Origin: Parapedobacter lycopersici | Lineage (GTDB): Bacteria; Bacteroidota; Bacteroidia; Sphingobacteriales; Sphingobacteriaceae | DNA: 64,000 nt | Direction: 5' to 3' | Assembly (NCBI RefSeq): GCF_024643285.1 | Contig: NZ_JAMSLW010000005.1 | Coordinates: forward strand, 294,049-358,048 | Shown here: piece after piece, positions 1 through 64,000 of the stretch | How the letters are laid out: every line of letters starts with the position of its first letter | Position numbering within the stretch: position 1 is the stretch's first letter | The notes under the pieces: model-generated | Databases searched by the model: none | Told to the model about the DNA's origin: nothing | Seen by the model: only the letters and a program-made list of their open reading frames with translations | Translations under genes and position numbers: made by a program

Positions 1-76
1 ATTAATAACTCTTGGCGTGCAAATATAGAAGTATTTCACTTACTTACCAAGGTGTGTTTACTCAAAAAAGAATAAT

Positions 77-1351
77 TTACAATAAATCGAAACCAATGTC
101 CCGACGGAAGTATTTTCCTTCAAAGTAAATCCGGCCCGCATCAGCAGTCGATTGCTGCAGCGCATCAAAAATGGAGTCGCCCAGCGCGGTAACCGCCAGA
201 ACGCGCCCCCCGGCACTTTTTACCACACCATTTTCTTCCTGGGTCCCGGCGTGAAAGACGATGGATTCCTTTACGTTTTCGATATTACTGATGGCCTTGC
301 CCGATTCGTAATCGCCCGGGTACCCGCCGGAAACCAGCACCACAGAGGCAGCGGTTTTGGGGGAAAGGGTAAATGAACGCTCGGTCAGGTTCCCTTCCGC
401 CACGCCACGTAATAAATCCACCAGATCGCTTTCAATACGCGGCAATACGCTTTGGGTTTCCGGGTCACCCATGCGTACATTATATTCAATGACATAGGGT
501 TCGCCCCCCCTATTCATCAGTCCGATAAAAATAAAACCCTTGTACGGGATTCCATCCTTCTTGAGTCCTTCAATCGTAGGGATTACGATACGTGTCTCAA
601 CTTTGTCCATGAATTCCTCGTCGGCAAAAGGAACCGGCGAAACCGACCCCATGCCGCCAGTGTTCAGTCCCGTATCCCCTTCCCCAATGCGCTTATAGTC
701 TTTAGCCGAAGGCAGCAGCTTATATCCTTCGCCATCGGTGAGTACAAATACCGATAATTCGATACCCGTCAGAAACTCTTCAATAACCACTGTACTGCTG
801 GCCTGGCCAAACTTGGCATCGAGCAGCATGGCCTGTAACTCAGCCTTCGCTTCGTCCAATGTTGTGCAGATCAGCACGCCCTTTCCCGCAGCGAGTCCAT
901 CCGCTTTAAGTACGATGGGCAGTTTCTGCGTCTCCAGGTAAGCCAACCCTGCTGTCAGGGTATCTTTGTCGAACGACCGGGAATTGGCGGTTGGGACACC
1001 GTGCCGCTGCATAAATTGTTTGGCAAAATCCTTGCTGCCTTCCAGCTGTGCTCCTGCTTTTTGCGGCCCGATCACAGGGATATGCTTTAACTCAGGATGG
1101 TTCAGGAAGAAGTCGTGTATACCATTGACAAGCGGTTCTTCAGGTCCCACCAACACCAACTGAATGTCTTTTGTCAGTACCAGGTTGGCAAGGCCATCAA
1201 AATCGGTGGCTTTGATCGGCACATTATGGCCGTATTGCCCTGTACCCGCATTGCCCGGTGCGATGTAAAGTTCCGACACCTGCTTACTTTGGGCTATTTT
1301 CCAGGCAAAGGCGCTTTCCCGTCCGCCTGAACCAATAATTAGGATATTCAT
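77..1351 (-). CDS. purD: Phosphoribosylamine-glycine ligase (GARS)
   Basis: PurD joins 5-phosphoribosylamine and glycine with ATP to make GAR, the second step of de novo purine synthesis in the cytosol. The 424-residue length is normal for a monofunctional enzyme. Visible signatures are the N-terminal NILIIGSGGRE Rossmann start, VGPEEPLVNG near 68-77, the ATP-grasp loop KADGLAAGKGV near 149-159 and EYNVRMGDPETQ near residue 290, which carries metal and ATP ligands. The gene reads leftwards and is divergent from the fatty-acid gene at 1607. A TATCTTTG promoter box ends four bases before the ATG, so the mRNA may be nearly leaderless. Confidence 0.97.
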   Translation of the reverse strand: MNILIIGSGGRESAFAWKIAQSKQVSELYIAPGNAGTGQYGHNVPIKATDFDGLANLVLTKDIQLVLVGPEEPLVNGIHDFFLNHPELKHIPVIGPQKAGAQLEGSKDFAKQFMQRHGVPTANSRSFDKDTLTAGLAYLETQKLPIVLKADGLAAGKGVLICTTLDEAKAELQAMLLDAKFGQASSTVVIEEFLTGIELSVFVLTDGEGYKLLPSAKDYKRIGEGDTGLNTGGMGSVSPVPFADEEFMDKVETRIVIPTIEGLKKDGIPYKGFIFIGLMNRGGEPYVIEYNVRMGDPETQSVLPRIESDLVDLLRGVAEGNLTERSFTLSPKTAASVVLVSGGYPGDYESGKAISNIENVKESIVFHAGTQEENGVVKSAGGRVLAVTALGDSIFDALQQSTADAGRIYFEGKYFRRDIGFDLL

Positions 1352-1355
1352 GCTG

Positions 1356-1363
1356 CAAAGATA
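1356..1363 (-). promoter_or_regulatory. purD -7 promoter box (TATCTTTG)
   Basis: Read on the minus strand this is TATCTTTG, a perfect match to the Bacteroidota TAnnTTTG element. It stops four bases short of the purD ATG, so the start of transcription should fall at or next to the start codon. No clear TTG was seen at the expected -33 distance. Confidence 0.5.
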
Positions 1364-1606
1364 TTTTTTTTAGTTAAACGGAGCACCGGGATCCGAAAAA
1401 AGAGTCGATGAACCCGGGCTTTCTGCTTCTTAAATTCAAGTTATTCCCTATATTTACCCTACATAGCACAAACGAAAGTCATAGGGTCTGTGTTTTTCTT
1501 ATTTTGAGTTTTATACCGTAGCTGAATGGGTATTTGCCCGCTTTGGCATGGGGATCGGCATAAACGACTACCCCAGGTTACCCATTTATTTTACTGTTAA
1601 TAACGT

Positions 1607-2377
1607 ATGGATTTTATTAAAGTAACTATCGACGATCACGTTGCGCACCTTGTTCTGGATCGCGGTAAGTCAAATGCCATCAACCAGCAGATGCTTGATG
1701 AGCTGCACCAGTCGATCGTTGAAGTACAGAACAACCCCGCGGTAGAGGGGATGATTCTTCATGGAAAGCCGGGTTTTTTCAGTGCAGGCCTGGATCTCAT
1801 TGCGCTGTATGAATATAACGAGAAGGAGGTGCAGCACTTTTGGTACGCTTTTATGGCCCTTATCCGCATGTTCACCGCATTCCAAAAACCTGCGGTAGCG
1901 GCGATTAATGGGCATAGTCCGGCCGGCGGGTGCGTACTGGCACTTTGTTGCGATTACCGTGTAATGGCGGGAGGCGAATACATCATCGGTCTCAATGAAG
2001 TGCCCGTAGGTATTGTTGTGCCCGACAGCATTTTTCAGCTGTACAGTTTTTGGCTGGGCCAGGCAACCGCCTACCGTTACCTGCTGGAGGGAAAATTGCT
2101 AAAACCGGCCGACGCGTATCAATGCGGACTGGTGGATGAGGTGGTAGACGAAAAAAGCATCCGGACGGCCGCCGAGCGACAGCTAAAAAAATACATGCAG
2201 TACGAGCGGCACACCTGGCGGCAGAGCAAAATTAATATGCGTAAAGCACTGATCGCCCACTTGGACACCAGCCAGGAACAGTCAATAGCCGCTGTATTGA
2301 AACAGTGGTGGTCGCCCGCTACCCGTGCCATACTTAAGACCATTATTGATAACCTGAAAAATAGCGGGTCGAAGTGA
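1607..2377 (+). CDS. Enoyl-CoA delta-isomerase (ECI1-like, crotonase fold)
   Basis: This 256-residue crotonase-superfamily protein most resembles the mitochondrial delta3,delta2-enoyl-CoA isomerase type, which shifts a 3-enoyl double bond to position 2 so that unsaturated fatty acids can enter beta-oxidation. The diagnostic stretches are NGHSPAGGCVLALCCDY near 101-117 (oxyanion-hole loop) and IGLNEVPVGIVVP near 125-137; the Glu in GLNE is at the position of the isomerase catalytic acid. The second hydratase Glu is replaced in the PAGGC loop. It is followed after 30 bp by a dienoyl-CoA reductase gene, which supports the role. A generic enoyl-CoA hydratase call is the alternative. Confidence 0.8.
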   Translation: MDFIKVTIDDHVAHLVLDRGKSNAINQQMLDELHQSIVEVQNNPAVEGMILHGKPGFFSAGLDLIALYEYNEKEVQHFWYAFMALIRMFTAFQKPAVAAINGHSPAGGCVLALCCDYRVMAGGEYIIGLNEVPVGIVVPDSIFQLYSFWLGQATAYRYLLEGKLLKPADAYQCGLVDEVVDEKSIRTAAERQLKKYMQYERHTWRQSKINMRKALIAHLDTSQEQSIAAVLKQWWSPATRAILKTIIDNLKNSGSK

Positions 2378-2407
2378 TGACTATTGCCAGGGATGAAATA
2401 GCAAGTT

Positions 2408-3301
2408 ATGGATAAACAGAGCAACAAAACCGTACCGGGCGCGCTTCGTGAGGGCGCACTTCAGGACAAAACCATTGTGGTAACCGGTGGAGGGACAGGA
2501 CTGGGAAGGGCCATGTCTACCTATTTTCTTCAATTGGGCGCCCGGGTGGTGATCGCAAGCCGCAAAATAGCCGTACTGGAGACTGCCGCAGCGGAAATGG
2601 CTGCAGAAACAGGTGGCCAAGTATTGCCGATTGCATGCGATGTGCGCGACATTACGCAGGTCGAGCACCTCTTATCCCGCTCACTGCAAACGTTTGGGCG
2701 GGTAGACGCCCTGGTTAACAATGCCGCCGGCAACTTCATTGCCCCAACCGAGCGCCTTTCGGCGAATGCATTTTCCACGGTGATCGATATTGTACTGAAG
2801 GGCACAGCCAATTGTACACTGGCGTTTGGAAAACACTGGATTGCCGAACGGCAGCCAGCCAGTATCCTCAACATGATCACCACCTATGCATTCACCGGCT
2901 CGGGGTATGTAACACCTTCCGCAGCGGCCAAGGGCGGGGTACTGGCGCTTACCCGCTCGCTGGCAGCCGAATGGGGGAAATATGGAATCCGCAGCAACGC
3001 CATTGCCCCCGGCCCGTTTCCGACCAAAGGGGCCTGGGAGCGCTTGCTGCCGGGCGACCTGGCACAGCAATTTGATTTCAAGGATTATGTCCCGCTGAAA
3101 CGGGTGGGCGACCATCAGGAACTGGCCAACCTGGCAGCATTTTTACTTTCTGATTTTGCCGGATACATCAATGGGGAAACCATTACCATTGATGGCGGCG
3201 AGTGGCTGCAGGGCGCGGGGCAATTTAACCGGCTGGCGGCTATCCCCGATACCTTATGGGACGCACTGGAGCAACAGACCCGATCAGCCAAAGGAAGCTG
3301 A
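2408..3301 (+). CDS. 2,4-dienoyl-CoA reductase, SDR family (DECR1-like)
   Basis: A 297-residue short-chain dehydrogenase/reductase. The Rossmann glycine motif VTGGGTGLGRAM lies near 26-37 and is followed by the basic VIASRK patch expected for NADPH use. NNAAGNFIAPTERLS near 98-112 and SLAAEWGKYGIRSN near 178-191 closely follow the mitochondrial 2,4-dienoyl-CoA reductase, and even the tail ends in a similar SAKGS. The usual YxxxK pair is SxxxK (PSAAAK), as in that branch, with a Tyr in TTYAFTGSG likely serving catalysis. It probably works with the preceding isomerase on polyunsaturated acyl-CoA. The two genes look co-transcribed. Confidence 0.82.
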   Translation: MDKQSNKTVPGALREGALQDKTIVVTGGGTGLGRAMSTYFLQLGARVVIASRKIAVLETAAAEMAAETGGQVLPIACDVRDITQVEHLLSRSLQTFGRVDALVNNAAGNFIAPTERLSANAFSTVIDIVLKGTANCTLAFGKHWIAERQPASILNMITTYAFTGSGYVTPSAAAKGGVLALTRSLAAEWGKYGIRSNAIAPGPFPTKGAWERLLPGDLAQQFDFKDYVPLKRVGDHQELANLAAFLLSDFAGYINGETITIDGGEWLQGAGQFNRLAAIPDTLWDALEQQTRSAKGS

Positions 3302-3324
3302 ATACGGCAGGCGCCAATTAAGCG

Positions 3325-3354
3325 TTGCAATACTCGATTAATAGTTTATTTTTG
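3325..3354 (+). promoter_or_regulatory. Promoter of the phospho-sugar mutase
   Basis: TTG at 3325-3327 and TATTTTTG at 3347-3354 are separated by exactly 19 bp, an ideal Bacteroidota sigma-A promoter (TTG-N19-TAnnTTTG). It lies 28 bp before the ATG at 3383 and separates this transcript from the fatty-acid pair. Confidence 0.65.
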
Positions 3355-3382
3355 ATCCCACAATAAAGAAAAATAAGTTCAA

Positions 3383-5113
3383 ATGCAATTAGACCCCAAT
3401 GTCCGGGAACGCGCTGCCCGTTGGCTGCAGGCACCCTATGATGAAGAAACTATTCAGGCTGTACAGCAATTAGTTGACAGCAAGGACGCAGTAGGACTTA
3501 CCGATGCGTTTTATAAAGACCTTGAATTTGGAACCGGTGGACTGCGCGGCATTATGGGCGTTGGTACAAACCGGATGAACAAATACACCATCGGAAGGGC
3601 CACCCAGGGCTTAAGTAATTACCTGCTGGACACCTATCCGGGCGAACTAATCCAGGTGGCCGTCTCTTACGACAGCCGGAATAACTCCCGCGAATTCGCA
3701 CAGTTGGTGGCGGATGTGTTTTCCGCCAATGGTATGCGCGTCTTCTTGTTTAATGAATTACGGCCGACACCCCTCCTATCTTTTGCCGTCAGGCACCTGA
3801 AGTGCCAGGCGGGTGTCATGCTTACGGCATCCCATAACCCCAAAGAATACAATGGCTACAAAGCCTACTGGAATGACGGAGGACAGCTCGTTCCACCCCA
3901 CGATAAGCAGGTGATCAGTGCGGTTTATGCCATTACCGATCCCAGTCAGATCCGGTTTGGCCCCAAGCCTGAAAACATCACGCTGCTCGATGAGGCCGTG
4001 GATGAAGTTTACCTCCGGGCAATTGCAGGGCTGACCCTGCGTCCGGCAGCCGTTGCCCGGCAGCACGACCTGAAAATCGTGTTCTCGCCTATACATGGCA
4101 CGGGTATTACTTTGGTGCCGAAGGCACTGCAGCAATGGGGTTTTTCCAATGCACAAACGGTAGCGGCCCAGGCACAGCCCGACGGGAATTTTCCGACCGT
4201 TGTTTACCCTAATCCCGAGGAGGAAGAAGCGATGTCGCTCGCACTAAAAGAAGGAGAGCGTATCCAGGCGGACGTGATCTTCGCAACCGATCCGGATGCC
4301 GACCGAGTGGGGGTTGCCGCAAAGGATGGCGATGGGACGTATAGCCTGCTAAACGGCAACCAGATCGGCAGCCTGCTGGTGGATTACGTACTTTCCGCCA
4401 AAAAAGAGCGCGGCGATTTACGCCCGACAGATTATATTGTTAAAACCATTGTCACCACAAACCTGATCGCGGAGATTGCCAATGCCTATCAGGTAACGTA
4501 TTACGACACGCTGACCGGCTTTAAGTATATTGGCGAATTAATGACCAAAAAAGGCCAACAGGGGCGCTTCCTTGTCGGGGGTGAAGAAAGCTATGGATAC
4601 CTCGTCGGGGACTTGGTGCGCGATAAAGATGCGGTGGTCTCCGCGGTATTCATTGCTGAGATGGCCGCATACTACAAAGGTCTGGGAAAAACGCTTCATG
4701 ATGCACTGATCGACCTTTACCTCCAACACGGCTGCTATAAGGAAAAACTCATTTCACTTACCAAAACAGGAAAGGCCGGCGCTGATGAGATCAATGCAAT
4801 GATGGCAGGGCTGCGCGCCAATCCGCCAGCAGAGCTCGGAGGTGTGGAAGTAGCCCAGGTTAAGGACTATCTGCATAGCGAAACCCATCATTTGAAGACC
4901 GGTGAAAAGACCGTTATCAACCTGCCAAAATCAGATGTTCTGCAGTTCATTACGGTAGATGGTGACGTGATATCGGCGCGGCCATCCGGAACCGAACCCA
5001 AGATCAAATTTTATTGCAGCGTAAAACAGCCGCTGCCCAGCAGGGAGGCGTTTGATGAAATCAATCGACAGCTGGACGAAAAACTAACCCGTATCATGAG
5101 CGCAATAGCCTGA
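3383..5113 (+). CDS. Phospho-sugar mutase (PGM/PMM, alpha-D-phosphohexomutase)
   Basis: A 576-residue enzyme that moves a phosphate between C1 and C6 of a hexose through a phosphoserine intermediate. All four family loops are visible: TASHNPKEYNGYKAY with the phospho-acceptor Ser at about 150, the metal loop ATDPDADRVGVA at about 299-310, the sugar-specificity loop GGEESYGYLVG, and the phosphate-binding loop RPSGTEPKIKF near 533. The length fits the larger PGM2-like subfamily (phosphoglucomutase/phosphopentomutase) common in Bacteroidota. The exact substrate cannot be told from sequence. A Nudix gene begins two bases after the stop codon. Confidence 0.92.
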   Translation: MQLDPNVRERAARWLQAPYDEETIQAVQQLVDSKDAVGLTDAFYKDLEFGTGGLRGIMGVGTNRMNKYTIGRATQGLSNYLLDTYPGELIQVAVSYDSRNNSREFAQLVADVFSANGMRVFLFNELRPTPLLSFAVRHLKCQAGVMLTASHNPKEYNGYKAYWNDGGQLVPPHDKQVISAVYAITDPSQIRFGPKPENITLLDEAVDEVYLRAIAGLTLRPAAVARQHDLKIVFSPIHGTGITLVPKALQQWGFSNAQTVAAQAQPDGNFPTVVYPNPEEEEAMSLALKEGERIQADVIFATDPDADRVGVAAKDGDGTYSLLNGNQIGSLLVDYVLSAKKERGDLRPTDYIVKTIVTTNLIAEIANAYQVTYYDTLTGFKYIGELMTKKGQQGRFLVGGEESYGYLVGDLVRDKDAVVSAVFIAEMAAYYKGLGKTLHDALIDLYLQHGCYKEKLISLTKTGKAGADEINAMMAGLRANPPAELGGVEVAQVKDYLHSETHHLKTGEKTVINLPKSDVLQFITVDGDVISARPSGTEPKIKFYCSVKQPLPSREAFDEINRQLDEKLTRIMSAIA

Positions 5114-5115
5114 CA

Positions 5116-5658
5116 ATGCATTGGAAAACGTTATCCTCCGAATACCTGGTGCGGGCACCCTGGGCGGTGCTCCGTAAAGACCGTTGCCAAATGCCCAACG
5201 GGCATATCGTGCCGGAATACTACGTATTGGAATACCCCAACTGGGTTAACATGGTGGCGCTGACCGCTGATAACCAGTTTATCCTGATAAAGCAGTACCG
5301 ACACGGTGTGCAGCAGGAAGTGCTTGAAATACCGGGCGGTGTAATTGATCCGGGAGAAGATGCACCGAATGCGGCCGTCAGGGAAATGCTGGAAGAAACC
5401 GGCTATCGGTTTGCGCACATCGAACCGCTGTCCGATTTATTCCCGAATCCGGCGACCAGCACCAACAAAACTACTTCCTACCTGCTCACCGGCGGGGTGA
5501 AAGTACAGGAACAGGCACTTGACGATCAGGAAGAGATTGACGTGGTATTGGCCTCTCCCGAAGAAGTAAAGCAGCTGCTGCAGGAAAACCGGTTCGGGCA
5601 GGCACTGCATACTGCTGCGTTATTTTATGGACTGTTGCGACTGGGGCTGATGCGGTGA
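5116..5658 (+). CDS. Nudix hydrolase (ADP-ribose/nucleoside-diphosphate-sugar pyrophosphatase type)
   Basis: A 180-residue Nudix protein. The box GGVIDPGEDAPNAAVREM continuing into LEETGY matches GX5EX7REUXEEXGU at about residues 73-96, with all metal-binding glutamates present. The upstream fold (LIKQYRHGVQQEVLEIPGG) is typical of ADP-sugar pyrophosphatases of the NudF/YqkG kind. It is almost certainly translated with the sugar mutase before it, two bases away, which suggests housekeeping of sugar nucleotides. Its stop codon directly abuts the stop codon of the convergent gene at 5659. Confidence 0.88.
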   Translation: MHWKTLSSEYLVRAPWAVLRKDRCQMPNGHIVPEYYVLEYPNWVNMVALTADNQFILIKQYRHGVQQEVLEIPGGVIDPGEDAPNAAVREMLEETGYRFAHIEPLSDLFPNPATSTNKTTSYLLTGGVKVQEQALDDQEEIDVVLASPEEVKQLLQENRFGQALHTAALFYGLLRLGLMR

Positions 5659-6267
5659 TTACGGCTTGATCCGTTGTCTTACCGGGGCGTCGGTCTTTAG
5701 GTCGCGCCCGCTGAGCTCAAAGTAGGCGATATCGGGATCAAGGGCACTGCCCCCATTGATTCGTACGAAAATACGATCAAGGATAGCATCCCGGCCATTA
5801 ATTTCGGCCAGTACCACATATTTTTTATGTTCTTCCCGGTAGGTGAGCCACAGCGGAAGCGACTTATATGCAGCCAAATGCAGTTTGAAGTCGCCGTTTT
5901 CCAGTTGTTTATGGCTGATGCCGTAGGCCATGGTCCGCTGGATAAAGTTCAGTTTTTTCTGTTCGCCACCTTCGGCATACCGTATCCAGTATACATTTAC
6001 CGGGGCTGAGGCGTCCACGGTACCGTTTATCGCGTTAAGCTGATACACCACCGTATTTTCATCCGGATCCCGTTGCAGGTAAAAGAGCTGTTTCGGCTCA
6101 TCGGGCACCGGCAGCGATTCCACCACCACCTGCCTTTCGAACTGATTTTCCTGGGCAGAAACCCCCAGGGCAGAAAAAAGAAGAACGGAACCGATATGTC
6201 CCCCGATGCAAATGTACCTGAAATGATCACTGAAGTCCGTCGGAAAATTACATGGCATAACTTGCAT
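5659..6267 (-). CDS. DUF4833-type exported protein
   Basis: A small protein of about 202 residues with a hydrophobic stretch ending GVSAQ at the N-terminus, which reads as a signal peptide for export to the periplasm. The body holds FYLQRDPDENTVVYQLN and VNVYWIRYAEGG, which resemble the DUF4833 family of unknown function. The first in-frame Met is at 6297, but it lies upstream of a -7 box (6286-6293), so it cannot be transcribed from there. The ATG at 6267 has a good AAAGGAG ribosome site seven bases before it and is preferred. The function is not known. Confidence 0.75.
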   Translation of the reverse strand: MQVMPCNFPTDFSDHFRYICIGGHIGSVLLFSALGVSAQENQFERQVVVESLPVPDEPKQLFYLQRDPDENTVVYQLNAINGTVDASAPVNVYWIRYAEGGEQKKLNFIQRTMAYGISHKQLENGDFKLHLAAYKSLPLWLTYREEHKKYVVLAEINGRDAILDRIFVRINGGSALDPDIAYFELSGRDLKTDAPVRQRIKP

Positions 6268-6285
6268 AAGTACACTCCTTTTCTT

Positions 6286-6293
6286 CAAAGATA
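6286..6293 (-). promoter_or_regulatory. -7 promoter box before the DUF4833 gene
   Basis: On the minus strand the bases read TATCTTTG, a perfect TAnnTTTG. Transcription from here would start near 6280, which excludes the Met at 6297 and supports the start at 6267, where an AAAGGAG Shine-Dalgarno-like site precedes the ATG. Confidence 0.55.
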
Positions 6294-6352
6294 GCAAATA
6301 ATCTGCCGGTTTTACGACCAGCTTACCGGTCGGTGGCGAAGCCGGTATCCGC

Positions 6353-6919
6353 TTAATTAAGTCGCCTCAAAAGCGGCGCTTCTACCGCTTTGAACACCTG
6401 CAGCGGCTTCAGGTTACGCCAATTAAAATCATTAAGATCACCATCGAAATTGATAAAATAGTCGATGTTATTTGCCTTAAACTCATCAATAACGTGCTGT
6501 CGGAAGTTAATTCCGGCAATCCAGCCATCCTCAATCTCCTGAAACCATTCCTCATAATAGCAGTCGTCTGACGCGTGGAAATTGAGCACATTCTCTCCAA
6601 TAATGATAAACTTGGTGATTCCGGCGTCTACCATGATATCAATGACTTCGCGCTTGAGCAGCATTATATCGTTGTAAATGGCATCGTTCCACTCGCCAAT
6701 AAATTCGATGATGGCGTAGTTACGGCTATAATCGGCAAACAGGACTTTCAGGTACAGGGTGTTCGACCCAAAGCTATCCCACTGGGGATGGAGCAGGAAG
6801 TTATATATCTGCTTGTCGAACTCGAATTCGCTGTATTCCGTACCATAAAAGGGGGACAACTCGTCTTCGGCCGCGACATAATCGTCTCTCCAGCGGTAGT
6901 ATGGTTCAATTTCGTGCAT
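6353..6919 (-). CDS. Conserved acidic protein of unknown function
   Basis: A 188-residue protein that I cannot assign to a named family. It is very acidic and rich in aromatic residues (for example EIEPYYRWRDDYVAAEDELS and DDCYYEEWFQEIEDGW). It has no signal peptide or membrane segment, so it is probably cytosolic. The alternating pattern LYLKVLFADYSRNYAIIEFIGEW followed by a helix and FIIIGENVLNF suggests an alpha/beta fold. It is divergent from the S41 protease at 7023. Codon use is like its neighbours, and the long clean frame supports a real gene. Confidence 0.75.
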   Translation of the reverse strand: MHEIEPYYRWRDDYVAAEDELSPFYGTEYSEFEFDKQIYNFLLHPQWDSFGSNTLYLKVLFADYSRNYAIIEFIGEWNDAIYNDIMLLKREVIDIMVDAGITKFIIIGENVLNFHASDDCYYEEWFQEIEDGWIAGINFRQHVIDEFKANNIDYFINFDGDLNDFNWRNLKPLQVFKAVEAPLLRRLN

Positions 6920-6977
6920 GCGTGTTGCCTTTTTACAAAAATGGCGAAAAAATGTCGCTTTATAAATCGTGGTTGCG

Positions 6978-7007
6978 TTTGATTATATAATAATCTCTGT
7001 AATTTAG
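6978..7007 (+). promoter_or_regulatory. Promoter of the S41 protease gene
   Basis: TTTG at 6978-6981 is followed after 18 bp by TAATTTAG at 7000-7007, one base from the TAnnTTTG consensus. It lies 15 bp before the ATG at 7023. Confidence 0.45.
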
Positions 7008-7022
7008 CATGTGTAATCTGCG

Positions 7023-8633
7023 ATGCAAAAAGATACTAAAAGAAACTTATTTGTTGCCGCCACCTATGGGGCCGTGCTGTTACTTGGCTTATTGCTCGGG
7101 CAGAACTATGCCGATGACAACCGCCAGTCCGGCACAAGTACCCTGTTGCCGTTGGGTCTGGGTCATACGGGCAAGGTACAGCGGATGATTGACCTGATCG
7201 AATCAAATTATGTGGACAGTGTGGAGGTCAGCCGCCTGCAGGACCTGGCCATCGGAGAGATCGTTGCCCAGCTGGACCCTTATTCCGAATACCTGTATCC
7301 GCAGGCTGCCCTCCGGCAGCGGCAGGCGCTTGAGGGGAGCTTTGAAGGCATAGGCATCGAATATTACAAGGTAAACGACACACTCATTACCGTGGGGCTG
7401 ATTGCCGGCGGCCCGGCACAACAGGCCGGATTACGGGTTGGGGACCGGCTGATCGCCATTAATGGCGATACCATTGCGGGTGTTAACATCACGGAAAAGG
7501 CAATCGACGAAAAAATACGGGGACGCCTGGGAACGCCGGTAACGATCTTGGTCAGCCGTAACGGCCAAGCCCTGCCGCAGCCCATCAATATCACGCGCAA
7601 ACGGGTAGAGGTAAGTAGTGTCGATGCAGCATATATTATTGATAGTGCAATGGCCTACATTAAGATCAGCCGCTTCGGGGCTAAAACGGCCGAAGATTTT
7701 ACGCAGGCATTGGCACAGTTGAAAAAAGCCGGTGCAAAGCGGCTAATTGTGGATCTCCGCGAAAATGGCGGCGGCTATTTTGATGCGGCGACCGCACTGG
7801 CCAGCCAGTTTTTTAACGACAAGGAGCTCCTCGTCTATACCGAGGGGGCCCATGAGCCGCGTACGGATTATTATTCCACTGCCGATGGCTTATTCGGTAC
7901 GGGCGCCTTGGCCGTACTCATTGACGAACAGTCGGCTTCCGCCAGCGAAATCGTTGCGGGGGCCGTGCAGGACCTGGAGCGGGGCATCATTGTCGGACGC
8001 CGGTCATTTGGCAAGGGATTGGTACAGGAACAGTTTGGTTTTGGCGATGGCTCGGCGCTCAACCTGACCGTCGCCCGGTATTACACACCTTCGGGAAGGT
8101 GCATTCAGAAAACATACCCCAAAAATCACGCGATTCTTAAATCGCCTACACTGGAAACAGCCACCGTTGTAGGGACGGAACAGTCAGAGTCGTCGGGGTG
8201 GCAGGAACCCCAGAGCCGCCATCCCCAACGGGCCAACCGGCCGGTGCTAACCGGCGGCGGAATAGCACCCGACGTATGGACACCTGTCAACGGGCTGGAT
8301 ACCAGCGCCTGGTACAAGCGGATCCGGCGGGGCAACCTCATTGAGGAGTATGTCTACGGCTATCTCGCCAAATCGGTGCCGGCTTATTCGGTCGAAAATT
8401 TTCTGGAAAAGTATAACCTGCCCGATTGGGCGTATAGCGACTTTTTGACCTACGTCAAAACCCGTGGAATTACCTATTCCGCGCATGAGGCACGTGCGGG
8501 CAAGCCACGGATATGTACGGATATGGAGGCGCTTTTGGGCCGTTTCTATTTCGGAAGCGAGGCCTTTTTCCGGGTGCGGAACCGCTCGGATGAAACGCTG
8601 GCCATTGCCATAAATGCACTGTCTGGGGAGTGA
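7023..8633 (+). CDS. S41 family C-terminal processing peptidase (CtpA/Tsp-like)
   Basis: A 536-residue serine protease of the carboxy-terminal processing family. An N-terminal hydrophobic segment (about residues 10-26, LFVAATYGAVLLLGLLLG) anchors or exports it, placing activity in the periplasm. A PDZ domain lies at roughly 90-180 (GIGIEYYKVND to PVTILVSRNG). The catalytic Ser is in DEQSASASEIVAGA near 303-307 and the general-base Lys is in SFGKGLVQ near 333. Family members trim or destroy envelope proteins. The last 120 residues are the usual Bacteroidota extension. It appears monocistronic. Confidence 0.92.
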   Translation: MQKDTKRNLFVAATYGAVLLLGLLLGQNYADDNRQSGTSTLLPLGLGHTGKVQRMIDLIESNYVDSVEVSRLQDLAIGEIVAQLDPYSEYLYPQAALRQRQALEGSFEGIGIEYYKVNDTLITVGLIAGGPAQQAGLRVGDRLIAINGDTIAGVNITEKAIDEKIRGRLGTPVTILVSRNGQALPQPINITRKRVEVSSVDAAYIIDSAMAYIKISRFGAKTAEDFTQALAQLKKAGAKRLIVDLRENGGGYFDAATALASQFFNDKELLVYTEGAHEPRTDYYSTADGLFGTGALAVLIDEQSASASEIVAGAVQDLERGIIVGRRSFGKGLVQEQFGFGDGSALNLTVARYYTPSGRCIQKTYPKNHAILKSPTLETATVVGTEQSESSGWQEPQSRHPQRANRPVLTGGGIAPDVWTPVNGLDTSAWYKRIRRGNLIEEYVYGYLAKSVPAYSVENFLEKYNLPDWAYSDFLTYVKTRGITYSAHEARAGKPRICTDMEALLGRFYFGSEAFFRVRNRSDETLAIAINALSGE

Positions 8634-8675
8634 TGATTGCACGACCGCTGTACCCCGCAGCGACAATCCCGTGGA

Positions 8676-8707
8676 TTTGCATTTTTTTTCAACAATGGTT
8701 AAGTTTG
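8676..8707 (+). promoter_or_regulatory. metZ promoter
   Basis: TTTG (8676-8679) and TAAGTTTG (8700-8707) are spaced by 20 bp, matching the lineage promoter. It stands 18 bp before the metZ ATG. Confidence 0.6.
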
Positions 8708-8725
8708 CGTCACTGAAATTCGACA

Positions 8726-9892
8726 ATGAACGAACAAACGAAAGCCATTCGAGAACAGGCCGATCGTTCTCAATATCGTGAACATTCCGTTCCTTTATAT
8801 CTTACCTCCAGCTTTATATTTGATAACGCCGAGCAGGGCCGTGCCATATTCGCCGAAGAAGAATCCGGAAATGTCTATTCCCGGTACTCCAATCCAAACA
8901 CCACTGAATTAATCAATAAGGTGTGCAATATGGAGGGAGCCGAAGCCGGACTGGCGTTTTCTTCGGGTATGGCGGCCGTATTTGCCTCTTTTGCCGCGCT
9001 GCTGAAGAGCGGCGACCATATTGTGGCCTGTCGGGCCGTATTTGGCTCTACCCATCAGCTGTTCACCAAATTGTTTCCCCGCTGGGGCATTACCACTACC
9101 TATGTGGATGCCGGAAAACCCGAAGATTGGGAAAAGGCAATCCAGCCCAACACCCGGATGATTTTTCTGGAAACCCCCTCAAACCCGGGGCTGGAACTCG
9201 TTGACCTGGAATGGCTGGGTAAATTCAAGGAGAAATACCCGCATATAATCCTCAATGTAGACAATTGTTTTGCCACCCCCTACCTGCAAAAGCCGATACC
9301 CTATGGATTTGATCTGGTAAGCCATTCGGCGACCAAATACATGGACGGACAGGGCCGCGTATTGGGCGGAATCGTGGTGGGCAGGAAGGAACTGATTGAT
9401 GAGCTGATGTTTTTTATCCGGAATACCGGGCCGGCATTATCGCCATTTAACGCCTGGGTTATTTCCAAAAGCATAGAAACCCTGGGGGTTCGCATGGACC
9501 GTCATTGCAGCAATGCCCTCCAGGTTGCCCAGGCACTTGAGGCACACACCGATGTGGAAGAAGTGCGGTACCCCTTTTTGCCGTCGCACCCGCAATACGA
9601 ACTGGCCCGTCGGCAGATGAAAGCCGGCGGCGGCATCGTCACTTTTGTTGTTAAAGGCGGGTTCGAACGCGCAAAACGTTTTTTGGATGCGCTGAACGTC
9701 ATTCTTTTTACGTCTAACCTGGGGGATTCCCGTACCATTGCCACACACCCCGCATCTACCACGCATTCCAAATTGTCGGAAGCAGAACGGATACAGCTGG
9801 GTATTAAGCCGGGAAGCATCCGGGTGTCTGTAGGGCTGGAAGATTCGGCAGATATTATAGCCGATATCGAACAGGCACTGGCAAACAGTTAA
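8726..9892 (+). CDS. metZ: O-succinylhomoserine sulfhydrylase
   Basis: A PLP-dependent trans-sulfuration enzyme of 388 residues, full length for the Cys/Met metabolism family. MetZ makes homocysteine directly from an O-acylhomoserine and sulfide, on the way to methionine. The PLP Lys is residue 204 in SATKYMDGQGRVLGG, and the DGQGRVLGG tail is characteristic of MetZ rather than of cystathionine gamma-synthase or lyase. VYSRYSNPN near residue 50 and the SSGMAAV phosphate-binding loop near 79-85 are also present. Cystathionine lyase activity cannot be fully excluded. An OsmC gene follows 42 bp later. Confidence 0.88.
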   Translation: MNEQTKAIREQADRSQYREHSVPLYLTSSFIFDNAEQGRAIFAEEESGNVYSRYSNPNTTELINKVCNMEGAEAGLAFSSGMAAVFASFAALLKSGDHIVACRAVFGSTHQLFTKLFPRWGITTTYVDAGKPEDWEKAIQPNTRMIFLETPSNPGLELVDLEWLGKFKEKYPHIILNVDNCFATPYLQKPIPYGFDLVSHSATKYMDGQGRVLGGIVVGRKELIDELMFFIRNTGPALSPFNAWVISKSIETLGVRMDRHCSNALQVAQALEAHTDVEEVRYPFLPSHPQYELARRQMKAGGGIVTFVVKGGFERAKRFLDALNVILFTSNLGDSRTIATHPASTTHSKLSEAERIQLGIKPGSIRVSVGLEDSADIIADIEQALANS

Positions 9893-9934
9893 ACAGGAAG
9901 GTCAACGTTTTTTTAACATACTTAAACAAGCGAT

Positions 9935-10351
9935 ATGAAAATAGCATTGCAACGGGCGAATGATGCCGTACATTTTGTCGGCAACAGCGAAACAGCGGAC
10001 GTAAAAATACACATTGACGGATCACCGGAAATTGGTGGCGAAGGACTTGGTGTGCGGCCGATGGAGTTGGTGCTGATGGCGTTGGGTTCGTGCAGCGCAC
10101 TGGACTTTGTCAGTATCCTGAAGAAACAGCGCCAGCAGCTGGACGACCTTCAAATAGCCGTAGAGGGCACGCGCCGCGAGGAAATTCCCCACATATTCAC
10201 GGCCATCCATATTTCCTTTAAACTGTCGGGCCCGATTGACCCCGATAAGGCGGCGAAAGCGGCAGAACTTGCAGTAAAGAAATATTGCTCGGTTCATGAT
10301 ATGCTTGCCGCCGGCGGAGTCGATATTACCTATTCGGTGCAAATAGACTAA
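9935..10351 (+). CDS. OsmC/Ohr family thiol peroxidase-like protein
   Basis: A 138-residue OsmC-fold protein. Both redox cysteines of the family are present, one in LGSCSALD near residue 54 and one in VKKYCSVHDML near 119, so it may reduce organic hydroperoxides in the cytosol. The sequence is closest to the YhfA-like OsmC branch, whose substrate is unknown. It follows metZ in the same direction and is probably read with it. A hairpin right after the stop codon could end the transcript. Confidence 0.85.
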   Translation: MKIALQRANDAVHFVGNSETADVKIHIDGSPEIGGEGLGVRPMELVLMALGSCSALDFVSILKKQRQQLDDLQIAVEGTRREEIPHIFTAIHISFKLSGPIDPDKAAKAAELAVKKYCSVHDMLAAGGVDITYSVQID

Positions 10352-10354
10352 ACA

Positions 10355-10374
10355 AACACCGGACAGCCGGTGTT
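10355..10374 (+). terminator. Hairpin after the OsmC gene
   Basis: AACACCGG and CCGGTGTT form a perfect 8-bp stem around the loop ACAG, four bases after the stop codon. There is no T-run behind it, so it may act as an RNA-stabilising 3' end rather than a classical intrinsic terminator. Confidence 0.5.
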
Positions 10375-10416
10375 ATGTTGGCTGAAGACTGCTATTTTCA
10401 ATTCTTAACTTAGTTC

Positions 10417-10448
10417 AATGTGCAGCTGCACTTGGACCGCTACTTTTG
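10417..10448 (+). promoter_or_regulatory. yceI promoter with 12-bp palindrome
   Basis: The -7 box TACTTTTG (10441-10448) is a perfect TAnnTTTG. In place of a -33 TTG there is AATGTGCAGC, which begins the perfect 12-bp palindrome GTGCAGCTGCAC at 10420-10431. The same AATGYGCAGC element at the same distance precedes the dioxygenase gene at 20896. This suggests a shared activator or repressor. Confidence 0.5.
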
Positions 10449-10472
10449 TATCATTAACAAAAAAACAAAACC

Positions 10473-11003
10473 ATGGCAACAATTTGGAAATTAGACCCCA
10501 CGCACTCTGAAGTGAGTTTTAAAGTAAAACACTTGGTTATCACTACCGTAACCGGGTATTTCCGCTCCTTTGATGGCACCGTAGAAACGGCCGACGACCT
10601 GGATTTCAGTAAGGCAAAAGTAGCTTTTTCGGCCGATACGACAAGTATCGACACGAATCAGGCCGATCGTGACGGGCACTTGAAATCGGCCGATTTTTTT
10701 GATGCCGGAAATCACCCCGCCATTACGTTTAACTCTACCTCCCTGGAGAAGAAATCGGACGATGAGTTTGTGTTAAACGGCGACCTCACCATCCGGGGCG
10801 TAACCCAGCCGGTGAAACTGAACGTGGAATTCGGAGGTACGGTAACTGACCCTTACGGAAACTTTAAGGCCGGATTCGAAGTAACCGGCAAAATAAGCCG
10901 TAAAGCCTTCGGCCTTACCTGGAGTGCCGTTACCGAAGCCGGAGCGGTCGTTGTCAGTGACGATGTAAAAATCCATGCCAACGTGCAATTCGTAAAGCAA
11001 TAG
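10473..11003 (+). CDS. YceI family lipocalin-like protein
   Basis: A 176-residue YceI-fold protein, a small beta-barrel that binds long isoprenoid or fatty chains in characterised members. The family start WKLDPTHSEVSFKVKHLVIT and the later IRGVTQPVKLNVEF and GKISRKAFGLTW are clear. Unlike E. coli YceI it has no signal peptide, so it should be cytosolic. It is preceded by a palindromic promoter and follows the OsmC gene, which fits a role in oxidative or quinone stress (inference). It converges on the DUF2157-like gene. Confidence 0.9.
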   Translation: MATIWKLDPTHSEVSFKVKHLVITTVTGYFRSFDGTVETADDLDFSKAKVAFSADTTSIDTNQADRDGHLKSADFFDAGNHPAITFNSTSLEKKSDDEFVLNGDLTIRGVTQPVKLNVEFGGTVTDPYGNFKAGFEVTGKISRKAFGLTWSAVTEAGAVVVSDDVKIHANVQFVKQ

Positions 11004-11068
11004 TAACCATTGCGGGGGCACATACCAGTTCAGATCTCATGGGCGGAGCCGGCGTGATGCCTGCCTGC

Positions 11069-12112
11069 CTATGAGGTTTTACCCCGCCAGATCCGCTCGG
11101 CCCACCGGCCAATAAACCAAAAAGAAGCGGCCAGTATCAGGAAAAATACCGCCCGGTTGATGTTATCCCAGAGGTACTCGAAAAAACGGGTATAGAGGTT
11201 GATGACCAAAAAGACAATCCCGAACTCACGGGCAACGTGATCTTTCCGTTTTAACCCATACCAGGCGAGCCCCAACGCGATGGCGGTGGATAGCAGCCCC
11301 CAGTAGAAAATGCGCCATTGCCGTACGGCGCTCCATTTGTCCATATCGCTGTAATTGCCAAAAATGGACAGCAGCCACAGCGCCACCATCAGGTAGGTAA
11401 GCCCGATAATATAGGTGAGCGGCTGAAAGGGCTGCAGCGGCTTGATGCGTTTCTGCCAGCTCAGGGCAAATCCCGTGAGCAGCGCCCCAAACAACGTGAA
11501 CCGCAGGGGGTAATTCATGCCCCAGAACCGGAAACCCCAATCGCTGTGATAAGCTGTTTCCGTGGCAAACCAAACCCCGAAGCAGACGAGCGTAAATACC
11601 CAGATCAGCCGCGAAGCGAGCTTAATCGACAGTAGACCATAAATGACTACCGACGCCAGGAACAATAGCGAGAAATGACCCGATCCGCGGTCGATAATTT
11701 TGCCCAGGTAACCGATGAATGCCGCGGTAGCAAACACCCCGAGCGCCATGATGGCCTCATTAGTAAACGATCGGTCGGGATGGCGTGCTTTATGCCGGAA
11801 TCCCCAGGAATAAAAGAATACCGCAAGAGTAAAGCAGAAAACACAGATAACCGTATCGGGTGTATCGTAGAGGCCGCGGATCCACCGGAGTACCGTTTCA
11901 TCGACAAAAAGCGACAAAAAGGCCAGCACCGTACAGGACAGCGCAATCCAGAATGCATATTGCGCCAGCCGCTTCCAGTCGAATCCCTTTACTTCGTACG
12001 ATTCGGCCAGTTCCGTGGCCAGCCGGTCGTCAATCAACCCCTCTTCCCGCCAATGCGTAATGGCTGCATCCAGCGTTTCTTTTTCCTGCTTACTGATGTC
12101 CAGTTTTTTCAT
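11069..12112 (-). CDS. DUF2157-like multi-pass membrane protein
   Basis: An integral membrane protein of about 347 residues. The N-terminal 60 residues are soluble and helical (LDISKQEKETLDAAITHWREEGLID), as in DUF2157 proteins. About nine or ten hydrophobic helices follow, ending in FFLILAASFWFIGRWAERIWRG. The start at 12112 (MKKLDISKQ) is chosen over the upstream Met at 12265, because the extra 51 residues are basic, low in structure and unlike the family start. The function is unknown. The gene is divergent from uvrA. Confidence 0.75.
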   Translation of the reverse strand: MKKLDISKQEKETLDAAITHWREEGLIDDRLATELAESYEVKGFDWKRLAQYAFWIALSCTVLAFLSLFVDETVLRWIRGLYDTPDTVICVFCFTLAVFFYSWGFRHKARHPDRSFTNEAIMALGVFATAAFIGYLGKIIDRGSGHFSLLFLASVVIYGLLSIKLASRLIWVFTLVCFGVWFATETAYHSDWGFRFWGMNYPLRFTLFGALLTGFALSWQKRIKPLQPFQPLTYIIGLTYLMVALWLLSIFGNYSDMDKWSAVRQWRIFYWGLLSTAIALGLAWYGLKRKDHVAREFGIVFLVINLYTRFFEYLWDNINRAVFFLILAASFWFIGRWAERIWRGKTS

Positions 12113-12341
12113 CGGCGGCTGTTTCCCCGGTACGAAGGTAACGATAATTTTTATCCCTGAATTCCGGCCGATATTACCTTTTCGCACATGGGTGCAAAGT
12201 CGCGGACCAGCTTTCCTGTATGTCTTTCCCGCTTTTTTCGGTCGCGCGTACCGTTTCAAAGGCAACGGCAGGTGCGCTTTGGCGAGCGTCTGTCAACTTT
12301 ATTTCGTGGCATTTTTCGGGGCCTGTTGCACGTCCGTTAGC

Positions 12342-12372
12342 TTGCATTTGAAAGCAATTTTAGCTAAATTTG
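12342..12372 (+). promoter_or_regulatory. uvrA promoter
   Basis: TTG at 12342-12344 and TAAATTTG at 12365-12372 are 20 bp apart. The box is embedded in TTTTAGCTAAATTTG, an extended form also seen before the crp-like and phosphatidylserine decarboxylase genes. No LexA-like palindrome was seen nearby. Confidence 0.6.
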
Positions 12373-12404
12373 CCTTACCACTTAATTTATTGACGAAGGG
12401 TTAA

Positions 12405-15263
12405 ATGATAAAGCAAACCACGCCCGATCTGGGCGAGCAAAGCGAAGTAGAGGTATTCGGTGCGCGTGTACACAATCTCAGAAACATTGATGTCAGTTTT
12501 CCCCGCAACGAGCTCGTCGTTATCACGGGATTGAGCGGCAGCGGCAAGTCTTCCCTGGCTTTTGACACCATTTATGCCGAAGGGCAGCGCCGGTATATGG
12601 AAACCTTCAGTGCTTACAGCCGGCAATTTTTAGGCGGTATGGAGCGTCCCGATGTAGACAAAATATCAGGCCTTAGCCCGGTGATCTCCATCGAACAGAA
12701 AACGACCAGTAAGAACCCCCGTTCTACTGTGGGTACCATTACCGAGGTATATGACTTTTTGCGGCTGCTTTTTGCGCGTGCGGGAGAGGCATACTCCTAT
12801 ATCTCCGGAAAAAAAATGGAGCGCATGTCGGAAGACCAGGTGGTTGACCGCATCATCAGGCAGTTCGAAGGGCAGGCGGTAAACATTCTTGCACCGCTGG
12901 TGAAAGGCCGGAAGGGACATTACCGTGAACTGTTCGAACAGATCCGCAAGCAGGGCTACGTCAAAGTGCGTGTTGACGGTGAAATACTGGATATCACGCC
13001 AAAAATGCAGGCAGACCGCTATAAGATACACGATATCGAAGCCGTTGTCGACCGCCTGATGGTTACCGAAAAGGACCGGGGGCGCCTCTACGCGTCCGTG
13101 ATGCAGGCCATGAAAATGGCCAAAGGCATTATCAAAATCAGCGATAAGGAAAACAGGGAGTATTTTTACAGCCGATACCTGATGGATGCCGAATCGGGCA
13201 TTTCCTATGACGAGCCGCAACCCAATACGTTTTCCTTCAACTCTCCTTACGGCGCGTGCGAACGGTGTGACGGCCTGGGCTATATCTATGAGATCGACCG
13301 TGACGCGGTGATTCCCAACCCGAAGTTAAGCATCATGAAAGGCGGGTTGGCCCCGCTGGGCGAATACCGGGATACGTGGAATTTTCAGGTATTAAAAGCG
13401 GTTGCGAAGCAGTTCGACTTTTCACTGGCCACGCCCATTGAAAAACTGACGCCGGAGCAACTGGATATCGTGCTTAATGGATTGGACACTACCCTGACCG
13501 TGCCGGTTACCTACAGCAACTGGAATACGAAGGACTATAAGATTACGTTTGAAGGGTTGTTCAAGATGCTGGAGGACCAGCAGGAGCGATTGGGCAGCAG
13601 CGGTCAGCAACTGGAAGAATTCCGGGCACGGGCGATATGCCCCGTATGTGACGGCGCACGCCTCAGGAAAGAATCGCTGCATTTCCGGATAGCCGACAGG
13701 AATATCCACGAGCTGGCTACCATGGACATCGCTACGCTGGCCGACTGGTTTGTGGACGTTGAGGAGCGGCTCGACGAAAGACAGCGGATAATTGCCACGG
13801 AAATCCTGAAGGAGATCCGTACCCGCCTGGGGTTTTTACTGGACGTAGGCCTCAACTACCTGACGCTCGACCGCACCGCCAAAACCCTTTCGGGCGGCGA
13901 GGCACAGCGCATCCGGCTGGCCACCCAGATTGGCTCACAGTTGGTAAACGTACTGTACATCCTCGACGAGCCCAGTATCGGATTGCATCAGCGTGATAAC
14001 GAGCGACTCATCAACGCGCTGAAAAACCTGCGCGATATCGGCAACTCTGTGCTGGTGGTTGAACATGATAAAGACATGATCCTGCATGCCGACCACGTCA
14101 TTGACATGGGGCCGGCTGCCGGGAAGCACGGGGGCTTGGTTGTGGCGCAGGGTACCCCGGAGCAATTAAAACAGGCACATACCCTTACCGCGGCATACCT
14201 AAACGGCGAGAAAGAAATCCGTATACCGGCAAAACGCCGCAACGGAAACGGGGAAGTGCTGCGCCTTGTCGGCGCAACGGGAAATAACCTCCGGAATGTC
14301 ACGGCGGCATTCCCGCTTGGAGAACTTATCCTCGTTACCGGGGTATCGGGCAGTGGAAAATCGAGCCTGATTACCGAAACGCTTTACCCGATCCTGAACC
14401 AGCACTTCTTCCGGGCAAAGAAACAGCCGTTGCCTTATAAGAAAATCGAGGGCTTAGCCCATATTGATAAGGTGATTGAAATCGACCAAAGTCCGATCGG
14501 CCGCACACCGCGGTCGAATCCCTCTACTTACACAGGTGTATTCTCCGATATCCGGACCCTGTTTGTACAGCTGCCGGAATCCAAAATCAGGGGGTATAAA
14601 CCCGGCCGTTTTTCCTTCAATGTGAAGGGGGGGCGGTGCGAAACCTGCCAGGGAGCCGGAATGAAAGTCATCGAAATGAACTTCCTACCCGATGTGCAGG
14701 TGCCCTGCGAAACCTGCCAGGGCAAGCGGTATAACCGTGAAACACTGGAGGTCCGCTACCGTGGCAAATCCATCAGCGATGTGCTGGACATGCGCATCGA
14801 TGAGGCGGTCACGTTTTTCGAAAACATTCCGTCAATCTACCGGAAAATAAAAACCCTGCAGGATGTAGGACTGGGCTACCTCACCCTTGGCCAGTCGTCA
14901 GTTACGCTGTCGGGTGGCGAGGCCCAGCGGGTAAAGCTGGCCACCGAGCTCTCGAAAAAAGACACCGGAAAAACATTTTACATCCTTGATGAACCCACCA
15001 CAGGGCTGCATTTCGAAGACGTAAACGTATTGCTGGGTGTGCTGAACCGATTGGTCGACCGGGGAAATACGGTGCTGGTTATTGAACACAACCTGGATGT
15101 GATCAAAGTGGCCGACTGGGTCATCGACCTCGGTCCGGAAGGCGGTGCCGGCGGCGGCGAGATTTTGTTCAGCGGGACCCCGGAAGCGTTGCTGCAGCAT
15201 AAAAAAAGCCAAACGGCACGGTTTCTGCGCGTGGAAATGCCGGCCGCTTCAGCCGCAGTGTAG
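12405..15263 (+). CDS. uvrA: Excinuclease ABC subunit A
   Basis: UvrA is the damage-sensing ATPase of nucleotide excision repair, which loads UvrB on distorted DNA. At 952 residues it is full length. It carries two ABC modules, each with Walker A ([14 protein letters not shown] near 44 and [14 protein letters not shown] near 645), a split signature motif ([13 protein letters not shown] and [13 protein letters not shown]) and a Walker B ([10 protein letters not shown] and [10 protein letters not shown]). Zinc-binding cysteines appear in [28 protein letters not shown] and CETCQGKRY. mutL follows 71 bp later, so two repair systems are side by side. Confidence 0.98.
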
Positions 15264-15334
15264 ACGCGGACCCGCCCGGTTTTTATGATGGGCAATTTTA
15301 TCATTACCCTGCGTTTTTTTATCTTCGCAAGCGT

Positions 15335-17188
15335 ATGTCAGATATTATCCAATTGTTGCCGGATGCGGTGGCCAACCAAATCGCCGCGGGCGAGGTGGTG
15401 CAACGGCCAGCGTCAGCGGTTAAGGAGTTGATGGAGAATGCGATAGATGCAGGGGCGGATAAAATCAAACTGATTGTAAGGGACGGTGGAAAATCCTTGA
15501 TCCAGGTGATAGACAACGGCTGTGGCATGAGCGTTACCGATGCCCGGCGTTGCTTTGAACGCCACGCCACGTCAAAAATCCGTCGGGCGGAAGACCTGTT
15601 TGCCATCCGGTCCATGGGATTCCGGGGAGAGGCACTCGCCTCTATCGCGGCAATTGCCCATGTAGAGCTTAAAACCCGGCGTACGGAAGATGAACTGGGG
15701 ACGCTCCTGGAAATTGCGGGATCAACCGTCGTAAAGCAGGAACCCGCTGCATTGCCAACAGGCACGAGTATCTGTGTAAAAAACCTATTTTATAATATTC
15801 CCGCCAGGCGGAATTTCCTGAAAAGCAATGCCGTGGAAATGCGGCACATTGTCGACGAATTCCAGCGGGTGGCCCTGGCCTATCCCCAGCTCTTTTTTAG
15901 CCTGCACAGCGATGGCAACGAACTGTTCCACCTGCCGGAGGGAACCCTCAAGCAGCGCATTGTGCATGTGTTCGGCAACAGCTATAACCAGCGCCTGGTA
16001 CCCGTAGCGGAAGATACGACCATCATCCGGCTGGACGGATTTATCGGCAAGCCCGAATACGCGAAGAAGACTCGCGGCGAGCAGTTCTTCTTTGTGAACA
16101 ACCGGTTTGTCAGGGACGCCTACCTTAACCACGCCGTCGTTAAAGCCTATGAAGGGCTCCTGCCTCCGGAGAGTTTCCCTTTCTATGTCCTGTTTATTGA
16201 TATAGACCCGGCCAAAATAGATATCAACGTTCACCCGACCAAGACGGAAATCAAATACGAGGATGAACGGGCTATTTATGCCATCATCCAGTCGGCCGTA
16301 AAGCGGTCGTTGGGTCGGTATAACATTACCCCGACGCTGGACTTCAATCAGGAAACCGGCTTCAGCCGGCTGATCAGCCAGAAGCCGCTGGACGAGATCG
16401 TCCCGCCGAGCATTGCATTCAATCCTGACTTTAACCCGTTTGAGCCGGCATCCGACCATAAATCGGGCGCATCCGGTACGGCCCGGCCGGCCGCTTCCGG
16501 CGGGCACGGCAGCATTCCGCAAAACTGGGAAACGCTGTACCGGATTGCACAACAGCCCGAAAAAGGACAACTGAACCTGGAGGGTGATGTATCCGGACCG
16601 GGAGCAGACCAGACCGAGCGCGTTTCTAAACCGCCGTTCCAGCTGCATGGCCGCTACATCCTGTCGCAGATTCACTCGGGTTTCATCCTGATCGATCAGC
16701 AGGCGGCCCACGAGCGGATTTTGTTTGAACAATTCAGCCAGCACCTCGAAAACCGGCAGGGCGCCAGCCAGCAGAGCCTGTTTCCCCAAACGGTTACCTT
16801 AAACGGTGCCGACTTCCAGCTCATCAGTGAGCTGCTGCCGGACATTCAGGCATTGGGCTTTCAGATCAGGGAATTTGGTAAAAATACGGTTGTCGTTGAG
16901 GGAGTTCCGGCCGACATAACCGGCATTAGCGAGCGGCAGCTGCTGGAACAGCTGCTGGAAGACTATAAAAACAACCAGGCGGAGCTGAAGCTGCCCAAGC
17001 GGGAGAAGCTTGCCAGGAGCCTGGCCCGGCATGCCGCCATCCGTCCGGGAACCGTATTGTCGATCAATGAGATGGCCGAATTGATTGATCAGCTATTTGC
17101 GTGCGAAACACCCGGCGTATCGTTGAGTGGAAGGCCGATAATTCTTACTTTTACACTGCAAGAACTGGCCGAACGGTTTGAGCGGTAA
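15335..17188 (+). CDS. mutL: DNA mismatch repair protein MutL
   Basis: MutL links MutS mismatch recognition to strand removal. The N-terminal GHKL ATPase is intact: ANQIAAGEVVQRPASAVKEL with the catalytic Glu, DNGCGMS near 62, and FRGEALASIAAIA near 95. A proline/glycine-rich linker spans about 365-420. In the C-terminal domain the nuclease motif DQHA(X)2E(X)4E is present as DQQAAHERILFE near 453. The zinc-site motifs ACR and CPHGRP of endonuclease MutLs read SLARHAA and SLSGRP here, without Cys or His ligands. Nicking activity is therefore uncertain. A rhomboid gene starts 15 bp later. Confidence 0.95.
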   Translation: MSDIIQLLPDAVANQIAAGEVVQRPASAVKELMENAIDAGADKIKLIVRDGGKSLIQVIDNGCGMSVTDARRCFERHATSKIRRAEDLFAIRSMGFRGEALASIAAIAHVELKTRRTEDELGTLLEIAGSTVVKQEPAALPTGTSICVKNLFYNIPARRNFLKSNAVEMRHIVDEFQRVALAYPQLFFSLHSDGNELFHLPEGTLKQRIVHVFGNSYNQRLVPVAEDTTIIRLDGFIGKPEYAKKTRGEQFFFVNNRFVRDAYLNHAVVKAYEGLLPPESFPFYVLFIDIDPAKIDINVHPTKTEIKYEDERAIYAIIQSAVKRSLGRYNITPTLDFNQETGFSRLISQKPLDEIVPPSIAFNPDFNPFEPASDHKSGASGTARPAASGGHGSIPQNWETLYRIAQQPEKGQLNLEGDVSGPGADQTERVSKPPFQLHGRYILSQIHSGFILIDQQAAHERILFEQFSQHLENRQGASQQSLFPQTVTLNGADFQLISELLPDIQALGFQIREFGKNTVVVEGVPADITGISERQLLEQLLEDYKNNQAELKLPKREKLARSLARHAAIRPGTVLSINEMAELIDQLFACETPGVSLSGRPIILTFTLQELAERFER

Positions 17189-17203
17189 ATATCTACTAAG
17201 CAC

Positions 17204-17935
17204 ATGTACAATAATTCAGCATCTCCATTTGCAGGCCTTACCCCGGTAGTCAAAAACCTGATCATCATTAATGTGATCTGCTTTCTGGGCACCATGATAT
17301 TCGACCAGGCCAACCGTCTTTTCGGGGTCTATTATCTGGATTCACCCTTTTTCAAGATCTGGCAGATCATTACGTATATGTTTATGCATGGGGGCTTCTC
17401 GCATATTTTCTTTAATATGTTTGCGCTGTTCATGTTCGGGCCGGTACTTGAACAGGTGCTGGGCTCCAAGCGTTTCCTTAACTATTACCTGATCACGGGA
17501 CTGGGCGCGCTGGCGTTGCAATTTGGTGTTCAGGCATTGGAAGTATATCAGATCACCGGCACGGTATCTGCCAGCCAATGGCTGCGGTTTGATATGTTTC
17601 AGGGGCTGGTTTACAGCAACCATCCCGCGCTCACGCAGGAAGGGTTCAACAAGCTGGTTTCGGTGTACAATACGCCCATGGTTGGCGCATCCGGCGCCAT
17701 TTATGGCTTACTGATCGCCTTTGGCTACCTGTTCCCCAATACGCCGCTGATGCTGATTTTCCTGCCGGTGCCCATTAAGGCTAAGTACTTTATTCCGGTC
17801 ATGATTTTAATCGAACTGGTGCTTGGCATGTCGCGTACCGGAACTTCGGTGGCCCACTTTGCCCACATCGGCGGCGCACTGTTTGGCTTCTTATTAATTA
17901 AGCTCTGGGGGGTCCGCCGCCCGGGATATTGGTAA
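17204..17935 (+). CDS. Rhomboid family intramembrane serine protease (first of two)
   Basis: A 243-residue membrane protease with about six helices. The catalytic Ser is residue 163 in VGASGAIYG and the His is residue 221 in AHFAHIGGALFG. The loop MHGGFSHIFFNMFALFMFG near 62-80 supplies the conserved His and Asn of the oxyanion site. It should cleave single-pass membrane proteins within the inner membrane; the substrate is unknown. It follows mutL closely and precedes a second, diverged rhomboid. Confidence 0.93.
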   Translation: MYNNSASPFAGLTPVVKNLIIINVICFLGTMIFDQANRLFGVYYLDSPFFKIWQIITYMFMHGGFSHIFFNMFALFMFGPVLEQVLGSKRFLNYYLITGLGALALQFGVQALEVYQITGTVSASQWLRFDMFQGLVYSNHPALTQEGFNKLVSVYNTPMVGASGAIYGLLIAFGYLFPNTPLMLIFLPVPIKAKYFIPVMILIELVLGMSRTGTSVAHFAHIGGALFGFLLIKLWGVRRPGYW

Positions 17936-18034
17936 ACACCGCATATTTTTGTACCTTGCAGTTGAAAGCGAATACAACACTTTTTTTCATATATTAGTGG
18001 CTGTTTTCTGCAGGTTTGTACCGAACGAACGGCA

Positions 18035-18913
18035 ATGAAAAAATCACTTTGGAACGATTTATGGCATAGGGCTTTCCAGTCTGGAAATCCGTTGTATTTG
18101 GTCATTGCGCTGAATATTCTCGTTTTCCTTTTCCTTAACGTGCTTGCCCTGTTTACCGCGTTGCGCGTTACATCCCTCCCCCTATCGGGCTACCTGTTAT
18201 CGTGGCTGCAATTACCGGCAACGGTGGGTGCTTGGATATATAAACCCTGGACGATCATCACCTACATGTTTACTCAGCAGGGATTGTTCCACATCCTTTT
18301 CAACATGCTTTGGCTGTTCTGGATGGGTATTATATTTCTTGATTTTCTGAAGAAACGGCAGTTCATCTTTGTATACCTTGCCGGCGGTCTGCTTGGCGGT
18401 GCGCTGTTCATGCTGGCGTATAACTTCATTCCGGTGTTTCGGGAGGAAGCGCTCCGCACGGTGCTTATTGGCTCCTCGGCCAGTGTCAGTGCGGTCGTGT
18501 TTGCCACGGCAACGCTCTTGCCCGACTATACCCTGCGGATGCTCTTTTTTGGAAATGTCAAACTGAAATACCTGGCCCTGGCATTTATCGTTATTGACGT
18601 GCTGGCCATCGCAGGTCTTAATGCTGGTGGAAGTATCGCCCACATCGGGGGAGCACTGCTGGGTTACCTGTATATCAGGCAGCTGCGGGCGGGCCACGAC
18701 TGGAGCCGTGTGCTGGGCCAGCGTAAAAAAAGCAAATTACGCGTGGTCCGGAATGATCACACCTCCCCGCGGCAGGACCCCCCGCTTGTGCCCAACCAGG
18801 AAGTGATCGATCAAATCTTAGATAAAATTTCACAATCGGGCTACGACAGCCTTACCAAAGCCGAAAAGGAGGCGCTCTTTAAGGCGAGTAAACAGGGCCA
18901 AAATGAGTACTAA
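18035..18913 (+). CDS. Rhomboid family protein (second of two)
   Basis: A 292-residue rhomboid. The six-helix core runs to about residue 215 and is followed by a basic, hydrophilic cytosolic tail of roughly 75 residues, ending in a helix (LTKAEKEALFKASKQG). The active-site Ser is in a variant motif, IGSSASVSAV (Ser148), and His203 is in SIAHIGGALLG, so the dyad is kept although GxSG is GSSA. FHILFNMLWLFWMG near 88-101 is also conserved. A TATTTTTG box at 17944-17951 may give it its own promoter. The next gene overlaps its stop codon by one base. Confidence 0.9.
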   Translation: MKKSLWNDLWHRAFQSGNPLYLVIALNILVFLFLNVLALFTALRVTSLPLSGYLLSWLQLPATVGAWIYKPWTIITYMFTQQGLFHILFNMLWLFWMGIIFLDFLKKRQFIFVYLAGGLLGGALFMLAYNFIPVFREEALRTVLIGSSASVSAVVFATATLLPDYTLRMLFFGNVKLKYLALAFIVIDVLAIAGLNAGGSIAHIGGALLGYLYIRQLRAGHDWSRVLGQRKKSKLRVVRNDHTSPRQDPPLVPNQEVIDQILDKISQSGYDSLTKAEKEALFKASKQGQNEY

Positions 18914-20037
18914 TGGCACGGAAGGCGCGGCGCACGAATAAATTGGGTGTCATCAGTAAGTTCATGCTATTGGCAAATGGCTGCGCTGTGATCGCATTGC
19001 TGCTGAGTTACCTTGCGCCTGTTGTTAACCCCATGGGGTTTTGGCCGATCGCTTTTTTCGGCATTGCCTACCTGCCATTGCTGGTCATCAATATCCTGTT
19101 TATCATTTACTGGCTGATCCGGCGAATCCCCTACGCCGGCATTTCCCTGATAGCGATTTTGGTGGGATGGAATACCTTTAATAAACATTTCGGCTTTAGT
19201 GCCCGCGTGCCGGCGGATACGGTGACCGCCCCTGATTCGGCAGCTATCCGGCTCATGACCTACAATGTTCATTTTTTCCGGACCTTCGAAGCGCAGAATA
19301 ATGCACCGGCGATCAAAGATGAGATCATGCAGGTCATTGATTCCATTTCACCTGATGTGGTCTGTATTCAGGAGTATTATACCCGGCAGCGCGGACAGCA
19401 CCGGATGTCAAAGGCATTTAAAGACGATGTCGGATTGCCGTACCGGGTGGTTTTTCCGGCTGCGCAAAACGATTATGAGGCTTACGGCCTGGCCATTTTC
19501 TCCAAATACCCAATTCTGGAATCCGGACACCTGCCCGACCATCAGTATGGGGTAAACCGGGTGGTGTATGCAGATATCAATAAAAACGGCAAGGTGTTCC
19601 GGGTGTATAACGTGCATTTACGGTCAATTGGCTTCCAAAAGGAAGACTACGACTTCATCAAGCGCCCGGCCAAAACCATTGAGGAAGATGCCGCATCCAC
19701 CCGGCGCATCGGGTCGCGACTGAAACAGGCCTTCCGGGCGCGGAGCGGCCAGGCAGAATCACTGAAAGCGCATAGCAATGCCTGCCGTGTGCCTTTCATC
19801 ATCGCCGGAGATTTCAACGATACGCCGTTGTCTTATGCCGTCAATCAGGTATCTTCGGGTATGCAGAACGCTTTTTTGGAAAAAGGCCGCGGATGGGGAG
19901 TAACCTACAACGGCGATTTCCCCAATTTTCAGATCGATTACATCCTGGCCAGTAAGGAATTTTCCATCCAATGGTACCAGATCGTTAAGAAGAAACTTTC
20001 CGACCATTATCCTGTTTGGGCGGACGTGGTACTTTAA
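18913..20037 (+). CDS. Endonuclease/exonuclease/phosphatase (EEP) family protein, membrane anchored
   Basis: A 374-residue protein with three N-terminal membrane helices (about 15-90) followed by an EEP domain. The metal and catalytic motifs are MTYNVHFF near 114, CIQEYYT near 151, VYNVHLRS, IAGDFNDTPLS near 296, and the final SDHYPVWAD with the catalytic His. Such proteins hydrolyse phosphodiester or phosphate-monoester bonds of nucleic acids, phospholipids or inositol phosphates. With the membrane anchor, a lipid or periplasmic substrate is possible but unproven. Its start codon overlaps the stop codon of the rhomboid gene. Confidence 0.88.
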   Translation: MARKARRTNKLGVISKFMLLANGCAVIALLLSYLAPVVNPMGFWPIAFFGIAYLPLLVINILFIIYWLIRRIPYAGISLIAILVGWNTFNKHFGFSARVPADTVTAPDSAAIRLMTYNVHFFRTFEAQNNAPAIKDEIMQVIDSISPDVVCIQEYYTRQRGQHRMSKAFKDDVGLPYRVVFPAAQNDYEAYGLAIFSKYPILESGHLPDHQYGVNRVVYADINKNGKVFRVYNVHLRSIGFQKEDYDFIKRPAKTIEEDAASTRRIGSRLKQAFRARSGQAESLKAHSNACRVPFIIAGDFNDTPLSYAVNQVSSGMQNAFLEKGRGWGVTYNGDFPNFQIDYILASKEFSIQWYQIVKKKLSDHYPVWADVVL

Positions 20038-20046
20038 TCTCCTGCC

Positions 20047-20637
20047 TTATGCACTCCGGGTGGCCAGTCGCCGCCGGACCTTGCTGAGAAACTCGGGTGT
20101 CATTCCCAGGTATGCAGCGATGTAGTGCTGTGGAACCCGCTGGGTGATTTTAGGGTACTGTTTGATGAAGTCCAGGTAACGTTCTTCGGCCGTCCGCGCC
20201 ATGGTACGGATCAGTCGCCGTTCAACCGCCACCAGGTGACGCTGAATCATCAGGCGGAAAACCCGCTCGAATTTGGGCAACCGCTCCAATAGCGCAGCCT
20301 TGCTCGCGACATTAAGCGTAAGGAGCTCACTGTCCTCCATCGCTTCAATGTAAAACAGGCTGGGCGTCCGGTCGTGGAAGCTGCCGATATCGCCTACCCA
20401 CCAGTCTTCAATGGCAAACTGCAGGATGGCTTCACTGCCGTTTTCATCAATGTAATAGGTGCGTATGCAGCCTTTTACGATGTATGCCTCGAAATTGCAG
20501 ATTTCACCTTCGCGGAGGAGAATCTGCTTTTTTTTAACCGATCTGGGAACCAGCAGGCTGTTGAAAACCGCCAGGTCCTCTGATGCGAAATTTCCGCAAT
20601 GGTTAACATAGTCGTTAATGGATTCAAACATCATCAT
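20047..20637 (-). CDS. Crp/Fnr family transcriptional regulator
   Basis: A 196-residue regulator with an N-terminal cyclic-nucleotide-binding-like beta-roll (LLREGEICNFEAYIVKGCIRTYYIDENG, about 40-67) and a C-terminal winged helix (VPQHYIAAYLGMTPEFLSKVRRRL, about 169-192). It has no Cys cluster of the Fnr iron-sulfur kind and lacks the full CRP cAMP pocket, so the effector is unknown. It is divergent from the quinone-stress pair at 20896, which makes that pair a candidate target. Its promoter is flanked by an AACGGAT/ATCCGTT inverted repeat. Confidence 0.88.
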   Translation of the reverse strand: MMMFESINDYVNHCGNFASEDLAVFNSLLVPRSVKKKQILLREGEICNFEAYIVKGCIRTYYIDENGSEAILQFAIEDWWVGDIGSFHDRTPSLFYIEAMEDSELLTLNVASKAALLERLPKFERVFRLMIQRHLVAVERRLIRTMARTAEERYLDFIKQYPKITQRVPQHYIAAYLGMTPEFLSKVRRRLATRSA

Positions 20638-20644
20638 GCAGCAT

Positions 20645-20689
20645 AACGGATCATTAGCACAAACTTAGCTAAAATCCGTTCATAAGCAA
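20645..20689 (-). promoter_or_regulatory. Promoter of the crp-like gene, flanked by an inverted repeat
   Basis: On the minus strand TTG (20687-20689) and TAAGTTTG (20660-20667) are spaced by exactly 19 bp. AACGGAT (20645-20651) and ATCCGTT (20674-20680) form a perfect 7-bp inverted repeat 22 bp apart. One half lies between the promoter boxes and the other downstream of the start of transcription. The half-site recurs as a fused palindrome before ssb. Confidence 0.5.
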
Positions 20690-20820
20690 TATGCCCGCGC
20701 TGGATATTCAGATCGGCCGCGTCCCCCGCCCCGGATAGTGCTTTTTAAGTATGAAATAACCAAAACCATCAGTGGGGTTTAATTTTTATATAAGTGAAAC
20801 GGCTTTTCTTGTTATAGGTT

Positions 20821-20852
20821 AATGCGCAGCCGTGCGGCACCGTTTACTTTTG
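20821..20852 (+). promoter_or_regulatory. Promoter of the quinone-stress pair
   Basis: TACTTTTG at 20845-20852 is a perfect -7 box. AATGCGCAGC at 20821-20830 sits 24 bases upstream of it, the same element and spacing as before yceI. An imperfect palindrome CGCA-N4-TGCG overlaps it. Confidence 0.5.
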
Positions 20853-20895
20853 TATCAACAAATAGCCATTAAGGCAAATTAAAGGAGTATCAATT

Positions 20896-21834
20896 ATGGA
20901 AAACAGGATTTTAGGCATCCATCACGTTACCGCTATTGCGGGGGATGCCCGGAGAAATCACGATTTTTATACACGCATATTGGGGCAGCGGCTGGTGAAA
21001 AAGACCGTTAATTTCGACGATCCGGAAACGTATCATTTTTATTTTGGTGACGAAGTGGGTACACCGGGCACCATTCTCACCTTCTTCCCCTGGGGCAACC
21101 GCGTTCACATGGGGCGCCGGGGTACGAAACAGGTAACGGAAATCGGTTTTTCCGTACCCGAAGGGAGTCTTGATTTCTGGAAGCGGCGGATGGAGGAACA
21201 CAACGTGATCCACAACAACGTGGCCGAGAAGTTCGGCGAGCAGTACCTGACGATTTTGGATCCGGACGGACTGAAACTGGAATTAACGGTGCCACGGGTC
21301 GCTGACACACGCACACCCTGGGAAACGAAGGAGGTAACCGCAGCACATGCGCTGCGGGGGTTCCATCACATCACCATTACCACGCAGAAGATGGACGCCA
21401 CCGCCAGTATACTGACCGATGTGTTTGGCTATCGGCTGGCCCAACAGGAAGTAAACCGCTACCGCCTGGTCACCGATGCGGTACAGCAGGCCGCTATTGT
21501 TGATTTGGTGGAGGCGCCGGGTGAAGCGGTCGGGCAGGTTGCCGGCGGATCAGTACACCACGTTGCGTTCCGTGTGCCGGATGAAGCCGTATTGATGCAC
21601 TTCCGCGAAAAAATTGCGGCCCTCGGTCTGCAAATTACCCCGAAGATCGACCGGAATTACTTTTATTCGCTGTATTTCCGCGAACCGGGAGGCGTGCTGT
21701 TTGAATTGGCTACTGATAACCCCGGCTTCGCCACCGATGAAACCGTTGCCCAGCTTGGAAGCGGACTGAAGCTGCCGTCCCAATACGAGGCAAACCGGAG
21801 TCACATCGAAGCTGTTTTACCACAATTAGATTAA
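20896..21834 (+). CDS. Ring-cleaving dioxygenase, MhqO-like (two VOC domains)
   Basis: A 312-residue extradiol-type dioxygenase with two glyoxalase/VOC repeats. The first starts at GIHHVTAIAGDARRNHDFYT (about 8-27) and the second at GFHHITITTQKMDATASIL (about 154-172). Metal ligands are the His in GIHHVT and GFHHIT and the Glu in LKLELTVP and VLFELATD. Homologues in Firmicutes (MhqO) open hydroquinone or catechol rings during quinone stress. The start is supported by an AAGGAG site nine bases before the ATG. The esterase gene begins four bases after its stop codon, the same order as mhqD/mhqO pairs elsewhere. Confidence 0.87.
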   Translation: MENRILGIHHVTAIAGDARRNHDFYTRILGQRLVKKTVNFDDPETYHFYFGDEVGTPGTILTFFPWGNRVHMGRRGTKQVTEIGFSVPEGSLDFWKRRMEEHNVIHNNVAEKFGEQYLTILDPDGLKLELTVPRVADTRTPWETKEVTAAHALRGFHHITITTQKMDATASILTDVFGYRLAQQEVNRYRLVTDAVQQAAIVDLVEAPGEAVGQVAGGSVHHVAFRVPDEAVLMHFREKIAALGLQITPKIDRNYFYSLYFREPGGVLFELATDNPGFATDETVAQLGSGLKLPSQYEANRSHIEAVLPQLD

Positions 21835-21838
21835 GGTT

Positions 21839-22462
21839 ATGTACACGCACGAAAAACAAGTTATACAGGCCGGGACAGCTGTAGCACAGGCAAAAAGCGC
21901 CATTGTGCTGCTTCACGGCCGGGGCAGCTCGGCACAGGGCATTCTCTCCCTGCAGCATCACCTTCAGTTTACGGATGCTGCCATTGTGGCGCCGCAGGCA
22001 ACCAATAATACCTGGTATCCCCATAGTTTCATGGCACCGGTTGATCAGAATCAGCCGGCACTGGATTCCGCGCTGGCACGGATTGATGAGGTTTTTGCGG
22101 AGCTTGCCACGCAGGGCATGCCCGCAGAACAGGTATACCTCGTCGGTTTCTCGCAGGGTGCCTGCCTCGCCCTGGAATATGCGGCCCGCCATGCCCGTCG
22201 GTACCGCGGCATCGTGGCGTTTACCGGGGGACTTATCGGTGCCACATTAGACCACACATCCTATCAGGGTGATTTTGATGAAACACCGGTATTGATTACC
22301 GCCGGCGACCATGACGCACATGTGCCGCTGGCAAGAATTGAAGAAAGTGCCACCATCCTGCGGCAATTGGGCGCGCAGGTAACCACGGAGATTTATCCGG
22401 GAAAACCGCACAGCATCAGTGCCGATGAGACCTTGCTGGCCAACACCCTTATTTTCCAGTGA
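21839..22462 (+). CDS. Alpha/beta hydrolase, MhqD-like carboxylesterase
   Basis: A 207-residue cytosolic serine esterase of the phospholipase/carboxylesterase group. The nucleophile is in VGFSQGACLALEY near 101-113, the acid is in TAGDHDAHVPL near 158-168, and the His is in PGKPHSISADE near 188-198. LLHGRGSSAQGIL near 24-36 gives the oxyanion loop. It is co-transcribed with the ring-cleaving dioxygenase and probably hydrolyses a product or ester in the same quinone-detoxification route (inference from the mhq operon). The 11-bp repeat array begins 11 bases after its stop codon. Confidence 0.87.
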   Translation: MYTHEKQVIQAGTAVAQAKSAIVLLHGRGSSAQGILSLQHHLQFTDAAIVAPQATNNTWYPHSFMAPVDQNQPALDSALARIDEVFAELATQGMPAEQVYLVGFSQGACLALEYAARHARRYRGIVAFTGGLIGATLDHTSYQGDFDETPVLITAGDHDAHVPLARIEESATILRQLGAQVTTEIYPGKPHSISADETLLANTLIFQ

Positions 22463-22473
22463 GCAGGGCATGC

Positions 22474-22709
22474 TTCGAGTCGGCTTCGAGGGTGCTTCGG
22501 GTGTTGTTCGAGGGTTCTTCGAGACTTCTTCGGGAACTGTTCGAGGGCGCTTCGAGTGTTGTTCGAGAGTGCTTCGGGAGTCCTTCGACTCCGCTTCGGG
22601 CGCTGTTCGACCGGCCTTCGGCGGACACCGAACGAGGGCGATAAAACCCCCGGACCATTCCCGAAGCAGTACCGATGGGTATCCGAACAGGTGTTGAAGG
22701 GGTCCCGAA
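22474..22709. repeat. Array of 22 units with an exact 11-bp period, inverted halves
   Basis: Fourteen consecutive units of TTCGRGNNNNN start at 22474, 22485 and every 11 bases to 22617, with no slip. Eight reverse-orientation units of the type YCCGAANNNNN then start at 22627, 22638 and every 11 bases to 22704. Each forward unit is in register with a mirror unit: start positions sum to 45244 for every pair from 22617/22627 out to 22540/22704. Many pairs can form 4-6 base pairs. The array fills the 283-bp gap between the convergent mhqD-like and GH144 genes. It could be an RNA structure or a protein-binding array on one face of the helix. Confidence 0.9.
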
Positions 22710-22745
22710 GCGCGGGCTAATGGCTCCTGCCGCCGGCCTTAATGG

Positions 22746-24104
22746 CTAATCGATTTTGGGATGCTGAAACCCCAACCGTTTCAGTCCATGCTGTATTTCC
22801 GGTGCGCGCATGAACAGTTTCCACAGCAGGCCGCTGCGGTAATTTTCGATCATCGCCACAATCGGGCCCTGATCAATCGCGAGGTAACGCTGCGGAAACC
22901 AGTTTTCGGTTTCGCTGTAGGCATCGTAAAAGCCGTACTCCCCCCATAGGCGGTCGCCAAGTGTTTCATAGAAATAGCGCAACACCCGCATGCTGTATTC
23001 AGGGGTGTAGGGAATAGATGATAATGCCGCCGTAGGCGAAATGACCCCAAGGTCGTTATCGGGGTGGTGTGCGGCATATCCCTTTACGGAATAGCTTGCC
23101 GTAAAACCCCAGGCGTTTTCGCCATATCCCTTATAGCCGTTGGGGTTACGGAGCGCATGTGCCCGATTGATCAGTACGTGGTTCGTGTTCAGTTGCCAAT
23201 AGTCGGCATACCGGTCTTTAAGTTCCCTCGGGTCCAACCCCAGACACGAATAATGTGCCCAGAAAAGGGGTCCGACAGCGTCTTCGGGGGCGTTATGCCG
23301 GAGGATCACCGGAATCCCGTACTTTTTGTCGGCGGAAACAATGGCCCCCCCGCGGGCCCAGCCATTGTGATAGGCCGAAACGGGAATCGGATGCGTGGGC
23401 GACGAGGCCGCCAGGATGTAGGTAATCAGGCATTCATCGTAACCCTGTATGGCGTGGTTCATGCCCCACTGGTGTGTCGGGCTCCAATGCCAGAAAAGCA
23501 CATCCTGGTTATTCCGGTAAAAGTCCCAGTCGATTCCTTTCCAAAGGCTGTCGGCCTTTGCGGCAATCTCCCGGTTGCCGTCGTGTACGTCATTTCTAAA
23601 GTACTCGCGCACGCAGATCAGTGCCTGTGCCATGAAAGCGGTTTCCACCAGGTCGCCGCCATCGTCGCGGTCACTGAACGACTTGGTCCTGCCCGTGGGG
23701 CCGTAAAGCCAATGGGGCCATGCACCGTGGTACCGGTCGGCTGCCTTCAGGTAATCCATGATGTGCTTCAGCCGGCCGGCGCCATCGGCTTTGGAAATAA
23801 ATCCGCGTTCCATACCTACCAGCAGGGCCATTACGCCGAAACCACTGCCACCAATCGTAATTACGTCCCGATCGTTTTGCGGATATTCGCCATCGAGGTG
23901 TATGCGTTCACGGGCTAGGCCGGAAGTGGGCTCAGCTCCTTCCCAAAAGTAGCGGAATGTCTGGTGCTGTACCAGCGAAAGCAGCGAATCGTCCGTTAAT
24001 GGCTCCGGGTTAGCCGACCCGGACCGGGCGGTTTCCCGCCCGCCGCAGCCGCTTGCCAAGAGTAAAAATCCGGCAATGACGATAAAAAGGCCTGCATGCT
24101 TCAT
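22746..24104 (-). CDS. GH144-like glucanase lipoprotein (endo-beta-1,2-glucanase type)
   Basis: The start at 24104 gives about 452 residues beginning MKHAGLFIVIAGFLLLASGC, a lipoprotein signal with lipobox LASGC; the ATG at 24131 is a second option. The body has the hallmarks of the glucoamylase-like family that founded GH144: FRYFWEGAEPTSGLARER, SDRDDGGDLVETAFMAQAL, FWHWSPTHQWGMNH, and ENAWGFTASYS. Characterised GH144 enzymes cut beta-1,2-glucan to sophoro-oligosaccharides. It is the last gene of a SusC-SusD-glucanase operon, so the enzyme probably sits on the outer membrane or in the periplasm and feeds the SusCD transporter. Confidence 0.85.
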   Translation of the reverse strand: MKHAGLFIVIAGFLLLASGCGGRETARSGSANPEPLTDDSLLSLVQHQTFRYFWEGAEPTSGLARERIHLDGEYPQNDRDVITIGGSGFGVMALLVGMERGFISKADGAGRLKHIMDYLKAADRYHGAWPHWLYGPTGRTKSFSDRDDGGDLVETAFMAQALICVREYFRNDVHDGNREIAAKADSLWKGIDWDFYRNNQDVLFWHWSPTHQWGMNHAIQGYDECLITYILAASSPTHPIPVSAYHNGWARGGAIVSADKKYGIPVILRHNAPEDAVGPLFWAHYSCLGLDPRELKDRYADYWQLNTNHVLINRAHALRNPNGYKGYGENAWGFTASYSVKGYAAHHPDNDLGVISPTAALSSIPYTPEYSMRVLRYFYETLGDRLWGEYGFYDAYSETENWFPQRYLAIDQGPIVAMIENYRSGLLWKLFMRAPEIQHGLKRLGFQHPKID

Positions 24105-24141
24105 ATGAAAGGTTCCGTGTGCGCGCGTGTTCATCAGAGGA

Positions 24142-25653
24142 TTACGGATAGTCGGGATTTTGTTCCAATACGCCGCCCGAACGGTCGATTTCGATCTGGG
24201 GAATCGGGATGAACCGATGCCGCTGCTGGTAACTGGTTTCTCCCGCCGCATGCATCGTTTCGACATCGATGCCCCAGCGTACCAGATCAAAGAACCGCTC
24301 ATTCTCCATGCCCAGCTCCACCTGCCGTTCGTGGCGGATGGCCTGGCGGAGTTCTTCCTGGTCGCGGGTTGTTACCTCGGGGAGTACGCCGCTGTTGGCG
24401 CCCCGGGCCCGTGCGCGCACCTGTTCCAGGTAATCCAGCGCCAGGTCGATATTACTTTCCCCGCCGATTTCATTGGCGGCTTCGGCAGCCATCAGCAGTA
24501 CGTCGGCATAGCGTATCACCCGGAAGTTAAACCATTCGCCCTGCCGGCTTCCGGCTGAAGCCCGGATAGACGGATTGGTATACACCTTTTTGTTCCAGTA
24601 TGCGCGGTCCAGCCCGCCGGGTATCCGCTCACCATATGGTGCATTCACACTGTCGGAATAAAGAACGGTAACGTCCCTGCGCGGGTCTCCCTCCTCAAAC
24701 GCATCAAGCAGCACCGCATTGGGGATGTTCCAACCCCAGCCCAGGTTAAAGTCGCCGGCACCCCGGAGTCCCTGGCGGCTGGCATAGGTAATTCCCATCT
24801 CCCGGTTATTTTGCGTGTATACCGCCTGTATCTCAAACACCGATTCGCGACTATTTTCGCTTTCTTCGCGGAATATCATGTCGTAGGGAACACTCAGGTC
24901 ATACTGTCCGGAGCCAATAACAGCCTGTGCGGCTCCCAGCGCACCGCTCCAGTTGCTGCGCGCGAGGTATGTTTTTGCCTGCAGGGCATAGGCCGCGCCC
25001 TGGGTAAGGCGACCGGTAAAACGATCTTCCCAGGTGAGGGGCAGCACGGCTGTGGCTTCCTGGAGGTCCTCGTCGATAAGCGCATAGATTTCGGGGATTG
25101 TCGACTTGGGCACAATGGCCTGGTCCTGGGTGACGATAGGAAAGTCAATTTTGGGCACTTCACCAAATGTACGTACGAGGTTGAAATAAGCAAAGGCGCG
25201 TGCAAATTTAGCCTCCGCTACGTTGATGGCCGTCAGGTCCGTTGGCGTAGCAATAGAGTCCGCCGCCGCCAGGAGGTTGTTGGCCAGCGCAATCAGGCTG
25301 TAATGGTTTGTCCAGTAATTATTAATCAGCCAGTAGTCTTTGGTATATCCAAAATGGTCAAAGATAGGTGCCGCGGCTGCCTCATCTCCGGGTCCGCCGC
25401 CAATATCCGCGTCGTCCGAACGGATGTTGTGGATGGCAACGTAGGGCAATCCGCTGGTGCCCTCGCTGCGCAGTCCGGCATAGATCCCGAAGGCCTGCCC
25501 TTCAAGTGACCCGGCAGGAATGTCATCCTCCGTTAGGCGGCCAAGCGGGTCGCCACCCAGCCAGCTTTCGCCGCATGCCGTGAGCAATGCAGCAGCGGCC
25601 AGCAGGCAGGCAGACGCGATGAGGATGTGTTTACGGGTGTATATCGTTTTCAT
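24142..25653 (-). CDS. SusD/RagB family glycan-binding lipoprotein
   Basis: A 503-residue surface lipoprotein with signal MKTIYTRKHILIASACLLAA and lipobox LLTAC. Family features include the helical tetratricopeptide-like core (AEAKFARAFAYFNLVRTFGEVP near 146-167) and a C-terminal end of the RagB/SusD type (RHERQVELGMENERFFDLVRWG near 455-476). SusD caps the SusC pore and captures oligosaccharide. It follows susC by 17 bp and precedes the glucanase. The likely ligand is a beta-1,2-glucan fragment, inferred from the enzyme next door. Confidence 0.95.
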   Translation of the reverse strand: MKTIYTRKHILIASACLLAAAALLTACGESWLGGDPLGRLTEDDIPAGSLEGQAFGIYAGLRSEGTSGLPYVAIHNIRSDDADIGGGPGDEAAAAPIFDHFGYTKDYWLINNYWTNHYSLIALANNLLAAADSIATPTDLTAINVAEAKFARAFAYFNLVRTFGEVPKIDFPIVTQDQAIVPKSTIPEIYALIDEDLQEATAVLPLTWEDRFTGRLTQGAAYALQAKTYLARSNWSGALGAAQAVIGSGQYDLSVPYDMIFREESENSRESVFEIQAVYTQNNREMGITYASRQGLRGAGDFNLGWGWNIPNAVLLDAFEEGDPRRDVTVLYSDSVNAPYGERIPGGLDRAYWNKKVYTNPSIRASAGSRQGEWFNFRVIRYADVLLMAAEAANEIGGESNIDLALDYLEQVRARARGANSGVLPEVTTRDQEELRQAIRHERQVELGMENERFFDLVRWGIDVETMHAAGETSYQQRHRFIPIPQIEIDRSGGVLEQNPDYP

Positions 25654-25670
25654 GGCCAGAGAATTGGTAG

Positions 25671-28600
25671 TTAAAAATTGAGGTTAACGCCAAATGTGTA
25701 AATAGCAGGGACGGGGTAGGTACCCTTATCCACGCCAAATGCGATGGCGGATCCGCCGATCTCAGGAGTGTATCCCGTATTCCGGGCAAACGTAAAGGGG
25801 TTTTGGGCATTGACAAAGAGGCGCATGCTTTTCAGCCGCAGGCGGGTGGCCAGCTCGGATGCAAACTGATAACCCAGCTGGATGTTCCGTATGCGGACGA
25901 AGCTGCCGCTTTCAATGAAATACGAAGAGATCAACCGGTTGTTCGCCCTTGCGGTATTCGCGATCGGTTCCCAATTGGAGGTTCCCTCGCCGGTCCAGCG
26001 GTCCAGCCGGTCTTCCTGGAAGTTGAACTGGGCAAACTGGTTACGGTTCCAGTCGCGGAAGATGTCATTGCCCTGCACACCCATCAGCTCAATACCCAGG
26101 TCAAACTGCCGGTAAACCACATTCAGCGCGGCGCCATAAGTAAAGTCCGGAGTCGGGTTGCCGATCAGCGTGCGATCCTGTTCATTGACTACGTTATCTC
26201 CATTGACGTCTTTGTATTTGATGTCGCCCGGGAGCACCTCATTGATGGTGTTGGTGGGCGAATTGGCGATATCCGCATCGTTCTGGTAGATGCCGTCGTG
26301 TACATAGCCATAAAAATAGCCAATCGGGAATCCAACGGCCGTTCGCGATGCATCCCGTATAATTTGATAGCCTTCGTCAACCAGGCTTTCCACGTTATTG
26401 GAAAGCGTGGTGAGATTGGCGGCCACGGTAAAAGAAAGGTCGTCGGTGAGCTGCTGGTTCCATGATGCGGCCAGTTCCACGCCGCTGTTCTTGATGGACC
26501 CCTGGTTCCGCAGGCCCGGCTTGGTGCCCAGTGCTCCGGGGACCTCCACCATGATATGGTCTGTCAGTTTGCTGTAGTATACTCCTTCCAGCGTCAGCCG
26601 GTTTTCAAAGCCTGCGAGTTCGAACCCCGCCTCCCAGGCTGTCACCGTTTCCCATTGTAAGTTAGGGTCCGGAATGTATTGTGGTTCATAGGCAGGGAAA
26701 ACATTGTCGCCGAAAACGGCCGAGCTGTTGGCCACCAGCAGCGGAAACATCGGGTATCGGTAGTCGTCACCGGTATTCTGATTGCCCAGCACACCCCAGG
26801 ACCCTTTTAGTTTGAGGTTGTCAATAAAGCTTTCCGTTCCCCAGAAGCCCTCTTCGCTGATTACCCACGCAGCACCGATGGACCCGAAATTCTGCCAGGG
26901 GTTGTTTTTGATGAACGCCGAGCTGCCATCGCGCCGGAATGAGGCATTCAGCAGGTATTTACCGCCGTAATTGTAGAGTACCCGTGCCAGGTAAGAGATG
27001 GTCCGCCGTTCCCAGGCGGTGCCGTTCCCGGTCTGTGAGTCGCTGGACCCGATGCCGACGTACCATTTATCCGGGTCGTTGGGAATCGGGTCGCCGCTGC
27101 CCTGTGTCCGCGACGCGGTGACCTGCTCATAGCGGTTACTGTAGGTGGTGTAACCCACGAGGGCGGTCAGGGAGTGCTCACCGAACGTGTTTTTATAGGT
27201 CAGCAGCCAGTCCGACTGGATCTTGGCCTCGGTGCTCTGCGCCTGATTCACCGTAGTTACCAATCCGACGCGGTCCGTTTTGTCCTCCCCTGCCAGATCG
27301 GGATTATAAAAGTTGATCAGTGGAATGTAGGAACGTTCGGGATTAAATCCATAGTCGACCAGGAATGACGTCCGGAAGGTGAAGTGCTGCAGAAAATCGA
27401 TTTCCCCGAAGATACTTCCCACGCCCCGGTACTGGTGGCGGATATTGGTGTTTTTCCGGTACTCGACATTGGTCATCGGATTGCTGATCTGCGCCCGCTG
27501 GAAATCAGGGAGTGTATGCAGTAACCCATAGGCATCATTAAATACCGGAGCGATGGGTGCGGCCCGCAGGGCACTTGCCACGGCAGCGTCCGTAAGGCTG
27601 TTGGGTGTCGGCAGGTCCGATCGGTAACCGCTGAAATTGATCCCTACCCGGAAATTTTCGGTGATGTTCAGCTGATCGTTAATGTTCAGTGTTATTTTTT
27701 CAAGCTGCTCGTGCTTGATTACCCCCTGATCGAGGGTATAGCCCAGCCCCATGTAAAACCGGTTGTTTTCGGAAGCACCGCTTACGCTGAGGTTGTTATA
27801 ATTTAATACGCCCTGCCGGAAAATCTGGTCCTGCCAGTCGGTGTTTGCTTGCCAGTTTTCGTAATCGAACGGCGGACTTCCCTGGTTGGCCAGCTGCTCG
27901 TCGTACAGTTCGTGGAATTGTGCGGCATCGGTCATCGCCATCCGGTCGGTCACGTGTTTGAGGCCGACGGTGGAATTGAAATTAAAATTGAGCTGCCCCG
28001 CCTTTGCCCGTTTGGTGGTAATTGTGATTACCCCATTTGCTCCCCGTACCCCGAATATAGCCAATGACGAGGGGTCTTTCAGAATTTCCATGGACTCGAT
28101 ATCGGCGGGATTCAGGAAATCGATGTTGTCATTCAATATCCCGTCTACCACATACAGCGGGCGCACGTTGTTGATGGAGTTGGTTCCCCGAATGCGCACA
28201 TCCGGTTCGGCTCCGGGCCTGCCGGAGTTGACCACCTGGACACCGGCCACGCGGCCCTGGAGAGACGCCACGGGGTTGGCTGAAGGTCGGTCGGCAACCT
28301 CACTGCCGCTGACCTGCGCGATGGAGCCGGTCAGGTCGCGTTTCTCCGCCGTGCCGTATCCGATAACCACTACTTCTTCCAGCGCAGTCCCTTCATCCTC
28401 CATGGTTACGTTCAGCGTGGCCTGATCATTTATGGGGACTTCCTGTGTAGCAAAACCTAAAAAGCGAAAGACCAGTGTGTCGGCGCCCGCGGCCTGGATG
28501 GTAAAATTACCCGCAGCATCCGTCTGGGTGGCGGTGGCAACACCTTTTACGGTGATGGTCACACCCGGGAGTCCCTGACCGGTGGCTCCGTCAGTGACTT

Positions 28601-28682
28601 TTCCATTCACGGAGGGTTGCTGGCCATAGGCCATCGTCCACACCCATACCGACAGCAGGCAACTGGTAAGTAGATTCTTCAT
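25671..28682 (-). CDS. SusC/RagA family TonB-dependent outer-membrane transporter
   Basis: A 1003-residue transporter. The signal peptide ends near AYGQQ, then comes a carboxypeptidase-regulatory-like beta-sandwich (about 22-105). The TonB box region is EEVVVIGYG near 112-120, followed by the plug with the SusC signature VRPLYVVDGIL near 173-183 and IEILKDPS-type MEILKDPSSLAIFGVRGANG near 198. The remainder is a 22-strand barrel ending in FGVNLNF. It imports oligosaccharide with SusD by TonB energy. It is the first gene of the glucan operon. No sigma/anti-sigma pair or hybrid two-component regulator lies beside it. Confidence 0.96.
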   Translation of the reverse strand: MKNLLTSCLLSVWVWTMAYGQQPSVNGKVTDGATGQGLPGVTITVKGVATATQTDAAGNFTIQAAGADTLVFRFLGFATQEVPINDQATLNVTMEDEGTALEEVVVIGYGTAEKRDLTGSIAQVSGSEVADRPSANPVASLQGRVAGVQVVNSGRPGAEPDVRIRGTNSINNVRPLYVVDGILNDNIDFLNPADIESMEILKDPSSLAIFGVRGANGVITITTKRAKAGQLNFNFNSTVGLKHVTDRMAMTDAAQFHELYDEQLANQGSPPFDYENWQANTDWQDQIFRQGVLNYNNLSVSGASENNRFYMGLGYTLDQGVIKHEQLEKITLNINDQLNITENFRVGINFSGYRSDLPTPNSLTDAAVASALRAAPIAPVFNDAYGLLHTLPDFQRAQISNPMTNVEYRKNTNIRHQYRGVGSIFGEIDFLQHFTFRTSFLVDYGFNPERSYIPLINFYNPDLAGEDKTDRVGLVTTVNQAQSTEAKIQSDWLLTYKNTFGEHSLTALVGYTTYSNRYEQVTASRTQGSGDPIPNDPDKWYVGIGSSDSQTGNGTAWERRTISYLARVLYNYGGKYLLNASFRRDGSSAFIKNNPWQNFGSIGAAWVISEEGFWGTESFIDNLKLKGSWGVLGNQNTGDDYRYPMFPLLVANSSAVFGDNVFPAYEPQYIPDPNLQWETVTAWEAGFELAGFENRLTLEGVYYSKLTDHIMVEVPGALGTKPGLRNQGSIKNSGVELAASWNQQLTDDLSFTVAANLTTLSNNVESLVDEGYQIIRDASRTAVGFPIGYFYGYVHDGIYQNDADIANSPTNTINEVLPGDIKYKDVNGDNVVNEQDRTLIGNPTPDFTYGAALNVVYRQFDLGIELMGVQGNDIFRDWNRNQFAQFNFQEDRLDRWTGEGTSNWEPIANTARANNRLISSYFIESGSFVRIRNIQLGYQFASELATRLRLKSMRLFVNAQNPFTFARNTGYTPEIGGSAIAFGVDKGTYPVPAIYTFGVNLNF

Positions 28683-28730
28683 ATTGACATAATAGGTTCA
28701 ACATGTTAGTTCTGTGGTAGGATGTTTTGT

Positions 28731-28791
28731 GTACAATGAACTTGTCCTAATAAGTACAATTGAACGCGGCATATGTTTTCACAACGTGAAA
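28731..28791 (-). promoter_or_regulatory. Candidate control region of the SusCD-glucanase operon
   Basis: Upstream of susC lie two direct copies of GTACAAT (28731-28737 and 28754-28760, 23 bp apart). A perfect inverted repeat TTTCAC-AAC-GTGAAA is at 28777-28791. No full TAnnTTTG promoter was found here, which suits an activated promoter. The assignment as an operator is inference. Confidence 0.35.
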
Positions 28792-28815
28792 TGTTTTATG
28801 GAAGCGTGGCGTGAA

Positions 28816-28848
28816 ATAAAAAAACCGCCCCGACGCATGTCGGGACGG
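28816..28848 (-). terminator. Intrinsic terminator of the TonB-dependent receptor gene
   Basis: On the minus strand CCGTCCCGAC and GTCGGGGCGG pair around the loop ATGC (one G-T pair) and a run of T follows. It lies 30 bp after the stop codon of the receptor gene and isolates it from the susC operon. Confidence 0.85.
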
Positions 28849-28878
28849 CGAACCACAAATTTGATATGCCCAAACACA

Positions 28879-31311
28879 CTAAGGCATACTGATACGGCTT
28901 TTTTCCTCACTTTGGGTGTCGGAATGGCGGGCGCCGTTCTTCAGATTTCCAAAGTTATAGGTGAAGGTAAGCCGCGCAACCCGTGTTTCGGGGCGTTGGT
29001 TAACCAATACATTCAGATTGGCGTAGCTGGTCTTTACGTCGTATGCGCGCGTATTGAACATATCGCTCACGGAGAGCTTTAAACTCGCTTTTTTATCTAA
29101 GAACGACTTGCTCAATCCGGCATCGACAGCCCACCGCATGCTAATGCGGTAAATGCTGTACACGAGGGCCGACTGGTAATTAACCGATGCTTCCGCGGAA
29201 AAAGACGGGGTGATGTTAAACGTATGGTTGTTGCGTACCTGTAGCGCAAATTGACCCTGCTTAAGGTAAGAGGCGCCAAGCTGCCCATCAAAACTCATAT
29301 AAAAGCCGTTGATGTTGGTACTCGTATTCCACCATTTGGCGAACTTAACGGGTATGTTCAGGTTGGTATACCACACGGCCTGTTTAGCCAGATTGTCGCG
29401 GGTCACCCAGGTCGACTTTGTTTCGTCGTCCTGCATCATGGACTCCGCAATGACGTCGTTGGTGAGGCTGTATCCCGCCGTCAGGTGGTATTTTTCCATC
29501 AGCGTATAGGAGAACTCAAATGCATGGGTGTATTCCGGCCCGAGATATGGGTTACCCTGTTCGGACGTATATTGATCCAGGAAATAAGCAAACGGATTCA
29601 GGTTCCCGTAATTGGGCCGGTTGATGCGCTTGCTGTATGAAAGACCCGCCTGATGATTGTCTGCGATCTTATAGTTTACGAAGATACTGGGAAAAAAGTC
29701 GACATAATCCCGTTGGACACGGTTTTCCAGCGTAATGGAATTGCCGTCGGACCGGGTGTATTCGCTACGCAGGCCCGCCTGGATACCCCAGTCGCCCAAC
29801 TGGGTACTGTAATTGAGGTAAGCAGCGGCTACCTGCTCTTTATAAACAAAATGATTTGTCCGTCCGGCATCGTTCTGCCAGTCGCCGCCGACCTGGTTTT
29901 CAAACACCATGTCATTGTCTGCTTCCACGTCGCTGTACTTCAGTCCGGCTTCCATCTTACTGTCTTTGCCCAACGGATGGGTATAATCCGCCTTGGCCAC
30001 CCGGATATCGACGATGGTGGGCATGTTACTGCGCGAAAGCAACGGAGATCCTTTGATCTCACCCGAGGGCAGGAAAAAGGTGTTATTATAGTTGGCCCGG
30101 TTTTCATTGTTGAAGCGGGAGATATCAACATCTGCCGTCAGCTTGCGTCCGTTGCTGTCAATGGTAAACTGGTTGTTCAGGTTGACCGCGAAGCTGGTAT
30201 AACGGCCGTCGAACAACGAGCTTGTCAGCAGCGTGGAGTCCGGTGAGGCGATGTTGGTTCCAATGGATGTGCCGCTGTTGTTATTATTGTCGCCGTTGGT
30301 TGCATAGCCGCTCAGCTGCAGGCCCAGCACGTTGCGCTCGGAGGTATTATAATCAACCCCCGCCCGGAAGGAGTGATTCCGGTTTTTGCGGTTAAATTCC
30401 GTCAATTGGTCAAAACTTGTTGCGGCTCCACCAGCCCCCACGGTACGGAAAATTCCGATGTCCTGTCCGGAAACGTTGTTCATGTAACTGTAATTGCCGA
30501 AGAGATTTACGTTGCCGGCCTTGTGGTTGATGTTGAGCGAGGTGTTTGCCTTATGCCCCCAACCGTAGCCGGTGCCCAGTGTCAGTGTGCCGTTGGTGCC
30601 GGTCATTTTATTCTTTTTCAGCACAATGTTGATCATGCCGGCCGTACCGGATGCGTCGTATTTAGCGGATGGATTTGTAATCAGTTCGATGGATTTGATG
30701 CTGTTTCCGTCGGTGCTGCGGAGCAGGTTGGCCAGTTGAGCCGCGGACAGATACGTTTGTTTGCCGTCGATCATCACGGTAACGCCCTGCTTGCCCATCA
30801 GGCTGATGTTGTCGTCTTTGTCTACCGTTACGCCGGGCGACCGTTCAAGGATGTCCATGGCGGTATTTCCTGCGGCGAGGGTGGAATTTTCCACATTGAC
30901 AACCAGCATATCCGGTTTCCGTTCCACCAGCGGACGCTGTGGCGCATCGATGGTCACCTCGCCCAGCACCTTGTTCTCGGGTTTAAGCACCAATGGTGGA
31001 AGTTCCCTGGTGTGGTCGGCGGAGGTAATGGCAACGGCGTTGCTGACCGCATCTTCATAACCCACGAGTACGGCCTTTACCCGGTAATTGCCGGGACCGA
31101 CGCCTGTGAAGGTAAACTGTCCCTGCTTATCGGGGAAAATAGTCTTCACGACGGAAGAGTCCCCGGCATCCAGTAGGTGTATTGTAGCCAGGCTAAGCAC
31201 CTGTTGCTGCTCGTCGGTTACGCTGCCGCGGATGACGGATTGCTGGGCGTTTGCCGGCGGTGTTGCGCTGAAACATGCCAGCGCTATAAAGAGGTAAATT
31301 AAGGTTTTCAT
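28879..31311 (-). CDS. TonB-dependent receptor, outer-membrane beta-barrel family
   Basis: An 810-residue outer-membrane protein. After the signal (MKTLIYLFIALACFSATPPA) comes a carboxypeptidase-regulatory-like domain (SVIRGSVTDEQQQVLSLATI, about 25-110). A plug follows with SLMGKQGVTVMIDGKQTYLS near 170-188 and NPSAKYDASGTAGMINI near 212-228. The barrel is of the OMP_b-brl_3 kind, with FLDQYTSEQGNPYLGPEYTH in the middle and a C-terminal FTYNFGNLK. The substrate is unknown; such proteins often serve peptides, siderophores or metals. It stands alone with its own terminator. Confidence 0.9.
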   Translation of the reverse strand: MKTLIYLFIALACFSATPPANAQQSVIRGSVTDEQQQVLSLATIHLLDAGDSSVVKTIFPDKQGQFTFTGVGPGNYRVKAVLVGYEDAVSNAVAITSADHTRELPPLVLKPENKVLGEVTIDAPQRPLVERKPDMLVVNVENSTLAAGNTAMDILERSPGVTVDKDDNISLMGKQGVTVMIDGKQTYLSAAQLANLLRSTDGNSIKSIELITNPSAKYDASGTAGMINIVLKKNKMTGTNGTLTLGTGYGWGHKANTSLNINHKAGNVNLFGNYSYMNNVSGQDIGIFRTVGAGGAATSFDQLTEFNRKNRNHSFRAGVDYNTSERNVLGLQLSGYATNGDNNNNSGTSIGTNIASPDSTLLTSSLFDGRYTSFAVNLNNQFTIDSNGRKLTADVDISRFNNENRANYNNTFFLPSGEIKGSPLLSRSNMPTIVDIRVAKADYTHPLGKDSKMEAGLKYSDVEADNDMVFENQVGGDWQNDAGRTNHFVYKEQVAAAYLNYSTQLGDWGIQAGLRSEYTRSDGNSITLENRVQRDYVDFFPSIFVNYKIADNHQAGLSYSKRINRPNYGNLNPFAYFLDQYTSEQGNPYLGPEYTHAFEFSYTLMEKYHLTAGYSLTNDVIAESMMQDDETKSTWVTRDNLAKQAVWYTNLNIPVKFAKWWNTSTNINGFYMSFDGQLGASYLKQGQFALQVRNNHTFNITPSFSAEASVNYQSALVYSIYRISMRWAVDAGLSKSFLDKKASLKLSVSDMFNTRAYDVKTSYANLNVLVNQRPETRVARLTFTYNFGNLKNGARHSDTQSEEKSRISMP

Positions 31312-31521
31312 TTTTTAGGAGGACAAAAGATTCCCTTTTCAAAAGACTCTTGTCTTTTAATTAATTGATAATCTGATAATTGAAAATAGTTTGTGTTACT
31401 GATGTATGTAGTGGCGCATGCGGGGCTGCCAGCTATTAGCGTGTGCTCTTGTGGTTATTTTGCTTCATGTATTTTAACGGTCTGTTTTTTATAAGACGCC
31501 CCGCACCTGCGTAAAGTTGCA

Positions 31522-33144
31522 TTATGGCGTTAAATTATTTTCAGCGGAATCTACAGGGGTGATTTCCTCGGGTTCCGGCGGAGCCGCAATGGCACATTTG
31601 AGTCCGGACTCTGTCATAATCCATTCCGTTTGATCGGGACGGTTTCCATCGGGATAACCGTAATTTTCTTCACATTGATTGAACGGAAGGTCCCAGATAT
31701 GGCGCTGCAGGTCGCGGTCGATCACGAGTTTCGTACCTACAGGAATGTTGAGGGTGAGGTGCAATTCCTGATCGCGCATCAACTCCTGGTTATCCAGGTT
31801 AAAATGGCTGTCAAACAAGAGTGTGTCACCCTGTTGCTGCAGCTGGTAGTTGATCCGTCCGGCCCGCTGGGCAGCGCGGTCATAAGTAGCGCCGTGGGCA
31901 GAATATTCATACCTGATGGATGGCCCCTGTGATGAGTCGATCTTGGCAATGTGCATATACATCCGGCTCTGGCCCTCCAGGATGTTGCGGTTGCGGTCCA
32001 TTGCCCGCTGCCGGATACTGGCAGTTCGGTCGGCCTGATTCTGTGATAGCTTAATTACCGTGAGGTCGTTCCGGGAAAGGTGATAAGCAGGCAGCAGCTC
32101 CAGTGCACGCTCTTCTACCACGGTGCTCTCTTCACGGAAGTCATTCAGTGTACGGGTGGCGTAGACGGTGGTAAATCCCACGGCAATAAGCCAGCCGGCA
32201 AGCAGGGTGAAGCCAGTATATCTTCCCATGACGCTTTTGTTGAAAAGCACACGGATGATGAGGGCTACCAAAGCCACGAACGGGATAATGGCCACGGCAA
32301 GTGCGCTTATCAGCATTGGTGTACGTAGACCGGGCTCGATAACATTGAGCGGAAACATGGCCATATCGGTGGTGCTGCCCAAGAATCCGAAGCTGGCAAA
32401 TACACTGATTAACAGCACGACTAGACCAATACATGCACCGATGATAAAGAGTACGCCGACAACCTTGGCCAGGATAATAAACGCACTTACAATGAATTTT
32501 CCTGCCGATTGGAGCCCTTTCCTAAGCCCTGCCTCGGCGCCAGTAAAATTTGAGCGGAGCCCCTCCATTTCCTCCTGAAAGCTGCGTTTAAAGTTTTGCA
32601 GGTTGGGGGCTTCACCGCGCATGGCCATGCGGTCTGCACGGGTTTTGGCCAGCGGCATGACAATCCAAAGGATGATGTAAAGCAGGAATCCGGTGCCACC
32701 GAATACAAATAGGAGTACCAGGATGAGGCGGATCCATTTGGCCTCGATACCAAAATAATGCCCAAGACCGCTGCACACGCCACCGAACACCTTGTCATCG
32801 GGGTCGCGCATGAGTTTGCGCTCACCGCTCATCGGCGGTATCTCGTAGCTGGGTTCAGTAAAAGGGGCTGTGGTTTCCTCGGTTTCGAAATCATCCACGC
32901 TGCCCATTTGCGCAGTCACCTCGTTGACATCCTGCATCGTGATGACTTCTTTTTTGCCCTGCACAATCCGCTCGTTGAACATCTCGGCAATGCGGTTTTC
33001 AATATCGCCAACGATTTCGTGGCTATCCTCGGTGTGTCCGAAGTGCTTTTTAACAGCGATCATATAAGAACGGAGCACTTCATAGGCATCCTCCTCGATG
33101 TGGAATACGATGCCGTTTATATTAATAATGATGGTTCTGTTCAT
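31522..33144 (-). CDS. PspC domain membrane protein
   Basis: A 540-residue inner-membrane protein. The N-terminal 100 residues are a cytosolic alpha/beta segment typical of Bacteroidota PspC proteins (EVLRSYMIAVKKHFGHTEDSHEIVGDIENR). The PspC domain follows near 110-170 (RDPDDKVFGGVCSGLGHYFG, then WIRLILVLLFVFGGTGFLLY). Three or four more helices span about 215-335, and a soluble periplasmic domain ends the protein. PspC is a membrane-stress sensor in Proteobacteria; here the role is inferred. The PadR gene 17 bp upstream is read with it and probably controls both. Confidence 0.9.
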   Translation of the reverse strand: MNRTIIININGIVFHIEEDAYEVLRSYMIAVKKHFGHTEDSHEIVGDIENRIAEMFNERIVQGKKEVITMQDVNEVTAQMGSVDDFETEETTAPFTEPSYEIPPMSGERKLMRDPDDKVFGGVCSGLGHYFGIEAKWIRLILVLLFVFGGTGFLLYIILWIVMPLAKTRADRMAMRGEAPNLQNFKRSFQEEMEGLRSNFTGAEAGLRKGLQSAGKFIVSAFIILAKVVGVLFIIGACIGLVVLLISVFASFGFLGSTTDMAMFPLNVIEPGLRTPMLISALAVAIIPFVALVALIIRVLFNKSVMGRYTGFTLLAGWLIAVGFTTVYATRTLNDFREESTVVEERALELLPAYHLSRNDLTVIKLSQNQADRTASIRQRAMDRNRNILEGQSRMYMHIAKIDSSQGPSIRYEYSAHGATYDRAAQRAGRINYQLQQQGDTLLFDSHFNLDNQELMRDQELHLTLNIPVGTKLVIDRDLQRHIWDLPFNQCEENYGYPDGNRPDQTEWIMTESGLKCAIAAPPEPEEITPVDSAENNLTP

Positions 33145-33161
33145 GGTGTTGTGGTTTTTCG

Positions 33162-33518
33162 TTATTTTGATGAATCTATGGTTTGCTTGTTACGGCCTTC
33201 CGTGGCCGTTTGTACGGCGAATACCAGCTCTTCCCAGGTGGTATCCAGTTTATCCAGTACCTCCAGGCCCGCTGGTGTAATCTCGTAATATTTGCGGGGC
33301 GGCCCTGAGGTAGACTCTTTCCACACATAGCTTAGCAGCTCGTTGTTCTTTAACCGGGTGAGCAGGGGATATAAGGTACCCTCTACCACCAGCAACTTCG
33401 CTTTTTTAAGCTCGCCGATGATGTCTGAGGCATAGATCTCGCCTCGCGAGATAATGGAAAGGATACAGTATTCCAGTATCCCCTTCCTCATTTGGGTTTG
33501 CGTATTATCTACTATCAT
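33162..33518 (-). CDS. PadR family transcriptional regulator
   Basis: A 118-residue winged-helix repressor. The domain starts at QMRKGILEYCILSIISRGEIYASDIIGELKKA (about 9-40), with the wing VEGTLYPLLTRLKNNELLSYVWKESTSGPPRKYYEITPAG near 45-84. PadR proteins form dimers through a C-terminal helix, present here near 90-105. It leads the operon with the PspC gene. A perfect TACTATG-N5-CATAGTA palindrome in its promoter is the obvious autoregulatory operator. Confidence 0.93.
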   Translation of the reverse strand: MIVDNTQTQMRKGILEYCILSIISRGEIYASDIIGELKKAKLLVVEGTLYPLLTRLKNNELLSYVWKESTSGPPRKYYEITPAGLEVLDKLDTTWEELVFAVQTATEGRNKQTIDSSK

Positions 33519-33532
33519 AATACAAAGATATA

Positions 33533-33563
33533 TGTTTTAGTTTGTACTATGCAATACATAGTA
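33533..33563 (-). promoter_or_regulatory. padR promoter and operator palindrome
   Basis: The minus-strand -7 box TATCTTTG is at 33533-33540, only 14 bp before the start codon, so the leader is very short. TACTATG (33545-33551) and CATAGTA (33557-33563) form a perfect inverted repeat with a 5-bp gap, covering the zone between the promoter boxes. Binding there would block transcription. Confidence 0.6.
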
Positions 33564-33681
33564 GTATATAAAAACACAATTCGTTGATTATGAGGATAAT
33601 ATTTTTTTATTCTATCTTAAGATAATGGATTTGAGCTGTCGGATTTTTAAAAGATAGCGGGGAAAGTGCAAATAGGATGAC

Positions 33682-34143
33682 CTATTCAACGGGCACGATA
33701 CGGAGCCCTACATCCGTAATTTCCGGAAGTGGGTTTTCGCGCATGTTCTGTTCGATGGTAAACACATATGCGCCTGTATCCGGAAAAAGGAAGTGACCTT
33801 TGATCAGTTGCTGGTGGGCATAGCTACTGCCCGTACCGTTACCGAGCCAGCGCCCGTCGGGTTCGGCCAGTGTCAGTTCAATGCGCTCGGTGGTATCTTT
33901 TCCGCTGGGTTGGCGGAGGTGCACCAGCATAAAAATATTGGAATACCGGTAATCCGGTGTATGTCGCAGGTTGAGGTAAATGCGATAAGGCCTGCGGGCT
34001 TCGGCAATGTGTACCGGAATAGCTACCGGGTCCTCATACCGCCATTGATGCCCGGCGATGGCGACATGCTCGTCTACTACCGCTGTGTCATTACAGGCAG
34101 AAAGAAAGGCGATAATCGCAAGAACAGGCAGTATATACTTCAT
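33682..34143 (-). CDS. gldH: Gliding motility lipoprotein GldH
   Basis: A 153-residue lipoprotein with signal MKYILPVLAIIAFLSAC (lipobox LSAC). The body shows the GldH pattern: IAGHQWRYEDPVAIPVHI near 29-46, YRIYLNLRHTPDYRYSNIFML near 54-74 and the ending ITDVGLRIVPVE. GldH is needed for gliding and linked to the type IX secretion apparatus in Flavobacterium, but it is also found in non-gliding Bacteroidota. It follows ricT by 21 bp, a conserved arrangement in the phylum. Confidence 0.85.
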   Translation of the reverse strand: MKYILPVLAIIAFLSACNDTAVVDEHVAIAGHQWRYEDPVAIPVHIAEARRPYRIYLNLRHTPDYRYSNIFMLVHLRQPSGKDTTERIELTLAEPDGRWLGNGTGSSYAHQQLIKGHFLFPDTGAYVFTIEQNMRENPLPEITDVGLRIVPVE

Positions 34144-34164
34144 CCGGAAGTGGCTAAGCGATCG

Positions 34165-35517
34165 TTAAGCTTCTTTATTCGGCGGGCCGCCCGGTTTTCC
34201 CTTCTTGTTGTTATTTCCCCGAAAGCGCCGTTTCGGTTTCTTTGGCTTGGCCTCTTCTCCCGTGCTGGCAGCCTGGGTGGGGCGACTGGGTTTTGCGGGC
34301 TGGGCCGGGGCATCCGGGCTTCCGGAAGGCTGGCGTTGCTGCTGAGGTTTGGCGTTCTCGTTTTTCTTTCCGTCCGTCCGTCGTTTTCCCTTGCCCGATT
34401 TGCGTTTTTTCTTGTTACGCTCGTCCAGTCGGGTAAGGCTGTCCTGACCAACCACATTTTCATAGTCGTACACCACCGGTTTCTCTTCCGCGGATTCCTT
34501 GAGGACGACCCCAAGCTCTTCTGGTTTTATGCCCTCTTTATTCAGCTGGCTGATTTCTTTTACCCGCGTGGTGGTAAGAGCGATCCAGTTTTCCTCACCG
34601 GGATAGCTGAACCACATTAATTTTTTAAAAATATCCGTCTTTTGCAGATAGGCAGTACCCAGTTGCGTTTCGATGCGTTCAATGTTCCGGGGAAAATCCT
34701 TCAGCGCGTCCATGTAGCTGTCGAGCTCGTAGTTCAGGCAGCACTTGAGTTTTCCGCATTGACCCGCGAGTTTCAGCGTGTTCAGGGACAGGTTCTGATA
34801 GCGTGCGGCGGCGGTGGAAACCGTTTTGAAATCGGTAAGCCAGGTGGAGCAACACAGTTCCCGTCCGCAGGAACCGATGCCGCCCAGGCGACTGGCTTCC
34901 TGCCGCATGCCGATCTGCCGCATTTCGATCCGGATCCGGAATTCCTCGGCCATGCGCTTAATGAGTTCCCGGAAATCCACACGGCCTTCGGCGGTATAAT
35001 AAAAAGTAGCCTTGGTTTTGTCGCCCTGGTAATCCACATCACTGATTTTCATGGATAGTCCCAGGTCAAGTGCCAGCTTCCGGGCACGGTGCATGGTTTC
35101 CCATTCCAGGTCCTTGGCTGCCTGCCATTTTTTTAGGTCGGCATCGTTGGCCTTACGGTATATTTTTTTGGCTACCGTTGTGGTATCCACCTTATTCTTT
35201 TTCAGCTGGAGCCTGACCAGTTCGCCCGTCATCGACACGTGCCCCAGGTCATAGCCGCCCGTTGCCGGTTCTACGGCAACCAGTTCACCCATTTCCAGGT
35301 ATAAGTTTTCGTGATTGATGTAAAAGTCTTTCCGGGATCCTTTGAACCGGACTTCTACAATGTTGAAAGGCGTATAGTTTGTTGGCAGGTCCATATCGGA
35401 CAGCCAATCGTAAACATCTAATTTATTGCATCCGCTCGTCATACAGGCGCCGTTATTCTGGCAACCTGCAGGTGTTGTACTACACCCTCCGCCGGATGAG
35501 CATGAGCTACATCCCAT
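34165..35517 (-). CDS. ricT: RicT/PSP1-domain protein (YaaT family)
   Basis: A 450-residue protein of the PSP1 family. The first 30 residues are rich in cysteine (MGCSSCSSGGGCSTTPAGC), typical of the Bacteroidota version. The PSP1 core runs about 70-300 and contains GIGSCGRELCCSTWL and LAGQCGKLKCCLNYE, whose cysteines can bind an iron-sulfur cluster in the Ric complex of Bacillus. The last 100 residues are a disordered, strongly basic tail (KKKRKSGKGKRR). In Bacillus the family promotes RNase Y action; the role here is inferred. It overlaps the end of holB by 11 bp. Confidence 0.9.
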   Translation of the reverse strand: MGCSSCSSGGGCSTTPAGCQNNGACMTSGCNKLDVYDWLSDMDLPTNYTPFNIVEVRFKGSRKDFYINHENLYLEMGELVAVEPATGGYDLGHVSMTGELVRLQLKKNKVDTTTVAKKIYRKANDADLKKWQAAKDLEWETMHRARKLALDLGLSMKISDVDYQGDKTKATFYYTAEGRVDFRELIKRMAEEFRIRIEMRQIGMRQEASRLGGIGSCGRELCCSTWLTDFKTVSTAAARYQNLSLNTLKLAGQCGKLKCCLNYELDSYMDALKDFPRNIERIETQLGTAYLQKTDIFKKLMWFSYPGEENWIALTTTRVKEISQLNKEGIKPEELGVVLKESAEEKPVVYDYENVVGQDSLTRLDERNKKKRKSGKGKRRTDGKKNENAKPQQQRQPSGSPDAPAQPAKPSRPTQAASTGEEAKPKKPKRRFRGNNNKKGKPGGPPNKEA

Positions 35518-36670
35518 AGTTATCTGTATATATAGAGTCCCGACTTGTAGGGAACGTTTGATATTTGTAAATTAAAACCAATTGCAAAGATAAATCTAAA
35601 AATAATATTTTAGGATTTGCATTGCGCTCAATGTGATAGTGTGCCTGTTCAAACAGGGTAATGGTTTCTCCGATCTGGCCGGTGGTATAATGCCGTTCGA
35701 ATTTCTGCACAAAATCCAGCTCATCATCCGTGATGTGCACCAGCGTTGGCACCTGCTCCTTGAGCAATATGACCTGCCGCATGACATTGATGGCGTAAAG
35801 TAAAAAACTTTTTTGGTTTTCGCGGCCTAATTTTGACAATTCCTCTTCGCTGGTTTTGATCAGCGCACCCCCCTGGTCGGTCACACAGTGACGCAGCCAG
35901 CGAACCAACAGGTCAAAATAGTCTTTGGTATCTTCTCCCAATAAGCGCAGAGCCTGTTGAATGTTGCCGTCGCTGATGAATGCGATTTCAGTAGCCCGGC
36001 GTTCATCCACCTGACTGTGTGTCGTTAAATAAGTCTTTACGTTGCCGGCATCCAGGCGGTTGATTTTCACTAGCTGCGTCCGGGAGATGATGGTGTTCAG
36101 TATTTTATCCTGGTTTTCGGCCACCAGTAGGAATAGTGTTTTTTCCGGAGGCTCCTCAATAAGCTTCAACAGGGCATTGCCCTGGGTATCCAGGTATTCG
36201 GGCAACCAGATAATGAGCACCTTGTATTCGGCCTCAAAAGCCTTGAGACTTAGTTTTTTGATGATGTCGTGCGCCTCGGCAATGTTGATGTTTGCCTGTT
36301 TGTTTTCCGCATCGAGCTGGCTGCGCCAATGATCGAGGCTTAGGTATGGGTTCGCTAAAAATGTTTCGCGCCACTCACGGGCATAGGTTGCCGCGGTGTC
36401 TTCCTTGTGCTTGGCGAAAAAAGGATAAGAGAAATGAAGGTCCGGGTGGATGAGCTTCTCGTATTTCCTGCAGGAAGCGCATTGTCCGCAGCTGTCATCC
36501 GCCAGCCGGCTTTCGCAATTGACGTACTGGGCATAGGCGACAGCCAAGGCCAGGCTACCGCTGCCCTCCGGACCGAGAAAAAGCTGCGCATGGCTCACCC
36601 GGTTTTCATTTACGGTACGGATGAGGTGCTGCTTGATTTGCTGTTGCCCGATAATCGCGTTGAACTGCAT
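35507..36670 (-). CDS. holB: DNA polymerase III delta' subunit
   Basis: A clamp-loader AAA+ subunit of about 387 residues. The start at 36670 (MQFNAIIGQQQIKQHLI) matches the family, and the 49 residues before it are not alike. The P-loop is degenerate (GPEGSGSLALA, no Lys), as is usual for delta'. The zinc knuckle is CGQCASCRKYEK near 71-82. The sensor-1 region is LFLLVAENQDKILNTIISR near 150-168, with a clear SRC-like arginine. It acts with gamma/tau and delta in loading the beta clamp. A hairpin (CCTTTGG-ATGC-CCAAAGG, 36688-36705) and a TACCTTTG box lie in its leader. Confidence 0.93.
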   Translation of the reverse strand: MQFNAIIGQQQIKQHLIRTVNENRVSHAQLFLGPEGSGSLALAVAYAQYVNCESRLADDSCGQCASCRKYEKLIHPDLHFSYPFFAKHKEDTAATYAREWRETFLANPYLSLDHWRSQLDAENKQANINIAEAHDIIKKLSLKAFEAEYKVLIIWLPEYLDTQGNALLKLIEEPPEKTLFLLVAENQDKILNTIISRTQLVKINRLDAGNVKTYLTTHSQVDERRATEIAFISDGNIQQALRLLGEDTKDYFDLLVRWLRHCVTDQGGALIKTSEEELSKLGRENQKSFLLYAINVMRQVILLKEQVPTLVHITDDELDFVQKFERHYTTGQIGETITLFEQAHYHIERNANPKILFLDLSLQLVLIYKYQTFPTSRDSIYTDNYGM

Positions 36671-36749
36671 ATGATGACAAAGTCTGGCCTTTGGATGCCC
36701 AAAGGTACGCAATGCAAAGAAGAATACACAGCGGGTGCTTAATCGCAGC

Positions 36750-37664
36750 TTACTTTTTGACGATCCACAAGTTGCCGCCCCGGTTATTGTAACACAGGGG
36801 GATTGCGGCAAATGCATCAGGATGGTGCTTATGCAGGTAATGGGAAAACAGGATGATTTCGAATGAGGGGTTATACATTAAAAAAGCCCTGAGCAGGTAA
36901 TCCTCATTCCAGTTCCGACCCGCAAACACCCAATCCCTGGGATACTCAAAGGGGTAGAACACGTCGTGAAAATGGATTAATACCCCGCTTTTTAAGCGGG
37001 GCAGGATTTCGAACAGGATATAATTGACGTCACTCCCCGTTTTTGCCACATGTGTACTGTCGATGAAGAGGACATCACCGGCTTCCAGTCGATCAAAAAA
37101 GGTTAATGGTACCTGCTGGACGTCGCTTTCCACGATCGTTGTCGACGTCCTGTCCTGTTCCTTTAATAACGTGCTTAACCGGTCAATATAGGGCTCAATG
37201 AACGTCAACTTAATCCGGTTTTCAAAGAAAAATTCATTGGTATCCAGCATCACGGCCGACGAAAAGCCGGAGCCTACTTCCATGATCTGCCGGGGCTGGT
37301 AATGCCGGATAACCGAATAGAGGAATATGGCATCGGTATAGGAATAAAAGCGGTTATCAAAATAATAGCGTATTTTATCATTCTTTTCCTTGCCGAAAGG
37401 CATTTCGTCGTAATAATCGGCAAATTTGGCCACCAAACGCAGTTGCTGGGCGCTGTTCAGGTCGATGCCCGGAATACCGTCCGTGTTTTCGTGTTTCCAG
37501 ATCGTATGTGCCCGCTGTTTAATATCCTCCACCGAAACAATGGTCGAATAGTAATGTCCTGCCGGAAAACAGGCGTTTTCCTTGAATTGGATATACTCCC
37601 GGATGTGCCGCCCCGCATAGGGGAGCCGGGTCATCATGTTCAGCAGTTTTTTGTTGTATTTCAT
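36750..37664 (-). CDS. Class I SAM-dependent methyltransferase (Methyltransf_24-like)
   Basis: A 304-residue cytosolic protein with a Rossmann methyltransferase core. Motif I is IMEVGSGFSSAVMLD near 127-141, motif II acidic residue in LTFIEPYID near 153-161, and DVLFIDSTHVAK near 195-206 with the family Asp. A pre-core segment of about 120 residues is unassigned. Relatives act on small molecules or surface glycans; the substrate is unknown. It is 79 bp upstream of holB on the same strand and divergent from ssb. Confidence 0.78.
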   Translation of the reverse strand: MKYNKKLLNMMTRLPYAGRHIREYIQFKENACFPAGHYYSTIVSVEDIKQRAHTIWKHENTDGIPGIDLNSAQQLRLVAKFADYYDEMPFGKEKNDKIRYYFDNRFYSYTDAIFLYSVIRHYQPRQIMEVGSGFSSAVMLDTNEFFFENRIKLTFIEPYIDRLSTLLKEQDRTSTTIVESDVQQVPLTFFDRLEAGDVLFIDSTHVAKTGSDVNYILFEILPRLKSGVLIHFHDVFYPFEYPRDWVFAGRNWNEDYLLRAFLMYNPSFEIILFSHYLHKHHPDAFAAIPLCYNNRGGNLWIVKK

Positions 37665-37800
37665 TTCGCCTTCCGTAAAGTTAGGGATGTATCGCCGTAT
37701 CAGCGTGTTGCCGCTCGGCCGATGATAGCCGGTGGCGGCTGCGATCAGGGAGGCCCATGGTAGATGGGAAAAGAGCCGATTATATCCGGATAATTTTTTT

Positions 37801-37820
37801 TAAACGGATATATCCGTTTA
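37801..37820. promoter_or_regulatory. Perfect 20-bp palindrome before ssb
   Basis: TAAACGGATATATCCGTTTA is a perfect palindrome midway between the divergent methyltransferase and ssb genes. A second 10-bp palindrome TATCCGGATA is at 37783-37792 and another ATCCGG follows at 37823. The weak -7 candidate CATCTTTG is at 37849-37856, so the palindrome centre would be near -50, a place used by activators. Confidence 0.55.
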
Positions 37821-37920
37821 TCATCCGGCTACTGCTGGCCGCTCCTGGCATCTTTGTGCTGACCGGTGGCCGGAGATTCCGCCGTCATCCATTTGTTTAA
37901 CCATTTAACTTTTTAGTACA

Positions 37921-38265
37921 ATGAATGCATTAAAAAACAGTGTCCGCCTTACAGGGTTCTTAGGAAGTAACCCCGAAGTAAAAGCTATTAATGACAACAA
38001 AAACCTTGCCCGTGTTTCCATTGCCACCCATACACGGCACCGCAACAGTGACGGGGAATGGACCACCGATACGCAATGGCATAACTTGGTTTTTTGGGGA
38101 AAACAGGCCGTTTTCGTTGAAAAAAGCCTGACTAAAGGCTCGGAAATCACCGTGGAGGGTAAGTTGGTTAACCGCCAGTATGTGGATAAAACAGGGGTAA
38201 CGCGATACGTTACCGAAATCAGTGTCCAGGAACTGTTGCTGCTTAGCCGCAAACCGGAGGAGTAG
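37921..38265 (+). CDS. ssb: Short single-stranded DNA-binding protein
   Basis: A 114-residue OB-fold SSB. The core is clear: VRLTGFLGSNPEVKAI near 8-23, LARVSIATHTRHRNSDGEW near 29-47 and WHNLVFWGKQAVFVEKSL near 53-70. The protein stops at ELLLLSRKPEE right after the OB fold. The flexible linker and the acidic DDDIPF-like tip that recruits repair and replication partners are missing. It is therefore probably an accessory SSB rather than the main replication protein (inference). It appears monocistronic, 62 bp ahead of gcvT. Confidence 0.93.
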   Translation: MNALKNSVRLTGFLGSNPEVKAINDNKNLARVSIATHTRHRNSDGEWTTDTQWHNLVFWGKQAVFVEKSLTKGSEITVEGKLVNRQYVDKTGVTRYVTEISVQELLLLSRKPEE

Positions 38266-38296
38266 CGTACTTTCCATGTATTTCCGCATTTTTCGT

Positions 38297-38304
38297 TAAT
38301 TTTG
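38297..38304 (+). promoter_or_regulatory. gcvT -7 promoter box (TAATTTTG)
   Basis: A perfect TAnnTTTG stands 23 bp before the gcvT ATG. The -33 region lacks a clear TTG. No glycine riboswitch was seen in the 62-bp gap. Confidence 0.45.
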
Positions 38305-38327
38305 CCCCAAATTAAAGTGACGGTTAC

Positions 38328-39410
38328 ATGGTAAAGAATACAGCGCTCACCGATTTACATATCGCTTTAGGAGCCAAAATGGCTCCTTTCGCAGGTTTTA
38401 ATATGCCGGTCCAATATTCCGGCATCTATGATGAGCATGAGGCGGTCCGCAGTAGCGTGGGCGTCTTTGATGTCAGCCACATGGGAGAGTTTATCCTGAA
38501 GGGGGAACGTGCCCTGGAACTTATCCAGCAGATCAGTTCAAATGATGCGGCAAAGCTTCACGACGGCAAGGTGCAGTACGCATACATGCCTAACGAAACC
38601 GGCGGGATTGTGGACGACCTGCTGATCTACCAGATCGATGAGTTAACCTATATGCTGGTGGTCAACGCCGCCAACATTAAAAAGGACTGGGACTGGATAT
38701 CAGCTTATAATACCTATGGCGTAACGCTAAAAGATATTTCCGACGAAACGGCGCTTTTTGCCGTTCAGGGCCCCCGGGCTGCGGAGGTGCTGGCTCCGCT
38801 GACAGAAATCGACCTGGCGGGAATGGCGTACTACACCTTCCATAAAGGCATATTCGCCGGCGTAAGCAATGTACTGGTTTCCGCTACCGGATATACCGGG
38901 GCGGGTGGCTTTGAGGTGTACGTGGCCAATAAGGATGCGGCGCGCGTCTGGCATGCCATTATGGAGGCCGGCGCTTCACACGACATTAAACCAGCGGGTC
39001 TGGGTGCACGGGATACGCTGCGGCTTGAAATGGGCTTTTGTCTTTATGGAAATGATATTGATGACACCACGTCGCCGCTGGAGGCCGGGTTGGGATGGGT
39101 AACCAAATTTAACAAAGATTTTGTCAATGCTGCGCAACTCCGGGAACAGAAGGCCACCGGTTTACAACAAAAGCTGGTTGGATTTGAAATGATCGACCGG
39201 GGAATTCCCCGGCAGGGTTATGTAATCAAGGACGAGGCTGGAGCGGTAATTGGCCGGGTTACCTCAGGCACCCAGTCGCCCACGTTACGACGGTCTATCG
39301 GATTGGGGTATGTCACACTTGCACATGCAAAGGAAGGCAGTTCCATTTACATTGATATCCGCAATAATCCGGTTCGGGCCACCGTGGTAAAGCCCCCTTT
39401 TTTGAAATAG
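38328..39410 (+). CDS. gcvT: Glycine cleavage system aminomethyltransferase (T protein)
   Basis: GcvT takes the aminomethyl group from lipoyl-GcvH and passes a one-carbon unit to tetrahydrofolate, releasing ammonia. At 360 residues it is full length. Family marks are NMPVQYSGIYDEHEAVR near 25-41, GVFDVSHMGEF near 45-55 (with the conserved Asp and His), ATGYTGAGGFEVY near 187-199 and GLGARDTLRLEMGFCLYG near 225-242. The other glycine-cleavage genes are not in this window. comB follows 45 bp later. Confidence 0.97.
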   Translation: MVKNTALTDLHIALGAKMAPFAGFNMPVQYSGIYDEHEAVRSSVGVFDVSHMGEFILKGERALELIQQISSNDAAKLHDGKVQYAYMPNETGGIVDDLLIYQIDELTYMLVVNAANIKKDWDWISAYNTYGVTLKDISDETALFAVQGPRAAEVLAPLTEIDLAGMAYYTFHKGIFAGVSNVLVSATGYTGAGGFEVYVANKDAARVWHAIMEAGASHDIKPAGLGARDTLRLEMGFCLYGNDIDDTTSPLEAGLGWVTKFNKDFVNAAQLREQKATGLQQKLVGFEMIDRGIPRQGYVIKDEAGAVIGRVTSGTQSPTLRRSIGLGYVTLAHAKEGSSIYIDIRNNPVRATVVKPPFLK

Positions 39411-39455
39411 CCGGCGAGACTGGCCTCTGGCCAATCTTTGGTTTACAAACGATTT

Positions 39456-40208
39456 ATGGATTCAAGAAAAATTCAGGTCTGCTTAAGTCCGGCATTGCTG
39501 CCGTTTTACGATAAGGAAAATACCGTGGCGGTGGTGATCGATATTTTCCGGGCAAGCTCGTCCATTTGCTATGGACTGGCGAACGGTGCGGAAGCGATTA
39601 TACCCGTTGCCGAGGTTGATGAATGCCGCGCCTACGAAGGCCGGATGGGATGTCTGCTCGCTGCCGAACGCAACGGGGAGGTCGTGCCGGGGTTTGACTT
39701 CGGCAACTCTCCTTTTTCCTACACTGCCAATCAGGTTAAGGGAAAAACGGTGGTGCTCACCACCACTAACGGAACCCGGGCCATCCAGCAATGCCTGGAC
39801 GCCAGTACGGTAGCTATCGGCTCATTTCTCAATATCACTGCGCTCGTGGAATGGCTAAGGGGACAGGACCGTCACGTACTGCTGGTCTGTGCAGGGTGGA
39901 AAAACCACGTTAGCCTGGAAGACAGCCTTTTTGCCGGGGCGGTGGTTGCCCGGCTGAAAACCTCGTCCAGCTTACTGGACGATTCGGCACATATGACCGC
40001 CGCATTATTTGCGGAAGCCCGGGAAGATATTGCCGGCTACCTCAATAACAGCGCCCATGCCCTGCGGATGCGGCACCTTGACTTGGCGAAGGACATCGCT
40101 TTCTGCCTGCAACAGGACCTGGTATCTACCATTCCGGTGCTGCATAATGGACGGCTGGTTGGTTTGCCGACAGAGGGAGAAGCGGCCACGACAGGTATTC
40201 CGGCCTGA
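39456..40208 (+). CDS. comB: 2-phosphosulfolactate phosphatase family protein
   Basis: About 250 residues, starting MDSRKIQVCLSP at 39456; an in-frame GTG-type start six codons upstream is less like the family. ComB removes phosphate from 2-phosphosulfolactate, a step first described in methanogen coenzyme M synthesis. The family motifs are VAVVIDIFRASSSICYGLANG near 25-45 (metal Asp), FDFGNSPFSY near 78-87 and VVLTTTNGTRAIQQC near 97-111. In bacteria without coenzyme M its role is unclear; a link to sulfonates or sulfonolipids is only inference. Its stop codon is one base from that of the convergent gene. Confidence 0.88.
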   Translation: MDSRKIQVCLSPALLPFYDKENTVAVVIDIFRASSSICYGLANGAEAIIPVAEVDECRAYEGRMGCLLAAERNGEVVPGFDFGNSPFSYTANQVKGKTVVLTTTNGTRAIQQCLDASTVAIGSFLNITALVEWLRGQDRHVLLVCAGWKNHVSLEDSLFAGAVVARLKTSSSLLDDSAHMTAALFAEAREDIAGYLNNSAHALRMRHLDLAKDIAFCLQQDLVSTIPVLHNGRLVGLPTEGEAATTGIPA

Positions 40209-40209
40209 G

Positions 40210-40395
40210 TTATTTTTTAGTCTGCCGCTTTACCACCTTCAACAGGTGGTATTTAAGGAAGATCAATACAGCGGTAATCAGTACTGAAACGGCCAAAATG
40301 ATATGCTGGCCACTGTTATAGGCAGCCACAATACTCAACACCATCACGATCAGCGCGATCGTCAGCAGTACATTATAAAAGAAGTATTTCTTCAC
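40210..40395 (-). CDS. Small two-helix membrane protein
   Basis: A 61-residue protein with two hydrophobic helices (FYNVLLTIALIVMVLSIVAA near 6-25 and IILAVSVLITAVLIFLKY near 32-49) and a positively charged end (KVVKRQTKK), so both ends probably face the cytosol. I do not know its function. It follows the rhodanese gene by 14 bp in the same direction. Confidence 0.65.
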   Translation of the reverse strand: MKKYFFYNVLLTIALIVMVLSIVAAYNSGQHIILAVSVLITAVLIFLKYHLLKVVKRQTKK

Positions 40396-40409
40396 AGGAT
40401 ATCGCCCGG

Positions 40410-40724
40410 TTAGTACACCTGCATATCCGGCGCGAATGCATCCCGCCAGGCAATAATGCCACCCTTCAGGTTGTAGAGATTATCAAAACCTTCCTGCTCA
40501 AGCAGCATGATTGCTTGCGCACTCCGCTTGCCGCTGCGGCAATGGACTACGACTGGCTTATCCTTCGCGATTTTGTCCTGTTCGAGCACAATCTCTGCCA
40601 ACGGAATATTCTCGCCGTCTATGTTTGACGTTTCGTATTCAAAGGGTTCGCGGACATCGATCAATTGGAAATCTTCGTTATTGTCGATTCTGGCCTTCAG
40701 TTCTTCTACCGTAATCTCGTTCAT
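40410..40724 (-). CDS. Single-domain rhodanese sulfurtransferase
   Basis: A 104-residue rhodanese-like domain. The active-site Cys is in VVHCRSGKRSAQAI near 58-71, an arginine-rich loop suited to sulfur transfer as in GlpE or PspE-type proteins. DVREPFEYE near 23-31 and LKGGIIAWRD near 85-94 complete the fold. No signal peptide is present, so it is cytosolic. A TATATTTG box on the minus strand lies a short distance before the start. Confidence 0.93.
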   Translation of the reverse strand: MNEITVEELKARIDNNEDFQLIDVREPFEYETSNIDGENIPLAEIVLEQDKIAKDKPVVVHCRSGKRSAQAIMLLEQEGFDNLYNLKGGIIAWRDAFAPDMQVY

Positions 40725-40846
40725 AACTTTATTACTTTTAGCTGTTCAAATATAGGGCTTATTTGGCTAATGGTGGGTAACAGCGGTGTAAAAATAGGAG
40801 ATCTTGTTTTAAAATCCGTATTTTTGGATTCATTGCTATTTGTATT

Positions 40847-42148
40847 ATGATCAATAAACTAAGCCTTTATATTTCCTGTTGCCTGCTGGCCGGTTGTGCT
40901 GTTCATCAGCCGGGCGAAGGAATTGTAGAAACGCAGGAAGTGAAGCGGATCGTATCTGCGCTTGCGGGCGATGATATGGCAGGCAGAGCTTCTTTTACAC
41001 CTGGAATTGAAAAGGCAGCAGACTTTATAACGGCCGAATTTGAGAAAATAGGCCTGCAACCATATACCGCTGCCGGTTACCGGCAAACGTTTGAGGTTTC
41101 GCGGATTAAACCAACCACTTGGGAAGTTACTCTGGACGGGGAATCCATACCGGAAGATCATGTTATTGTATCAAGCAACAGTCCGGGCGTGAACTGGAAT
41201 ACCGACCCGGGGGTATCCGTGCTGCAAATTGCCCCTGGCGACGATTTTGCCCAGCGGTTCAGGGAAATAGCCGCTGCCGGGAAAGATGCGCTGGTGATCG
41301 TCGACACCAGCTTTGCCTCCCTATTTGCACGTTATAACGGCTATTTAATGGGCGGTCGAATCGATCAGCATACCGGTGCTGGGCCGACCCCTTCCATCGT
41401 GTACGCACTGGCTTCGCGTAAACCGGAATCTTTCCGGGTGAGTTTCACGAACGCCATTGAAAAAATGCCACTCTCCAACCTGATCGGCGTGTTGCCCGGC
41501 AAGTCCCTGAAGGATGAATATGTGATCTTTTCGGCGCATTACGACCACATAGGTATCCTTGAACCTGTCGGACAGGATTCCATTGCCAATGGTGCGGATG
41601 ACGATGCCTCGGGGGTGTCCGCTGTCATCAGCTTGGCAAATTATTATAAACGGGCAGGAGACAATGAGCGGACGTTGCTTTTCGTGGCATTTACCGCTGA
41701 AGAACTCGGCCTTGTGGGATCTACTTATTTTGCCCAGCAGCTGAATGCGGACGAGGTAGTAGCCATGATCAACATGGAAATGATTGGCAAGGGCTCCCGC
41801 TTTGGACCAAATGCCCTGTATGTAACTGGCTATGACCGGTCTGATTTGGCGGCGCTGATGCAACGGCAGGTTAACGGGACAGGCTTCACATTCCACCCTG
41901 ACCCCTACCCGGACCAGAACCTGTTTTACCGGAGCGATAATGCGTCACTGGCTGCTGCAGGCGTACCGGCCCACAGCTTCTCTACGGTGCAGATCGAGAA
42001 AGACACTTTTTATCATACGGTACACGATGAAGTAGAAACGCTCGACATGGAAAACATCATTTCGTCCATTAAAGCAATTGCATTGGGTGCGCGCGGCCTG
42101 GTACAGGGAACGGATACACCAAAACGGGTTCCGAAACTTAACCGCTAA
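40847..42148 (+). CDS. M28 family zinc aminopeptidase lipoprotein
   Basis: A 433-residue metallopeptidase exported as a lipoprotein (MINKLSLYISCCLLAGCAVH, lipobox LAGC). A PA-like insert lies at about 80-190. Zinc ligands of the M28 family are visible: FSAHYDHIG near 224-232 (His, Asp-bridging region), GADDDASGVSAVI near 243-255 (bridging Asp), FTAEELGLVGS near 281-291 (Glu pair) and the late HTVHDEVETLD (His). It probably degrades peptides in the periplasm or at the surface. It converges on the GNAT gene with a one-base gap. Confidence 0.9.
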   Translation: MINKLSLYISCCLLAGCAVHQPGEGIVETQEVKRIVSALAGDDMAGRASFTPGIEKAADFITAEFEKIGLQPYTAAGYRQTFEVSRIKPTTWEVTLDGESIPEDHVIVSSNSPGVNWNTDPGVSVLQIAPGDDFAQRFREIAAAGKDALVIVDTSFASLFARYNGYLMGGRIDQHTGAGPTPSIVYALASRKPESFRVSFTNAIEKMPLSNLIGVLPGKSLKDEYVIFSAHYDHIGILEPVGQDSIANGADDDASGVSAVISLANYYKRAGDNERTLLFVAFTAEELGLVGSTYFAQQLNADEVVAMINMEMIGKGSRFGPNALYVTGYDRSDLAALMQRQVNGTGFTFHPDPYPDQNLFYRSDNASLAAAGVPAHSFSTVQIEKDTFYHTVHDEVETLDMENIISSIKAIALGARGLVQGTDTPKRVPKLNR

Positions 42149-42149
42149 G

Positions 42150-42665
42150 CTAATTCTCACTGCCGTAACCCACCGCTTTTTGCATAATGTAGTCATTAAG
42201 TACATAGTCATGGTACGGAATATCTATTTCCTGTACGACAACAAACCCTTGTTTCTCATAAAAAGCTTTAGCCGGATTATATCGGTTTACGTGGAGTTCA
42301 AGCCGGCTAGCGGTAACGTCCCGCGCATAATTTTCTGCCGCATCCAACAAGGATTTTCCCGTTCCCTTACCCTGCTCGGATGGTAAAACATATAGCTTTT
42401 CGACCCGTACAACACCGGGCGTTTCCGCTTTCTTTGTCAATCCCGTAAACCCCACGACCTCGTCGTCCCGGTAGGCCAATAGGAATAGCTGTCCGGCCTC
42501 CAGCTGCGCAATCAAGGCCCTTTCGGAGTATATCTTTTCCAGCATCAGCCGGATCTGGCCATGTGGCAGGTAATTGCCATAGGCAGGCCACCAGCTGGCT
42601 ATCGCCAGTTGCCGGATGATGGTAACATCGGTTACCGTTGCCTGTGTGATGCGGATCCCGTTCAT
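42150..42665 (-). CDS. GNAT family N-acetyltransferase
   Basis: A 171-residue acetyltransferase. The acetyl-CoA loop is LYVLPSEQGKGTGKSLLDAA near 91-110 (QGKGTG as the R/QxxGxG/A motif), and LELHVNRYNPAKAFYEKQGFVV near 121-142 is the C-terminal half. The substrate is unknown. It is eight bases downstream of the gene at 42673 and seems co-transcribed with it and with the M20 peptidase. Confidence 0.9.
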   Translation of the reverse strand: MNGIRITQATVTDVTIIRQLAIASWWPAYGNYLPHGQIRLMLEKIYSERALIAQLEAGQLFLLAYRDDEVVGFTGLTKKAETPGVVRVEKLYVLPSEQGKGTGKSLLDAAENYARDVTASRLELHVNRYNPAKAFYEKQGFVVVQEIDIPYHDYVLNDYIMQKAVGYGSEN

Positions 42666-42672
42666 GTCATTA

Positions 42673-43248
42673 TTATAACCGCTCCCCGACTAATCCATAG
42701 GAGCCGGAGAACGTTACGGAAAAAAAACCATCCTGTTGGGTAACATACTCGTTGGCGCCCCGGCGGATTAAGCCCTCAGTGACAACTCCATTCGACTCGC
42801 CGTAAAGCCATATCGTTTCTCCCGCAGGTTTCCATTTATTGAGGCCCGGTTTCGCCACTACAATCCGCTGCTCATTGCCCAGCAGTACGATATCAATCCG
42901 GTCAGCGTATCGGTACATCAATTCGAGGACTGATGATGTTTCGGAGAGGACATTTACCGCCCGGTGTCCTCGTGCGATGAGGTGGTCGAGTGCCGTATCC
43001 ATCCAGGCCGGCCCCGCAGGTATGATAAGAAGGTGGTCTTGCGGCGGAGGTGTTGCTTCTTTTTTACGGGTGAACCACACATCCACTTTAATGCCGTGCG
43101 CCTGCAGCTGAATTAATGCGTCGTCTCCCGTCAAAATCGTTGGGCTCCACTCCAGTAATTGTTCAAAATAAGGCAGGGGTACCGCATTAAGATCGTCAAT
43201 CAATAATGCCGGTTCCTGATTTTCCCGGATAATATGATGCGAAGACAT
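42673..43248 (-). CDS. Thiamine pyrophosphokinase-like protein
   Basis: A 191-residue protein that resembles the Bacteroidota thiamine pyrophosphokinase group, which would turn thiamine into thiamine diphosphate. The resemblance rests on the general layout: N-terminal EPALLIDDLN, a central alpha/beta part (ILTGDDALIQLQAHGIKVDVW) and a C-terminal beta domain ending in FFSVTFSGSYGLVGERL. The classical GDxDS metal motif is not obvious, so activity is uncertain. Its start lies 11 bp after the stop codon of the M20 peptidase. Treat the name as tentative. Confidence 0.5.
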   Translation of the reverse strand: MSSHHIIRENQEPALLIDDLNAVPLPYFEQLLEWSPTILTGDDALIQLQAHGIKVDVWFTRKKEATPPPQDHLLIIPAGPAWMDTALDHLIARGHRAVNVLSETSSVLELMYRYADRIDIVLLGNEQRIVVAKPGLNKWKPAGETIWLYGESNGVVTEGLIRRGANEYVTQQDGFFSVTFSGSYGLVGERL

Positions 43249-43259
43249 GCCGCAGGGGG

Positions 43260-44441
43260 TTAATTCCCGAGTTTTCGGAGGGCGATATAGGCCATGAGAC
43301 CGGTACTGAGGGCTAAGGCGTTTTCGTCGATATCAAATGTCGGGGTGTGGACGGCCGATGTGATGCCCCGTGCCGTGTTTCCCGTGCCGAGACGGTAAAA
43401 ACAGGCATCGGCTACCTGTGAATAGTAGGCAAAATCCTCTGCCGCCAACCAAAGATCCAGGTCCACTACATTTTCCGTGCCCAGGTAATCCTCGGCGTAA
43501 TCACGGGCCTCGGCAGTAAGTTTTTCTTCGTTGACCAGGAAAGGATACCCCACGCGGACCTCAAAGTCGCAGGATCCGCCCATGCTTTCGGCTATTCCTT
43601 CAGCCATTTTTTTCATATGTGTATGGGCCTTTTTACGCCATGCTTCATCGAAGGTACGGAAGGTGCCTTCCAGATAAACTTCGTTGGGAATAACGTTTGT
43701 GGCCCCGTTGGCTATTACCTTTCCGAACGAAAGTACACTGGGTGTCTTGGGGTCGGCTACACGACTGACGATCTGTTGTAGTGCCGTAATAATGTGTGCT
43801 GTAATGACAACCGGATCAATATTTTGCTGAGGTTGTGCCCCATGGCCGCCCTTCCCCTTTACGGTGACGTACAACTCATCGGTTGATGCCATGTATTTGC
43901 CTGACCGGAAACCCACCTTGCCGGCTTCGATCAGTGGCATTACGTGCTGTCCGATGACCGCCTGCGGGACGGGGTCTGCCAGTACCCCTTCCTTGATCAT
44001 CAGGCTGGCCCCGCCGGGCAACCGTTCTTCACCGGGCTGAAAGATCAACCGGATGGTGCCGCCAAACTCCTTTTTCAGCGATTGCAGAATTTTCGCGGTA
44101 CCCAATAGTGAGGAGGTGTGAACATCGTGGCCACAGGCGTGCATAACCCCGGGTTGCTGCGAGCCATATTCGCGGCCCTCGACTTCCATAATCGGCAGCG
44201 CGTCCATGTCGGCACGCAGGGCAATTACCTGTTCGGAGGGCAGGTCGCCCTTGATTTCCGCTACTACGCCGGTATTGGCCATGGACCGGTAAGGGATACC
44301 CAGCTGATCCAGTGCAGATTTAACGAAAGCCGATGTTTCATATTCCTCAAATGAAAGCTCGGGATGCCGGTGCAGGTGCCTACGCAACGATACGGTTTCT
44401 CCATGAAGCTGAGTGGCAAGTGCACGTATTTTTTCTTTCAT
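43260..44441 (-). CDS. M20 family metallo-amidohydrolase
   Basis: A 393-residue cytosolic aminoacylase/amidohydrolase of the M20D group (hippurate hydrolase, N-acyl amino acid hydrolase). Metal ligands are HACGHDVHTS near 102-111 and the pair in FQPGEERLPGG near 134-144, with a later His in VIGQHVMPL near 162-170. The dimerisation domain spans about 185-300. The substrate is not predictable. It heads a likely operon with the thiamine pyrophosphokinase-like and GNAT genes. Confidence 0.92.
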   Translation of the reverse strand: MKEKIRALATQLHGETVSLRRHLHRHPELSFEEYETSAFVKSALDQLGIPYRSMANTGVVAEIKGDLPSEQVIALRADMDALPIMEVEGREYGSQQPGVMHACGHDVHTSSLLGTAKILQSLKKEFGGTIRLIFQPGEERLPGGASLMIKEGVLADPVPQAVIGQHVMPLIEAGKVGFRSGKYMASTDELYVTVKGKGGHGAQPQQNIDPVVITAHIITALQQIVSRVADPKTPSVLSFGKVIANGATNVIPNEVYLEGTFRTFDEAWRKKAHTHMKKMAEGIAESMGGSCDFEVRVGYPFLVNEEKLTAEARDYAEDYLGTENVVDLDLWLAAEDFAYYSQVADACFYRLGTGNTARGITSAVHTPTFDIDENALALSTGLMAYIALRKLGN

Positions 44442-44455
44442 TATCGGGATTTGCT

Positions 44456-44923
44456 TTATTGATACACGAATATTTCTTCTGTGAAGACAAATACATTGTT
44501 GAATTGCCTGCGCAGGCCCTGCATCAGGTTTTGTGCCTCGCCCCGGCTTCGAAAGTCGCCCACTTTCACCCGGTAATTGGGTTCCTCGTAAGTGACGTAG
44601 GTATCGATGTCCTTGTAGAGGTTCTTGAACCGCGTCTGTTCCGCGTAAGCTTCACTGCGATCAGCGCCGGAATAAATCTGCACCCGGAAACCCATGGTCG
44701 TCGTGCGGGTGGCGGTAGATTTGTCAACGGGCCTGCTTCTGCTTTCAGAAGCGGCTGTAATGTTCGTACCTTTCCGGTTCCGCTGCATGACGCTGATCAG
44801 AGGGTCGGCAACAATTTCCACACGCCCCTTGCTTTGCTGGGCATGGGCATCTACCCATCCGATGCAGACCAGCAGGGCGAGCCATCCGCCGGTTTTGACT
44901 AATGTTTGGAGCAGTTTATACAT
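44456..44923 (-). CDS. SPOR domain protein
   Basis: A 155-residue exported protein with an N-terminal hydrophobic signal (LALLVCIGWVDAHAQQ, cut after AHA). The C-terminal SPOR domain is MGFRVQIYSGADRSEAYAEQ near 77-96 and YRVKVGDFRSRGEAQNLMQGL near 116-136. SPOR domains bind denuded septal peptidoglycan, so a cell-wall role is likely. It lies between secA and the M20 gene on the same strand. Confidence 0.85.
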   Translation of the reverse strand: MYKLLQTLVKTGGWLALLVCIGWVDAHAQQSKGRVEIVADPLISVMQRNRKGTNITAASESRSRPVDKSTATRTTTMGFRVQIYSGADRSEAYAEQTRFKNLYKDIDTYVTYEEPNYRVKVGDFRSRGEAQNLMQGLRRQFNNVFVFTEEIFVYQ

Positions 44924-44959
44924 AAGCTTGTCTGTTTAGCTCAACGGGCTCACTCCCGG

Positions 44960-47900
44960 TTACGAGCCGTGGCAGTTTTTGTATTTTTTGCCGCTGCCGC
45001 ATGGACAGGGATCGTTCCGGCCAACCTTTTGTTCGTTACGGACCGGCTGGGTCCGCTGGATTTCGCGCGTATCTTCAACCGGCGCGCTTCCCCCTCCCGA
45101 TGCTACCAGCTCGGGCTTGGCCGCTTTAACCTGCGCCTCCTGCCGGGGTTGCGGACGGGCTTCGCGCACATCCTGCGGCTGTTGGTTCGGGATCTCACCC
45201 TTGAAAAGAAAGCCTACCACATCCTTATTCATGCTCACCAGCATTTGCCTGAACAGGTTAAAGGCTTCCATTTTATAAATGATAATGGGATCTTTCTGCT
45301 CATACACCGCGTTTTGGACCGATTGTTTCAATTCGTCCATATCCCGCAGGTGCTCCTTCCATGCTTCGTCGATTAACGCCAGCACTACCCCTTTTTCAAA
45401 AGACTTGAAGACTTCCTTTCCTCCGGATTCCACGGCTTGCTTCAGGTTGGTTACTACCTGTATGCCCCGCAGGCCATCAGAGAATGGCACTACAATGTTT
45501 TCAACCTGGCCACCCCGTGTGGCAAATACATCGGTAAGTACCGGAAGCGTCTGTGCGGCTATTCGCGTTGCTTTTCCTTCATAGTACCCGATCACCTGCG
45601 CAAATAGCTTATCAGTAAGGTCGGCGTTGCCTTCGTTTGCAAATTCCGCTTCACTGATCTGTGGATCCAGCGAGAATACCCGGATTACTTCAAGTTGAAA
45701 GTCCTCATGAGAACCGCCTTCCTTATACTCGGTCACAATATCTTCCACCACGTCGAAAATGGTGTTATTCAAGTCTACGTCCAGCCGTTCGCCGAACAGC
45801 GCGTTTTTCCGCTTCGCGTAAATAACCGTACGCTGGGAGTTCATCACGTCATCGTACTCCAGCAGGCGTTTCCGGATGCCGAAGTTGTTTTCCTCCACCT
45901 TTTTCTGTGCGCGTTCAATGGATTTGGTCAGCATGCTGTGCTGCATAACCTCGCCTTCTTCCACGCCCATACGCACCATGATGTTGGATATCCTTTCCGA
46001 GGCAAAGAGGCGCATCAACGGGTCTTCGAGTGAAACGAAGAACTGCGACGAACCCGGGTCGCCCTGCCGGCCGGCCCGTCCGCGAAGCTGGCGGTCTACC
46101 CGGCGTGACTCGTGGCGTTCTGTACCGATGATGGCCAATCCGCCAGCCTCCTTAACCCCCGCTCCGAGTTTAATATCCGTTCCCCGGCCGGCCATGTTGG
46201 TGGCAATGGTTACGGTGCCTGTCTGCCCCGCTTCCGCCACGATATCGGCTTCGCGCTGGTGCAGTTTGGCATTCAATACGTTGTGTTTTATTCCGCGCAG
46301 CTTGAGCATACGGCTAAGCAGTTCCGAAATTTCAACGGAAGTTGTACCCACGAGTACCGGTCGGCCGGCTTCGGTAAGCTGCTGTATTTCTTCCGCCACC
46401 GCATTGTATTTTTCACGTGCCGTGCGGTAAATCAGGTCGTGACGGTCGTCACGCTGGATGGAAATATTAGTGGGGATCTCCACCACGTCCAGTTTGTATA
46501 TCTCCCAAAGTTCACCCGCTTCTGTAACAGCCGTACCGGTCATCCCCGCCAGTTTGTGATACATCCGGAAATAGTTTTGCAGGGTGATGGTGGCATAAGT
46601 CTGCGTAGCATCTTCCACTTTCACATTTTCCTTAGCCTCAATGGCCTGGTGCAGGCCGTCCGAATAGCGCCTGCCTTCCATGATCCGGCCCGTCTGTTCA
46701 TCTACGATTTTGACCTTGCCATCATCAATGATGTATTCGTCATCCCGTTCGAACAGCGTGTAGGCTTTCAGTAACTGATTCACGGAGTGGATGCGTTCCG
46801 ATTTAATGGAAAAATCGCGCATCAGCTCTTCCTTTTTAGCCAGTTTTTCCTCCGGGCTTAAGCCTGACCGTTCGATTTCCGCTACTTCCGAACCCACGTC
46901 GGGCATAATAAAGAAGTTCGGGTCCTCACCGGAGGCGGTAATAAGCTCGATGCCCTTTTCCGTAAGCTCAACCTGGTTATTCTTTTCGTCGATTACGAAA
47001 TACAGTTCCGCATCCGCTTTGGGCATGTGCTTGCTCTGCTCCTGGAGGTAATAGTTTTCCGTTTTGCCAAGTACCTGGCGGTTACTGCCTTCGCTCAGGA
47101 ATTTAATCAGTGCCTTGTTTTTGGGCAGCCCCCGGTGTGCGCGGAACAGGGCAAGTCCGCCACTTTCCACGCCGGTGTCACCTGCCGCAATGGCTTTTTT
47201 TGCCTCATTCAGTACCGTGTTGATCAGGCTCTTCTGCGTATTCACCAGTCGCTCAATACGGGGTTTTAGCTCATAAAACTCGTGCTCGTCACCCCGTGGA
47301 ATGGGACCGGAGATGATGAGGGGTGTCCGTGCGTCGTCCACGAGTACAGAGTCCACCTCATCCACCATAGCGAAATGCAGTTTGCGCTGCACGAGCGCTT
47401 CGCGCGATTGTGCCATGTTGTCACGCAGGTAATCAAAGCCAAACTCATTGTTTGTACCAAACACGATATCCGCGGCGTAAGCATTGCGCCTTGCCGGCGA
47501 ATTGGGTTGATGCTTATCGATGCAGTCTACCCGGAGGCCGTGGAATTCGAAGATCGGCCCGTTCCATTCGGAGTCACGTCGTGCAAGGTAATCGTTCACC
47601 GTTACGATGTGTACCCCGGAACCGGATAGCGCATTAAGGTATGCCGGGAGTGTACCCACCAGCGTTTTACCTTCACCCGTTGCCATTTCCGCTATTTTAC
47701 CTTCATGCAATACGATACCCCCGATAAGCTGTACGTCGTAATGCACCATATTCCAGGTTACCTCGGTGCCGGCAGCGGTCCATTTATTCTTCCATATGGC
47801 GTGATCGCCATTGATCTGTACATTGGGTTTGAGCGCAGCAATGTGCCGGTCAAAATCCGTGGCGGTTACTTCCAGTTCTTCATTTTCGGAAAAACGGCGG

Positions 47901-48253
47901 GCTGTTTCCTTCACCACGGCGAAGGCTTCCGGTAAAATTTCCATCAGCACCTCCTCCAGTTTTTTATCCCGGTCTTTGCCCAGCTTATCCACCTTGTCGT
48001 AGATTGCTGTTTTCTGCGTCATCTCCACGCCTTCCTGCTCCGCCTCTCCCTTCAGTTCAGCTATTTCCTTGTCTATCGTCTCCAGGTAGGCCGCTATCCG
48101 CTGTTTAAAATCTATCGTTTTCGACCGCAGTTCATCGTGGCTCAGGGAATCCAGTTTGGCGTACTCCTCCTTGATACGTTCTACCAGCGGTTGGATGTGT
48201 TTAATATCTCGGTCTGATTTACTTCCGAATATTTTGCTTAAAAATGTTAACAT
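44960..48253 (-). CDS. secA: Preprotein translocase ATPase SecA
   Basis: SecA drives exported proteins through SecYEG. At 1097 residues it is longer than the E. coli protein, as usual in Bacteroidota, owing to an insert in the first nucleotide-binding half (around 330-440). Visible motifs are [20 protein letters not shown] (Walker A, near 191), [38 protein letters not shown] (DEAD-like), GTTSVEISE and [13 protein letters not shown] near 690. The C-terminal zinc finger is complete: [17 protein letters not shown], which contacts SecB or the ribosome. Confidence 0.98.
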
Positions 48254-48335
48254 TAGTCGTTGTTTACAGAATTACACTACCTGTTGGCAATAATAGCACC
48301 AAAAAGTAGCTATACAGCCAATATGGCATACTGGG

Positions 48336-48350
48336 CAAAGTTAGCTATTC
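48336..48350 (-). promoter_or_regulatory. secA promoter -7 region
   Basis: On the minus strand the -7 box is TAACTTTG (48336-48343), directly preceded by TAGC, giving GAATAGCTAACTTTG. This is a variant of the extended TTTAGCTAARTTTG element seen at three other promoters in the window. It lies about 83 bp before the secA ATG. Confidence 0.5.
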
Positions 48351-48396
48351 AGTATGAGAATGTAACGGTTAGCGATGAGATTTTTACGTTATGCCA

Positions 48397-49248
48397 TCAA
48401 GACAGGAATAACGGGTGGGTTACCGGGGGAATCAGTTCCAGTGCGGTTGCTTCGTCAAAAAGCCGCTGTATGGCGCTCCGTCCTTCCGTCCCAAGCGAAA
48501 CCGAATAGCGGTTTACATATAAGTCAATGTGCTGATACATGACGGCCTCATCCATTTCCTGTGCATGGGAGCGGATGAAATCGATCCCGGATTTCGGATG
48601 AGCCAGCGCATACTCCACGCTTTTCCTGAGCACGCGGTTGAGCCGGCGCTTAACCTCCTCTGGAAGCTGCCGCTGCGCCACAATACCACCCAGCGGAATC
48701 GGGCCTCCGGTTTTCTTCTCCCAAAAATCTCCCAGGTCAATGACCTTATGCAGCCCCTTTTTCTGATAGGTAAAGCGGTTCTCGTGAATGATCAGGCCAA
48801 ATGCAATCGCGTCGTCCAGCAGCGCCTGTTCAATATCCGAGAATAGCATCTCCCGTTTGTCGTCCAGCTGGGGATAAGCAAGTCCCAGCAGGAAATTGGC
48901 CGTGGTGAACCTGCCAGGTATGCCCACGGTAAGCGGTTGCCCCGCCGTGGCCTGATCCGATAGGCGTGTTGCTGTTTCGGGATTTTTGCAGATCAGGAGC
49001 GGTCCCACGCCAAACCCCAATGCGCTGCCGGCATCAAGGAGGGTGTAATGTTCAACGGCATAGGCATAGGCATGATAACTTAGCTTGGTAACAGCCAGTT
49101 CATTGTTGAATGCCTTTTGATTGAGTGTTTCCACATCTTCATACAACACATCAAACTCCAAGCCTTCCGTGTCGATCTTGTGATGGATCAGTGCGTCGAA
49201 GATAAACGTATCATTGGGACAGGGAGAGAAGCCAAGCGTCAACTTCAT
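48397..49248 (-). CDS. mqnD: 1,4-dihydroxy-6-naphthoate synthase (menaquinone, futalosine route)
   Basis: MqnD cleaves cyclic dehypoxanthine futalosine to 1,4-dihydroxy-6-naphthoate in the alternative menaquinone pathway. The 283-residue periplasmic-binding-protein fold shows the family start LTLGFSPCPNDTFIFDALIH, the SYHAYAYAV hinge near 57-65, and GPLLICKNP and GIPGRFTTANFLL near 107-119. It has no signal peptide and acts in the cytosol. The presence of mqnD implies that this organism uses the futalosine pathway; the partner genes are not in the window. Confidence 0.93.
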   Translation of the reverse strand: MKLTLGFSPCPNDTFIFDALIHHKIDTEGLEFDVLYEDVETLNQKAFNNELAVTKLSYHAYAYAVEHYTLLDAGSALGFGVGPLLICKNPETATRLSDQATAGQPLTVGIPGRFTTANFLLGLAYPQLDDKREMLFSDIEQALLDDAIAFGLIIHENRFTYQKKGLHKVIDLGDFWEKKTGGPIPLGGIVAQRQLPEEVKRRLNRVLRKSVEYALAHPKSGIDFIRSHAQEMDEAVMYQHIDLYVNRYSVSLGTEGRSAIQRLFDEATALELIPPVTHPLFLS

Positions 49249-49502
49249 AGCGTTATCTTTTGTGTCATTAACAAAGCCAAAACAGCAGCAAAGGTAACTA
49301 AAATTATCCCCTGTGCAGTCTTTTCGCTGTTGTTGCGGTAGCCATAACGTACAAGTGCGAGGTTGATCAGGCCTGCCACCCCATAATAACCCAGGGGCTT
49401 ATTGCTTAGCCAGGCCATAGCCGATGAAGCAGTAAGCAAGTAGGCAATCACCGGGAAAATAAGTCCGATTGCACAGCCCAGCAACAGGTTGTTCTTTTTC
49501 AC
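49245..49502 (-). CDS. Small membrane protein
   Basis: An 85-residue protein with three hydrophobic segments (about 7-24, 40-52 and 63-80), the last being TAQGIILVTFAAVLALLMTQ. It is of unknown function. Its stop codon overlaps the start codon of mqnD by four bases, so the two are translated together, and it begins 8 bp after surE. The frame is clean and coding-like. Confidence 0.6.
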   Translation of the reverse strand: MKKNNLLLGCAIGLIFPVIAYLLTASSAMAWLSNKPLGYYGVAGLINLALVRYGYRNNSEKTAQGIILVTFAAVLALLMTQKITL

Positions 49503-49510
49503 GGATAAGA

Positions 49511-50287
49511 CTATTTGACGTTGAAACTCCAGGCGTTCAGCTGCGGTATCACATGGTGGGCGGTCATGTCAAACTGTACCGGAACAATCGAGGCAAACCC
49601 CTGCTGCAGCGCCCAGACATCGGTATCCTCGCCGCGGTCGCGCAGATCGAATATGCCGGTCAGCCAATAATAACTCCGGTTGTAAGGGTCGGTCCGCTCG
49701 TCGAATTCTTCCGCCCATTTGGCATCGGCCTGCCGGCATATTTTAATGCCCTTTATCTCCGGAACATTCGGGAAGTTGACGTTCAGCAGCGCGCCTTTGG
49801 GCAACCCGTTTTCCAGGACCTGCCGGGTGATTTCCCGGACGTAAGGGCGGCAATTGGAAAAATCAGCATCCGCATCGAAATCATCGTATGAAAACCCGAT
49901 GGACGGAATGCTTTCAATGGCACCTTCCACAGCCGCAGACATGGTTCCTGAATACAGCACATTAATCGAATTATTCAACCCGTGGTTAATCCCTGACACA
50001 CAGATATCGGGTTTACGCCCCTTGAATACTTTATTAACCGCGAGCTTTACGCAGTCAACAGGTGTGCCGGAGCATTTATACATGAGCGTGTCGGGATAGA
50101 TGTGGATCTGGTCTATCCGGAGCGGTTTGCCGATGGTTATTGCATGACCGGTGCCGGACTGCGGACCCTCGGGGGCCACTACGGTGACATCGCCCAGCTG
50201 CTGCATTTCTTCAATCAGTACCTTGATTCCCTTGGCGGTGATGCCATCGTCATTAACGACCAGGATAGACGGTTTCTTTTTTGCCAT
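49511..50287 (-). CDS. surE: 5'/3'-nucleotidase SurE
   Basis: A 258-residue metal-dependent nucleotidase that removes phosphate from nucleoside monophosphates, a stationary-phase survival protein. The metal site is ILVVNDDGITAKGI near 8-21, with further motifs GPQSGTGHAITI near 41-52, the Ser/Asn cluster VSGINHGLN near 100-108 and YSGTMSAAVEG near 115-125. A perfect 21-bp inverted repeat ends nine bases before the ATG, which could affect its translation or mark the end of the upstream csbD transcript. Confidence 0.95.
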   Translation of the reverse strand: MAKKKPSILVVNDDGITAKGIKVLIEEMQQLGDVTVVAPEGPQSGTGHAITIGKPLRIDQIHIYPDTLMYKCSGTPVDCVKLAVNKVFKGRKPDICVSGINHGLNNSINVLYSGTMSAAVEGAIESIPSIGFSYDDFDADADFSNCRPYVREITRQVLENGLPKGALLNVNFPNVPEIKGIKICRQADAKWAEEFDERTDPYNRSYYWLTGIFDLRDRGEDTDVWALQQGFASIVPVQFDMTAHHVIPQLNAWSFNVK

Positions 50288-50295
50288 GCGCCTAA

Positions 50296-50347
50296 GTTAA
50301 CAAGAAAAGCGTTACCAGGCATAGCCGGTAACGCTTTTCTTGTTAAC
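50296..50347 (-). terminator. Perfect 21-bp inverted repeat between csbD and surE
   Basis: Arms at 50296-50316 and 50327-50347 are exact reverse complements of 21 bases around a 10-base loop. The outer end is GTTAAC and the inner end GTTACC. No T-run follows the stem, but the arm itself is rich in T and A. It is most simply the csbD terminator. It leaves only eight bases to the surE start codon, so surE must have a promoter within it or be read through. Confidence 0.75.
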
Positions 50348-50360
50348 AGGGTAAGGTCTG

Positions 50361-50546
50361 CTACAGACTGTTTAACCAGTCGACCACTTGATCACGGGCT
50401 TTGCCTGTCTTTTTTTGAATACGGCCAATCAGTTCATCTTCCTTGCCTTCTTCATATAACAAGTCGTCATCTGTTAATTCGGCAAATTGCTGTTTCGCCT
50501 TTCCTTTCAACTCGTTCCAGTGCCCCTTTAATCTTAAGTTACTCAT
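50361..50546 (-). CDS. CsbD family stress protein
   Basis: A 61-residue hydrophilic helical protein of the CsbD family. The typical beginning [20 protein letters not shown] and the repeat [23 protein letters not shown] are clear. CsbD-like proteins are induced by general or osmotic stress; their molecular role is unknown. It lies between ompA and surE on the same strand. Confidence 0.9.
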
Positions 50547-50611
50547 AGTTTTTATGTTTTACTTAATTAACAACAGGGAGCGGAAATAGTTTAGGAGTAG
50601 GCTCAGGAATA

Positions 50612-50646
50612 AATAAAAAGGGCTCCCCGATGTGGGAAGCCCTTTT
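50612..50646 (-). terminator. Intrinsic terminator of the OmpA-like gene
   Basis: On the minus strand AAAAGGGCT and AGCCCTTTT form the stem (50616-50646) with extra CCC/GGG pairing inside. A T-rich tail (TTTTTATTTATT) follows. It lies 30 bp after the stop codon of the outer-membrane protein gene. Confidence 0.85.
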
Positions 50647-50675
50647 GTAAAACCTTGTGTAAACTAAGGGTTTAC

Positions 50676-52052
50676 TTATTTTTTAATTTCAACGCGACGG
50701 TTAAGGACACGTCCTTCTTCAGTAGCGTTAGATGCGATCGGAGCAGATTCGCCCAGTGCATTTACCATGACTTTGTTAGCGTCAACGCCAGAGTTAACCA
50801 AGTATTGTTTTACTGAGTTAGCACGGTCTCTTGACAAGTTCATGTTGTAAGCTTCAGTACCTTCAGCAGAAGCGTGGCCGTCTAAAGTAACGGAAGCACC
50901 GCTTTCACGCAGGTCAGAAGACAACCGATCCAGTGTAGAGTAAGATTCGGTTTTCAATACAGAGCTGTCGAATTCGAACTGAATGTTTGAATAAGTAGCT
51001 GATTCTGCAACTTCAGGCTCTGGGAATTTGATCGGGCATCCAGCACCGTCTACCTGAGTACCGGCAGGCGTGTTAGGGCACTTGTCAAATTTGTCAGATA
51101 CACCGTCACCGTCAGAATCACGACCCAATTCGTCAACTAAGCCTTCCAGCGTAGTTACACGTTGTTTCAATGCTTCAAGTTCGTTACGCAGTGAAGGATC
51201 TTTCAACTCATCATACAGCGTAGACACAGGGTTATGCCAGGTCAGATCTGGTTTTGAAGAAGAACCCAAAGAGAACTCTAAACCACCGTAAGTGTATGAG
51301 AAGTTATCGTTAACACCTTTGTTAACCGGACCATAAAGGGTCTTGTCGTCAACAAAGTTCATGGTGTAACCCAAGTTCAATGCTACGCGGTCAGACAGTT
51401 TGAATTTGATACCAACGCCTACAGGAATGTTAGTCGCTTTTTTGAAGTCGTTGTCACCAGCATTTTGGCTATCCGCACCCCAGTTTCCTTTGTTGTTCCA
51501 CTCGCCAGTTGATCCATCAGCGTCTGTGTATAATACAGGGTTGTAAGCCAAAAGACCCAAACCAACACTGGCGTAGAAGTTAACTGCATTTTCCCTTCTC
51601 AGGAAGTCGATGGTTGCCAATTGGAACACACCGTTTAAGCTGGCAGAATATTGAACAGAAGTCTCTGCAGATTCGTAATCCAGGTTTGCTGGTAATCCAG
51701 GAGCATTCCAAGGATCGATGGTTGTTTTCAAACCTTCTTCGTTATGTGCAAAGATCCGTCCGCGGTTGATGTTACCTTCCAAACCAAACCAGCTTGAAAA
51801 TTGCTTGCGAAGGGAAATTCCGTAGTATTCGCGTAATTTGTATTCACCGAACCCTACTTCCTTGCCAAATGAGTTGGATCCACCGACAAGAACAGATGGC
51901 GTAGTAAAACCACCATTCACACCGATCGTCCAGGTTCTGTACTGGGATCTTCCTCCAAATACAGTAGGCTCCTGCGCTTGCGCGGTCTCTGCTAACCCAA
52001 GGGCTGCAACGAGCGAGCAGGCAATTGCCGTTTTGATTGTAGAATAATTCAT
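50676..52052 (-). CDS. OmpA family outer-membrane protein
   Basis: A 458-residue porin-like protein. The signal peptide MNYSTIKTAIACSLVAALGL ends near QAQEP. An eight-strand type barrel occupies about 30-265, followed by a coiled segment (LRNELEALKQRVTTLEGLVDEL, about 285-306) and a thrombospondin type-3 calcium repeat (DSDGDGVSDKFDKCPNTPAG near 309-328). The OmpA/MotB peptidoglycan-binding domain ends it (LDGHASAEGTEAYNMNLSRD, then NRRVEIKK). Codon use is AT-richer and more uniform than in neighbours, as in highly expressed genes. The promoter is near-ideal. Confidence 0.95.
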   Translation of the reverse strand: MNYSTIKTAIACSLVAALGLAETAQAQEPTVFGGRSQYRTWTIGVNGGFTTPSVLVGGSNSFGKEVGFGEYKLREYYGISLRKQFSSWFGLEGNINRGRIFAHNEEGLKTTIDPWNAPGLPANLDYESAETSVQYSASLNGVFQLATIDFLRRENAVNFYASVGLGLLAYNPVLYTDADGSTGEWNNKGNWGADSQNAGDNDFKKATNIPVGVGIKFKLSDRVALNLGYTMNFVDDKTLYGPVNKGVNDNFSYTYGGLEFSLGSSSKPDLTWHNPVSTLYDELKDPSLRNELEALKQRVTTLEGLVDELGRDSDGDGVSDKFDKCPNTPAGTQVDGAGCPIKFPEPEVAESATYSNIQFEFDSSVLKTESYSTLDRLSSDLRESGASVTLDGHASAEGTEAYNMNLSRDRANSVKQYLVNSGVDANKVMVNALGESAPIASNATEEGRVLNRRVEIKK

Positions 52053-52101
52053 ACTCGTGTTTTTTTAAAGGTTAAAAATTTTTAATTGTCTAATTTTCTC
52101 G

Positions 52102-52131
52102 CAAAAATAACCAATAGTTTGATTCACGCAA
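52102..52131 (-). promoter_or_regulatory. Strong promoter of the OmpA-like gene
   Basis: On the minus strand TTG (52129-52131) and TATTTTTG (52102-52109) are exactly 19 bp apart, an ideal lineage promoter. The leader of about 45 bases is almost free of G and C. Confidence 0.7.
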
Positions 52132-52522
52132 CATTTGCAAATACTATTCCAGTTTTTTGTTTCCGCGCTTCTTTTTTTAAAAAAGTGCTTCTTTTTGTCT
52201 GAAACCGCTTTTTTCTTTATTGTTTATGAGCCTGTTATACAACAGCTTATGCGTGCTGTTTGTTTTCAGGGAAATCAGGGCACTAATGCCCTGTCCTTAT
52301 TGTATCAGCCCATTCAGTTTTATAATCACCTCAAAAAGAAACGACTGCGTGTCTGCAAACGCATTAATTGTCCAATTTTATGGTCAGTCAAGGCTAAAAC
52401 GCGATAAAACTACATATAAATTTGCAATGATTCCTATAAAACCCTGTTTTTTTTATACATAGACACAGGTTTTTGCCTGCCAGTATGGTTTGCCGGTATC
52501 CCAAAGAACCCGTCGGCCGGTT
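52132..52522. other. 391-bp AT-rich gap without a convincing gene
   Basis: This stretch between the OmpA-like gene and the phosphate transporter has no frame with coding character. It contains T-rich tracts and a perfect hairpin CAGGGCA-CTAA-TGCCCTG at 52276-52293. Near 52436-52476 an imperfect AAAACC/GGTTTT stem may end the transporter transcript. A small RNA is possible but nothing recognisable (6S, tmRNA, RNase P) was seen. Confidence 0.5.
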
Positions 52523-53533
52523 TTAAAACAGGTAATGGATGATGGTAAAGGTAATACCGGCCAGTACCGCGGATACCGGAATGGTCAGTACCCATGCCCA
52601 AAGAAGGCTGATCGTTACGCCCCAGCGGACAGCAGAAACCCGTTTTACCACACCTACCCCGATAATGGAACCGGTAATGGTGTGCGTGGTCGAAACCGGA
52701 ATGCCAAAGTGTTCGGTAATACCCAGTGTCAGTGCGCCGGCTGTTTCGGCACCCACGCCTTCCAGCGCGTTTACCTTCGTTATTTTGGTGCCCATGGTTT
52801 TCACGATTTTCCACCCGCCGCTCATGGTACCCAACGCAATTGCAGAATAACAGGCTAATGGAATCCACTCCGGCATAGGGTCGCCCGATTGCAAATATCC
52901 ACCCGCCACCATGGCCACGAAAATAATCCCCATCACCTTCTGCGCGTCGTTGCCGCCATGTGCGAAGCTGAGGGCGGCCGACGAAACGAGCTGCAGTTTC
53001 CTGAACCACCATTCGGCTACGGCCGGTCGGGCCCGTTTGGATATGTTGATGATGATTAATGTGATAATGGTCGCAATGATCATCCCGATTAGCGGTGCCA
53101 GGACAATGAACGAGATAATCTGCAACGTGGCTTTCATGTTGATTGCACCAATAACATTGTCGCCCAGAATAAAGGCGTGCATCATTCCTGCACCGGCAAA
53201 TCCGCCGATCAGGGTATGGGATGAGCTGGAGGGGACGCCGTAATACCAGGTAAACAGGTTCCAGCCGATGGCGGCAATTAATCCCGCGAAAATCACCTCA
53301 AGGGTAATGTACTGTTCCAGTACCGTTTTGGCAATGGTATTGGCAACTTTATGGTCAGTGAAATAGAAATAGGCTGCGAAGTTGAATGCCGCCGCCCACA
53401 GCACCGCCTGAAAGGGGGTCAGTACTTTGGTGGAAACGATGGTGGCAATGGAGTTGGCGGCATCGTGAAATCCATTGATATAGTCAAATGCAATGGCAAG
53501 GATGATGACGATAACCAGTAATGTGGTAATCAT
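52523..53533 (-). CDS. Inorganic phosphate transporter, PiT family
   Basis: A 336-residue integral membrane phosphate symporter. The two PiT repeats are visible as DYINGFHDAANSIATIVSTK near 17-36 and FAHGGNDAQKVMGII near 195-209, each with the Asn-Asp residues of the transport site. The protein keeps about ten helices and ends in VLAGITFTIIHYLF. It is a low-affinity, proton-coupled carrier. It follows the DUF47 gene by 59 bp, the standard regulator-transporter pair. Confidence 0.95.
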   Translation of the reverse strand: MITTLLVIVIILAIAFDYINGFHDAANSIATIVSTKVLTPFQAVLWAAAFNFAAYFYFTDHKVANTIAKTVLEQYITLEVIFAGLIAAIGWNLFTWYYGVPSSSSHTLIGGFAGAGMMHAFILGDNVIGAINMKATLQIISFIVLAPLIGMIIATIITLIIINISKRARPAVAEWWFRKLQLVSSAALSFAHGGNDAQKVMGIIFVAMVAGGYLQSGDPMPEWIPLACYSAIALGTMSGGWKIVKTMGTKITKVNALEGVGAETAGALTLGITEHFGIPVSTTHTITGSIIGVGVVKRVSAVRWGVTISLLWAWVLTIPVSAVLAGITFTIIHYLF

Positions 53534-53592
53534 TAGACGTATGTTTCGTTAATTAAACCTTTCGGTTGCTTCGTTATTGTCCGCGGCTTCAC

Positions 53593-54240
53593 TTATGCGT
53601 TTTTCACCAGGATGCTCTCCAGTACATTGGCCACGTCCTCACACCGGTCGGTGGCCGTTTCCATCGCCGATAACACCTCTTTGTATTTGATCAGGTTGAT
53701 GGCGTCCTTTTCAAACTGGAACAACTCGCCCACCGCTTTGTCAAATATATAATCCGCTTTATTTTCGACGCTGTTGATGCGTACACACGAATCGGTGATG
53801 TTGCGAATATTTTTCAGGTTGCGGAGCTCATGCACTGCCTTGGCCACATCTTCCGTCGCTTCCACAATCAGGTCGGCGATCTCAATGATGGGATCGGTAA
53901 TCTTTTCCACCTGGTATAAATCGATCCGGTTGGATGCACCATGAATGAAGTCAGCGACATCGTCCAACGAACTCGTCAGCGTATGGATGTCTTCGCGGTC
54001 AAAAGGTGTAATGAAGTTTTTGCCCAATTCGAGGTGTATCTGATGAGAAATCTCATCGCCCTTATGCTCCAGGTCTTCAATTTTTCTGCAGATTTCTTTC
54101 CGCTTGCTAAGATCGGGCAGGTTTACCAATTCTTTCAGTAGCCGGGCCATTTCAATGAGGTTGCTGCTGGCCTGCTCAAAAAGTGGGAAGAATTTTTTGT
54201 CTTTAGGGACAAAATACTGGAATATGCTGTTTAACGACAT
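53593..54240 (-). CDS. DUF47 family PiT accessory protein
   Basis: About 215 residues starting MSLNSIFQYFVPKDKKFFPL at 54240; the in-frame Met at 54297 lies upstream of the promoter box and is excluded. DUF47 proteins are all-helical relatives of PhoU and act with PiT transporters. Characteristic parts are KICRKIEDLEHKGDEISHQI, FITPFDREDIHTLTSSLDDVADFIHG and the late EKDAINLIKYKEVLSAMETATDRCEDVANV. Its promoter carries an 11-bp phased repeat that looks like a Pho box. Confidence 0.92.
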   Translation of the reverse strand: MSLNSIFQYFVPKDKKFFPLFEQASSNLIEMARLLKELVNLPDLSKRKEICRKIEDLEHKGDEISHQIHLELGKNFITPFDREDIHTLTSSLDDVADFIHGASNRIDLYQVEKITDPIIEIADLIVEATEDVAKAVHELRNLKNIRNITDSCVRINSVENKADYIFDKAVGELFQFEKDAINLIKYKEVLSAMETATDRCEDVANVLESILVKNA

Positions 54241-54256
54241 AACTGGAATATTTCTG

Positions 54257-54312
54257 CAAATGTATAACCTTAATGTTAACTTAACGTTAATTAACAAGTT
54301 ACTTATTGTTAA
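54257..54312 (-). promoter_or_regulatory. DUF47-PiT promoter with Pho-box-like repeats
   Basis: Read on the minus strand, four 11-bp units precede the -7 box TACATTTG (54257-54264): TTAACAATAAG (54302-54312), a degenerate TAACTTGTTAA (54291-54301), TTAACGTTAAG (54280-54290) and TTAACATTAAG (54269-54279). Three of the four fit TTAACNNTAAG. The TTAACA-N5 period is that of the Bacillus PhoP box. The array replaces a -33 element, as expected for an activated promoter. Confidence 0.6.
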
Positions 54313-54403
54313 GTTTGAAGGGAGGAGGGTTTACTTTTTTTCCGCAAAAAAGTAATAAAAAACTCGTCGCTGGGCCCAGCCGCTACAACCACCGGTCACC
54401 GGG

Positions 54404-55441
54404 TTAAATCGCGGGGCTTTCTTTCTCCAGTGTGAAGGCAAAGGTAGTGCCCAGACCTTCCGTACTCCGCGCGTTGATGGTCTGCTCGTGGGCTTCAATG
54501 ATGTGTTTTACAATGGCAAGCCCAAGTCCCGAGCCGCCGATTTTCCGTGAGCGGCTCTTATCTGTCCGGTAAAACCGCTCAAATACCCGTGTCAGGTTTT
54601 TTTCCTCGATGCCGATCCCGTCGTCGGTCACCTCAACCAGCACCGTGTCGAAGAGCTCGTAAACCCGGATGTCGGTCTGCCCGTGTGTTTTTCCGTATTT
54701 AATGGAATTGTCGACGAGGTTAACCAGTACCTGCCTGATTTTCTCACGGTCGGCATTCACCATCATGGCCCGTTGGTACTTCTCTTTGAAGCGGAGTGTG
54801 ATTTCATGTGCTCGGGCCCGGTCGTCCATGGATTCCATGACCTCCCTGACCAACGGCACGATGTCGAATTTCTGGTAGTTGACGGGGATCTGTCCGCTTT
54901 CGAGTTTGGAAATCGCATCCAGGTCCTTAATCAGAAAGCTCAGCCGGTCTATATTCTGCGATGCCTTTACGAGAAACTGGGTGGCTGTTTCCGGGTCCTC
55001 TTCCAGCATGCCGTCCTGCAGCGCATCGATATACCCCTGGATGGCAAACAGCGGTGTCTTAAGTTCGTGGGAAATATTGGCCAGAAACTCCCGGCGAAAG
55101 CGCTCCTGGTCTTTCAGCGTTTCAATTTCTTTTCCCTTTGCCTTTGCCCAGTCCCGCACCTGCTGTTCCATATCATTGATGGGGTCGTTGCTCATCTTCT
55201 CGCCCAGCGCATTCTTTAGGTCTTTGCCAAGCTTAAGGCTATGGATCTGCTTATAGATAAGCCTGATTTTATTATAGATGTAACGCTGGAACAAGTAATA
55301 AAACACCAGGAAGCTGATGGCAAAGCTAATGCCGAAGGAAATCAGGAAAGCGGACCAGTCGCGTTGAAAATAAAAGTTCACGAAGGCAATGGATATGCCC
55401 ACCGCACAGGCATTGATAAAAACAAGCAGGAGGAATCTCAT
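54404..55441 (-). CDS. Membrane sensor histidine kinase, PhoR-like
   Basis: A 345-residue kinase with two N-terminal helices (about 2-22 and 31-53) and almost no periplasmic loop. The phospho-acceptor is His125 in FLANISHELKTPLFAIQGY. The ATPase part has NLVDNSIKYG (N box), VTDDGIGIE (G1), FERFYRTD (F box) and GGSGLGLAIVKH (G2). The domain order matches PhoR/PhoP-type kinases. No response regulator gene is adjacent. It lies upstream of the DUF47-PiT operon on the same strand, 163 bp away, which hints at phosphate sensing (inference). Confidence 0.92.
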   Translation of the reverse strand: MRFLLLVFINACAVGISIAFVNFYFQRDWSAFLISFGISFAISFLVFYYLFQRYIYNKIRLIYKQIHSLKLGKDLKNALGEKMSNDPINDMEQQVRDWAKAKGKEIETLKDQERFRREFLANISHELKTPLFAIQGYIDALQDGMLEEDPETATQFLVKASQNIDRLSFLIKDLDAISKLESGQIPVNYQKFDIVPLVREVMESMDDRARAHEITLRFKEKYQRAMMVNADREKIRQVLVNLVDNSIKYGKTHGQTDIRVYELFDTVLVEVTDDGIGIEEKNLTRVFERFYRTDKSRSRKIGGSGLGLAIVKHIIEAHEQTINARSTEGLGTTFAFTLEKESPAI

Positions 55442-55492
55442 GGTGTATTGAAGCTATATGATGCCCCGTTGTATGTCGTCACCGGAGCACTG

Positions 55493-56152
55493 TTACTCGA
55501 ACTGCCCGAGTGTCGTCAGTCCGCCGGTTACGTGGTCCCCGATTTTTACATTTACTTTCGTACCGATAGGCAAAAAAACATCCACACGGGAGCCGAACTT
55601 GATAAATCCGAACTCCTGCCCCTGTGTGACACTGTCGCCTTCCCTCACATACCAAACGATCCGCCTTGCCATGGCACCGGCAATCTGCCGAAAAAGGACT
55701 TCCGTGCCCTTCGCGGTTTGTATCGCAATGCTTGTCCGTTCATTAAGTGTTGATGACTTAGGATGCCAGGCCACCAGGTATTTTCCCGGGTGGTAGCGGA
55801 AAAACCGAACGACGCCGCTTACCGGATTACGGTTAATGTGCACATTCACGGGCGACATGAAAATGGAAACCTGTATCCGCCGGTCCTTGAAATACTCCGT
55901 TTCCTCTGTTTCCTCAATTACCACCACCTTGCCGTCGGCCGGACAGAGTATGGTGTTTTCATTGGGTATGATGTGCCGTTTGGGATTTCTGAAAAACTGC
56001 AATATGGCAACAAACAACAGCAGTGAAAGCAGGTATACGAACCACACCACAAATGTGCTGCCCGGGATAAAGTAATGTACCAAGGCATTACTTACAAAAA
56101 TTACCAGTAACGTAATGGCAATGCTGGTATACCCTTCTCTATGGATTGTCAT
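55493..56152 (-). CDS. psd: Phosphatidylserine decarboxylase (short, PSD-B-like form)
   Basis: A 219-residue proenzyme that makes phosphatidylethanolamine from phosphatidylserine. The self-cleavage site is GFIKFGSRVDVF, between Gly187 and Ser188, where the Ser becomes the pyruvoyl cofactor. Two N-terminal helices (about 10-27 and 35-52) anchor it in the inner membrane. ILCPADGKVV near 65-74 and FMSPVNVHINRNPVSG near 97-112 are family motifs. The kinase gene follows 51 bp later. Confidence 0.93.
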   Translation of the reverse strand: MTIHREGYTSIAITLLVIFVSNALVHYFIPGSTFVVWFVYLLSLLLFVAILQFFRNPKRHIIPNENTILCPADGKVVVIEETEETEYFKDRRIQVSIFMSPVNVHINRNPVSGVVRFFRYHPGKYLVAWHPKSSTLNERTSIAIQTAKGTEVLFRQIAGAMARRIVWYVREGDSVTQGQEFGFIKFGSRVDVFLPIGTKVNVKIGDHVTGGLTTLGQFE

Positions 56153-56182
56153 CTTATTTTGCTAAGCCGTAAATTAACCAAG

Positions 56183-56213
56183 CAAACTTAGCTAAATTCA
56201 CCTTGATATGCAA
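56183..56213 (-). promoter_or_regulatory. Phosphatidylserine decarboxylase promoter
   Basis: On the minus strand TTG (56211-56213) and TAAGTTTG (56183-56190) are 20 bp apart. The -7 box is within TTTAGCTAAGTTTG, shared with the crp-like and uvrA promoters. Confidence 0.6.
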
Positions 56214-56336
56214 CACGACGGCGGTGCATATATAAACCATCCGGACACCGCATAGCCATACATCCGGCACCGGTGGGTGCACAATCCGGGCAGGCCTGTC
56301 CGGCCATCGTACACCTGTTCCTCCGAACAGGGCACG

Positions 56337-57176
56337 CTACGCATTGACCAGCTGCTCAATATTGAATTTTTTCATCTGCATAAACGCCTGCATTACCCGT
56401 GCGGATTTCGCGGGGTCCTGCAGGAGTCCGGCCAATACGGTGGGGACCACCTGCCACGACACCCCGAACCGGTCTTTCAGCCAGCCACATTGGCTTTCGC
56501 TTCCACCGTCGGTAAGCCGCTCCCAGTAATAATCGATTTCCTCCTGGGTGTCGCAATCAATCACGAGGGACACCCCTTCGTTAAATGTAAACGGCTGCGG
56601 CACGGCACTGTCCATGGCCATGAAAACCCGGTTATTGAGCCGGAATCGGGCGTGTACAACCGTCGCATCGAGGGTTACCTGCCCTGGTTCGTACCGGACG
56701 ATGCTTTCTGTTTTTGCGGGGTTAAATACGTTGGTATAATATTGCAGGGCTTCCGCAGCCCTTCCCTGTTGTTCGCCACAGTACATCAGCAACGGAACGA
56801 ATCGCTGGCCCACGGCCCGGCTGTCGCCCAGACTAATCTGCCACGACACCCCGAACCGGTCCTGCACCCAGCCATATTTTTCGCTCCAGTCATACTTGTC
56901 GAGCGCCATCAGCACCATTCCGCCATCGGAAAGGCGTTCCCAGGCTTTTTGTACCTGCTCTTCCTTGTCCAGCACAACATAGAATGAAATCGCGGGATTA
57001 GGCTTAAATGTCGGCCCGCCGTTCAGGCCCATGAACTTCACACCATCCAGCTCGAAGGTGACGACCATGGGCGTGTCGTCGATGATGCCGGAGTTTTCAA
57101 ATACCGAACAGTAGTATTCGGCCGCATCCTTAGCCTGACCATCAAACCAGATGCAGGGATAAATTGCATTTTTCAT
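56337..57176 (-). CDS. VOC family protein with two PhnB-like domains
   Basis: A 279-residue protein made of two similar halves of the 3-demethylubiquinone-methyltransferase/PhnB-like VOC family. Each half has the same signature order: IYPCIWFDGQAKDAAEYYCS near 4-23 with SEKYGWVQDRFGVSWQ near 118-133, and FVPLLMYCGEQQGRAAEALQ near 146-165 with SQCGWLKDRFGVSWQV near 229-244. The enzymatic role is unknown; relatives bind small hydrophobic or antibiotic ligands. A single-domain VOC gene lies 10 bp upstream in the same operon. Confidence 0.88.
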   Translation of the reverse strand: MKNAIYPCIWFDGQAKDAAEYYCSVFENSGIIDDTPMVVTFELDGVKFMGLNGGPTFKPNPAISFYVVLDKEEQVQKAWERLSDGGMVLMALDKYDWSEKYGWVQDRFGVSWQISLGDSRAVGQRFVPLLMYCGEQQGRAAEALQYYTNVFNPAKTESIVRYEPGQVTLDATVVHARFRLNNRVFMAMDSAVPQPFTFNEGVSLVIDCDTQEEIDYYWERLTDGGSESQCGWLKDRFGVSWQVVPTVLAGLLQDPAKSARVMQAFMQMKKFNIEQLVNA

Positions 57177-57186
57177 AATTTTCTTG

Positions 57187-57594
57187 CTATTCCTGTGGAA
57201 ATTTACTCATATCCATATAACAGACTTCCCAGAGGTGGCCGTCCGGGTCCTCAAAACTCCGTTGCCACATGAAGCCATAGTCGTCGGGCTCCCGGCTTTC
57301 TTTGCCGCCGGCGGCCACTACCTTTTCAATGGTATTGTCCACCCGCTCCCGGCTGTCGAGTCCCAGCGAATTGATCACTGCGGCGGTTTGCCGGGTATCA
57401 GCAATGGCCTTGCCGGTAAACTGGCTGAATTTTGCATGCGTGAGCAGCATCACGTAGATTTCTTCAGAATATACCATGCACGCCGCGGTCTCGTCGGTAA
57501 ACGTCGGATTATTCGTGAACCCGGCCGCGGTATAGAAATCCATGGAACGTTTCAGGTCTTTTACCGGGAGGTTAATGAAAACTTGTGTATTCAT
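57187..57594 (-). CDS. VOC/glyoxalase family protein
   Basis: A 135-residue single VOC protein. It begins QVFINLPVKDLKRSMDFYTA, and ends FEDPDGHLWEVCYMDMS, where the conserved Glu and His of the family appear. It may act as a dimer. The substrate is unknown. It is the first of two VOC genes read leftwards. Its leader contains an imperfect ACCAC/GTGGT stem near 57619-57640. Confidence 0.87.
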   Translation of the reverse strand: MNTQVFINLPVKDLKRSMDFYTAAGFTNNPTFTDETAACMVYSEEIYVMLLTHAKFSQFTGKAIADTRQTAAVINSLGLDSRERVDNTIEKVVAAGGKESREPDDYGFMWQRSFEDPDGHLWEVCYMDMSKFPQE

Positions 57595-57779
57595 GATCTT
57601 TGATTAAAGGTGAGTAACTAACCACGCAACCTTGTGTGGTATGTTGATCAAAATTACGGCCGGTCGACGGCAATTACACGGTGGAAATGCGACAAATCAG
57701 GGGGTAATCCGTGACAAAGAAGCAGTCGGCAATGCGCCGTGTATCCCTGGCCTGCAATCCGGCTAGGATTATAGCCGGT

Positions 57780-58901
57780 TCAGTACCCTTTTTCGCGCCT
57801 GATCTGTATATTGTAAAAGTGCAGTTTTTGTCCGTCCGGGTCAGGGGCTACCTCGGCCGTCAGCGTTAAGGTATCGGCTGTATATTCGCCATCCGCATAA
57901 GAGGGGAACCAGAATTCAATGCCATGGCACGCGCTTAACAGCAGGGAAGCGTACTGTGCGCTTGGAAACGTCTGTATGGCCTCAATCCGCTGGGCGGTGC
58001 CCGTTTCATCGACGGCAATGGCGAGTTCGATCCGCTGGCTGGCCAGCGCGGCCGCATTGACCGTGGCAAACCATCGCTCAAAGTATTTTTCCAGGTACTG
58101 GGTGAAACCCGAATACTCATCAATGGTACAGGCTTTACTCACTAGGATCGTTGCCCGGTCGAAAAATTCAACCGGGTATAGCCGGTAGCGGGGTGTGCCG
58201 TCAAACGTTTCGTCGGTGAATGTTTCATATCCCCGTATAAACTGGCCATCGCGGTAATACTCATGGCCGGCCCCCGCCTTTTCACCATCCTCAAACACAT
58301 ATTCCACGATCCAGTTGCCATGGGGAAGCCCGTTAACAACCCGCCCGCTCCGGTTATAGCGGACGTAGCCATATTCGTTGTAACCATCGGCCGCTATTTC
58401 AAAGGCATACTTCCCATTGCCGTCGGTCACCTGCTGGCGGCCCCGGGTGTCCCAGAAATTACGGATAATGGTGCCCCGGGGGCCATACTCCAGTTCAAGC
58501 AGGGGTTTTCCATCCGGATAGTAAAAAGCCCATATGCCCCGGGGAACATCCTGTACGAAAGTCACTTCCCATTTCCGTTCTCCGTTCGGGTGATAGGCCG
58601 TAAATTTCCCCTCTTTTTTACCGTTTTCATAATTGCCCCGCAGTATGGCGCGCCCGGACAGGTTAAAATCGACAAACTCACCTACAAATACCTGCTTGTT
58701 GAAATCAAATTTAGCGATGCGCTCGATTGCCCTGAACGAACAGGCCTTATCTGCCAGGTAATACCTGTCGTCATAGAAAAAGCGCAGCATGCCCTCCGGC
58801 GCCGGTTCATAATAAACCGGCCGGCCGGTGGTATCCGCGCCGGCGGCCATCGCCGTTATAGCAGTGGTAACCAATAAATATAACAGCAGGTATGTCCGCA
58901 T
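57780..58901 (-). CDS. Exported MORN/YwqK-repeat protein
   Basis: A 373-residue protein with a signal peptide (MRTYLLLYLLVTTAITAMAAGA). The middle carries MORN-like repeats such as LRGNYENGKKEGKFTAYHPN near 87-106, VPRGIWAFYYPDGKPL near 120-135 and VNGLPHGNWIVEYVFEDGEK near 190-209. A C-terminal domain of about 130 residues (IELAIAVDETGTAQRIEAIQ) resembles a TonB C-terminal fold seen in similar Bacteroidota proteins. The function is unknown. It is 14 bp downstream of polA and read with it. Confidence 0.75.
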   Translation of the reverse strand: MRTYLLLYLLVTTAITAMAAGADTTGRPVYYEPAPEGMLRFFYDDRYYLADKACSFRAIERIAKFDFNKQVFVGEFVDFNLSGRAILRGNYENGKKEGKFTAYHPNGERKWEVTFVQDVPRGIWAFYYPDGKPLLELEYGPRGTIIRNFWDTRGRQQVTDGNGKYAFEIAADGYNEYGYVRYNRSGRVVNGLPHGNWIVEYVFEDGEKAGAGHEYYRDGQFIRGYETFTDETFDGTPRYRLYPVEFFDRATILVSKACTIDEYSGFTQYLEKYFERWFATVNAAALASQRIELAIAVDETGTAQRIEAIQTFPSAQYASLLLSACHGIEFWFPSYADGEYTADTLTLTAEVAPDPDGQKLHFYNIQIRREKGY

Positions 58902-58915
58902 AGTTGCCGGTATGG

Positions 58916-61717
58916 TTAGTGCGCTTCGAGCCAGTTCTGCCCTTCGCCGATTTCCACTACAACCGGCACGGTCATGGTCAGCGCATTTTTCATGTGTTTT
59001 TCCACCAGGGTACGGAATTGGGATACTTCCGAGCGCGGAACATCAAAAACCAGTTCGTCATGTACCTGCATGGTCATTTTTCCCTGAAGACCCTGTTGCT
59101 GGATATCCCGGTGGATGGCAATCATGGCAACCTTGATCATGTCGGCGGCGGATCCCTGGATGGGGGCGTTGATCGCGTTCCGTTCAGCAAAGCCTCGCAC
59201 GGTCTGGTTGGCCGAGTTGATGTCGCGCAGGTAGCGCCGCCGCTTGAGCAGTGTTTCCACGTAGCCATTTTCCTTGGCAAAATTAATGGTGTCGTTCATG
59301 TACTTTTTGATGCCGGGGTACTGGGCAAAGTATTGGTCAATAATGGTTGCTGCTTCCTTGCGCGGAATGCCCAGGTTCTGCGAAAGACCAAAGGCCGACT
59401 GACCATAAATAATACCGAAATTGACTGCTTTCGCGTTTCTGCGCTGTTCGGATGTGACCTCCTCCAGCGATACGCCATATACACGGGCAGCCGTGGCCCG
59501 GTGGATGTCCAGCCCTTGGTTAAAGGCATCTACCATACCCTGGTCGCCACTTATGTGGGCCACCAGCCGCAGTTCAATCTGTGAGTAGTCGGCCGAGAGG
59601 ATCACGTGATCCGCATCGCGCGGTATAAATGCCTTGCGCACCTCGCGTCCCCGTTCGGTACGGATGGGGATATTCTGCAGGTTGGGGTTGGTTGAACTCA
59701 ACCGGCCCGTTGCAGCTACTGCCTGGTTGTATGAGGTATGTACACGCCCGGTAATCGGGTGAATCATCTGGGGCAGCGCATCTACGTAGGTGGATTTCAG
59801 CTTCTGCAGCTGCCGGAAATCGAGGATGTCCTTTACAATATCACTTTTCGTGGCCAGCGTCAGCAGCACATCCTCACCGGTTTTGTACTGGCCGGTTTTG
59901 GTTTTCTTGGCTTTCGGGTCGAGCTGCAGTTTATCAAAAAGCACTTCCCCCAGCTGCCGGGGTGAGGCGATATTAAACCGGACACCGGCTTTGGCGTAGA
60001 TGGTCCGTTCGATCTCGGCAATATCTTTTTCCAGCGAGCCGGAGAGGCCGCGCAGCACCTCCACATCGATCTTTACGCCGCAGCGTTCCATATCGGCCAG
60101 GATGTATACCAGCGGAAATTCCACTTCGCGGGCCAGGTTTGAAGCCCCCGCCTGTTCCAGCAGCGGCTCAAAAACCGTCTTCAGCTGCAGCGTGATATCG
60201 GCGTCTTCCGCGGCATAGGCGGTGATTGCTTCCAGGTCGACGTCCTGCATGTTGCCCTGTTTTTTGCCGCGCGGACCGATAAGGTCGGTAATGGGTACAG
60301 GCGTGTAGCCCAGGTAATTTTCGGCGAGTACATCCATGCCGTGGCGGGTATCGGGGTCGATCAGGTAGTGGGCCAACATGGTATCAAACAGTTCACCTTT
60401 AACCGACACGCCGTAGCGGGCCAGCAGTAACATGTCGTATTTCAGGTTTTGTCCTACCTTGGCAATTCCTTCATGCTCAAATACCGGCTTAAACGGTTCG
60501 AGCAGGGCGCAGCAGCCCGCCTCGTCGCGGGGTGCAGGCACGTACCACGCCTTACCGGCCTCCGTGGCAAATGATAACCCGACCAGGTCGGCCACATTGG
60601 CGTCCGTACCCGTGGTTTCCGTATCGAAGCAGAACGATTTCTGCGCCGCCAGCAACGCCACCAGTTCGGCCTGCTTTTCGGGTGTGTCTACCAGGATGTA
60701 TTCGTGCGGTGTATTGTTGATGTTCCTGGCGGCAACGGGCGGTACGTACTCTTCCGCCACCTCCGGGTTGCCGGCAAGCTCCGGTGCAGCATTGCCGAAG
60801 AGGTCCATCTGGGCGCCGGTAGCCGAGCGCGTTTCAGCCACGCTGAACCCATCGCCAAATACGCGCCTGCCCAATGTGCGGAATTCCAGCTCCGCAAAGA
60901 TCGGTTCCAGCACATCTTTGTCCGGTTCGCCCAGCTTCAGCGCATCTTCATCCAGCTGAATGGGTACATCCAGCTGGATGGTGGCCAGCTGCTTGGAGAT
61001 CAGTCCCTGCTCGGCAAACGTCTCCACGTTTTCCCGCTGTTTGCCCTTCAGCTGGTGCGCATTGGCAATAATGCCCTCCACCGAACCGAATTCCTGCACC
61101 AGCTTCTTGGCCGTTTTCTCACCGATGCCGGGTATACCGGGGATGTTATCCACCGCGTCGCCCCAGAGGCCGAGAATGTCAATGACCTGGGAAACGTCGG
61201 TAATTTCCCATTTTTCCAGGATTTCCCTGACGCCGAGCACTTCGGCACCATTACCCATCCGCGCCGGTTTGTAAATCAGGATGTGTTCAGTCACCAGTTG
61301 CCCGAAGTCCTTGTCGGGCGTCATGCAATACACCGTATATGCTTTTTGTTCTGCCTGTTTGGCCAGCGTGCCGATGATGTCGTCGGCTTCGTAGCCATCC
61401 ATCGAAATGATGGGGATGTTAAATCCCTCGACAATTTTATATACATAAGGGATGGCCGCGGCCAGGTCCTCGGGTATGGCCTGCCGGTTTGCCTTGTAGT
61501 TTTCAAACGCGGTATGGCGGTTGGTTGGCGCCATGGTGTCAAATACCACGGCAATATGAGTGGGCTGCTGGCTTTTCAACACCTCCAACAGCGTATTGGT
61601 AAAGCCCATGATCGCCGAAGTGTTAAACCCCGTTGAGGTAATCCGCGGTGTTTTGTTGAGCGCAAAGTAGGCCCGGTAAATCAGGGCCATGCCGTCGAGG
61701 AGAAAGAGTTTTTTCAT
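58916..61717 (-). CDS. polA: DNA polymerase I
   Basis: A 933-residue Pol I with three domains. The 5'-nuclease is at about 1-300 (VVFDTMAPTNRH, SMDGYEADDIIGTLA and LGLWGDAVDNIPGIPGIGEK). The 3'-5' proofreading domain is at about 345-530 and appears active: FDTETTG (Asp365, Glu367), GQNLKYDMLLL and AEDADITLQLK hold the metal ligands. The polymerase has motif A LSADYSQIELRLVAH, motif B RRNAKAVNFGIIYG and motif C MQVHDELVFDV. It fills gaps in repair and removes RNA primers. Confidence 0.98.
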   Translation of the reverse strand: MKKLFLLDGMALIYRAYFALNKTPRITSTGFNTSAIMGFTNTLLEVLKSQQPTHIAVVFDTMAPTNRHTAFENYKANRQAIPEDLAAAIPYVYKIVEGFNIPIISMDGYEADDIIGTLAKQAEQKAYTVYCMTPDKDFGQLVTEHILIYKPARMGNGAEVLGVREILEKWEITDVSQVIDILGLWGDAVDNIPGIPGIGEKTAKKLVQEFGSVEGIIANAHQLKGKQRENVETFAEQGLISKQLATIQLDVPIQLDEDALKLGEPDKDVLEPIFAELEFRTLGRRVFGDGFSVAETRSATGAQMDLFGNAAPELAGNPEVAEEYVPPVAARNINNTPHEYILVDTPEKQAELVALLAAQKSFCFDTETTGTDANVADLVGLSFATEAGKAWYVPAPRDEAGCCALLEPFKPVFEHEGIAKVGQNLKYDMLLLARYGVSVKGELFDTMLAHYLIDPDTRHGMDVLAENYLGYTPVPITDLIGPRGKKQGNMQDVDLEAITAYAAEDADITLQLKTVFEPLLEQAGASNLAREVEFPLVYILADMERCGVKIDVEVLRGLSGSLEKDIAEIERTIYAKAGVRFNIASPRQLGEVLFDKLQLDPKAKKTKTGQYKTGEDVLLTLATKSDIVKDILDFRQLQKLKSTYVDALPQMIHPITGRVHTSYNQAVAATGRLSSTNPNLQNIPIRTERGREVRKAFIPRDADHVILSADYSQIELRLVAHISGDQGMVDAFNQGLDIHRATAARVYGVSLEEVTSEQRRNAKAVNFGIIYGQSAFGLSQNLGIPRKEAATIIDQYFAQYPGIKKYMNDTINFAKENGYVETLLKRRRYLRDINSANQTVRGFAERNAINAPIQGSAADMIKVAMIAIHRDIQQQGLQGKMTMQVHDELVFDVPRSEVSQFRTLVEKHMKNALTMTVPVVVEIGEGQNWLEAH

Positions 61718-61878
61718 CAGCGTAGTTTGTTCTTTAACGACGATGAAGCTTGCATGAGTTGTTTTTCACTTCTTGACAGTTTTCAGCAGTGTTCAAGAGA
61801 TCGCTGCGCTAAGTTCCTGTCTTTTTTCGAATAGCAATTCATGCAGGTTTCACGTGTATTTGACGTATTGGTATGCTA

Positions 61879-61910
61879 CAAAGATAGGGATAGTGATGAG
61901 ATGATGTAAA
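61879..61910 (-). promoter_or_regulatory. Candidate polA promoter
   Basis: On the minus strand TATCTTTG (61879-61886) is a perfect -7 box with TTTAC about 19 bp upstream. It would give polA a leader of roughly 155 bases, which has no obvious fold. Confidence 0.4.
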
Positions 61911-61967
61911 AATTTACCATTTTTGTCGTATGGCAAAATCCACGGCATATTACCCCTTCGCGGCACC

Positions 61968-62888
61968 ATGAAAGGCTTGGTTACCAAATCCACGGGAAGC
62001 TGGTATGATGTGCTGGCAGAAGACGGCAGCGTTTACCAGTGCCGGATTAAGGGAAAATTCCGGACCAGGGACATCAAAACCACCAATCCGGTGGCGGTGG
62101 GCGACCGGGTAACCATTGTGCCCGAGCCGGAACAGTCAACCGCCGTGATCACCCAGCTGCACGACCGCGAGAATTACATGATCCGCAAGTCGGTGAACCT
62201 TTCCAAGCAGGCGCAGATTATTGCGGCCAATATAGACCAGGCCCTGCTCGTCGTAACCCTGGCCTCGCCATTTACCTCGCTGGGGTTTATCGACCGCTTT
62301 CTGGTAACCGCTGAGGCTTATGCGATTCCGGCGGGGTTAATTTTCAATAAGCTGGACCTGTTCAGCGCGGAAGGCCTTGATGTGCTGCACGAATATGAAG
62401 CCATTTACACCGCCATCGGCTATTCCTGTTACGAGACATCGGCACTCGAAGGCACCAACCTGGAAATCATCAAGCAGGTGCTCAAGGATAAAACGACATT
62501 GATATCCGGCCATTCGGGGGTGGGGAAATCCACCCTGATCAACGCACTTAATCCTGCGGCCGGCCAGCGTACCGCCGATATATCGGATTGGTCGGATAAG
62601 GGCCGGCATACGACCACCTTTGCTGAAATGATTCCGCTGCCCTTCGGCGGGCAGCTGATCGACACGCCGGGAATCCGCGAATTAGGTATCATTGATATCG
62701 AACAACAGGAACTCGGCCACTTCTTTCCGGAAATGCGGGAATTGATGAACGACTGCCGTTTTAACGATTGCCGGCACATCAATGAACCGGGCTGCGCCGT
62801 ACTGGCGGCGCTGGAAGAAGGACATATTGCACCCAGCCGTTATGAAAGTTACCTGAGTATTTACCATAAGCATGATACCCGGGGATAG
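61968..62888 (+). CDS. rsgA: Ribosome small-subunit-dependent GTPase RsgA
   Basis: About 306 residues, starting MKGLVTKSTGSWYDVL at 61968; a TTG 45 bases upstream extends the frame but adds sequence unlike the family. RsgA checks late 30S assembly. The GTPase is circularly permuted: FNKLDLF (G4) comes before GHSGVGKSTLINAL (G1) and DTPGIRELG (G3). An N-terminal OB fold covers about 1-75. The zinc finger is CRFNDCRHINEPGCAV near the end. The purine nucleoside phosphorylase gene follows 24 bp later. Confidence 0.96.
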   Translation: MKGLVTKSTGSWYDVLAEDGSVYQCRIKGKFRTRDIKTTNPVAVGDRVTIVPEPEQSTAVITQLHDRENYMIRKSVNLSKQAQIIAANIDQALLVVTLASPFTSLGFIDRFLVTAEAYAIPAGLIFNKLDLFSAEGLDVLHEYEAIYTAIGYSCYETSALEGTNLEIIKQVLKDKTTLISGHSGVGKSTLINALNPAAGQRTADISDWSDKGRHTTTFAEMIPLPFGGQLIDTPGIRELGIIDIEQQELGHFFPEMRELMNDCRFNDCRHINEPGCAVLAALEEGHIAPSRYESYLSIYHKHDTRG

Positions 62889-62912
62889 GCACGTTTATAC
62901 AACACTTCCGGT

Positions 62913-63728
62913 ATGTACCATTTAGTAGAAGAAACCACGGCATTTATCCGGCAGCGGATCGCCGATTTTGAGCCCGAATCCGGGATTATTCTGGGCACAG
63001 GCCTGGGCAGGCTGGTCGACGAGATCGACATCAGCCACCGGCTGATGTATTCCAACATTCCTAATTTCCCCATTTCCACCGTGGAATTCCATACCGGCCG
63101 GCTGATTTTCGGCACACTCAACGGCCGCCGGGTAGTAGCCATGCAGGGACGTCTCCACTATTACGAGGGCTACAGCATGCAGCAGATCACGTTCCCGGTC
63201 CGGGTCATGAAAGCGCTGGGCATCCGGAAACTGTTTGTGTCGAACGCGTCCGGCTCGCTTAATCCCGCGATTCTAAAGGGCGACCTGGCGATTATTGATG
63301 ATCACATCAACCTGCTGCCCGACAACCCGCTCCGAGGAAGTAATGACGAGCGGTTCGGTCCCCGTTTTCCCGATATGAGCCGGCCCTATTCGCCGGCGCT
63401 TATTGACCAGGGGCTGGCCATCGCCCGGCAGCACCAGCTGCGCGTACACCGGGCGGTTTATGTTGCTACTCCCGGACCCAACCTGGAAACACGGGCCGAA
63501 TACCGTTACATGCGGCTGATCGGGGGCGATGTTGTGGGGATGAGTACCGTTCCCGAGGTGATTGTGGCCAATCATATGCAGTTGCCCGTTTTCGCCATCT
63601 CCGTCGTTACCGATGAGGGCTTCCATGAAACCCTCCAGCCGGTATCACTGGCGGAAATTGTGGAAGTGGCGGCCGCAGCCGAACCGAAGATGACACTAAT
63701 ATTGAAAGAATTGGTAGCTTTGCAGTGA
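62913..63728 (+). CDS. Purine nucleoside phosphorylase
   Basis: A 271-residue trimeric-type PNP that splits guanosine or inosine with phosphate for purine salvage. The phosphate loop is ILGTGLGRL near 26-34. MQGRLHYYEGYSMQQITFP near 75-93 and SNASGSLNPAI near 109-119 follow, with the purine pocket GPNLETRAEYR near 187-197 and GMSTVPEVIVANH near 209-221. Its stop codon overlaps the start codon of the next gene (TGATG), so translation is coupled. Confidence 0.94.
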   Translation: MYHLVEETTAFIRQRIADFEPESGIILGTGLGRLVDEIDISHRLMYSNIPNFPISTVEFHTGRLIFGTLNGRRVVAMQGRLHYYEGYSMQQITFPVRVMKALGIRKLFVSNASGSLNPAILKGDLAIIDDHINLLPDNPLRGSNDERFGPRFPDMSRPYSPALIDQGLAIARQHQLRVHRAVYVATPGPNLETRAEYRYMRLIGGDVVGMSTVPEVIVANHMQLPVFAISVVTDEGFHETLQPVSLAEIVEVAAAAEPKMTLILKELVALQ

Positions 63729-64000
63729 TGAAATCAGTCCGCAGTGTCCTACTGTTTCTGGGTTTTTTTTTCGCAGCCGTGACGCTGCTGCACGCTCAGG
63801 TAGAAGAAGAGTGGAGCAGTGCCCTGGATTCCGCACGGGCTGCTGAGGATAATAAGGAAGATAGCGTCATCTATTCCGCGCGGTACGTGCGTTATACTAC
63901 GCTGGCCATGATGAACCGGGGGACATACACCTACCAGATTGATACACTCCATAAAAATTTCCAATACTACAATCCGCAGAATCAGCCGAGAAACCCGAGC
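63728..64000 (+). CDS. Putative porin, N-terminal part (runs off the window)
   Basis: The frame opens at 63728 and remains open to the window edge, giving 91 residues. It begins MKSVRSVLLFLGFFFAAVTL and the signal peptide ends near LHAQ. The mature start contains DSVIYSARYVRYTTLAMMN and IDTLHKNFQYYNPQNQPRNP, which fits the Bacteroidota putative porin family (Porin_10-like) in its N-terminal plug region. The rest of the barrel is outside the window, so the call is provisional. It is translationally coupled to the phosphorylase gene. Confidence 0.7.
   Translation, partial: MKSVRSVLLFLGFFFAAVTLLHAQVEEEWSSALDSARAAEDNKEDSVIYSARYVRYTTLAMMNRGTYTYQIDTLHKNFQYYNPQNQPRNPS

Follow-up and report, generated by a model that had tools for sequence, protein, structure and literature searches.

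Mirrored rows of 11-bp units in Parapedobacter lycopersici and its relatives point to an undescribed chromosome-wide DNA element

Among the described systems closest to the arrays reported here are parC with ParR (type II partition) and tubC with TubR, in which rows of short direct repeats bind one dimer each and nucleate a helical protein-DNA complex (PMC5016525). In the R1 parC site the ten repeats are split into two blocks on either side of a centre (PMC5016525). REP sequences are 20-40 bp long and carry a GTAG or CGTC end (PMC3733652). The motif of E. coli gyrase is symmetric and 130 bp long with a 10.75-bp phasing of GC in its flanks, and BIME-2 elements are cut by gyrase (PMC6379681). 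Finally, a genome-wide dinucleotide periodicity of 10-11 bp has been described in bacteria and is often tied to underwound DNA (PMC4132750, PMC7537859), a link that one of these papers doubts (PMC7537859). Here, we describe arrays in which a short word returns every 11 bp in two arms of opposite orientation. They resemble the parC/ParR system in that iterons follow one another at a constant distance of about 10-12 bp (11 bp in 21 arrays), but there are at least 24 chromosomal copies, the halves are inverted about a dyad and the word is exchanged between species. Among 20 neighbour ORFs at 10 of the 21 P. lycopersici arrays there was no ParM/ParR partition operon. With REP/BIME sequences and their RAYT proteins the arrays share that they are dispersed, intergenic, palindromic, present in many copies and grouped in species-specific families. 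Unlike REPs they are rows with a fixed 11-bp step, have no RAYT and show no common GTAG/CGTC end in the array alignment. Strong gyrase sites (Mu SGS, E. coli) are alike in dyad symmetry and in flanks phased near 11 bp. The genome-wide periodicity also has a period near 11 bp, but it is a statistical bias, whereas the arrays are discrete elements whose word and places are fixed and whose halves mirror each other. In the open-access literature on 11-bp or intergenic repeats of Bacteroidetes, Sphingobacteriaceae and Parapedobacter (a scope outside which most subscription papers lie) we found no description of such arrays, and the repeats mentioned in the Parapedobacter genome paper are CRISPR (PMC7500135). 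Binding to a row of sites is itself known; what we regard as new is that a fixed step, a mirror design, conserved slots and a word that can be exchanged come together in one element.

We have analysed a 64-kb stretch of the P. lycopersici genome, here called the window, whose array lies at 22474-22709. The strong arm consists of 14 forward-strand units TTCG(N7) in exact 11-bp steps (22474-22620). It is followed by a short turn at the dyad, TTCG-GCGGACAC-CGAA (22617-22632), and by a weak, inverted arm with eight in-phase positions on the reverse strand (22627-22709). In the weak arm CGAA is expected at 22629 + 11k. It is exact at four positions (22629, 22662, 22684, 22706), has one mismatch at three (22651 CGGA, 22673 CGAT, 22695 TGAA) and fails at 22640, where GATA stands in phase and CGAT one base earlier. 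The original prediction had read the arms as 14 TTCGRG and eight YCCGAA units. TTCG is indeed exact in 14 of 14 forward units, but full TTCGRG in only 11 (the deviants are TTCGAC twice and TTCGGC once), and the inverted half exists but is clearly weaker than claimed, with YCCGAA exact in three of eight. The predicted mirror register holds, the unit starts next to the dyad adding up as stated (22617 + 22627 = 45244). The array was also said to lie between convergent genes, which Pfam bears out for both neighbours: the 283-bp gap separates an Abhydrolase_2 gene (21839-22462, forward strand; PF02230, 3.5e-22), whose stop is 12 bp before the array, from a Glycoamylase gene (22746-24302, reverse strand; PF10091, 9.6e-81), whose stop is 37 bp after it. 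The true start of the Glycoamylase gene may lie inside the 22746-24302 ORF. In none of the eight congeners, whose abhydrolase loci were fetched, does a glycoamylase gene stand beside this locus. A pattern of four TTCG at 11-bp spacing with up to two mismatches has 15 matches in the window, every one of them in the array, against a chance expectation of 0.06 from shuffles, and a lag-11 scan (77-bp scan window, score >=40) finds the array as the sole segment of the 64 kb. Rfam gave no match in the window at gathering score.

The array is one of a family. In the 3.62-Mb genome, three TTCGRG at 11-bp spacing with one mismatch allowed match 88 times in forward and 60 times in reverse orientation, and a control with the pattern reversed matches in neither. 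Among the matches listed there are 21 arrays including that of the window, and the 20 others were extracted and laid out unit by unit. All 21 share a common design, in which a strong arm of TTCG units leads through a turn into a weaker arm of CGAA units. The strong arm lies on either strand, and the arrays measure 158-257 bp from first to last unit. The 11-bp step is exact in all of them, and the weak arm is shifted by one base in three (L040, L045, L049). Of the 21, 19 have in common a core some 40 bp long that contains the palindrome TGCAA..TTGCA. The dyad of the arms coincides with that of the palindrome modulo 11 in 16 of these core arrays, the exceptions being the three shifted ones. The window array, L042 and L407 (the last from the later model search) have a short turn in place of the core. 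The unit consensus is TTCG R S N S Y K S. A sequence-only model built on 16 arrays found three further arrays at E <= 1e-3, which brings the total to at least 24, a lower bound given that the model search scored 150 of 994 first-look candidates. The original prediction had named the lack of a second array and a loss of phase between relatives as signs of a chance local expansion; we find the opposite, at least 24 arrays with the phase kept. The smallest distance between arrays is 50 kb among 21 (simulated P 0.004) and 42 kb among 24 (P 0.001). We do not rely on this even spacing, because it was noticed post hoc and because a weak 25th candidate (L410, E 0.23), about 18 kb from the neighbouring array, breaks the rule.

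The arrays do not favour one type of gap between genes. The 21 arrays occupy 5 convergent, 5 divergent and 11 tandem gaps, where 3.2, 5.8 and 12.0 are expected from a baseline of 225 junctions (P = 0.54); the types of L047 and L050 were assigned by hand, an ORF running through the array, and those of L041 and L047 are less sure, the left ORFs having no Pfam match. The suggested preference for convergent gaps is thus absent. In tandem gaps the strong arm is co-oriented with the genes in 7 of 11 cases, which is no clear tie. Replication polarity was considered as well and shows no link, strong-arm orientation splitting 9:4 under positive and 5:3 under negative GC skew, a weak proxy. In the divergent rimP and yjbR/dnaK gaps the array stands upstream of a genus-conserved block, which is presumed to carry the promoter. 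The block upstream of dnaK, found genus-wide (L342-L350), contains TGACA-N3-TGTCA as an inverted repeat, and TTGGCA occurs in it twice. The second TTGGCA, in the context TTGGCAC-N5-TTGT, resembles a sigma-54 promoter. Any frame through CGAA(N7) would encode an 11-residue repeat (R...E..SK..), and some frames are open into downstream genes. We have nevertheless dropped a coding reading, because the domains that Pfam finds start only past the array and most P. lycopersici arrays stand free. In two congeners (G005, G006; L304-L306, L309, L310) TTCG arrays lie within long ORFs whose frames are open through the array and continue into TlpA-like or CarboxypepD_reg proteins.

A second word appears within the genus. 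In the yjbR/dnaK gap of G001 the design recurs with GGTAA units, in an array that is absent from the six other congeners compared (G002-G006 and G008). Four GGTAA at 11-bp spacing with up to two mismatches match in six of nine genus genomes (G001-G006; controls 0-3), and the same pattern search finds no such array in P. lycopersici, G007 and G008. Species differ in the word that they use. Matches for TTCG and GGTA number 97/78 and 0/0 in P. lycopersici, 0/0 and 11/24 in G002, and 0/1 and 34/15 in G004. P. lycopersici and G008 have TTCG only, G001, G003, G005 and G006 have both words, G002 has GGTA only, as has G004 bar one TTCG site, and G007 has neither, bar one TTCG match. From five of the six GGTA genomes 19 GGTA loci were extracted. 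Where they are two-armed, the arm of TACC units precedes that of GGTA units, with a turn of TACC-5 nt-GGTA in 12 of 19.

These 19 loci represent 12 distinct slots, four of which are occupied in two to four species. Three of the 12 slots hold a TTCG array in P. lycopersici, against an expectation of 0.16-0.49 (P 0.0004-0.011, the range depending on which gaps count). The three are the HesB/synthetase gap (G002, G004, G005 and G006) and the yjbR/dnaK gap (G001), each with both neighbours shared, and the L035 gap (G002 and G004), with one neighbour shared. In the HesB/synthetase and yjbR/dnaK slots the strong arm of the congeners is reversed relative to P. lycopersici. The arrays at these two of the three shared slots can therefore not be plain orthologues in which just the word has been replaced. 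Of the 19 TTCG loci screened in relatives (14 from congeners, 5 from Olivibacter), not one shares a slot with a P. lycopersici array. L374 and L379 represent one slot, with 4 and 18 in-phase units. For the slot of L376 only one flank was found in G002, with no array nearby.

What is conserved in these rows is the word and its phase. Over units 1-8 of the strong arm in the 19 core arrays, mean pairwise identity is 0.987 for TTCG and 0.587 for the seven spacer positions, and in ten array pairs with <=14 spacer differences the motif differs at 0 of 32 positions each, against 5-13 of 56 in the spacers. The detailed alignment of orthologous arrays covers two pairs. In the first, G002 and G004 share a GGTA array between an aminoacyl-tRNA synthetase gene and a HesB-like gene (flanks judged by inspection). 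It aligns without gaps, with 58 of 62 motif but 47 of 79 spacer positions identical (Fisher 2e-6). The intergenic DNA on either side has an identity of 0.31-0.38 at ungapped positions, and a gapped alignment of the left flank reaches 0.38 against 0.25 (sd 0.11) for shuffles, which is near noise. The second pair (L377/L375) is 80% identical over 1132 bp with most GGTA kept, and its gaps comprise 44 bases, equal to four whole units, and 20 bases at the outer end. Motif and phase are, as far as these alignments tell, under purifying selection. About 800 bp upstream of thiC including a small TTCG array (L303, L320) are nearly identical in G001 and G004, where the neighbour genes differ, and this stretch is probably a recent transfer. 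Its identical arrays say nothing about selection, because they lie inside some 800 nearly identical bases.

Beyond the species, TTCG arrays (four exact units) occur in seven of eight congeners and in 11 of 60 genomes including P. lycopersici. Among 395 genomes drawn from the phylum 21 contain them, some of these matches being perfect short tandem repeats, and P. lycopersici has most; the reversed control pattern also matches a few genomes (18/12 in G268, 6 in G048). In the scans of named genomes and viral contigs, 18 of the 238 loci among the matches listed show the mirror order and two the opposite order, one locus showing both. The mirror-order loci among the matches listed include ones from Daejeonella, Olivibacter, Sphingobacterium and Leyella and further to Leeuwenhoekiella, Marinilabilia and Sediminibacterium, and one mirror array among the matches listed (L298) comes from a viral contig. 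In Parapedobacter and Olivibacter an order of small HTH gene, TTCG array and DUF6266 gene recurs (L301, L308, L311, L312, L314). A kinase or response-regulator gene precedes the DUF6266 gene in L311, L312 and L314, and DUF5675 follows it in some. In distant Bacteroidota (L064, L139, L141) TACC units extend the 11-bp rhythm outside the TTCG units, so that both words stand in one row. Segments with an 11-bp step and other words (CTTGGTTTGG, AGCTCCTAGTA-like) are found near TTCG arrays (L306 2243-2333, L309 2635-2753, L315 3143-3263) and possibly represent more motif classes.

Taken together, the arrays point to an undescribed chromosome-wide DNA element. The explanation that we favour, and to which we give about an even chance, is a host-maintained row of sites on double-stranded DNA for a putative sequence-specific DNA-binding protein that oligomerises. 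A word of 4-5 bp in every 11 bp, a mirror dyad and tolerance for changes in spacers and unit number would fit such a binder. Each row would offer some 10-30 sites, one per 11-bp unit, running both ways from the dyad, and the bound row would mirror itself at the turn, with one side extending further than the other. The binder might grow outward from the dyad, as ParR does on parC or TubR on tubC. The original prediction had held that a period of 11 places all motifs on one face of B-DNA. This fails for relaxed DNA: at 10.5 bp per turn an 11.0-bp step drifts by about 17 degrees per unit, which by simple arithmetic amounts to some 220-240 degrees over 14 units. The step fits DNA that is underwound by about 5%, or A-form. 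In DNA underwound by about 5%, 11.0 bp would correspond to one turn and neighbouring protomers could meet on one face. Joined protomers could then wrap or stiffen the intergenic DNA, with local compaction, topological insulation or nucleoid anchoring as conceivable effects. Step, mirror arrangement, lineage word and, at some loci, position are kept, while spacers and unit number are freer. On the other side, the rimP gap is empty in most congeners and many arrays fold better than shuffles. Of the options named in the original prediction, a nucleoid-protein array and a mobile repeat family both keep support from the at least 24 arrays, the selection on motif and phase and the lineage-specific spread.

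Mobility competes seriously as an account of how the TTCG copies spread, though as an explanation of the arrays we consider it doubtful. The arrays would be MITE-like non-autonomous elements, their two unequal arms being rows of transposase-binding sites and their word following the transposase of the lineage. The order of units and spacers outward from the core is kept between many copies, homologous at 19 loci, and because of this order the core TTCG copies must descend from one element; that they have spread as a repeat is therefore certain. The flanks of the 21 loci are dissimilar apart from the pair L041/L047 (124- and 160-bp duplicated region), the rimP array is absent from seven of eight congeners and copy number differs greatly between congeners. 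Yet no common terminal sequence extends past the arms in the array alignment, GGTA arrays have stayed in one slot across two to four species, preserving motif and phase despite the decay of the flanks, and the mirror design of strong and weak arms is kept in both motif families. The empty rimP and dnaK gaps of congeners are too diverged to place insertion ends. Mobilisation by a RAYT is ruled out by the absence of Y1_Tnp (PF01797) from P. lycopersici; seven of eight congeners lack it as well, and G007 has a single copy with internal stops. At L041 and L047 several hundred bp of regulatory DNA, the TTCG array included, are duplicated with 83-85% identity, and they stand upstream of a TlpA-like and a SusC-like gene. 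Beside the L047 array, about 300 bp away and outside it, lies a sub-threshold Rfam match to Pedo-repair (2428-2631, 26.8 bits against a gathering score of 150).

That the arrays act as RNA or single-stranded DNA, folding into an 11-nt ladder hairpin such as a bidirectional 3'-end or mRNA-stabilising structure, seems improbable. The helical pitch of A-form RNA is 11 bp, and folding gives this view some support: 15 of the 19 core arrays have a folding z < -2 relative to shuffles on both strands, and the window array reaches z -2.42 on the forward and -1.15 on the reverse strand. Near-perfect arm complementarity (0.80-0.87) was measured in 6 of 46 arrays, and these six belong to distant Bacteroidales or Prolixibacteraceae; two minor covariation measures are slightly above shuffles (29/500 and 38/500). 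The pairing ladder of the original prediction is, however, not the thing that is conserved. At positions 18-62 from the dyad the arms pair within arrays as well as between different arrays (0.567 vs 0.563, in 16 arrays with the three shifted ones, L040, L045 and L049, left out). Paired cells make up 67.9% against 67.4% in shuffles, 153 of 500 shuffles reaching the observed value, and the main measures reveal no convincing arm-to-arm covariation beyond shuffles. Units without a partner keep the motif, which argues against the ladder as the conserved feature. Among strong units of GGTA type it is intact in 169 of 212 without and 46 of 61 with a partner, a count over 18 GGTA loci in a few of which the turn is misplaced by some units. 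Wobble pairs are equal on both strands (127:127), gap types show no preference and the window has no Rfam match. A bidirectional 3'-end structure is in addition hard to reconcile with the 5 of 21 arrays in divergent gaps, where those at dnaK and rimP lie upstream of the presumed promoters. A transcription terminator or 3'-end hairpin differs in its 3' placement and its paired stem, for which the divergent arrays and the lack of cis covariation leave little room.

Still less probable is a strong site for DNA gyrase, or another wrapping protein, that is read indirectly through phased GC like the gyrase sites of E. coli and BIME-2. We considered it because the E. coli motif is symmetric with a 10.75-bp phasing and the enzyme cuts BIME-2, and the arrays are likewise symmetric, phased at 11 bp, intergenic and not bound to one word. 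The 11-bp GC harmonic of the strong arm is weak, however, with an amplitude of 0.08-0.15 that is below the 5.5-bp harmonic, and the GC phase relative to the dyad varies with array type (127, -100 and -77 degrees), so that gyrase-like phasing is both weak and inconsistent. The exact word is conserved, unlike what indirect readout would need. Neutral slippage, by which an 11-bp unit would multiply by chance and be inverted by template switching, is the most remote explanation: unit number does vary at orthologous slots (the 44-base gap of L375/L377, the 4 vs 18 units of L374/L379), but the motif is kept far beyond the spacers, the phase is kept while flanks decay and at least 24 arrays have one design, and the G002/G004 alignment already disfavours it.

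Beyond the favoured row of sites for an oligomerising protein, a tentative extension, which we place well short of an even chance, is that the arrays form a chromosome-wide DNA address system, in which 11-bp mirror rows at conserved slots would have their word (TTCG or TACC) swapped genome-wide between sister species, presumably together with the specificity of the reader protein. If this is true, the Bacteroidota would possess a chromosomal element of which the geometry and part of the positions are conserved, while the word is not. With such an element one could ask directly whether a nucleoid or anchoring protein evolves in step with the full set of its sites, and the rows would also serve as an in vivo reading of the helical repeat of underwound DNA. 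Should the arrays prove to be mobile instead, an element made of iterons only, with exact phase over 20+ units and reuse of slots, would still be new.
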